Assembly (NCBI GenBank): GCA_902530985.1
Contig: CACACI010000013.1
Coordinates: 1-32,223, forward strand
DNA from: an uncultured Alphaproteobacteria bacterium
Lineage (GTDB): Bacteria > Pseudomonadota > Alphaproteobacteria > Methylaequorales > Methylaequoraceae
Reading direction: 5' to 3'
DNA length: 32,223 bases
The translations under genes and the position numbers were made by a program. The notes below the pieces were generated by a model. That model was not told the origin of the DNA. It saw only the letters and a program-made list of their open reading frames with translations, and made no database searches. Of this stretch, positions 1 through 32,223 are shown in pieces (positions within the stretch are counted from its first letter, which is position 1; each line of letters opens with the position of its first letter).

Positions 1-1
1 T

Positions 2-1453
2 TTTTATCATTTAGCAAATACTTCATCTTCCAAAACAAAAGATATCCTAATATGTATCTATGGAGCCTTATATAACGAATTTATGGCTATTGTATGCAAT
101 CTAAATATAATTAAATCAAAGAAAAGAATTAGTTATAATTCTATTATTCATGGACAAAAACCAAGAATCTTAAATAATTTGATTCAAAATGATCGTATTT
201 ATCCACAAATATTAAATACACTCAAAAATGGTTTGTCAGAGAATCAAATCAAGAAATATCTAAGATATTCTAAATATTTTTTTTCACGAAAATTTCCTTC
301 AAGTTATCCTTTGGAGTGTGTTGATTTGAAAAATGATATTATTTGCATACATACGGGCGAATTAATAGAAAAAAACTTAAATACAATATCAGAAAAAGTT
401 TTTTATATTCCTTTGACAGAATGGTTTCATCCTATAGATGAAAATTTCTATTTTTTAGAAAAAACAAAAATATCAGAAATTAAGAATTCAATTATTTCTA
501 TTGTTATTGGAGTCTTGAAAGCTTTCAATATTAAATATTTAAATGCTACTAAGTATTTAGACGATTTTATATTTGAATTACTTATTAATACAAATAAGTA
601 TATTGGAGATATTCTTAAAAAAAAAAAAACTCCCCTTAAGTTATGGACTGGAAGTGGTGGAGCCATAACAACCAGAGTTTTGAGATTAACTTCATCCTTA
701 AATAATGGTTATGTGGTAGGTCATGATCATTCACACGGACAAGGTGCATTTGAGAATCTAATCAATTCTTTGATTGAAATTCCTTTTCTGAATGAATTTA
801 ATACTAGAACTGTTGTTCAAAAAAAAATGTTGGAAGTAGAATCAAAGAAAAGTTTTCTAAATACAAGTTCAACAGAAATTAGAATTCTAAATGATAAAGA
901 AAAGTTTAAAATCAGAAATATATCCAAAATAAGGGATAAACAAAAAATTATGCTTGTAAGTTCATTATATAATTTAGACGGTTCACTTTTAGATCCTCTT
1001 CCGTTTGTTCCAGTGATGCTTGACTGGGAACTAAGGACATTTGCGCATTTAAATAAAATTGGATTTTCAATGATTTACAAACCTCACCCTGAGTCAAAAA
1101 TTGATGTTAGTAGTTATTTTTTAAAAGAAGGATATGAGGTTGCTGATAAAAAGTTTGAAGATATATTTAATAATATGGGTGGGTTGATTTTTGGTGTGCC
1201 CAATCAAACATCTTTTTTTAATGCTCTAAAAACTGATATTCCTATTGTCTTAGTGGATCTTGGTTTTAAGCAATGGAATAAAGAAGCACTTAAATTGATA
1301 AAAAAAAGGGCGGGTTTCGTCCCAACAAAATTTAATAAAAGCAATAGAATCATCTTTGATAAAAAAATTCTTGAACAACAAATTAAATATTCTCAAAGAT
1401 TAAATGATTTGTCTTTTGCAAAAAAGTTTTTTTTCCCGAATTTAATTAATTGA
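2..1453 (+). CDS. 5'-truncated CDS, putative GT-B-like/surface glycan biosynthesis protein (conserved hypothetical)
   Basis: The frame of the 83..1453 ORF is open to the left edge with no stop (reads ...YHLANTSSSKTKDILICIYGALYNEFMAIV...), so the ATG at 83 is probably internal. The C-terminal part (GVPNQTSFFNALKTDIPIVLVD) is GT-B-like, and it sits in a glycan locus. Confidence 0.7.
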   Translation, partial: FYHLANTSSSKTKDILICIYGALYNEFMAIVCNLNIIKSKKRISYNSIIHGQKPRILNNLIQNDRIYPQILNTLKNGLSENQIKKYLRYSKYFFSRKFPSSYPLECVDLKNDIICIHTGELIEKNLNTISEKVFYIPLTEWFHPIDENFYFLEKTKISEIKNSIISIVIGVLKAFNIKYLNATKYLDDFIFELLINTNKYIGDILKKKKTPLKLWTGSGGAITTRVLRLTSSLNNGYVVGHDHSHGQGAFENLINSLIEIPFLNEFNTRTVVQKKMLEVESKKSFLNTSSTEIRILNDKEKFKIRNISKIRDKQKIMLVSSLYNLDGSLLDPLPFVPVMLDWELRTFAHLNKIGFSMIYKPHPESKIDVSSYFLKEGYEVADKKFEDIFNNMGGLIFGVPNQTSFFNALKTDIPIVLVDLGFKQWNKEALKLIKKRAGFVPTKFNKSNRIIFDKKILEQQIKYSQRLNDLSFAKKFFFPNLIN

Positions 1454-1649
1454 AACGATTGGAATAAAACTGATAATATAATTGATTATTCAAGGGTAGG
1501 AAATATTGAAAATATTTGATATGTTAAATATTTTGAATTTAGTCTTCTAATCAAAAAAAATTAAAGATTAGGAATCTGCAAGGCCCTTTCTTTTTCTAAT
1601 TTTTAAAAAATTTAGAATTATAGATACAATGATTTGATTGACTTTGTTA

Positions 1650-3440
1650 ATGATAAAAAACTCTAATCTCCCTCTATTTTCATTCTTTTGGCATAAAAAA
1701 GCTAAACTCTCCACATTTAAAATACTTAATGAGAAACATTCAGGAGAAAATAATTTTTTTCATTATTTAAATATAAAACCTCAGCCAAGAATTATATCCT
1801 CAGGAAATGTTGTAAAAATTATAATAGGATCCCCTATTATTAATCAAAAAATTAATTCTAATATTCCTAATGATTATTTTTTTAAACTAACAAAATTAAA
1901 AGATTTGAATGGTGAGTTTGTAATTATTCTTATTGATAAAACTAATGAAAAAGTTTTTATAGCTAATGATAGATTTTCTAGTATACCCCTATACTTTTGC
2001 AACAATTCCGAATTCTTTTTCTTATCAACTTCATATTACGAAGTAATTAAAAGATTAAAAGAAAAGAATTTATTTAAGATGATAAATGAAAACTTTTTTG
2101 AATATATTTATTTTCAAAGACTATTAGGAGATAAATTATATGATAAAAAATCATTTTTTCTCAACTCATCCTCTTTGTTAGAGGTTTCTAGATCAAATTT
2201 TTCGCAAAAATATTATTGGAAACCGTGCTTTACAAAAACTTCTTTAAGTAATCAAGAATTGATAAACAAAATGTGCAATCTCATGGAAAATACTGTAAAA
2301 AAGAAAACATCTGACAAACAGAGTTTTGGTCTATTTCTTAGTGGTGGATTTGATAGTAGATCAATTGCGATAAGCTCTAAAAAAAAATTAAAATGCATAA
2401 CATATTCATTTATGGATAATTATGAAGTAAATTGTGCAAGAAGGGTTGCAGAAAGTTTGGGTCATGATTTTTACTTCCACGGAATTCAGAAAAATCTATT
2501 TTCTAAAAATTTAGAAGAATTAAATCTTCTCTGCCAAGGAATGTTTACAATTGATAATGCACTTTTTATCGACCCTGTTAATTTTAAAAAATTAAATATA
2601 GATGTAATGCTTAATGGTCATGGGTTTGATTATCTTTTTCAAGGAATGTATCTACCATCAAAATTCATCAAAATTTTTGGAAGCTCAACTTTCTTTAAGA
2701 GTTTATCAAGTTATAACAGTGATATATCACTTCAGTTTATGAAAGAAATATCATTTCGATTAAAATATGTTGATATTTTTGGATTATTAATTAACAACAA
2801 AAAAAAACTATTTAATGAGAGGCTTTATAATTCATGTAAAGAAATCGAAGAAAATTGTAAAATGTTGTCCGATGATCGAGAGGATATTTGGGAATATTTC
2901 TTAATCCATAACATTGGGCGACATTATTCTCAACCAAATCTACTAAGTCAAAGGATAAATGTTGAATTAAGAACACCAATCTTTGAAAATGAGATATTTA
3001 ACTTTTACCTAAGTTTATTACCAACTCATAGACTGTCATCAGAAATTTTTAGAAGATCTTTATTAAAACTCAATAAAAAAACAGCGATGATAGAAAGTGG
3101 TAATTACGGAATTGCATTATCAGCTTCTTCAACATATAAGACTTATAGATTAATTAAAAGGAAACTACTTAGACACTTGACTGGTAATAAAAGTTATAGA
3201 ACACCTTATGCTGAAGATAGAACTTGGCCAGATAGAGATAGATACATAGATTCTGACCAAAAATTTTTAAAAGAGATAGAAAATTCAATTAATTCTGATT
3301 TGTTGAAAGATACGCTTAATTATTTTGACTGGAAGAAAGTAAGTGATCTATTTGAGAGGTATAAAATGAAAAAAATTGATTCCGTTGGTGGATTCTTTAT
3401 TTCACTCTTAACTTTAAAAAAATTTTTAGAAAGAATTTAA
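1650..3440 (+). CDS. asparagine synthase-like protein lacking the N-terminal catalytic Cys (SGGFDSR-type)
   Basis: ATP-pyrophosphatase motif FGLFLSGGFDSRSIAI. The N-terminal Ntn-like region is degenerate (LNGEFVIILIDKTNEKVFIANDRFSSIPLYF) with no MCGI start. The ORF track starts at TTG 1638; ATG 1650 is 4 codons downstream. Confidence 0.85.
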   Translation: MIKNSNLPLFSFFWHKKAKLSTFKILNEKHSGENNFFHYLNIKPQPRIISSGNVVKIIIGSPIINQKINSNIPNDYFFKLTKLKDLNGEFVIILIDKTNEKVFIANDRFSSIPLYFCNNSEFFFLSTSYYEVIKRLKEKNLFKMINENFFEYIYFQRLLGDKLYDKKSFFLNSSSLLEVSRSNFSQKYYWKPCFTKTSLSNQELINKMCNLMENTVKKKTSDKQSFGLFLSGGFDSRSIAISSKKKLKCITYSFMDNYEVNCARRVAESLGHDFYFHGIQKNLFSKNLEELNLLCQGMFTIDNALFIDPVNFKKLNIDVMLNGHGFDYLFQGMYLPSKFIKIFGSSTFFKSLSSYNSDISLQFMKEISFRLKYVDIFGLLINNKKKLFNERLYNSCKEIEENCKMLSDDREDIWEYFLIHNIGRHYSQPNLLSQRINVELRTPIFENEIFNFYLSLLPTHRLSSEIFRRSLLKLNKKTAMIESGNYGIALSASSTYKTYRLIKRKLLRHLTGNKSYRTPYAEDRTWPDRDRYIDSDQKFLKEIENSINSDLLKDTLNYFDWKKVSDLFERYKMKKIDSVGGFFISLLTLKKFLERI

Positions 3441-3441
3441 A

Positions 3442-5184
3442 ATGTGTGGAATTTTTGGATTTTGGTTAAAAAGAGAGTTAAACGAATTAGATATTAAAAA
3501 CGGAAAAAAATGTACCAGTTATTTAAATCATAGAGGACCTGATGGAATTGGATTTAATTATATCAAAGATAAAGGTCTTTTTATAGGCCATACAAGACTT
3601 TCAATTTTAGATTTATCAGTAAATGCGACTCAACCAATGATGAAGCATAATATGATTATTTCATTTAATGGTGAAATATATAATTATCTAGAGTTAAAGA
3701 AATTTTTAATAACAAAAGGTTATAGCTTTTTTTCTGAGAGTGATACAGAAGTATTATTATCTTCATTTGATTATTGGGGTTTAGACGCTGTTAAAAAATT
3801 TGATGGAATGTTTGCCATTGCTTTATATAGAAATAAAAGGCTATATTTAATTTCAGATAATTTTCTTGAAAAGCCATTATACTACTCACAAAGTAGAACT
3901 GGAATTTACTTTTCTTCGGAACCTCAAAACTTGGTTTTTTTACTTAAATTAAAGAAAAAAATACATAACATAAATACTTTTATTTCACTTGGTTTTTACG
4001 AAAATGGGAAAACAGGTTATGAATCTTTGGACTCTTTACCTCAATCATCAATAATAGAATTTTCTAGTGATGGAAAAAAAAAAATGAGAAAATATTGGGA
4101 AATTCCATTATTTAATAACCCAACAAATAAAAATTTGAAAAATCAGTTTCTAGATGAATTTACTGAAACATTGATTACTTCAATAAAAAGAAGACTAAGA
4201 TCTGATGTTAATGTAGGTTTATTTCTATCATCTGGTTTAGATTCTACATTGATTGCAACATTGCTAAAGTTTGAATTAAAGAAAGATATAGATACATTTA
4301 CTTTCTCTTTTCCAGGAACATACGATGAAAGCATTGAAGTAGAACAATTTTGTAAATACCTTAAATTGAATAATAAATTATTTAAGCCACAAAAATTAAA
4401 TTCATTTGATGAAAAGTTACTACTACAAATATTTTCATATCCTAATGATAATTCAACATCTATATCTATTAAAAGAATGTGTAATAAAATTAAGAAAAAC
4501 TATAAGGTAATGTTGTCTGGTATTGGTGGAGATGAATTAACCCTTGGTTATAATAAATATCAATTCATAAAAAAATATGATTTTTTATACAGAAATTCAA
4601 CTTTTACAAATTTTTTAATTAATTCATTAAATTTAACTAAAATAAAAGGAAAGAAGATTGATTTATTTAAATATTATTTTGGTGGCAATGATTCATGGAA
4701 GTTAATTGCTTTGAAAAATGGAAACAGTCTTAAAAAACACAAAAAAGATTTTGACAATATTAATTTGAAAATTAATAGTAATTCAAAAAACTTTTTAATT
4801 AAACTTTTTGAATTTGATGTTCACCAAACTCTTCCATACAGCTATTTATCTGCAATTGATAGAGGTAGTATGAATGAAAGTGTTGAAATAAGGTCACCGT
4901 TTTTAAACAAAAAATTATTTCAGAAAATCAATGAAATAAATCCAAGCTTTTTAGTGTCAAACCAAAAAATAATTTTTAGAAGAATTCTAGAGAGATATTT
5001 ACCAGCTAAATTAATCAAGAATCAAAAAAAAGGTTTTATAAAACCAGTTAACACATATAGCAAAGGTAATTTAAAGTTAAAAAAAGAACTTAAAGTGTAT
5101 TACAATGATTTTATAAATGAAACAGATTATAATTCTTCAAAAATTTTATCTCGACTAAATTTAATTAATACTTTTTTTGATTAA
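3442..5184 (+). CDS. asnB: asparagine synthase (glutamine-hydrolysing) family protein
   Basis: MCGIFGFW N-terminus (Cys2), RGPDG, SFNGEIYNY, SSGLDST PP-loop, IRSPFLN. Starts 1 bp after the previous gene. Confidence 0.92.
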   Translation: MCGIFGFWLKRELNELDIKNGKKCTSYLNHRGPDGIGFNYIKDKGLFIGHTRLSILDLSVNATQPMMKHNMIISFNGEIYNYLELKKFLITKGYSFFSESDTEVLLSSFDYWGLDAVKKFDGMFAIALYRNKRLYLISDNFLEKPLYYSQSRTGIYFSSEPQNLVFLLKLKKKIHNINTFISLGFYENGKTGYESLDSLPQSSIIEFSSDGKKKMRKYWEIPLFNNPTNKNLKNQFLDEFTETLITSIKRRLRSDVNVGLFLSSGLDSTLIATLLKFELKKDIDTFTFSFPGTYDESIEVEQFCKYLKLNNKLFKPQKLNSFDEKLLLQIFSYPNDNSTSISIKRMCNKIKKNYKVMLSGIGGDELTLGYNKYQFIKKYDFLYRNSTFTNFLINSLNLTKIKGKKIDLFKYYFGGNDSWKLIALKNGNSLKKHKKDFDNINLKINSNSKNFLIKLFEFDVHQTLPYSYLSAIDRGSMNESVEIRSPFLNKKLFQKINEINPSFLVSNQKIIFRRILERYLPAKLIKNQKKGFIKPVNTYSKGNLKLKKELKVYYNDFINETDYNSSKILSRLNLINTFFD

Positions 5185-5213
5185 AAATAGAATAAGATAT
5201 TATCTGATTGTTA

Positions 5214-6281
5214 ATGAAAAAAATAAACATATTATCACCGGGATTTGAAACACCTAACGGATCTGCTTTTCTTTTTCCGCTGATTATTTTTAGTAAACAA
5301 CTTAAGAGTCATGGAATAAAAATTAATATTTATTCTAAACTGGACTCTAGGATTTTTGATGCAGACATAATTGGAGTTGATAGTAAATTCCACAAATATT
5401 TATGGTCTCATGATGAAGATACTATATATAAAAATTTATCTATTTTAAAAAAAAATTGCGGATCATTAATTTATTTTGATACTACTGACAGTACAGGTAA
5501 TTTACAAACAGAGGTATTTAATTATGTAGATTTATATTGTAAAGGGCAAATTCTAAAAAATAGAAATAAATATTTAGAACCTTTTTATGGTAATAGAATA
5601 TTCTCAGATTTTGCTTATAAAAATTTTAAAATAAAAGATAAATTTCCAGAGTATTCTAAACCACTTACAAATAAAAATGATTTAAAGAAATTACAAGTTT
5701 CATGGAATACTGGTTTGGCTGATTATTCTCCGTTTGGTCCTTCTCTAATGAAAATGTATAGATATTTTCCTATTAAAAAATTTCTTTCATTTAAAAATAT
5801 TAAAGTTATTCAAAAGAAGGATATTCTACATGCTCGATTTGGTGATAATTATTCGAAGAATTCAGTTGCTTGGCAAAGAAAAAAGATATCTATTTTGTTA
5901 AAAAATATTGAAAACAGAAAAATATCTAGATTAAAATATTTTTCTGAGTTGAAAAGAACTAGAATTTCAATTTCACCATTTGGTTGGGGTGAAATAACGT
6001 TGAAAGATTTTGAATCATTTCTTTGTAATGCAATTCTATTTAAACCATCAATGGAACATTTAGATACTTGGCCAAACTTTTTTATCCAGGATAAAACATA
6101 TGTCCCATTCTCGTGGGATCTATCTGACTTTATTTCAAAGTTATCTGATTTAGAAAAGAACTACCTGAACTTTTTAGATATTGCAATTAATGGAAGAAAA
6201 AATTATTTAATTTATGCTAGTAAATCTGGCGAAGAAAAGTTTACTCAACATTTCTTGGATATATTACATTGTGTTAATTAA
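5214..6281 (+). CDS. putative glycosyltransferase (GT-B-like)
   Basis: C-terminal ISPFGWGEITLKDFESFLCNAILFKP... resembles GT-B donor-site segments. ATG 5214 preferred over the ORF-track TTG 5208. Glycan-locus context. Confidence 0.65.
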   Translation: MKKINILSPGFETPNGSAFLFPLIIFSKQLKSHGIKINIYSKLDSRIFDADIIGVDSKFHKYLWSHDEDTIYKNLSILKKNCGSLIYFDTTDSTGNLQTEVFNYVDLYCKGQILKNRNKYLEPFYGNRIFSDFAYKNFKIKDKFPEYSKPLTNKNDLKKLQVSWNTGLADYSPFGPSLMKMYRYFPIKKFLSFKNIKVIQKKDILHARFGDNYSKNSVAWQRKKISILLKNIENRKISRLKYFSELKRTRISISPFGWGEITLKDFESFLCNAILFKPSMEHLDTWPNFFIQDKTYVPFSWDLSDFISKLSDLEKNYLNFLDIAINGRKNYLIYASKSGEEKFTQHFLDILHCVN

Positions 6282-7353
6282 TTAACTTTATAACTTTTTC
6301 CCAATTCCTATAAACTTCTTCTTTTTTAAACTTTTTATTTAATGCTTTGAATGCATTCTCAGAAATCTTTTTCTTTAGTACAGGGTGTTTACTTATATAG
6401 CTTAAGCTACTAGATAAGTCCCGTATATTTAGACTTTCGAATGAAATACAAGATTCTTTATGTTTTAAAAACTCAAAAGCTGATTTCACTGAACTTGAAA
6501 TGATACATGGTATTCTGTAAGATATTGCTTCTAACAAAACATTAGGCATCCCTTCAAATCTTGAAGGTAGAACAAAAATAGATGAAGTTTTATAATACTG
6601 ATCTATATTTTTCTTTTGGCCATGAATGTATATAAATTTTGATGCAGAACAAGTATTTGATTGTTTTTTTAGGATTTCTTTACACTCTCCCTCACCAATT
6701 ATATGGAGTTGCCATCCATTCTTATATAAATTTGATAAAGTAAAAGCCTCGATTAATATATCAAATCCTTTTTGATAATTGAGTCTCCCAACAGCTAGAA
6801 TTATTTTTCTTTTTTTTAATTTTATATTTGAATTCACTATTTCTACATAGTTTGATAGATAAAATAGTTTATTTTTTTTAACAAAATTTATACTATCTAT
6901 ACAATTTTGCGAATTTGCTGAAACTTTTGAAGGGAGTTTGTAGCTAAAATATCTTAGGATTCTCCATATATTACCAATTTTTTGAATTTTAATATCATTT
7001 CTTTCAGATACTATTAATTTTTGATTAATACCTATACAGGAAAGGATTGTTAAAATGTTAGTTGTACTCAGGAAACTGATAATTCGATTTGGATCTTCTT
7101 TATTGATTATTCCTCTTAATTTAAAAATTAAGAATAGATAGGAAAAAACTTTAAGAATCAAATTCTTATTTACAACAAAATTAATATTTATTTGTTTTAT
7201 TTCCTTTGAAATTTCAAACTTTCCGGTATTACCCTTAAATAGGGTAACAATGATTATTTTGTTCTTTCTTTTTAAATAGTTTGCCATGTTTACTAAAACT
7301 TTTTGTGCACCTCCTTTTTCTAAGTCAGAAATTATAAAGACAATTTTATTCAT
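6274..7353 (-). CDS. glycosyltransferase family 4
   Basis: N-terminal SDLEKGGAQKVLVNMA; AVGRLNYQKGFDILIEAF; FVLPSRFEGMPNVLLEAI: classic GT4 motifs. Confidence 0.92.
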   Translation of the reverse strand: MNKIVFIISDLEKGGAQKVLVNMANYLKRKNKIIIVTLFKGNTGKFEISKEIKQININFVVNKNLILKVFSYLFLIFKLRGIINKEDPNRIISFLSTTNILTILSCIGINQKLIVSERNDIKIQKIGNIWRILRYFSYKLPSKVSANSQNCIDSINFVKKNKLFYLSNYVEIVNSNIKLKKRKIILAVGRLNYQKGFDILIEAFTLSNLYKNGWQLHIIGEGECKEILKKQSNTCSASKFIYIHGQKKNIDQYYKTSSIFVLPSRFEGMPNVLLEAISYRIPCIISSSVKSAFEFLKHKESCISFESLNIRDLSSSLSYISKHPVLKKKISENAFKALNKKFKKEEVYRNWEKVIKLIN

Positions 7354-8440
7354 ACTCTTTAATCACTTTTTTAGTAATCTTATCTGCTAAAAAATTCTGA
7401 GAATACTTATAAGCTTCATTTACTAACTTTTTTTTAAAACTTTTATCTTTAATTATCTTCATTATACTTTCGACAAACTCATTATGATCTTGAGCTTTTA
7501 CTAGGATCCCATTATCTAAATGAGAAATAATTTCAGCATGCCCACCACTATTGCTAGCGATTACAGGCACTTTAAGATTCATTGATTCAATGATAGTTCT
7601 TCCAAACCCATCTGCCAATGAGGTGGCCAAAACAATATCCATAATTTTAATCCATTTTTCAATAGGATATTTAAAGCCAAAGAACTCTACATTTTTTGTT
7701 ATATAGTTTTTTTTTAAATTTTTAATTAATTCTTCTTTGAGATTTTCTTTATCATTGCCAAATATACATATTTGGAAATCCTTATTAAGGGTTTTAAGTT
7801 TTCTTGCTATTTGGATTAATATACTTGGTTGTTTAATAGATTGAAGGTTAGCAAATACTCCAATTTTAATTATTTTATTTTTCTTTTTAAATTGATTATC
7901 TTCTTTTTCATACTTTCTATTTACTATAGTTTCAATTGGATTATAAATTACTTTAATTCTGGAATGATACAGTTTAGGAAAGGAATCTTTAACAAATTTA
8001 GAAATACAAATAATTTTTTTTGGTATTCTAATCAACAATTTTACTAATAAAGAACTTGGGAGAATTGTTCTTTGATGCCAAATAAATCTTTTTCTAAAAA
8101 AAACAGATGGTAAAATCCAGCTTAAATGCATTCTCATGTCATTCGTGTGTACACAATCAATTTTATTTTTTTTTAATATTCTAGTAATGAAAAAAAAATT
8201 ATGACAAATATTCCAAAAGTTTTTAATTTTTGATTTTGATGTTCCAACAAATCGGTTAAGTGGATAGTATCTATATTCTATATTATCCTGTCTTAATATT
8301 TCTTCAAGAATCCCTCTTTTATGAATTATTACAATAGGGTTAAATCCAATTCTTTTTAATTCTTTTATTATTATAATAGATGATTTGTGACTTCCTCCAA
8401 AAGAATCACCAATAAAAGGGAAGCAAATATTCTTTTTCAT
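7346..8440 (-). CDS. glycosyltransferase family 4
   Basis: GDSFGGSHKSSIIIIKEL N-terminus; SLADGFGRTIIESMNLKVPVIASNSGGHAEII. ATG at 8440 (MKKNICFPF) is preferred to the called 8482 start, which would overlap the upstream FkbM gene. Confidence 0.9.
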   Translation of the reverse strand: MKKNICFPFIGDSFGGSHKSSIIIIKELKRIGFNPIVIIHKRGILEEILRQDNIEYRYYPLNRFVGTSKSKIKNFWNICHNFFFITRILKKNKIDCVHTNDMRMHLSWILPSVFFRKRFIWHQRTILPSSLLVKLLIRIPKKIICISKFVKDSFPKLYHSRIKVIYNPIETIVNRKYEKEDNQFKKKNKIIKIGVFANLQSIKQPSILIQIARKLKTLNKDFQICIFGNDKENLKEELIKNLKKNYITKNVEFFGFKYPIEKWIKIMDIVLATSLADGFGRTIIESMNLKVPVIASNSGGHAEIISHLDNGILVKAQDHNEFVESIMKIIKDKSFKKKLVNEAYKYSQNFLADKITKKVIKEYE

Positions 8441-8441
8441 T

Positions 8442-9404
8442 CTAACATAATGGTGAAAGTAAAACTGTTCTTGCCCCACCAACCTTTGTTAAAATCTTTA
8501 CAGTACAATCATTTTTTAGATTTTTAAAAATACCACGATATTCTCCGTCACTTGGAATGACTTTAAAAGGATCTTTATTAACTAAGTTAGTTATTTTTTT
8601 AGTTCCAGTTATTGAATTAGAGGATATGAGGTTTGTGTAATAACCTAATTTAAACAATCTATTGAGTGTGTTCGAGAAGTTGTTGTTTTGGTATGTGGAT
8701 AAATGGGGCTCAAAACATATGTGAGGTTTTTTACTTCCAGATTTAATATAAGACATCATGCCTAAAATAATTTCATGCTCATGACCTTCCACATCCATTC
8801 TTATGAGGTCTGGTGAGAAAAATTTTTTGGATAAATAATTAATGCTAAAAGTATTAATTTTTCTAACTTCTCCAGTTAAAAACCTCTTGGATGAGCCCTC
8901 AGTATTAAGTGTATGAAGATTGGTTTGGGATGAAATATGGAAGTTTTTTACTGAATCTTTATTAGAAACAGCAGCATTTAAGAATTTGATTCTTTTAGTA
9001 TCAAGATTATTCAAATTAATATTTCTTTCACATAACTTGACGTTTTCAATTGATGGCTCAATTGCTAAAATTCTTCCGCTAGCTAAACTTTTTGCAAGAA
9101 AAATTGTGTAGTAACCTATATTTGCACCAATATCAAAAACCTTCATGTTTTTTTTTACAATTTGTTCTAAAATAAATTTTTTATCTCTCTCTCTAGTTCC
9201 AAATAAAATCAATGATCTTGATATACCTTTGTCATTAGTAAGGAGTAGCATCTTATAATTATCAACCTGTTTGATGATTGTTTTTTTTGAAAAAATTAAT
9301 TTAAAAGTTAAAAAATGTAAGTAATTCAAAATTGCCTTTAAAAGAATCGAAAAACCTCTATCTCTATAGATTTCGATAAGGCTTAAAATTTTTTTTATTA
9401 ACAT
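8442..9404 (-). CDS. FkbM family methyltransferase
   Basis: SAM motif MKVFDIGANIGYYTIFLAK; LIRMDVEGHEHEIILGM; CFEPH. Confidence 0.9.
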   Translation of the reverse strand: MLIKKILSLIEIYRDRGFSILLKAILNYLHFLTFKLIFSKKTIIKQVDNYKMLLLTNDKGISRSLILFGTRERDKKFILEQIVKKNMKVFDIGANIGYYTIFLAKSLASGRILAIEPSIENVKLCERNINLNNLDTKRIKFLNAAVSNKDSVKNFHISSQTNLHTLNTEGSSKRFLTGEVRKINTFSINYLSKKFFSPDLIRMDVEGHEHEIILGMMSYIKSGSKKPHICFEPHLSTYQNNNFSNTLNRLFKLGYYTNLISSNSITGTKKITNLVNKDPFKVIPSDGEYRGIFKNLKNDCTVKILTKVGGARTVLLSPLC

Positions 9405-9490
9405 TTTATTTTTTATAAATTTTTTTAAATATAGATATTATTTTATTTTAAAGTTATACAATAACAACATCCAATTCATTAGAGTGCATT

Positions 9491-10867
9491 GTGAATTTTT
9501 TAATCAGCAGATCCTACCATATTACTAGAATATTCTCCTTAATATTTTTTTCTTTTGTTACATATATTTTTATTGATTATTCTCCATCAATTCTTGAAGG
9601 AAAACAGCCAGATAGTTCTGGATATATTATAGGAGACCCTCTAAGACCATCAATTTATCATTATATAATTAAAAGTTTAAGCTATCTTGGAATTGATTTA
9701 TTTTTTTTCCAGAAAACAATATTAAGTATAAGTATAGTATGTTTGTGTTATTTTCTTAGAAAACAAAAAATAAACATTTTTGTAATTATTATTTTTTATT
9801 TTTTTCTAACTCTAAATTTCTACTATACTTCTTTTGCTAAAACTGTGTTGTCTGAATCTATTTTATTTAGTCTGATTAATTTTACAGTTTTATGTTTAAT
9901 CAAAATAAATGAGAGAAAAAGTCAGATTATATTAGGTTTGTTGTTAGGTATGATATTTGCCCTAAAACCAATTGGGATTATTATAGCAATTATAATTCTT
10001 TTCTTTTCAATAATTCTTTTAGATAAGAAGATAAATTTTTTAACTATAATTTTTTGCTTTCTTTTACCAATAATTTTAGAAAGTCATCTTTTTTATAAAA
10101 ATCATGACAAGAGACATTCACTGTTACCCATCACCATAGCAGGCAAGTTATTTGTTCTATCTGGAAAAAATTCTTTTGATATAGAAAAATATCCGTCTGA
10201 ACTTAAGCCTATATTAAGAATATCTAAAAATGAGTATAGTGAAGTTCATAGTTATTTATCTACCATAAAAAACCCATTTCTTCGATCGGAATTACTATCT
10301 GACTATGAAGCAGTAGCACAGTTTCAAACATTTAAATTAAAAAAAATTATACAACTTAATTATGACAAAAGTGAATTCTATAAAAAATCCAATCTAATAG
10401 CATACAACCTTGTGAAGAACAATTTTCTAGATCTATTTACTTTATCCTTCTCCCATTATCTTGGAAATTGGTCAATTGGAAGTAAATTTATTTTTTTTGA
10501 AAGAGAATCATTAAATAAAGTTAAAGAAATACCTAAAATTGTTGAATTAAGGAAATCTTCAGGACCAATAACTTTACCTAGATTAGAGCTATTATTTTTA
10601 GCTCAATTATTCTTTATTTTTTTATTTCTAGTTTTAACTTTTTTTACTTTGTTTACTTTTTTTAATTTGATCAAGGAAAGATTATTTTTAAAAAATAAAA
10701 AAAATATTTTTGATATATTATATATATTCCTTGTTCAAACTTACTTAATAGTAGTAAGTATAGTTAATATTTCAACTCCAAGATATTTAATGGTTGTTTA
10801 TCCAATTCTACTTTTAATTGTTATACGCTCTGGATATTTATTTTTATCTTTAACTAAGAAATCTTAA
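9491..10867 (+). CDS. polytopic membrane protein, GT-C/ArnT-PMT-like
   Basis: GTG start; many hydrophobic helices; loop with PDSSGYIIGDPLRPSIYHY; C-terminal STPRYLMVVYPILLLIVI as in GT39-like proteins. Confidence 0.6.
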   Translation: MNFLISRSYHITRIFSLIFFSFVTYIFIDYSPSILEGKQPDSSGYIIGDPLRPSIYHYIIKSLSYLGIDLFFFQKTILSISIVCLCYFLRKQKINIFVIIIFYFFLTLNFYYTSFAKTVLSESILFSLINFTVLCLIKINERKSQIILGLLLGMIFALKPIGIIIAIIILFFSIILLDKKINFLTIIFCFLLPIILESHLFYKNHDKRHSLLPITIAGKLFVLSGKNSFDIEKYPSELKPILRISKNEYSEVHSYLSTIKNPFLRSELLSDYEAVAQFQTFKLKKIIQLNYDKSEFYKKSNLIAYNLVKNNFLDLFTLSFSHYLGNWSIGSKFIFFERESLNKVKEIPKIVELRKSSGPITLPRLELLFLAQLFFIFLFLVLTFFTLFTFFNLIKERLFLKNKKNIFDILYIFLVQTYLIVVSIVNISTPRYLMVVYPILLLIVIRSGYLFLSLTKKS

Positions 10868-10884
10868 AGTTATAATGCAAAGAA

Positions 10885-12783
10885 ATGTGTGGTATATTTG
10901 GGTTCTTTCTATTTGATAAAAGTAATGACTTAAATGAACATTCTTTAAAGTTAGCTACCGAATCACTCAAACATAGAGGGCCCGATGCCAATGGTTCCTG
11001 GTTTTCAGAGAAAGACGGGATATATCTTGGACATAGAAGACTTTCTATTCTTGATTTATCTAATAAAGGAAATCAACCTATGATTTCAAATTGTGGAAGG
11101 TTTGTAATTACATTCAATGGTGAAATTTATAATTATAGAGAGTTAGCTCTTTATTTAAAAACAAAGTACAGATTAGAATTCAAAAATGGAACAGATACAA
11201 CTGTTCTTCTAGAATTAATTAGTAAATTTGGATTAAAAAAGACTCTTTCACTAATAGAAGGCATGTTTGCATTTGCATTATGGGATAAAAAAATAAAAAA
11301 ATTATATATAGCTAGAGATCGATTTGGTGAAAAACCTCTTTTCTACTATAGAAATTCTAGCTTTTTAATGTTTAGTTCGGAATTAAAAGCAATTAAAGCT
11401 TTGTGTGGGCCAAAATTGAAAATTTCTTCAAACTCCTCATTTTATTATTCTTTATTAGGCTACATTCCTGCACCTTTATCAATATACGAGGATATTTTCA
11501 AAGTAATGCCATCAGAATTTATAGAGTTAGACATGTCTAAGGGTATAAAAAAAAAGAAATATTATTTCATAAATTCTGAAAATAAACATAAAAAAGTATC
11601 TTATTCCATTCTTAAAGAACAGATACAAGAGGGTATTGAAGATTCGATAAAAAAAATGATGATAGCTGATGTTGAAGTTGGTTGTTTTTTGTCCGGTGGA
11701 GTAGATTCAAGCTTGGTTGCAATGCTTATGCAAAAGAATTCAACAAAAAAAATTAGGACATTTACTGTAGCTTTTAACGAGAAAGAATATGATGAATCAG
11801 ATTATGCTAAAGAAATAGCTGATCTAGTTGGAACAAATCACAAAGAAATAAAAGTCAATATAAATGATATGATTGTTCATTTAGATAAATTAATTGATAT
11901 ATTTGATGAACCTTTTTCAGATTCTTCTTTTATACCTACCTACTTAATTAGTAAATTAGCGTCTAATGATGTTAAAGTAGTATTATCTGGTGATGGAGGC
12001 GATGAGGTTTTTCTTGGATATAATAGATACTTATTTTCAAGAAAAATTGATAATTTTAAGAAATATAGCCCAGAGTTTTTGAGAAGTTGTTTAAGTTATT
12101 TTTTAAACAAAGTTCCATCAAACTATTATGATAGAGCAAGTGAGCCTTTTCAAAAAATGCTTGGGATACATGGTTTTTCCCACAAAATTCAAAAACTTTC
12201 AAATGTTTTAAATTTTAAAAATAATTCAGACTATTATAGAAAACTTAATTCATTTGATAGTGACATTTTAAAATGTAAAAATAATAGAAAAGATAAATTT
12301 TTTCAAAATTATCAAAACTTCTCTTTGCTAGAATCTGTACAAATGAACGATATTGATTATTACTTACCAAATGATATTTTAGTTAAAGTAGATAGATCTA
12401 GTATGAGCAATTCACTAGAAGTCAGATCTCCTTTCTTAAACCACAAATTGGTAAATGAAGCTTTTAAATTACCATTAGAATCAAAATTAAAAAGGAATTC
12501 AACCAAGTATATTCTTAAGGATTTATTATCTGATTATATGCCAAGAAGTTTCTCATTTAGACCAAAGATGGGGTTTGCAATTCCAATAGAAAGATGGATA
12601 AAAAAAAAAAAATTCAGCAGTATGATAGATAATATTTTTTATGAATCTGATTGGGAAAAGTTTGGTTGGGAAAACAAGACTATTATAAATAAATGGGAAA
12701 ATTTCAAAAAATTTAAGTCGTACACTCCTCAATGTATATGGATGTATACTGTTGCTGGAATTTGGCTTAATAAAAATAAATAG
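10885..12783 (+). CDS. asnB: asparagine synthase (glutamine-hydrolysing)
   Basis: MCGIFGFF, KHRGPDANG, TFNGEIYNY, ARDRFGEKPLFYY, FLSGGVDSSLVAML, LSGDGGDEVFLGYNRY, EVRSPFLNHKLV. Confidence 0.97.
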   Translation: MCGIFGFFLFDKSNDLNEHSLKLATESLKHRGPDANGSWFSEKDGIYLGHRRLSILDLSNKGNQPMISNCGRFVITFNGEIYNYRELALYLKTKYRLEFKNGTDTTVLLELISKFGLKKTLSLIEGMFAFALWDKKIKKLYIARDRFGEKPLFYYRNSSFLMFSSELKAIKALCGPKLKISSNSSFYYSLLGYIPAPLSIYEDIFKVMPSEFIELDMSKGIKKKKYYFINSENKHKKVSYSILKEQIQEGIEDSIKKMMIADVEVGCFLSGGVDSSLVAMLMQKNSTKKIRTFTVAFNEKEYDESDYAKEIADLVGTNHKEIKVNINDMIVHLDKLIDIFDEPFSDSSFIPTYLISKLASNDVKVVLSGDGGDEVFLGYNRYLFSRKIDNFKKYSPEFLRSCLSYFLNKVPSNYYDRASEPFQKMLGIHGFSHKIQKLSNVLNFKNNSDYYRKLNSFDSDILKCKNNRKDKFFQNYQNFSLLESVQMNDIDYYLPNDILVKVDRSSMSNSLEVRSPFLNHKLVNEAFKLPLESKLKRNSTKYILKDLLSDYMPRSFSFRPKMGFAIPIERWIKKKKFSSMIDNIFYESDWEKFGWENKTIINKWENFKKFKSYTPQCIWMYTVAGIWLNKNK

Positions 12784-12786
12784 ATT

Positions 12787-13164
12787 ATGAAAATTCTTCA
12801 AGGAGTAGATTTAGTAAAGGTAAAAAGAATTGAAGAAATTTATTCTAAATATTCTAAAAAATTTTTAACAAAAATATTTTCTAATAAGGAAGTACTTCAA
12901 ATTAATTGTAACAAAAAAAATAAACTAAATAAAATAGCTGGAAAATTTGCAGCTAAAGAGGCAGTAGCCAAAGCAATAGGGACTGGTTTTTCTGAAGGGA
13001 TAACATTCAAAAGTATAGAAATATTAAACCAAAGAAATGGTAGACCAACTATAAAATTAAAGGGTAAGGCAAAAAGAAAATTACAAAACCTTGTTTCTTC
13101 AAGTATTTCTATAACAGATGAAGATGGTTATGTAATTTCTGTTGCGACTTTTTTAGTAGATTAA
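12787..13164 (+). CDS. acpS: holo-[acyl-carrier-protein] synthase
   Basis: GVDLVKVKRIEEI; GKFAAKEAVAKAIGTGFSEGI; ISITDEDGYVISVATF: AcpS signatures and length. Confidence 0.93.
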   Translation: MKILQGVDLVKVKRIEEIYSKYSKKFLTKIFSNKEVLQINCNKKNKLNKIAGKFAAKEAVAKAIGTGFSEGITFKSIEILNQRNGRPTIKLKGKAKRKLQNLVSSSISITDEDGYVISVATFLVD

Positions 13165-13167
13165 GTA

Positions 13168-14256
13168 ATGAAAAAAATATTTATTATTATTGGAGGATTA
13201 GGACTTGGTGGCACAGAAAAACAATTACTACTTAAACTTAAATATTTAAAAAAAAAATATGAATTTACTCTTATTTTCTTTTACACAAAAGGAGAGCTTT
13301 ATGGAGATTTTAAAAAATTAGGAATAAATGTAATTGATCTTACAAGTGATTTAAAATTTCGGCCATTTAAATATTTACAGGTCTTTTTTAAATTATATAA
13401 GTTGTTAAAGCATAAAAGACCTGAAATTGTGAATTTATATTTACCGCATTCTTATATAATTGCTGGGCTATTTTCGTATGTATTTTCAAATATTATTTTT
13501 TTGATGTCTAGAAGGTCTCTTAATAACTATCAAAAAAAGATACCTTTAGTAAATTTTTATGAAACAAAAATCTTACATAAGAAAATGAATTATATTTTGG
13601 TTAATTCGAAAGCGATCAAGAAGGAACTTACAAAATTCGAAGGGGTAGATAAAAAAAAAATTAAACTAATATATAATTCTATTGAAATTGAAAAAATAAA
13701 AAAAAAGACTGATAAAAAAGTAAGGATTATATGTTTAGCAAATTTAATTCCATATAAAAATCATAAAATGATAGTTGAAGCATGTAGTAAAATTATAAAA
13801 ACTAGAGATTTTCAAATTGACTTAATTGGTGATGGGAATCTAACTTATAAAAATGAGTTAAAATCACTTTCAAAGAAATTAAATTTGGAAAAACAAATTA
13901 TTTTTTGGGGAAGATTAAAGAATTATAAAAAAATTCTTCAATATGCTGACATTGGTATTTTAACATCTAATGAAGAAGGTTTCTCGAATGCTATACTTGA
14001 ATATATGATCAATAAACTTCCAGTAATTGCAACAAATGTTGGAGGCAACCCTGAGGTTCTAGAGCATAAAGTAAATGGATTTCTTATTGAAAAAGGAGAT
14101 AGTGAGTGTATGGCTAAATATTTAGAAAAATTAATTATTAATAAAAAATTAAGACTTCAACTTGGAGAAAAAGGTTACAAAAAAGTACTGAATGAATTTG
14201 AAGTTTCAAAGAACATTGTAAACTATGAAAAATTCTATAACCAGATTCTGCAGTAA
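13168..14256 (+). CDS. glycosyltransferase family 4
   Basis: IGGLGLGGTEKQLLLKL; DIGILTSNEEGFSNAILEYMINKLPVIATNVGGNPEVLEH. Confidence 0.93.
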   Translation: MKKIFIIIGGLGLGGTEKQLLLKLKYLKKKYEFTLIFFYTKGELYGDFKKLGINVIDLTSDLKFRPFKYLQVFFKLYKLLKHKRPEIVNLYLPHSYIIAGLFSYVFSNIIFLMSRRSLNNYQKKIPLVNFYETKILHKKMNYILVNSKAIKKELTKFEGVDKKKIKLIYNSIEIEKIKKKTDKKVRIICLANLIPYKNHKMIVEACSKIIKTRDFQIDLIGDGNLTYKNELKSLSKKLNLEKQIIFWGRLKNYKKILQYADIGILTSNEEGFSNAILEYMINKLPVIATNVGGNPEVLEHKVNGFLIEKGDSECMAKYLEKLIINKKLRLQLGEKGYKKVLNEFEVSKNIVNYEKFYNQILQ

Positions 14257-14294
14257 ACACTTTTTAAAAAAATGTCTGGTTTGTTTTGTTAAAG

Positions 14295-14324
14295 TTGACT
14301 TGTAAACAAAATATTCAATATAAT
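14295..14324 (+). promoter_or_regulatory. sigma70-type promoter: TTGACT - N18 - TATAAT
   Basis: -35 TTGACT at 14295-14300, -10 TATAAT at 14319-14324, 18-nt spacer. Lies just upstream of egtB. Confidence 0.6.
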
Positions 14325-14330
14325 ATAAGT

Positions 14331-15581
14331 ATGGATGGTGCCCAAAAAATAATTTGTGATAAAGGAATGATCAATAAATTTCTCGTTACGAGAGATAATA
14401 CCGTTAGCCTAACAAATAATCTTTATCCAGAAGATATGGTTATTCAAACAGAAGATTACGTTAGTCCAACAAAATGGCATTTAGGTCATACAACATGGTT
14501 TTTTGAAAACTTTTTATTAGTTCCTTTTCTAAAGAATTACAAAATATTTTCTGATGATTTTAACTATATTTTTAATTCATACTACAACAGTGTTGGTACT
14601 TTTAATGCAAGAAATAAAAGAGGTTTTCTAAATAGACCTTTTCTTGATGAAGTAATGGAATATAGAAAATATGTTGATGAAAATTTACTTGAACTATTTA
14701 GAAAAAATCAGAGGGCATCTAGAAAATCTTTACTTGAAATAGGTATTAATCATGAGCAACAGCATCAAGAATTAATATTGATGGATATAAAAAATATTTT
14801 TTTTTCCAACCCATTAAAACCTAGATATAATAAAAAATCTTCAATTAAAAACGAAACCAATTTCACCAAAAACAGTTTTATTTTAAATAATAAAAAAGAA
14901 ATTGAATATGGGTGGTCAAAAAATACATTTTGCTATGACAATGAATTACCCTCAAATACCTCTCATTTAGAACCATTCGCATTAACGAATTATGTAACTA
15001 ATTTGGAATGGAAAGAATTTATAAGAGATGGAGGCTATAATTCCCATCAATTCTGGTTATCTGATGGATGGGACTATATTAATAGAAATAATATAAGTAA
15101 ACCAGAATATTGGCTTGATAAGAATTATTATTTTACACTAAATGGAGTTCAAAAAATTCAAGACTCACTTCCAGTATGTCATATAAGTTTTTATGAGGCT
15201 TGTGCTTATGCAAAGTATAAAAAATTAAGATTACCTACAGAAATAGAAATTGAATACTTTCTAAGTAAGTCAAAAATAAAAGGTAATTTTTTAGATAAAA
15301 AAGAATACCAAGAAATTGATTATTGCAACTCATCTAATTTTAAATCATTATATGGAAATCTTTGGATGTGGACTTCTAGTAATTATGTTCCGTACAAAAA
15401 TTATAAATCTTACGAAAATAACCTAATGGAATATAATAGTAAATTTATGTGTAACCAATTTGTTTTAAAAGGTGGGTCATTTGGGACACCCCAAAACCAT
15501 ATAAGATCTTCATATAGAAATTTCTATTACCCATATAATAGATGGCAGTTTTGTGGCTTAAGACTCGTAAGCGAATTATGA
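14331..15581 (+). CDS. egtB: ergothioneine biosynthesis sulfoxide synthase EgtB
   Basis: SPTKWHLGHTTWFFENFLL, INHEQQHQELILMDIK (metal-binding His), GNLWMWTSSNYVPY, RWQFCGLRL. ATG 14331 chosen over TTG 14286, which lies in the promoter region; ATG 14367 is an alternative. Confidence 0.93.
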   Translation: MDGAQKIICDKGMINKFLVTRDNTVSLTNNLYPEDMVIQTEDYVSPTKWHLGHTTWFFENFLLVPFLKNYKIFSDDFNYIFNSYYNSVGTFNARNKRGFLNRPFLDEVMEYRKYVDENLLELFRKNQRASRKSLLEIGINHEQQHQELILMDIKNIFFSNPLKPRYNKKSSIKNETNFTKNSFILNNKKEIEYGWSKNTFCYDNELPSNTSHLEPFALTNYVTNLEWKEFIRDGGYNSHQFWLSDGWDYINRNNISKPEYWLDKNYYFTLNGVQKIQDSLPVCHISFYEACAYAKYKKLRLPTEIEIEYFLSKSKIKGNFLDKKEYQEIDYCNSSNFKSLYGNLWMWTSSNYVPYKNYKSYENNLMEYNSKFMCNQFVLKGGSFGTPQNHIRSSYRNFYYPYNRWQFCGLRLVSEL

Positions 15582-16555
15582 TAGATCACTCAAATCTCTC
15601 ATTTTATGACTTTAAGAAAGAAAAACCTAAAAATTATTCTGATATAATTGAAGGTTTAATGAATGAAAAACAAAAAAAAATTAATTCAAAATATTTTTAT
15701 GATGAGTATGGATCTAGTTTATTTGATGCAATAACTTTGACAAAAGATTATTATCCCACAAAAAAAGAGATGGAAATATTAGATAGTCATAATGAAGAAT
15801 TTTCTCATAATCTTCCTCCTTTTGCATCGGTTATTGAGTTTGGAAGTGGTTCAAATAAAAAAGTAAAGAAACTTTTAAAAGTATTGAATCAACCATTTGA
15901 ATATATCCCGATGGATATCAGTAAGGAGTTTTTATATAAGAATGCAAAGGATTCTGCCCAGCATTTCCCTGAATTAAAAATTAAAGCTGTTTGTGCTGAT
16001 TTTAATCAAATTGATTTATTGAATACGGTTGTTGATAAAGGAAACACAAAAATTGGTTTTTTCCCTGGATCCACTATTGGTAATTATTGTCCTCCAGATG
16101 CAAGAGAACTTTTAAAAAAATTTGCGAACATTTTAGGTGAAGATAATTTTTTAATTATTGGTGTTGACCTAAAAAAGAATATTAAAATCTTAGAAAGAGC
16201 GTATAATGATTCAGACGGTTTTACAGAAAAATTCAATAAAAATATACTAAATGGTGTTAATAACTTATGCGGGACCTATTTCAACACCAAAGACTTCAAT
16301 CATAAAGCATTCTTTAATACAGATAAAAGTAGGATTGAAATGCATTTAGTAAGTAAAAAGAAGCAAGTTGTTGATGTTCTTGGCAAGAAAATTATTTTTA
16401 AACAAGGTGAATCAATTCATACCGAAAATTCTTATAAATACTCTCTAGAAAGTTTTAGCGATTTAGTTGAAGCAGCAAAATTCAAAATAGTCAAAACACT
16501 TACTGATAAAAAATTATTTTTTGGAGTTTTTTTTTTGAAAGTTAAGGGTTCTTGA
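15578..16555 (+). CDS. egtD: L-histidine N-alpha-methyltransferase EgtD
   Basis: SKYFYDEYGSSLFDAITLTKDYYPTKKEMEIL; VIEFGSGSNKKVKKLL; GFFPGSTIGNYCPPDARELLKKF. ATG at 15578 overlaps the egtB stop (ATGA). Confidence 0.94.
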   Translation: MIDHSNLSFYDFKKEKPKNYSDIIEGLMNEKQKKINSKYFYDEYGSSLFDAITLTKDYYPTKKEMEILDSHNEEFSHNLPPFASVIEFGSGSNKKVKKLLKVLNQPFEYIPMDISKEFLYKNAKDSAQHFPELKIKAVCADFNQIDLLNTVVDKGNTKIGFFPGSTIGNYCPPDARELLKKFANILGEDNFLIIGVDLKKNIKILERAYNDSDGFTEKFNKNILNGVNNLCGTYFNTKDFNHKAFFNTDKSRIEMHLVSKKKQVVDVLGKKIIFKQGESIHTENSYKYSLESFSDLVEAAKFKIVKTLTDKKLFFGVFFLKVKGS

Positions 16556-17676
16556 AATATATAAACTTCAATAATGCTGGGTCAAGTAGACCTTATGAAG
16601 GTGTAAATAAAGCAATTAAGCAATTTTTAGAAACTGAAGAAAAATTTGGAGGCTATTATGCTGCTGACAAATTTAAAAAAAAAATAGACTCCTTTTACTG
16701 CAATCTTTCTAAATTAATTAATTGTGAAAAAAATGAAATTTCTTTTCTTTCTAGTACAACGTTAGCCTGGAACCTTTTTTTTAATTCAATAAAATTAACT
16801 GATAAGCAAAATGTTATAATTTTTGAGAACGAATATGGAAGTAATTTAATTTATTATATACAAAAAGGAATAAATATCAGGATTGTGAAAATCAAAGAAG
16901 ATGGAAAAGTATGTTTTGAGGATTTAAAAAAAAAAATTGATAAAAACACTAAAATTGTATGTTTATGTCATATCGCATCACAGTGTGGGGATATAATTGA
17001 GGCTGAGAAAATTGGAAAAATATTATATAAGATTAATCCAAAAATTTTGTATGTTGTCGATGCTTGTCAATCAATAGGACATATTAATGTTGACGTTTCA
17101 AAAATTAATTGTGATGTTTTAGTTGGGTCTGGTAGAAAATATTTAAGAGGCCCAAGAGGTACTGGATTTATTTTTTTAAACAATAAAATCAGATCTAAAA
17201 TAAAACCTTTAATACTAGACCTTAACAATTCTAAGTTATATGAGAAGAGAGTAAAGGTTAAGAATGCTAGAATTTTTGAAAACTTTGAATATTCACCAGC
17301 CTTGAAAATTGGTTTGAGTAAAGCTATTGAAAAATTAAATAATATCGGAATAGAAAGGCTTGAACTAGATATAAAAAAAAAAAGTCTTTTTTTTAGAAAA
17401 AAAATTGAAAACTTCAAAAAAATTTGTTTGTTTGAAAATAAGAATTGTATCTCTGGAATAAATACATTTAGGGTGAAGGGAATGGAATCTAATAAACTGT
17501 ATGATTATCTTTTATCAAAAAAAATTCTATGCTCAGTGCCTTATTATGATACTAGTCGCATTTATTTTAAGAAAAAAAAAATAACTAATCTATTAAGAAT
17601 TTCAATTCATCACTACAATACAAAAGATGAAATTAATTACTTGGTAAAATGTTTGATTGACTTAATAAAAAAATAA
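16552..17676 (+). CDS. class V aminotransferase-fold PLP enzyme (EgtE/cysteine-desulfurase-like)
   Basis: YINFNNAGSSRPYEGV; VVDACQSIGHINVDVSKINCDVLVGSGRKYLRGPRGTGF (PLP-Lys motif). TTG start overlaps the egtD stop (TTGA). Confidence 0.88.
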   Translation: MKYINFNNAGSSRPYEGVNKAIKQFLETEEKFGGYYAADKFKKKIDSFYCNLSKLINCEKNEISFLSSTTLAWNLFFNSIKLTDKQNVIIFENEYGSNLIYYIQKGINIRIVKIKEDGKVCFEDLKKKIDKNTKIVCLCHIASQCGDIIEAEKIGKILYKINPKILYVVDACQSIGHINVDVSKINCDVLVGSGRKYLRGPRGTGFIFLNNKIRSKIKPLILDLNNSKLYEKRVKVKNARIFENFEYSPALKIGLSKAIEKLNNIGIERLELDIKKKSLFFRKKIENFKKICLFENKNCISGINTFRVKGMESNKLYDYLLSKKILCSVPYYDTSRIYFKKKKITNLLRISIHHYNTKDEINYLVKCLIDLIKK

Positions 17677-17690
17677 GCAATTATATAGCT

Positions 17691-18074
17691 ATGAATGTAG
17701 AAAAATATATAAGAGTTGTTCAAATCTTTTCTGTATTGATAATCCTTGTTGGAGCAATTGTAGGTTTTCTTAATGAAGTTTATCTTATGATAAGTAAAAT
17801 GAAAGTAGAGTTAGCTGATTTGCTTTTACTATTTATATATGTTGAAGTGATGGGTATGATAAGAGTTTATTTAGCTAATGCAGAAATTAGAATAACATAT
17901 CCTCTAGTTATAGCTATTACAGCAATATCTAGGCTTATAATTTTACAAAAGAAAGATTTAGATCCATCAATTTTAATGTACGAATCATTTGCAATTCTTA
18001 TAATAGCGCTCGCAATCATTGTCTTAAGGTTAAGGTATTTAAATTTTTTAAAACCAAAAAGAAATTTTAAGTAA
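17691..18074 (+). CDS. PsiE-like phosphate-starvation-inducible family membrane protein
   Basis: Four predicted hydrophobic segments; VELADLLLLFIYVEVMGMIRVYL...EIRITYPLVIAITAISRLIIL pattern of the PsiE family. Confidence 0.75.
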   Translation: MNVEKYIRVVQIFSVLIILVGAIVGFLNEVYLMISKMKVELADLLLLFIYVEVMGMIRVYLANAEIRITYPLVIAITAISRLIILQKKDLDPSILMYESFAILIIALAIIVLRLRYLNFLKPKRNFK

Positions 18075-18087
18075 AAATAAAATCTAA

Positions 18088-18801
18088 ATGTATGTTAGAT
18101 TCTTAAAAAATCTTTTTTTTTATAATACGATTCTATTCATCATATTTTTTGTCCTTTTTTTGTTTTTTCCAAAATTTGATATCTTTTTGTCCAATCTTTT
18201 TTTCTATGAGAATCAGTTTATTTCTGAAAAATATACTTTTATTAAAGATCTAAGAGTTGTGCTGAAAAATTTAATGATTGCTTTGCCAATATTTGCAATC
18301 TTATTGTTAGTAGTTAGTTTGATAAATAAAAAACAGAATGTAAAATCATTTTTTGACTTAAAAATGCAATATGCTTTATTTGGCTTAATTCTTGGGCCAA
18401 TAATTGGATGTGGAATTATTGCAAATTTATATTTTAAAGATACCTGGGGAAGAGCTAGACCAGTTCATATTGAAGAGTTTGGAGGAGATAAAATTTTTAC
18501 CCCAGCATTTATAAAATCTGACCAATGCGACAAAAATTGTTCTTGGATAAGTGGAGAGGCATCAGCAGCGTTTTCATTTTTGGTAGGTACAGTTTTATTA
18601 AAAAATCATATTTTTTTTGTTATAAATCTAATTCTTGGATTTTTAGTATTCTTTTGCAGGTTATCAATGGGAGGTCATTTTTTTAGTGATAATATCTTTG
18701 CAATGATATTTATGGTTTACTTGGCAATTCTTTACCAAAAAATAATATATTCTTTTTTTATTAATGGTTCATCAAATGAAGACAATTCTAATAATAACTG
18801 A
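18088..18801 (+). CDS. PAP2-family membrane phosphatase (lipid phosphatase)
   Basis: KDTWGRARP (KX6RP), CSWISGEASAAFSF, CRLSMGGHFFSD (RX5HX3D). Confidence 0.88.
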   Translation: MYVRFLKNLFFYNTILFIIFFVLFLFFPKFDIFLSNLFFYENQFISEKYTFIKDLRVVLKNLMIALPIFAILLLVVSLINKKQNVKSFFDLKMQYALFGLILGPIIGCGIIANLYFKDTWGRARPVHIEEFGGDKIFTPAFIKSDQCDKNCSWISGEASAAFSFLVGTVLLKNHIFFVINLILGFLVFFCRLSMGGHFFSDNIFAMIFMVYLAILYQKIIYSFFINGSSNEDNSNNN

Positions 18802-19711
18802 TGAAAAAAAAAGTAGTCTTAATCAATGTAAGGCGCTTGTGAATGATTTAATTAAAGGGAAAAGCTTTAAAGTTAAATATAATATTATAAAGAAAAAAAT
18901 AATTCACTATTTACCAAATGTTTATATATATTTCTTTTTATTCCTGAAATATTTCTTTAAAAACCCAAAAAATGAAAATTTTGATGTTATAGTTTCATGC
19001 GGTAGGATAGCCGCACCCTATAATTTATTTATGAAAAATACTTACAAAAGTTGCAAGAACATTCATATTTTAGATCCATATTTTCAAAGAAATAATTTTG
19101 ATTTGATATTATTACCATCGCATGATTGTTCAAAATTTCCAAATAGTAAAAATATAATTGAAACAACAGGTACACTGGTTAACAAGAAAAATTGTAACAG
19201 TTTAGAGGTCAAACAATTTAACAAATTGTTTATTGGTAAGAAAATTGTTTCATGTTTTATAGGTGGAGATGGAAAGAGTGCAAAATTTTCAAAGAAAGAT
19301 ATTATAAATCTCGTAAAAAAAATTAATCAAATAACTGAAGATTTTCATATTGTTTATTGTTTATCCCGACGGACAAATAAATTAGTAAAAAATATTATTT
19401 TACTAAACAAAAAAAAAAAGCACTTTTATTTTGACTATATTGATCCAAATCCTTACTGGTATTTAATAAAAAAATCAGAGTATTTTATAGTCACAGAAGA
19501 TTCAATAAGTATGATATCTGATTCTATTTCTACTGGAAAACCAGTTTATATTGCCCAAGTAAGTAGTTTAAAAAATAAAATTAGAGTTTTTGGTACTATT
19601 TTAAAGGAAAAAGGAATAGTTAGATTATTTGAAGGAAAATTAGTATCTTGGAGATATAAAGCATTTAATGAATCGTTACGAGTGTCAAGAATAATTGATT
19701 CTTTGTTTTAA
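18776..19711 (+). CDS. ELM1/GtrOC1-like (DUF1022) family protein
   Basis: MKTILIITDEKKSSLNQC; YFIVTEDSISMISDSISTGKPVYIAQV. ATG 18776 preferred; overlaps the previous gene by 26 bp. Confidence 0.78.
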   Translation: MKTILIITDEKKSSLNQCKALVNDLIKGKSFKVKYNIIKKKIIHYLPNVYIYFFLFLKYFFKNPKNENFDVIVSCGRIAAPYNLFMKNTYKSCKNIHILDPYFQRNNFDLILLPSHDCSKFPNSKNIIETTGTLVNKKNCNSLEVKQFNKLFIGKKIVSCFIGGDGKSAKFSKKDIINLVKKINQITEDFHIVYCLSRRTNKLVKNIILLNKKKKHFYFDYIDPNPYWYLIKKSEYFIVTEDSISMISDSISTGKPVYIAQVSSLKNKIRVFGTILKEKGIVRLFEGKLVSWRYKAFNESLRVSRIIDSLF

Positions 19712-20568
19712 TTATTCCATCTGTTATGGAACCATATCCATTGCTCAGGGTTCTTTTTTATCCAACTTTCGACATAATTATTTAAATGATTCATAATCTG
19801 AATTTCATTGCCTATTTTTTTTATATCATTAGGAGTGATTGTATTGAAGTATGAAACTTTAAATTTTGTTGAATTTTCTCTTATACAAACAGCTGGGATG
19901 ATGGGGCATTTATATTTGATAGCAAACTTTGCAATAGCAGAGGCTGTTTTAACCTCGTGATTAAAGAATTTTGTTGTAATGCCGTCGTTCATTTTTTGGT
20001 CGATAAGCATACCAATATGTCCTCCTTTTTGGTTTAAAATTTTTAAACATTCCTTTGCACCCTGATTACCTTTTTTAATTAATCCAACGCCGTACCCAAT
20101 TCTAATTTTTCGAAGTAGATTATCTACTAACTTATTATTAGGAGCTCTGTATATAAAATTTATTTTAAAACCCTTTTGTGTTAATAAGTGAGAAGTAAGT
20201 TCCCAATTACCAATATGAGCAGAGAAAAACAAACAATTAGGATATTTCTGAAGCGGTTTAATTAGATTCTCTTCATTTTTTATAATTATATTTTTATTTA
20301 AACCAATTTTTAATTTGTTTAAATTTGGATATTCTCCGATGACTCTTCCAAAATGAAACCACATTCTTTTTATTATATAATTAGAATTTTTTTTACTTAT
20401 ATCTGGAAAAATTCTTTTTAAGTTATTTCTTACAATTTTATTCCTTTTTGAAAACAATCCATAGGAAAGAAAAATAACCCCACCTAAGAAAGAGGAAATT
20501 CTAACTCCTAAAAATTTGAATAAATAAAAGAAGAATGAAATAAGAAAATATTCAATATAATTTTTCAA
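19708..20568 (-). CDS. lpxL: lysophospholipid/lipid A acyltransferase, LpxL/HtrB family
   Basis: FSAHIGNWE (HX4E); GHIGMLIDQKMNDGITTKFFNHEVKTASAIAKFAIKYKCPIIPAVCIR; PEQWIWFHNRW C-terminus. Confidence 0.9.
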   Translation of the reverse strand: MKNYIEYFLISFFFYLFKFLGVRISSFLGGVIFLSYGLFSKRNKIVRNNLKRIFPDISKKNSNYIIKRMWFHFGRVIGEYPNLNKLKIGLNKNIIIKNEENLIKPLQKYPNCLFFSAHIGNWELTSHLLTQKGFKINFIYRAPNNKLVDNLLRKIRIGYGVGLIKKGNQGAKECLKILNQKGGHIGMLIDQKMNDGITTKFFNHEVKTASAIAKFAIKYKCPIIPAVCIRENSTKFKVSYFNTITPNDIKKIGNEIQIMNHLNNYVESWIKKNPEQWIWFHNRWNN

Positions 20569-20587
20569 TTCTTTCTCATTGTGAAGT

Positions 20588-21337
20588 TTAATTTATTATT
20601 ATAATAGATGGTGGTAATATCTTATTATGAATAATAGAATCCTGCACTCGAGATAAGCTAGTACTTATAATTTTCTCATTTTGCAAAGATGCATTTGATA
20701 CGATGTATACTTTAGTATTTTTTTTCATTCCTAACTTTATTAGTTCATGAGATATTTTATTTATTTGTCCAACCCCCATATAAATTATAATTCTACCTTT
20801 ATTGCTATATATCTTTTCAAAAGCATCAGAAGCAAATTGGTCATTTGTTTGTCTATGTCCTGTGATAAAATTACAAACATTGTTTCTATTAAAGAATGTC
20901 AGTACAGAATATTTTATAGCATGTTGAGATGAAGTGATTCCAGAAAAAACTCTAAAAGGTATATTATTCTTCTTAAGAACATTAATTTCCTGACTACCTC
21001 TACTAAAAAAACTTATATCTCCTCCTTTTAATCTTAAAACTCTTTTATTTTTTACTGCATTTGAGACCATCCAATCATTGATTTCTTTTTGAGAACATGC
21101 TTTTTTATTTTTTAATTTTCCACCAAATATTAATCTTGCCGATCCCTTGGCGATTTTTAATAATTTTGAATTTACAAGTGCATCGTAAATTATTACGTCT
21201 GCAAATTCTATTGCTTGATTAACTTTGATAGTTAATAAATCTTGAGATCCAGGACCTGCTCCAGCAAGGATAACTGTCCCCTTTTGAAAATCAATAATGG
21301 GTTGTTTAAAATTAATCATCATATAATATCGTAGCAT
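20588..21337 (-). CDS. cobA: uroporphyrinogen-III C-methyltransferase-like (SUMT/CobA family), divergent
   Basis: VILAGAGPGSQDLLTIKV, ADVIIYDALV, VLRLKGGDISFFSRGSQEI, SGITSSQHA, FITGHR. Start may be the downstream ATG at 21322 or 21319. Confidence 0.82.
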   Translation of the reverse strand: MLRYYMMINFKQPIIDFQKGTVILAGAGPGSQDLLTIKVNQAIEFADVIIYDALVNSKLLKIAKGSARLIFGGKLKNKKACSQKEINDWMVSNAVKNKRVLRLKGGDISFFSRGSQEINVLKKNNIPFRVFSGITSSQHAIKYSVLTFFNRNNVCNFITGHRQTNDQFASDAFEKIYSNKGRIIIYMGVGQINKISHELIKLGMKKNTKVYIVSNASLQNEKIISTSLSRVQDSIIHNKILPPSIIIIN

Positions 21338-21345
21338 TAAAAGTT

Positions 21346-22068
21346 ATGAAAAATACAATCGTTTTAAAAAAAGTATCAGTAGTTATTGATCAAAAGACAA
21401 TACTTAAAGATATATCTTTGTCCGTTAAACCTGATAAACCTTTATGTATAATTGGAAGAGGATCTTCTGGTAAAAGTTCATTGCTTAAAACAATTATAGG
21501 ATTGATAAAAGTTAATTCTGGATCAATATTAATAAATGATATTCCAATTAATGACAAAAGAATAAATGAAATATTTAATGATTTTGGTGTTGTTTTCCAA
21601 AAAGATGCTTTATTTGATAGTCTTAATGTATGGCAAAATATAATGTTTAGGAGTTTAAATAACTTTGGTAAAGATTTGTTAATCAAAAAAACATATAAGA
21701 TTTTAGAAAAAGTTGGTCTTCAAAGGAGTGATGCATTCCTATTCCCAGCAGAACTTTCTGGGGGAATGCGAAAAAGAGTTGCAATAGCTAGAGCAATTTC
21801 TCACAGCCCAAAGTTTTTAATTTTAGACGAACCAACAGCTGGTCTTGATCCAATTAAGACTAATGTAATTTTTCAGATTATAAAAAAATTAGCAGATAAT
21901 AAGCAAACAACTTTAATAGTTGTGACATCTGATATGAGAGGAGTAATAAAATACTTTAGTGAAGTTGTTGTTCTTGAGAACACGAGATTGCATTGGAAAG
22001 GAGAAGTTCAAGACGTCTATAAAAATCCAACCCCACATGTTAAGAGTTTGTTTGAAAAGGTTTTTTAG
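21346..22068 (+). CDS. mlaF: ABC transporter ATP-binding protein, MlaF/Ttg2A-like
   Basis: Walker A IIGRGSSGKSSLLK, LSGGMRKRVAIARAI, LILDEPTAGLDP; GVVFQKDALFDSLNVWQNI typical of MlaF. Confidence 0.88.
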   Translation: MKNTIVLKKVSVVIDQKTILKDISLSVKPDKPLCIIGRGSSGKSSLLKTIIGLIKVNSGSILINDIPINDKRINEIFNDFGVVFQKDALFDSLNVWQNIMFRSLNNFGKDLLIKKTYKILEKVGLQRSDAFLFPAELSGGMRKRVAIARAISHSPKFLILDEPTAGLDPIKTNVIFQIIKKLADNKQTTLIVVTSDMRGVIKYFSEVVVLENTRLHWKGEVQDVYKNPTPHVKSLFEKVF

Positions 22069-22078
22069 AGTGATCTTG

Positions 22079-22471
22079 TTATTTTCTATTAAGTTCTGCA
22101 CAACCAGCTGTGGCATCAATACCAGACTCAACATAACACGCACTAATTTTATTTACGCTGAGAATTTTACCTAAATTGTACCCTCTACTATTAGATGCAA
22201 CCCAAGTAAGTGTTTTATTATCAGGGTGTATAACTCCAAAAAAGTTTTTAGTACCGTCGGTATAAGAGAATGTCCCTTTAAATCTTCTGCCATTTTGCTC
22301 AAGAATTTCAACTTTCTTTTCCCAGGTTCTTAACCCTCTTTGCTCAGAAATAGTTTTATTTTCACCTATCCAAGTTCCGACAATATTTGGAATATGGTTA
22401 TCAGCATATGAAGTTTTACATATGAAAAATATAAAAGAGAAAAAAAAGTAGATCATTATTTTTAATACCAT
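22079..22471 (-). CDS. small secreted protein of unknown function
   Basis: Signal-peptide-like N-terminus (MIYFFFSFIFFICKTSYADNH) then a beta-rich domain GTWIGENKTISEQRG...GVIHPDNKTLTWVAS. Confidence 0.75.
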   Translation of the reverse strand: MVLKIMIYFFFSFIFFICKTSYADNHIPNIVGTWIGENKTISEQRGLRTWEKKVEILEQNGRRFKGTFSYTDGTKNFFGVIHPDNKTLTWVASNSRGYNLGKILSVNKISACYVESGIDATAGCAELNRK

Positions 22472-22516
22472 AATATTATTATTGATATAAAAAAAAAAAA
22501 TTCAACAATAATAATA

Positions 22517-23776
22517 ATGAATAGCAACTTCATAGGGATATATTTCTCTAAGAAAATCTTACTAGTTTTTTTAATGGGTATTTCAAGTGGAATCCCACTT
22601 TATATGGTTCTTTCAACGTTATTTATTTGGTTAACGCGAGATAATATAGAAATTGCTACAGTTGGGCTATTTGCACTTACTCAAATACCCTGGAGTTTAA
22701 AATTTGTTTGGGCTCCTATTGTTGATACTTTTAAGATTCCATTTTTAACAAACTATTTAGGCCAGAGAAAATCATGGTTACTAATTACTCAAATTCTTTT
22801 AATAATTTCAATGATTCTTTTAGGTTTTAGTGACCCAAGCAAAAATTTACTTTTAACAGCTTTTTTTGCTCTTTTGACTGCTTTTTTTTCAGCTAATCAA
22901 GATATAATTATTGATGCTTTTAGAATTGAAATTCTTGAAGATGAGTTGCAAGGTGCAGGTGCTGCAGTTACACAATTTGGGTATAGAGCTGGAGGAATAA
23001 TGGCAGGTGCAGGCTCATTATATCTTAAAAGTGTTTTTAGTTGGTCGACTGTTTTCATGACAATTGCTTTTATTCTCTTATGCCTGATGGTGCTTAGCAT
23101 TTTTGTTATAAAAGTTAAGATTGATTATATTGAGAAACCTCAAAAAAATCTTATCGCTCCTTTTAAGGAGTTTATTTCAAGAAATTCAATTAAGAATCTA
23201 ATAATAATTCTATTTTTTATATTTTTTTTTAAATTTGGAGATGTTGTAGCAGGAATAATGGCAAATCCATTTTATGTTAAAATTGGTTTTTCAAATATTG
23301 ATATTGCAAATGCAAGTAAAATTTTTGGTGTAATAATGACTTTAGTTGGAGTTTTTTTTGGAGGTTATTTGGTAAAAAAAATTGGTTTGATTAATTCTTT
23401 AATTATATCAGGTTTCTTTCAAGTTATATCTAATTTACTTTACGTAGTACTAAATAGTGTTGGGCCGGAATTTTTCTTTCTCTTAATTACGGTTGCAGGT
23501 GAAAACTTTTCTGGTGGTTTAGGTTCTGCAGCATTTGTTGCTTACTTATCTGTATTGTGTAAAAAAGAATATTCTGGTACACAGTATGCATTACTGTCAT
23601 CAATTATGGGTTTAGCAAGGACATTTTTATCTGCACCTTCAGGTTTTATTGTTGAGTCAGTAGGATGGGGTTATTTTTTTATAATTTCAACTGTATTTGG
23701 CTTACCAGGATTAATAATACTTTTTTGGATGCGATCGAGGTTCCCAATTAATATGCAGGTTTCTAAAAAGGCTTAA
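22517..23776 (+). CDS. ampG: MFS transporter, AmpG-like
   Basis: MGISSGIPLYMVLSTLFIWLTRDNIEIATVGLFALTQIPWSLKFVWAPIVD; SANQDIIIDAFRIEIL. Confidence 0.87.
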   Translation: MNSNFIGIYFSKKILLVFLMGISSGIPLYMVLSTLFIWLTRDNIEIATVGLFALTQIPWSLKFVWAPIVDTFKIPFLTNYLGQRKSWLLITQILLIISMILLGFSDPSKNLLLTAFFALLTAFFSANQDIIIDAFRIEILEDELQGAGAAVTQFGYRAGGIMAGAGSLYLKSVFSWSTVFMTIAFILLCLMVLSIFVIKVKIDYIEKPQKNLIAPFKEFISRNSIKNLIIILFFIFFFKFGDVVAGIMANPFYVKIGFSNIDIANASKIFGVIMTLVGVFFGGYLVKKIGLINSLIISGFFQVISNLLYVVLNSVGPEFFFLLITVAGENFSGGLGSAAFVAYLSVLCKKEYSGTQYALLSSIMGLARTFLSAPSGFIVESVGWGYFFIISTVFGLPGLIILFWMRSRFPINMQVSKKA

Positions 23777-24408
23777 CTCACTATTGATTGAAATACTTTA
23801 AGTTTAGTTAAGGGTTGATAATTGTTAATGCCAGTATAATATTTTTTAAGAATGGGAAGTTCATTCAAAAATGAATCATTAATTAGTTCGAGTTTTCCGG
23901 AGCAAAACCAGAAGATTATTCTCCATGCTGTAATGTCAGCAATACTAAATTTATCTGTAAAAAATTGTTTTTTTGTGGAAAAATTCTTTAACAAATTCTC
24001 TAAGTAAGAAAACCAAACTATCAAATCATTTCTAATAAACTCTTTTCTAAGTTTTTTAAACTTTTCAAGATTTTTTTCCCTCATGGCCGCTCTTATTGAT
24101 GGTGCAATATGATTTGTTATTTCATTTGCCCAATCCAATACTTGATCAATTATTAATATTTTAAATTCATTATCATCATAAAGTGAAGAACGAATAGCAC
24201 AAAATTTTGCAAGGCTGTGCGTGTGCGCATATGGTCTATTATCTATAATCATTGAGGGGACTTGGCCAAAAGGGAATTCTTTTTTACGTTTTGACCAGTC
24301 TTGTCTTGGAATTCTTTGGAATTCATAAGGAATGTTTGAGTGAGAAAGTGATAACCTTAATATATCCACTCTCCAAAAATCAAAATCAAAGTATATCAGT
24401 TTAATCAT
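23773..24408 (-). CDS. glutathione S-transferase family protein
   Basis: Thioredoxin-fold N-terminus with FGQVPSMIID (cis-Pro) and THSLAKFCA; C-terminal FTDKFSIADITAWRII. Confidence 0.88.
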   Translation of the reverse strand: MIKLIYFDFDFWRVDILRLSLSHSNIPYEFQRIPRQDWSKRKKEFPFGQVPSMIIDNRPYAHTHSLAKFCAIRSSLYDDNEFKILIIDQVLDWANEITNHIAPSIRAAMREKNLEKFKKLRKEFIRNDLIVWFSYLENLLKNFSTKKQFFTDKFSIADITAWRIIFWFCSGKLELINDSFLNELPILKKYYTGINNYQPLTKLKVFQSIVS

Positions 24409-25175
24409 TATTTCTCTGCAAATGCTTTTTCAATTACAAAACCACCTTGTACTTTGGTTGATCCTTCTTTAGAACCAAGGTTTTCAAATATTTTTTTTAG
24501 ATCAAACGTCATAGACTCTGAACCACAAATCATGACTCTATCCTGATTAGCGTTAAATTTCTCAACACCTACTTCATTCCATAATTTATCCTTTTTAATC
24601 CAGTCAGTTATTCTTCCTTCATGTCGCCATTTTTCTCTCGTAACTGTATTAAAATAAGTAAAATTATTTTTTGTTATTTCTGAATAGATTTCATCTTTAT
24701 TAAGATTGCTTAGTAACTCTTTGTATGCAAGCTCTTCTGATGTTCTTACTGTATGAGTTAAGATTATTTTTTCGAATTTTTCATATGTTTCTGGGTCTCT
24801 AATTATACTCATAAAGGGGGCTAATCCAGTTCCTGTTGAAAATAAAAATAGGTTCCTTCCAGGTAATAAATAATCGCAAACTAGTGTGCCTGTTGGCTTT
24901 GAATTAACTATAACTTCATCATTTATTTTTATGTTTTGAAGTTTGCTTGTTAGTGGACCATTGGGGACTTTTATACTCAAAAACTCTAAGTGATCTTCAT
25001 GATTAGGGCTTACTACCGAATATGCTCTTAATAATGGTTTTCCTTCAATTTCCAAACCTATCATAGCAAATTCACCATTTTTAAATCTAAAACTCATATT
25101 TCTGGTTGTTTTAAAACTAAATGTCTTATCAGTCCAATGATGAATGCTAGTAACTTTTTCTTTTAAAAGAGCCAT
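24408..25175 (-). CDS. fpr: ferredoxin--NADP+ reductase
   Basis: RAYSVVSPNHEDHLEFLSIKVPNGPLTSKL; FLFSTGTGLAPFMSIIRDPE; VMICGSESMTFDLK; terminal GFVIEKAFAEK. Confidence 0.93.
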   Translation of the reverse strand: MALLKEKVTSIHHWTDKTFSFKTTRNMSFRFKNGEFAMIGLEIEGKPLLRAYSVVSPNHEDHLEFLSIKVPNGPLTSKLQNIKINDEVIVNSKPTGTLVCDYLLPGRNLFLFSTGTGLAPFMSIIRDPETYEKFEKIILTHTVRTSEELAYKELLSNLNKDEIYSEITKNNFTYFNTVTREKWRHEGRITDWIKKDKLWNEVGVEKFNANQDRVMICGSESMTFDLKKIFENLGSKEGSTKVQGGFVIEKAFAEK

Positions 25176-25252
25176 TTAAAATTTTTCAAAAAAACATCAT
25201 ATTAATGATTTGTAATTATGATATAAACCTTAATTATATAATTTTTATTAAA

Positions 25253-28200
25253 ATGACAAGCACAAATATAAGAAAATTATCTCATTCAGAGATGGATCTT
25301 TACAGAAAACCATTATTGCCTAAAACCTGGAGTTGTTTTCCTGTAGATAAAGATATTGATACTCAACAACTTAGAAAAATTCTTCAAAAGGATTTAGATA
25401 GTATAAGGTCTGGAGCAGAAAAGGATCCATTCTCTAATTCAATAACAATGCTTGCATTAGATATATCCAGAAGGTTGGAAAAAAATAAATTGAATTATTC
25501 GGCCTTGGAAGCATTAATTCAAAGGTTGGCTGTTGGTTCTTTTGGTCTGCGGGCAGATAGACTCAAATCGTATATGGGAACAACAGAAAAAAAAAAGAAT
25601 GTGGGAGCTATAACAAAAATTATACAATCTTTAGCTTTCAAAAAAAAAATTTTGTTATCTTTTGAAGAATTTAATCAAAAATTAGAAAAAGAAATTTTTG
25701 GTATTGTTCTTACAGCACATCCAACTTTTGGAATGACATATAATATGATGATTGAATTGGCAAAATTAGCAACATCAAAAAAAAATAATAAATTACTTAA
25801 GGATAAGGAATTAAAAGCAATTATAAAAGAGGTTTTTAAAACTGAACAAAGACCTGAAAAAAGCATAACTCTTAATTTTGAACACAATTTATCAATGAAT
25901 GCTTTAAAATTTTTACAACAATCATTGAGAACTTTTTATCGCATTATCTTAAGTGTAGCTAAGCAACTTTACCCTCAAAAATATTATAATATTAAGCCTC
26001 AGGTTTTAAGATTACATACTTGGGTTGGTTACGATGTCGATGGTAGAGGAGATATTTTTTGGAATGATAGCTTTGCTAAAAGACTTGAAGTCAAAATCGA
26101 ACAACTAATTATTTATAATGATAAGATTAATAATATTCTTAGAGATTCTAAAAGTAAAAATTTAAGACAAGAACTTACTAACATAAAAGATACTCTTACT
26201 GATTCAATTTCTCATAATTCCGAAGCCCTTAAAAAATTTTCACAAGAAGGTTTTGTAGATAATTTTAATTTAATTAAGAAAGTCTCAAACTTTTTACACA
26301 AAAATAAAAGTAAGTTGTTAACAAATACAAAGCCATTAATCTCTTCTCTCTCCAATTTAATTGAACGTATTAGAAAAAAAGAAATTATTGAAAATGATTT
26401 ATTATTAGATGATTTGATACTTCTTAAAATAGAGATAACAAACTTTGGTCTTGGTTTAGGTAGGACTCATTTAAGATTGAACGCCAACCAACTAAATAAT
26501 GCTATTTCAAAAGAGGTTGACCTTAGTGGTGACCCAAATGACCCGTCAAATAAAATAACCTACCTGAACATTATTTCTAGGATGATTGACGGAGTTAAAC
26601 CAGTAAAAATAAATTTTGGAAGTATTTTTGAAGAAAATATGAATGCAAGAAGATATTTCATGCTTACTAAACAAATTCTTAAATATATTGATGAAAATCA
26701 ATCTATTAGATTTTTGATTGCAGAATGCGACTATCCTTTAACTGTTATGACTGCATTATATTTCTCAAAGTTATTTGGTGTAGAAGAAAAAATTGATATA
26801 TCTCCACTTTTTGAAACTGAAAAAGGTATCGAAACGGGTCATGATTTAATTAAAACACTCCTAAGAAATAGTAACTTTAAGAAATATATTCTTGTTAGAA
26901 ACAAACTTACTGTTCAAACTGGTTTTTCAGATGCAGGTAGATATTTAGGTCAATCCGCGGCTGTACTTTCAATTGAAAATCTCCAAAGAAAAATTGCTAA
27001 AGCTTTGTATGATCAAAATATGACTGAAGTTAAGTTGTTAATCTTCAATACACATGGAGAGTCAATTGGTAGGGGAGGGCACCCTGTATCTTTATGTGAT
27101 CGTTTGAAATATGTAAATTGTAATTATACTAAAAAAAAACTTGCAGATTGGAATATTGATCTAATTCAAGAAATTAGTTTTCAAGGAGGAGATGGATATC
27201 AACATTTTATGAACCATGATTTGGCTTTCGCCTCGATATCAAGAATAATTGAATTTTGCTATAGTGTTCCTGGTATAGAGGATAAAGACCCTTTTTATGA
27301 ATCACCCGATTTTGGAATTGAATTTGTAAATACCATTAAGAATTTTAATACAGAGATCATGGATGATCCAAATTATGCAGCACTTTTGAATGTGTTCGGT
27401 TCAAACCTTACGCACGCAACTGGTTCGAGATCAGTTAAAAGACATGTTGATACCTCTATTAAAACCTTAGTTTATCACCCCAGTCAAACAAGAGCGATAC
27501 CCCAAAATTCAATATTACAGCAATTAGGTATGCTTGCTAACTCACTTGGAGGAATTGGACAATATTTGAGAAAAGATCCAAAGAAATTCATGAAATATTA
27601 TAATCATTCAGAGAGATTTAGGAGAATAATGGATATTGTCCAACATGCCTTTGCATATAGTGATATAGAAGTTTTGAAAGCCTACATAGACTGTTTTGAT
27701 CCAGGTATGTGGCTTTCATGGTCTACAAGAACGGCAGATTCTGAAAGAAGTGAAAATATGAAGGAAGTCGCTAATTTACTCGAGAAATTTGACGTGCATT
27801 GGAGATTACAAAAAGTTTATAGAAAGTTACATCAAGAGTATATGGATATTAGAAATTGGATACTCGGTCGAAAATTAAGAGGAAGAATTGCGGTAGGAAG
27901 AGGCCGAGTGATTGAAAAAGAAATAAGAGATGAATTATTACTAATGCATGGTATCAGAGTAGCAATCTTTCATGAGATATTTATGTTATCTGTTAGAATA
28001 CCTAAATTTAGTGACCAAGCAGGAACCTCTAGAGATGAAATAATTGCTAAACTTATAAGATTTGATATTTTCGATGCAGTTGGTACTTTAAGAAAGATTT
28101 TTCCTGCAGGAAAAATAAAGACATCAAATTCTGGTTTTTCTGATAAATCTAATTATGTTAGTGAAGGAAATATAAATTATACTAAAGAGGAGAAAAATAT

Positions 28201-28282
28201 ATTTCAAAAACTAGAAGCTCTTTATGAATGTGCAAAAAGGGTTAGCAATGGTATAACTCACTTTATTGGATCAGTTGGTTAA
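25253..28282 (+). CDS. ppc: phosphoenolpyruvate carboxylase-like protein, divergent
   Basis: VLTAHPTF, DISPLFETEKGIETG, TGFSDAGRYLGQSAA, HGESIGRGGHP, ATGSRSVKRH, RAIPQNS. ATG 25253 preferred over 25205. Confidence 0.85.
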   Translation: MTSTNIRKLSHSEMDLYRKPLLPKTWSCFPVDKDIDTQQLRKILQKDLDSIRSGAEKDPFSNSITMLALDISRRLEKNKLNYSALEALIQRLAVGSFGLRADRLKSYMGTTEKKKNVGAITKIIQSLAFKKKILLSFEEFNQKLEKEIFGIVLTAHPTFGMTYNMMIELAKLATSKKNNKLLKDKELKAIIKEVFKTEQRPEKSITLNFEHNLSMNALKFLQQSLRTFYRIILSVAKQLYPQKYYNIKPQVLRLHTWVGYDVDGRGDIFWNDSFAKRLEVKIEQLIIYNDKINNILRDSKSKNLRQELTNIKDTLTDSISHNSEALKKFSQEGFVDNFNLIKKVSNFLHKNKSKLLTNTKPLISSLSNLIERIRKKEIIENDLLLDDLILLKIEITNFGLGLGRTHLRLNANQLNNAISKEVDLSGDPNDPSNKITYLNIISRMIDGVKPVKINFGSIFEENMNARRYFMLTKQILKYIDENQSIRFLIAECDYPLTVMTALYFSKLFGVEEKIDISPLFETEKGIETGHDLIKTLLRNSNFKKYILVRNKLTVQTGFSDAGRYLGQSAAVLSIENLQRKIAKALYDQNMTEVKLLIFNTHGESIGRGGHPVSLCDRLKYVNCNYTKKKLADWNIDLIQEISFQGGDGYQHFMNHDLAFASISRIIEFCYSVPGIEDKDPFYESPDFGIEFVNTIKNFNTEIMDDPNYAALLNVFGSNLTHATGSRSVKRHVDTSIKTLVYHPSQTRAIPQNSILQQLGMLANSLGGIGQYLRKDPKKFMKYYNHSERFRRIMDIVQHAFAYSDIEVLKAYIDCFDPGMWLSWSTRTADSERSENMKEVANLLEKFDVHWRLQKVYRKLHQEYMDIRNWILGRKLRGRIAVGRGRVIEKEIRDELLLMHGIRVAIFHEIFMLSVRIPKFSDQAGTSRDEIIAKLIRFDIFDAVGTLRKIFPAGKIKTSNSGFSDKSNYVSEGNINYTKEEKNIFQKLEALYECAKRVSNGITHFIGSVG

Positions 28283-29196
28283 TCTTTTTTTTTATTTTTT
28301 GAATTTAAATGTTCCTCAATTGCACCAATATCTTTGTCTGAGAGATTAAGTTTTTCTGATAATAATTTTAATTCCTCTCTTTCTTTATGATCTATAACGT
28401 CGTCTTCTAACATAAATTTTAATTTATCTTCATATTTTTTTTGATTTCTTCTTGTAAACTCTGTAAATGCTGAAGCCATTATTCCTGCTGGCAAAGCAAC
28501 TGTTCCAATACCTAAAATTATACTTATTGAGCCAAACATTTTACCTATAGGAGTAATAGGATAAACATCGCCATATCCAACTGTTGTAAGAGTTACTAAG
28601 GCCCACCACATAGAGTGTGGAATACTTCCAAATTTTTCTGGTTGTACATCTTTTTCAACTAAATACATTCCACTTGAAACAATAATTAGTGCTATGAATA
28701 ATAAAAAGAATGCAGCACCGAATGATCTTCTTTGATCCCATAGCACAGATATTAGACTATTAATGGAACCTGAGTATCTTGAAAATTTTAAAAGTCTAAC
28801 AATTCTTAATGCTCTGATAAAGCGTAAATCAATCGAAGGTATAAACAAGGCTATCAAACTAGGTAAAATTGCAATAGCATCAATGATAGCTCCAAAACTA
28901 AACACATAATTTATTCTTTGATCAAAATCACTTACATTTTTATTTTTTTCAGTTACACACGACCAAAGTCTTGTAAAATATTCGATTGTAAATATAAAAA
29001 CTGAAAAATATTCAAAATAAGTAAAAATAATTTCAAATTTATTGTAAATAGAATCAACTGTTTCCAAAATAACTGAGAAAACATTTAATGTTATCAATGT
29101 GAGTAGAAAAAGATCAACAGCTTTGCTTAAAAAATCTTTTTCTTCGCCTGGTTCAAGTAACTCCCAACATCTAGATCTTATTTTTATATAATTAAT
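28279..29196 (-). CDS. voltage-gated-type potassium channel (6TM), probably starting at ATT
   Basis: Selectivity filter TLTTVGYGDVYP; S4-like RFIRALRIVRLLKFSRY. In-frame codons upstream of the called TTG (29097) encode NYIKIRSRCWELLEPGEEKDFLSKAVDLFLLT and reach ATT at 29194-29196, with AGGAG 7 nt upstream. Confidence 0.85.
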   Translation of the reverse strand: MNYIKIRSRCWELLEPGEEKDFLSKAVDLFLLTLITLNVFSVILETVDSIYNKFEIIFTYFEYFSVFIFTIEYFTRLWSCVTEKNKNVSDFDQRINYVFSFGAIIDAIAILPSLIALFIPSIDLRFIRALRIVRLLKFSRYSGSINSLISVLWDQRRSFGAAFFLLFIALIIVSSGMYLVEKDVQPEKFGSIPHSMWWALVTLTTVGYGDVYPITPIGKMFGSISIILGIGTVALPAGIMASAFTEFTRRNQKKYEDKLKFMLEDDVIDHKEREELKLLSEKLNLSDKDIGAIEEHLNSKNKKKD

Positions 29197-29214
29197 ATTC
29201 TTACTCCTGGAGTT

Positions 29215-29502
29215 CTATTTCTTAGGGCATGTGATTTCTTTTTGACAAGTATTGCCAGGAGAACCCAAATATATTTCTTTATCCTTTGCTCCCTTTTTTT
29301 GTGATTGGTAGGTACAAACCACGTCACCAGGAACTTTTTTTTCACTTTTCAATCTACATTTCGGTTGTATTACTATTCTTTTTCTTCTGTCAAAAGTACC
29401 TTCTTCTGGGGCATAAGTTCTACCTTTGGATTTTGGTAAAGATTCCAGTAAAGTTGGTGTTAAAATAACTGAGATTAAAATAAGATTAAGAATCTTCCTC
29501 AT
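29215..29502 (-). CDS. small secreted Cys-containing protein of unknown function
   Basis: Preferred ATG at 29502 gives signal-like MRKILNLILISVILTPTLLESLPKSKG, then four Cys. The ORF-track start (29595) would overlap the previous gene extensively. Confidence 0.65.
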   Translation of the reverse strand: MRKILNLILISVILTPTLLESLPKSKGRTYAPEEGTFDRRKRIVIQPKCRLKSEKKVPGDVVCTYQSQKKGAKDKEIYLGSPGNTCQKEITCPKK

Positions 29503-29728
29503 TTGAATTTTCTTTACTCTCTGCATTTTCATCATCTTTTTTAGGTTCATCAGTTCCAGGAAGGTAAGCTGTTCCTTGTATAGACTTTGCAACAAATTTA
29601 TTCATTAATATTTCTGAATTTTTGACATAATCCTCAAGTCCTTCTTGCAGAATTTTTTCAGCATCTTCTTTATCTTTTGCATCAATCTCAGCAACACCAT
29701 CTATGATCCAGTGTACCTTAAAAATCAT
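29486..29728 (-). CDS. conserved-looking 80-aa protein with acidic tail, unknown function
   Basis: MIFKVHWIIDGVAEIDAKDKEDAEKILQEGLEDYV..., acidic C-terminus. ATGA overlap with the upstream gene. Confidence 0.75.
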   Translation of the reverse strand: MIFKVHWIIDGVAEIDAKDKEDAEKILQEGLEDYVKNSEILMNKFVAKSIQGTAYLPGTDEPKKDDENAESKENSNEEDS

Positions 29729-30375
29729 TTTTCTTCCTTTTTTAAATTAAAATACACATCTTTAGTATATATCTCATTAGCTTGTTGCTGAATATCTAAA
29801 ATTTTTTTTTTTTCAATTAGTTCTCCAACTCTATCTCTAATTTTCATTGCTTTATAAACTCCTGCACTTACAGATACAGAATACCACAAGTATGATTTTT
29901 CAAAATCTATTTCTGGAGAAATTTTTTCATACCAATAACCTAACTTGAATGCTGCAATCTCATCATTTTTTTCAACATAATCATTTTCTAAAATTTCTGG
30001 AATAATCTTAGAAATTTTTATAAACTCTTCCTCATCTAATTTAGCTTCTATATTTTTAATTTTTTTTAAACATTTTTTATTACCATTCAAGCTACATAAC
30101 CAGGTATATTGCAATGATTTACTAAAATCTTGAACTGTACCAATTCCTTCATAATACATATTTGCTAAATTATAAATTGCATCAATATTGCCTTTTTCTG
30201 ATAAATTAAAAAAAACAACAAATGATTTTTTAAACTCTCCATTATCATAGAAGTTAACACCACTTTTATAATAACTTTCATCACTCAGGTTAGGTTCAGT
30301 AATATTTTTATGATCTTCAGCAAATACTAGGAAGGTTGATAGATTAAGAATAATTATAAAAAAAAATTTTTTCAC
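29725..30375 (-). CDS. secreted Sel1/TPR-like repeat protein
   Basis: Signal peptide MKKFFFIIILNLSTFLVFA; SEKGNIDAIYNLANMYYEGIGTVQDFSKSLQYTWLCSLNG Sel1-like repeat. GTG start, GTGA overlap with the upstream gene. Confidence 0.82.
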   Translation of the reverse strand: MKKFFFIIILNLSTFLVFAEDHKNITEPNLSDESYYKSGVNFYDNGEFKKSFVVFFNLSEKGNIDAIYNLANMYYEGIGTVQDFSKSLQYTWLCSLNGNKKCLKKIKNIEAKLDEEEFIKISKIIPEILENDYVEKNDEIAAFKLGYWYEKISPEIDFEKSYLWYSVSVSAGVYKAMKIRDRVGELIEKKKILDIQQQANEIYTKDVYFNLKKEEK

Positions 30376-30761
30376 CTTCCAGCCATCATTATTAACTGTA
30401 AATATAGAATTCTAAGTCTAAATTTTGATTTTGGTCTTTGTTCGTAAACAACAATTCTAGGTCTATCAGAGTTTGGCTTTTGAAATTCTATATGCATATC
30501 TTCTGGAAGGTATACACCATTAAATTCTAAAGTTTTTTGTGGGTCTTGCTCAAATTGTTCTTTAAAATTTGAATCAATCCAAATTCTTGCCAGAACGCGA
30601 CCTAAAATATCTGGTAAAAACTTCCTTACTTCAGCTCTATTCTTTAGATGATGCAATTTTTGAGTTATATCAATAGAATTAACTTTTTCTTGATTTACTT
30701 TAATAACATCATTTGATTTAGTTTTAACCGGCAAATTTTGTTGTTTATTTTTCATATCCAT
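30372..30761 (-). CDS. NHLP / nitrile-hydratase-alpha-leader-like small protein
   Basis: RVLARIWIDSNFKEQFEQDPQKTLEFNGVYLPEDMHIEFQKPNSDRPRIVVYE resembles the NHLP pattern (A-W-x-D-x-x-F-x...DP..aL...G..lPe...v.....). C-terminal tail KSKFRLRILYLQLIMMAGR. Confidence 0.65.
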   Translation of the reverse strand: MDMKNKQQNLPVKTKSNDVIKVNQEKVNSIDITQKLHHLKNRAEVRKFLPDILGRVLARIWIDSNFKEQFEQDPQKTLEFNGVYLPEDMHIEFQKPNSDRPRIVVYEQRPKSKFRLRILYLQLIMMAGR

Positions 30762-30838
30762 TTTTACTATATATCTAAATCCAAGATGAAAATAAATAAT
30801 TTATTAAAATTATAATATTATTTGTCGTTTAAGTTATT

Positions 30839-31111
30839 ATGAATCAAAAGCCAAATATCATAAAGTTCCCTTGTGTAGTTGATAAACGAAAAAGAAAAAT
30901 GGTTGAAATAAGGGATGAAATTGAAAGAATGTTGACGAGATTTGCAATTGATCAAGAAGATTTATGGGCTGTGGCACTTGCAGCAGGTAGATTTGCATCA
31001 ATCAACTTAGAAAAGTTTGATGGTGAGGAACAAACAATCAATTTCTTTAAAAATTGTATAGATACTCAGAAGCAATACGAATTAACCAGAAATTCTTCCA
31101 ACATTACCTGA
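30839..31111 (+). CDS. small conserved-looking protein, unknown function
   Basis: 90-aa ORF MNQKPNIIKFPCVVDKRKRKMVEIRDEIERMLTRFAIDQEDLWAVALAAGRFAS..., start in a divergent intergenic region, convergent overlap with a bactofilin. Confidence 0.7.
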   Translation: MNQKPNIIKFPCVVDKRKRKMVEIRDEIERMLTRFAIDQEDLWAVALAAGRFASINLEKFDGEEQTINFFKNCIDTQKQYELTRNSSNIT

Positions 31112-31399
31112 GATTTGAGCCCCAGTATCCACAGAAAGTGAATTAGTTTTTAGTTTACCATCAATAACACCTTTATTTGAAACTTCTAATAAATCTGCCG
31201 TAATATCACCATCTACTTTTCCTTCTACCTTTAGATGTTCAGCATTTATATTACCGTTGAATAAAGCAGTTGGTTCAACTATAACAGATCTAGCAACTAC
31301 ATTACCTTTGAAGTGACCAGCTATTACAACCTGTCCATCTTTTGATTCAAGTGAACCTTCCATTAGAAGGTCTTTATTTATATAAGTTATATCACTCAC
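31082..31399 (-). CDS. bactofilin (polymer-forming cytoskeletal) family protein
   Basis: MEGSLESKDGQVVIAGHFKGNVVARSVIVEPTALFNGNINAEHLKVEGKVDGDITADLLEV beta-helix repeats. GTG start, AGGAG 7 nt upstream. Confidence 0.92.
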   Translation of the reverse strand: MSDITYINKDLLMEGSLESKDGQVVIAGHFKGNVVARSVIVEPTALFNGNINAEHLKVEGKVDGDITADLLEVSNKGVIDGKLKTNSLSVDTGAQISGNVGRISG

Positions 31400-31419
31400 T
31401 TTTAATCTCCTAATAGCTA

Positions 31420-31788
31420 TTAATCTTCAGAACTCTCATCATCAGAATTTTTTTTATTTTTAAGTTTTTTTTCATCCCAGTTGTGAATAATCTTGCAGTT
31501 TAGTGCTGCACCTCTATCCATTTGAAGAGATTTATAATTAATCTCACCAGTAATAACACAAGAATCAGTTAACCATACTGAATCTGCTTTAATTTTTCCT
31601 TGGTAATTACCTGAAATAACAACAAGTTCTGAAATTATTGAACCTTCAAGTGAGGCAGCTTTTCCAAGAGTTACTTTTTCAGATTTAATATCAGCTTCCA
31701 CTCTCCCATTGATTTCAATTGTTGAAGCATTTGATATTTTACCTTTAAAAATTGCACCCTTACCTATTATTGATTGATTATCTGCCAT
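31420..31788 (-). CDS. bactofilin family protein
   Basis: IGKGAIFKGKISNASTIEINGRVEADIKSEKVTLGKAASLEGSIISELVVISGNYQGKI. Confidence 0.92.
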   Translation of the reverse strand: MADNQSIIGKGAIFKGKISNASTIEINGRVEADIKSEKVTLGKAASLEGSIISELVVISGNYQGKIKADSVWLTDSCVITGEINYKSLQMDRGAALNCKIIHNWDEKKLKNKKNSDDESSED

Positions 31789-31791
31789 GCA

Positions 31792-32190
31792 TTAAGTCCC
31801 CTTTGATTTTTTAATAGTTTGCTTATCCTTAACTTTTTCTTTTTCAAGACCTCTAAATAATTGAACCTCTAATTTTGCGCCTGGTTGAGCTCTTAGATTG
31901 TTGTAATACATATTACCCTTAATGTTAGCAGCTGACTCTATTGCAAGTGAATCTGCAAAAACGTCTCCTTGAAAATTTCCTCCAATGATACATTCAAATG
32001 CTTTAATATTTCCTCTCAAATTTCCTTCAGATGATATACTCATATTTTCGCATTCGATGTTTCCTTTAACTTTTCCTTTTAAAACTAAATTACCACTACA
32101 TTTTATGTTACCACTAATTTGCATTTCTGTTCCAATCACACTTGATGAATTGGATGATTTTGAAGGTTTATCGGAATCTCTGGAAAACAT
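31792..32190 (-). CDS. bactofilin family protein
   Basis: SVIGTEMQISGNIKCSGNLVLKGKVKGNIECENMSISSEGNLRGNIKAFECIIGGNFQGDVFADSL. Confidence 0.93.
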   Translation of the reverse strand: MFSRDSDKPSKSSNSSSVIGTEMQISGNIKCSGNLVLKGKVKGNIECENMSISSEGNLRGNIKAFECIIGGNFQGDVFADSLAIESAANIKGNMYYNNLRAQPGAKLEVQLFRGLEKEKVKDKQTIKKSKGT

Positions 32191-32223
32191 CTTAAGGACA
32201 CTGCAATAATTTTGCCAATATTT

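Follow-up and report, generated by a model that had tools for sequence, protein, structure and literature searches.

A probable AUU start, conserved behind a Shine-Dalgarno sequence, in a voltage-gated K+ channel gene from uncultured marine Alphaproteobacteria

We analysed a stretch of 32,223 nt (here called the window) from the draft genome of an uncultured alphaproteobacterium (G000; 1.12 Mb in 45 contigs). A gene on its minus strand very probably encodes a 305-residue voltage-gated K+ channel that is translated from an AUU codon at positions 29196 to 29194; the AUU would serve as an IF3-dependent brake on synthesis. The position of the start, its frame, its conservation and its Shine-Dalgarno sequence (SD) were established by comparison with related genomes, and together they give AUU a high probability of being the channel start. 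The channel gene appears to be a new member of the rare class of genes that begin with AUU or AUA.

Results

Start region of the channel gene

The channel coding sequence extends from 29196 to 28279 on the minus strand and comprises 305 codons from the AUU plus a stop codon. In the channel frame, the minus strand reads TAG AAC TCC AGG AGT AAG AAT ATT AAT TAT ATA AAA ATA AGA. The SD, AGGAG (29204 to 29208), is separated from the ATT by the 7-nt spacer TAAGAAT, and the in-frame TAG (29217 to 29215), which is the stop codon of the upstream gene, lies 18 nt before the AUU. No ATG, GTG or TTG occurs in this frame between the TAG and a TTG at 29097 to 29095, which is the first such codon and lies 33 codons past the ATT. 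An earlier reading of the window, made from its sequence only, had placed an ATT at 29194 to 29196, 7 nt after AGGAG at 29204 to 29208, and had noticed the lack of a canonical start between TAG and TTG; we found the same coordinates on the minus strand and the same frame. It had also pointed out that a bactofilin gene at 31399 has an identical SD and spacing, and the sequence TTAGGAG-ATTAAAA-GTG indeed combines AGGAG with 7 nt. Three consecutive bactofilin-like genes (105, 122 and 132 aa) occupy positions 31082 to 32190 on the minus strand, and the one started by GTG is the one that carries this channel-like arrangement.

The upstream gene (29215 to 29502, minus strand) is an open frame whose 95-aa product begins with a signal-like sequence (MRKILNLILISVILTPTLLES...); a Pfam search with it returned no match. 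The CPKK-stop with which this gene ends is found ahead of the channel in most genomes of the genus. A search of positions 28900 to 29800 against Rfam matched no RNA element, and folding at the start site was not unusual (z 0.24 and 0.02).

Identity of the channel and its N-terminus

The domains, the selectivity filter and S4 all predict that the 305-residue product is a six-helix voltage-gated K+ channel of the Kv type. Pfam matches were obtained to Ion_trans (PF00520, E 2.3e-35), starting at residue 25, and to Ion_trans_2 (PF07885, E 4.7e-15). A sequence search of solved structures returned Kv1, Kv4 and KCNQ channels, with the KCNQ2 alignment beginning at residue 5. The K+ selectivity filter TVGYGD is present as LTTVGYGDVYP, and its V-G-Y-G-D is nearly or fully invariant across the family alignment. 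S4 carries regularly spaced arginines (DLRFIRALRIVRLLKFSR), of which R125, R128, R131 and R134 are invariant.

The sequence-only reading had seen the usual channel N-terminal motif upstream of the TTG, and the alignment of 22 family proteins agrees, with W11, L14, E15, P16, D21, S24 and D28 invariant throughout and R9 and L13 almost invariant. Its placement of the TTG inside the first transmembrane helix also holds, as the TTG is residue 34. Since Ion_trans matches from residue 25 and KCNQ2 aligns from residue 5, a protein started at the TTG would lose half of S1. An AlphaFold prediction from the 22 family sequences was of low confidence (mean pLDDT 54.5); in it, a helix at residues 22 to 46 includes the TTG residue.

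Conservation of the start codon

The genomes compared are single-cell or metagenome drafts. Most named close relatives are entered as uncultured Alphaproteobacteria, under isolate names in AG- or AH-. Among the 13 genus genomes searched, 10 (different species, G000 included) contain the channel gene; it was not found in the other 3, which are drafts (62 to 90% complete), so that absence or a gap could account for them. All 10 lack a canonical start before S1. The sequence-only reading had named an alignment of homologous N-termini as a way of checking the start, and this alignment has ATT in nine genomes and ATA in one (L002) at the same column, each behind an SD. The GGAG core ends 6 to 8 nt before this column in 10/10 genomes, although the spacer sequence itself varies. 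In one of them (L007/L035) a TAA directly abuts the ATT. Over residues 10 to 33, changes at codon positions 1, 2 and 3 number 199, 87 and 386, a pattern which indicates that the codons between ATT and TTG are translated and under protein-level selection. Conserved column, SD and coding pattern thus support the original proposal that the coding sequence reaches 33 codons upstream of the TTG and starts at AUU.

Two genomes of a sister genus (L013 and L014) have AAGGAG, 6 nt and ATT, with a TTG three codons after the ATT. Most other genera have an ATG near this position and no obvious SD, one has a GTG, and two genomes of a further genus (L023 and L024) have no clear channel start. Judged from these genomes, the AUU form with an SD appears to be confined to two genera.

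Alternative readings of the channel start

Initiation at the internal TTG would yield a 272-aa channel from the first canonical start codon in frame, a codon that recurs at residue 34 in six of the ten genus genomes. It is missing from the other four, however, where the first canonical codon comes at residue 43, 74, 111 or 127 and its use would remove S1 or more. The TTG moreover sits in the middle of S1, has no SD in its context, and as a start would leave the invariant residues upstream of it (R9 to D28) unexplained. We rejected it as the start because it is not conserved and lies mid-S1, and consider its use very improbable. Retention of ATT or ATA at one column, together with the lack of conservation of the TTG, also makes a sequencing error unlikely. 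With the assembly still in 45 draft contigs, a canonical ATG could in principle have been lost from the record through an error of sequencing or assembly. This concern, already raised with the original proposal, is refuted by the independent genomes, as nine further members of the genus carry ATT or ATA at that column; the chance that an ATG was lost is negligible.

Another non-canonical codon nearby, ATA at 29187 to 29185 or ATA at 29181 to 29179, is an improbable start. The ATA five codons past the ATT (the K-I of the N-terminus) is present in all genus genomes, but it lies about 22 nt from the SD, and only the ATT/ATA column keeps an SD spacing of 6 to 8 nt. The same ATA is retained in the sister genus (L013/L014), where it reads as an ordinary Ile codon. 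Stop readthrough or frameshifting could in principle fuse the channel to the upstream protein, which would fit the fact that in the window the upstream gene terminates in the channel's own frame. The relation between the two frames varies among species, however, and in L007 two stop codons stand in frame, the second of them right against the ATT. Relatives of the channel that start with ATG make a fusion unnecessary, and the upstream protein appears to be secreted. A fusion was rejected on the differing frames and the stop adjoining the ATT in L007, and it is extremely improbable. Initiation at the AUU is thus the reading that we carry forward.

Other AUU and AUA starts in the family

We scanned 811 kb of G000 against 1.19 Mb of a second genome, G011 (73% of G000 and about 85% of G011), and accepted 528 orthologue pairs; the scan is blind to AUU genes whose first canonical codon comes within about three codons. 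Most candidates proved to be conserved leaders immediately ahead of an ATG or else antisense frames; these were removed by hand. Four of the 528 pairs had coding sequence conserved ahead of the first canonical start, along with an SD and an ATT in both genomes: the channel, a gpgS-like gene, rpsU (bS21) and a lipoprotein gene. The spacing of the channel's AUU start recurs family-wide in rpsU (24/24) and gpgS (22/22).

The rpsU gene (G000 C7, 47104 to 47307, minus strand, L248; relatives L249 to L271) has ATT (17 genomes) or ATA (7 genomes) after an SD in all 24 family genomes, and no ATG, GTG or TTG ahead of the conserved VRDNN region. The gpgS-like gene (L106:11249-12460, G000 C9; relatives L168 to L189) resembles glucosyl-3-phosphoglycerate synthase (NF040724, E 4e-104, which is under the model's strict cut-off). 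An SD (AAGGAG or TGGAG) followed by ATT-TCT-GAT was found in 22 of 22 family genomes; a TAA stands directly before the ATT in three, and three others have an upstream in-frame canonical codon. Outside the family, gpgS was located in seven alphaproteobacterial genomes and has an ATG start in each, so the AUU looks derived in the family. The fourth gene (G000 C1, about 157276 to 158292, plus strand, L275; relatives L276 to L301) encodes what we take, from our own reading of the protein sequence, to be an alpha/beta-hydrolase-like lipoprotein. Its near-invariant leader (TTTAGAGGATATATTTATAAAATT) and the very conserved AGAGGA-TAT-ATT in about 23 genomes suggest that it probably starts at AUU, the exact start being less certain than in the other genes; some genera have ATG.

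Outside the family, 10 of 44 alphaproteobacterial rpsU loci have no ATG, GTG or TTG near the start (L228, L230, L232, L234, L236, L313, L322, L324, L326 and L327). These loci have ATC, ATA or CTG at the expected place, mostly behind a clear SD. Non-AUG starts may be common for bS21, and their occurrence in several alphaproteobacterial families suggests that start-codon control may extend from IF3 to bS21.

Initiation machinery and genomic background

The infC gene starts with ATG in 18/18 family genomes with readable sequence (L064-L085). In most other Alphaproteobacteria examined (L057-L062, L065, L066, L069 and L086), infC begins with ATA or a different Ile codon, which served as a positive control for our start-codon method. 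The 3' end of the 16S rRNA (GGATCACCTCCTT) has an intact anti-SD (CCTCC), and the initiator tRNA anticodon is CAU; inspection of both thus revealed neither a lost anti-SD nor an altered initiator anticodon. Initiator tRNAs usually have three G-C pairs in the anticodon stem. The stem here is TCAGG/CCTGA (G000 C8, 28901-28977; G011 C1, 6895-6971), and one of these pairs is A-U in both genomes.

ATG accounts for 357 of the 410 aligned canonical starts. With only 4 of 528 pairs at AUU, a general relaxation of start choice was rejected. Any SD core was present at the usual place before 67 of the 410 (16%), compared with 18 at a background offset, and AGGAG before 17, compared with none. An SD core precedes each of the four AUU genes, versus 67/410 canonical starts (Fisher p 0.0008), and three of the four have a strong SD (p 0.0005); these p values are descriptive, as the flagging scan itself demanded an SD, although the channel and gpgS had been found earlier without that condition. 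The ATT/ATA-plus-SD layout in 10/10 genus genomes, set against the rarity of AGGAG before canonical starts, argues for more than chance. A general compensation of weak starts by SDs was also considered, and the difference between GTG/TTG (13/53 with an SD core) and ATG (54/357) was not significant (p 0.11).

Discussion

From these comparisons we infer how the AUU would be used in cells. The AGGAG 7 nt upstream would position the 30S subunit on the codon, possibly assisted by ribosomes that have just terminated on the upstream gene 18 nt away. That gene is a possible source of coupled ribosomes; the gap allows coupling and does not thereby prove it. The initiator tRNA (CAU) would pair with AUU with a mismatch at the third position, the channel would begin with formyl-methionine, and IF3 would destabilise the mismatched complex. 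The likely function is therefore a translational cap set by the weak AUU codon, IF3 and the SD: a built-in brake that would hold channel synthesis low and tie it to the state of the initiation machinery. Its purpose would be to limit a channel that is harmful in excess. Making too much of a K+ channel would be costly, which makes a fixed brake plausible.

The occurrence of the AUU device in bS21, gpgS and the channel alike may be coincidental or may reflect a small regulon. In such a family regulon, AUU or AUA with an SD would mark bS21, the gpgS-like osmolyte enzyme, the K+ channel and an envelope lipoprotein, with infC on AUG, and how strictly the 30S subunit discriminates (through IF3, occupancy by bS21 or intracellular ionic strength) would jointly set their output. 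We regard this as doubtful; were it true, ribosome completeness would be linked to ion and osmolyte balance.

To our knowledge, very few bacterial genes start with AUU, and a K+ channel with genus-level conservation is added here. The more unusual part is the pattern in one marine family, in which rpsU and gpgS carry AUU or AUA, as do the channel and lipoprotein genes of some genera, while infC has AUG. Gene callers limited to ATG, GTG and TTG shorten such proteins, as with the channel and its S1. The pattern raises the testable question of whether AUU can be a deliberate brake on particular genes, independent of IF3 autocontrol.

The textbook AUU/AUA-start gene is infC, which encodes IF3. Escherichia coli infC resembles the channel gene in having an AUU behind an SD, a weak codon read by the initiator tRNA and conservation among relatives. 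It differs in being autoregulated by its own product, whereas the gene studied here makes a channel, and infC of the family starts with ATG. In E. coli pcnB, the AUU start limits synthesis (Binns and Masters 2002, as cited in PMC13009471 and PMC1780047). That case shares an AUU on a non-IF3 protein, but it concerns another gene and lineage and is experimental, whereas ours is comparative. In Staphylococcus aureus, conserved AUU or AUA starts on infC (AUA), cvfC1 (AUU) and ccpN (AUA) reduce output and carry strong SDs (PMC13009471). The conserved codon and strong SD are shared with the channel; the lower initiation of cvfC1 and ccpN was established by ribosome profiling and reporters, and these are transcription-related genes. 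Borrelia burgdorferi pncA (BBE22) likewise has its AUU ahead of an internal start whose annotation cuts the fold short; it differs in being a lone gene backed by biochemical work and a crystal structure (PMC13398362). Control of bS21 through SD strength is known in Bacteroidota, and in Flavobacterium johnsoniae rpsU is autoregulated by occlusion of the anti-SD by bS21 (PMC9976891). There, as in the family rpsU, a strong SD stands where most genes have none, but the control is anti-SD occlusion and an AUU start is not described. Raising the amount of IF3 inhibits initiation at non-canonical codons, and also SD-less re-initiation; an SD weakens the effect (PMC2268962). SD-anchored initiation by fMet-tRNA on AUU, with discrimination by IF3, would be the simplest account of the channel start and fits infC and pcnB, the S. 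aureus genes and pncA.
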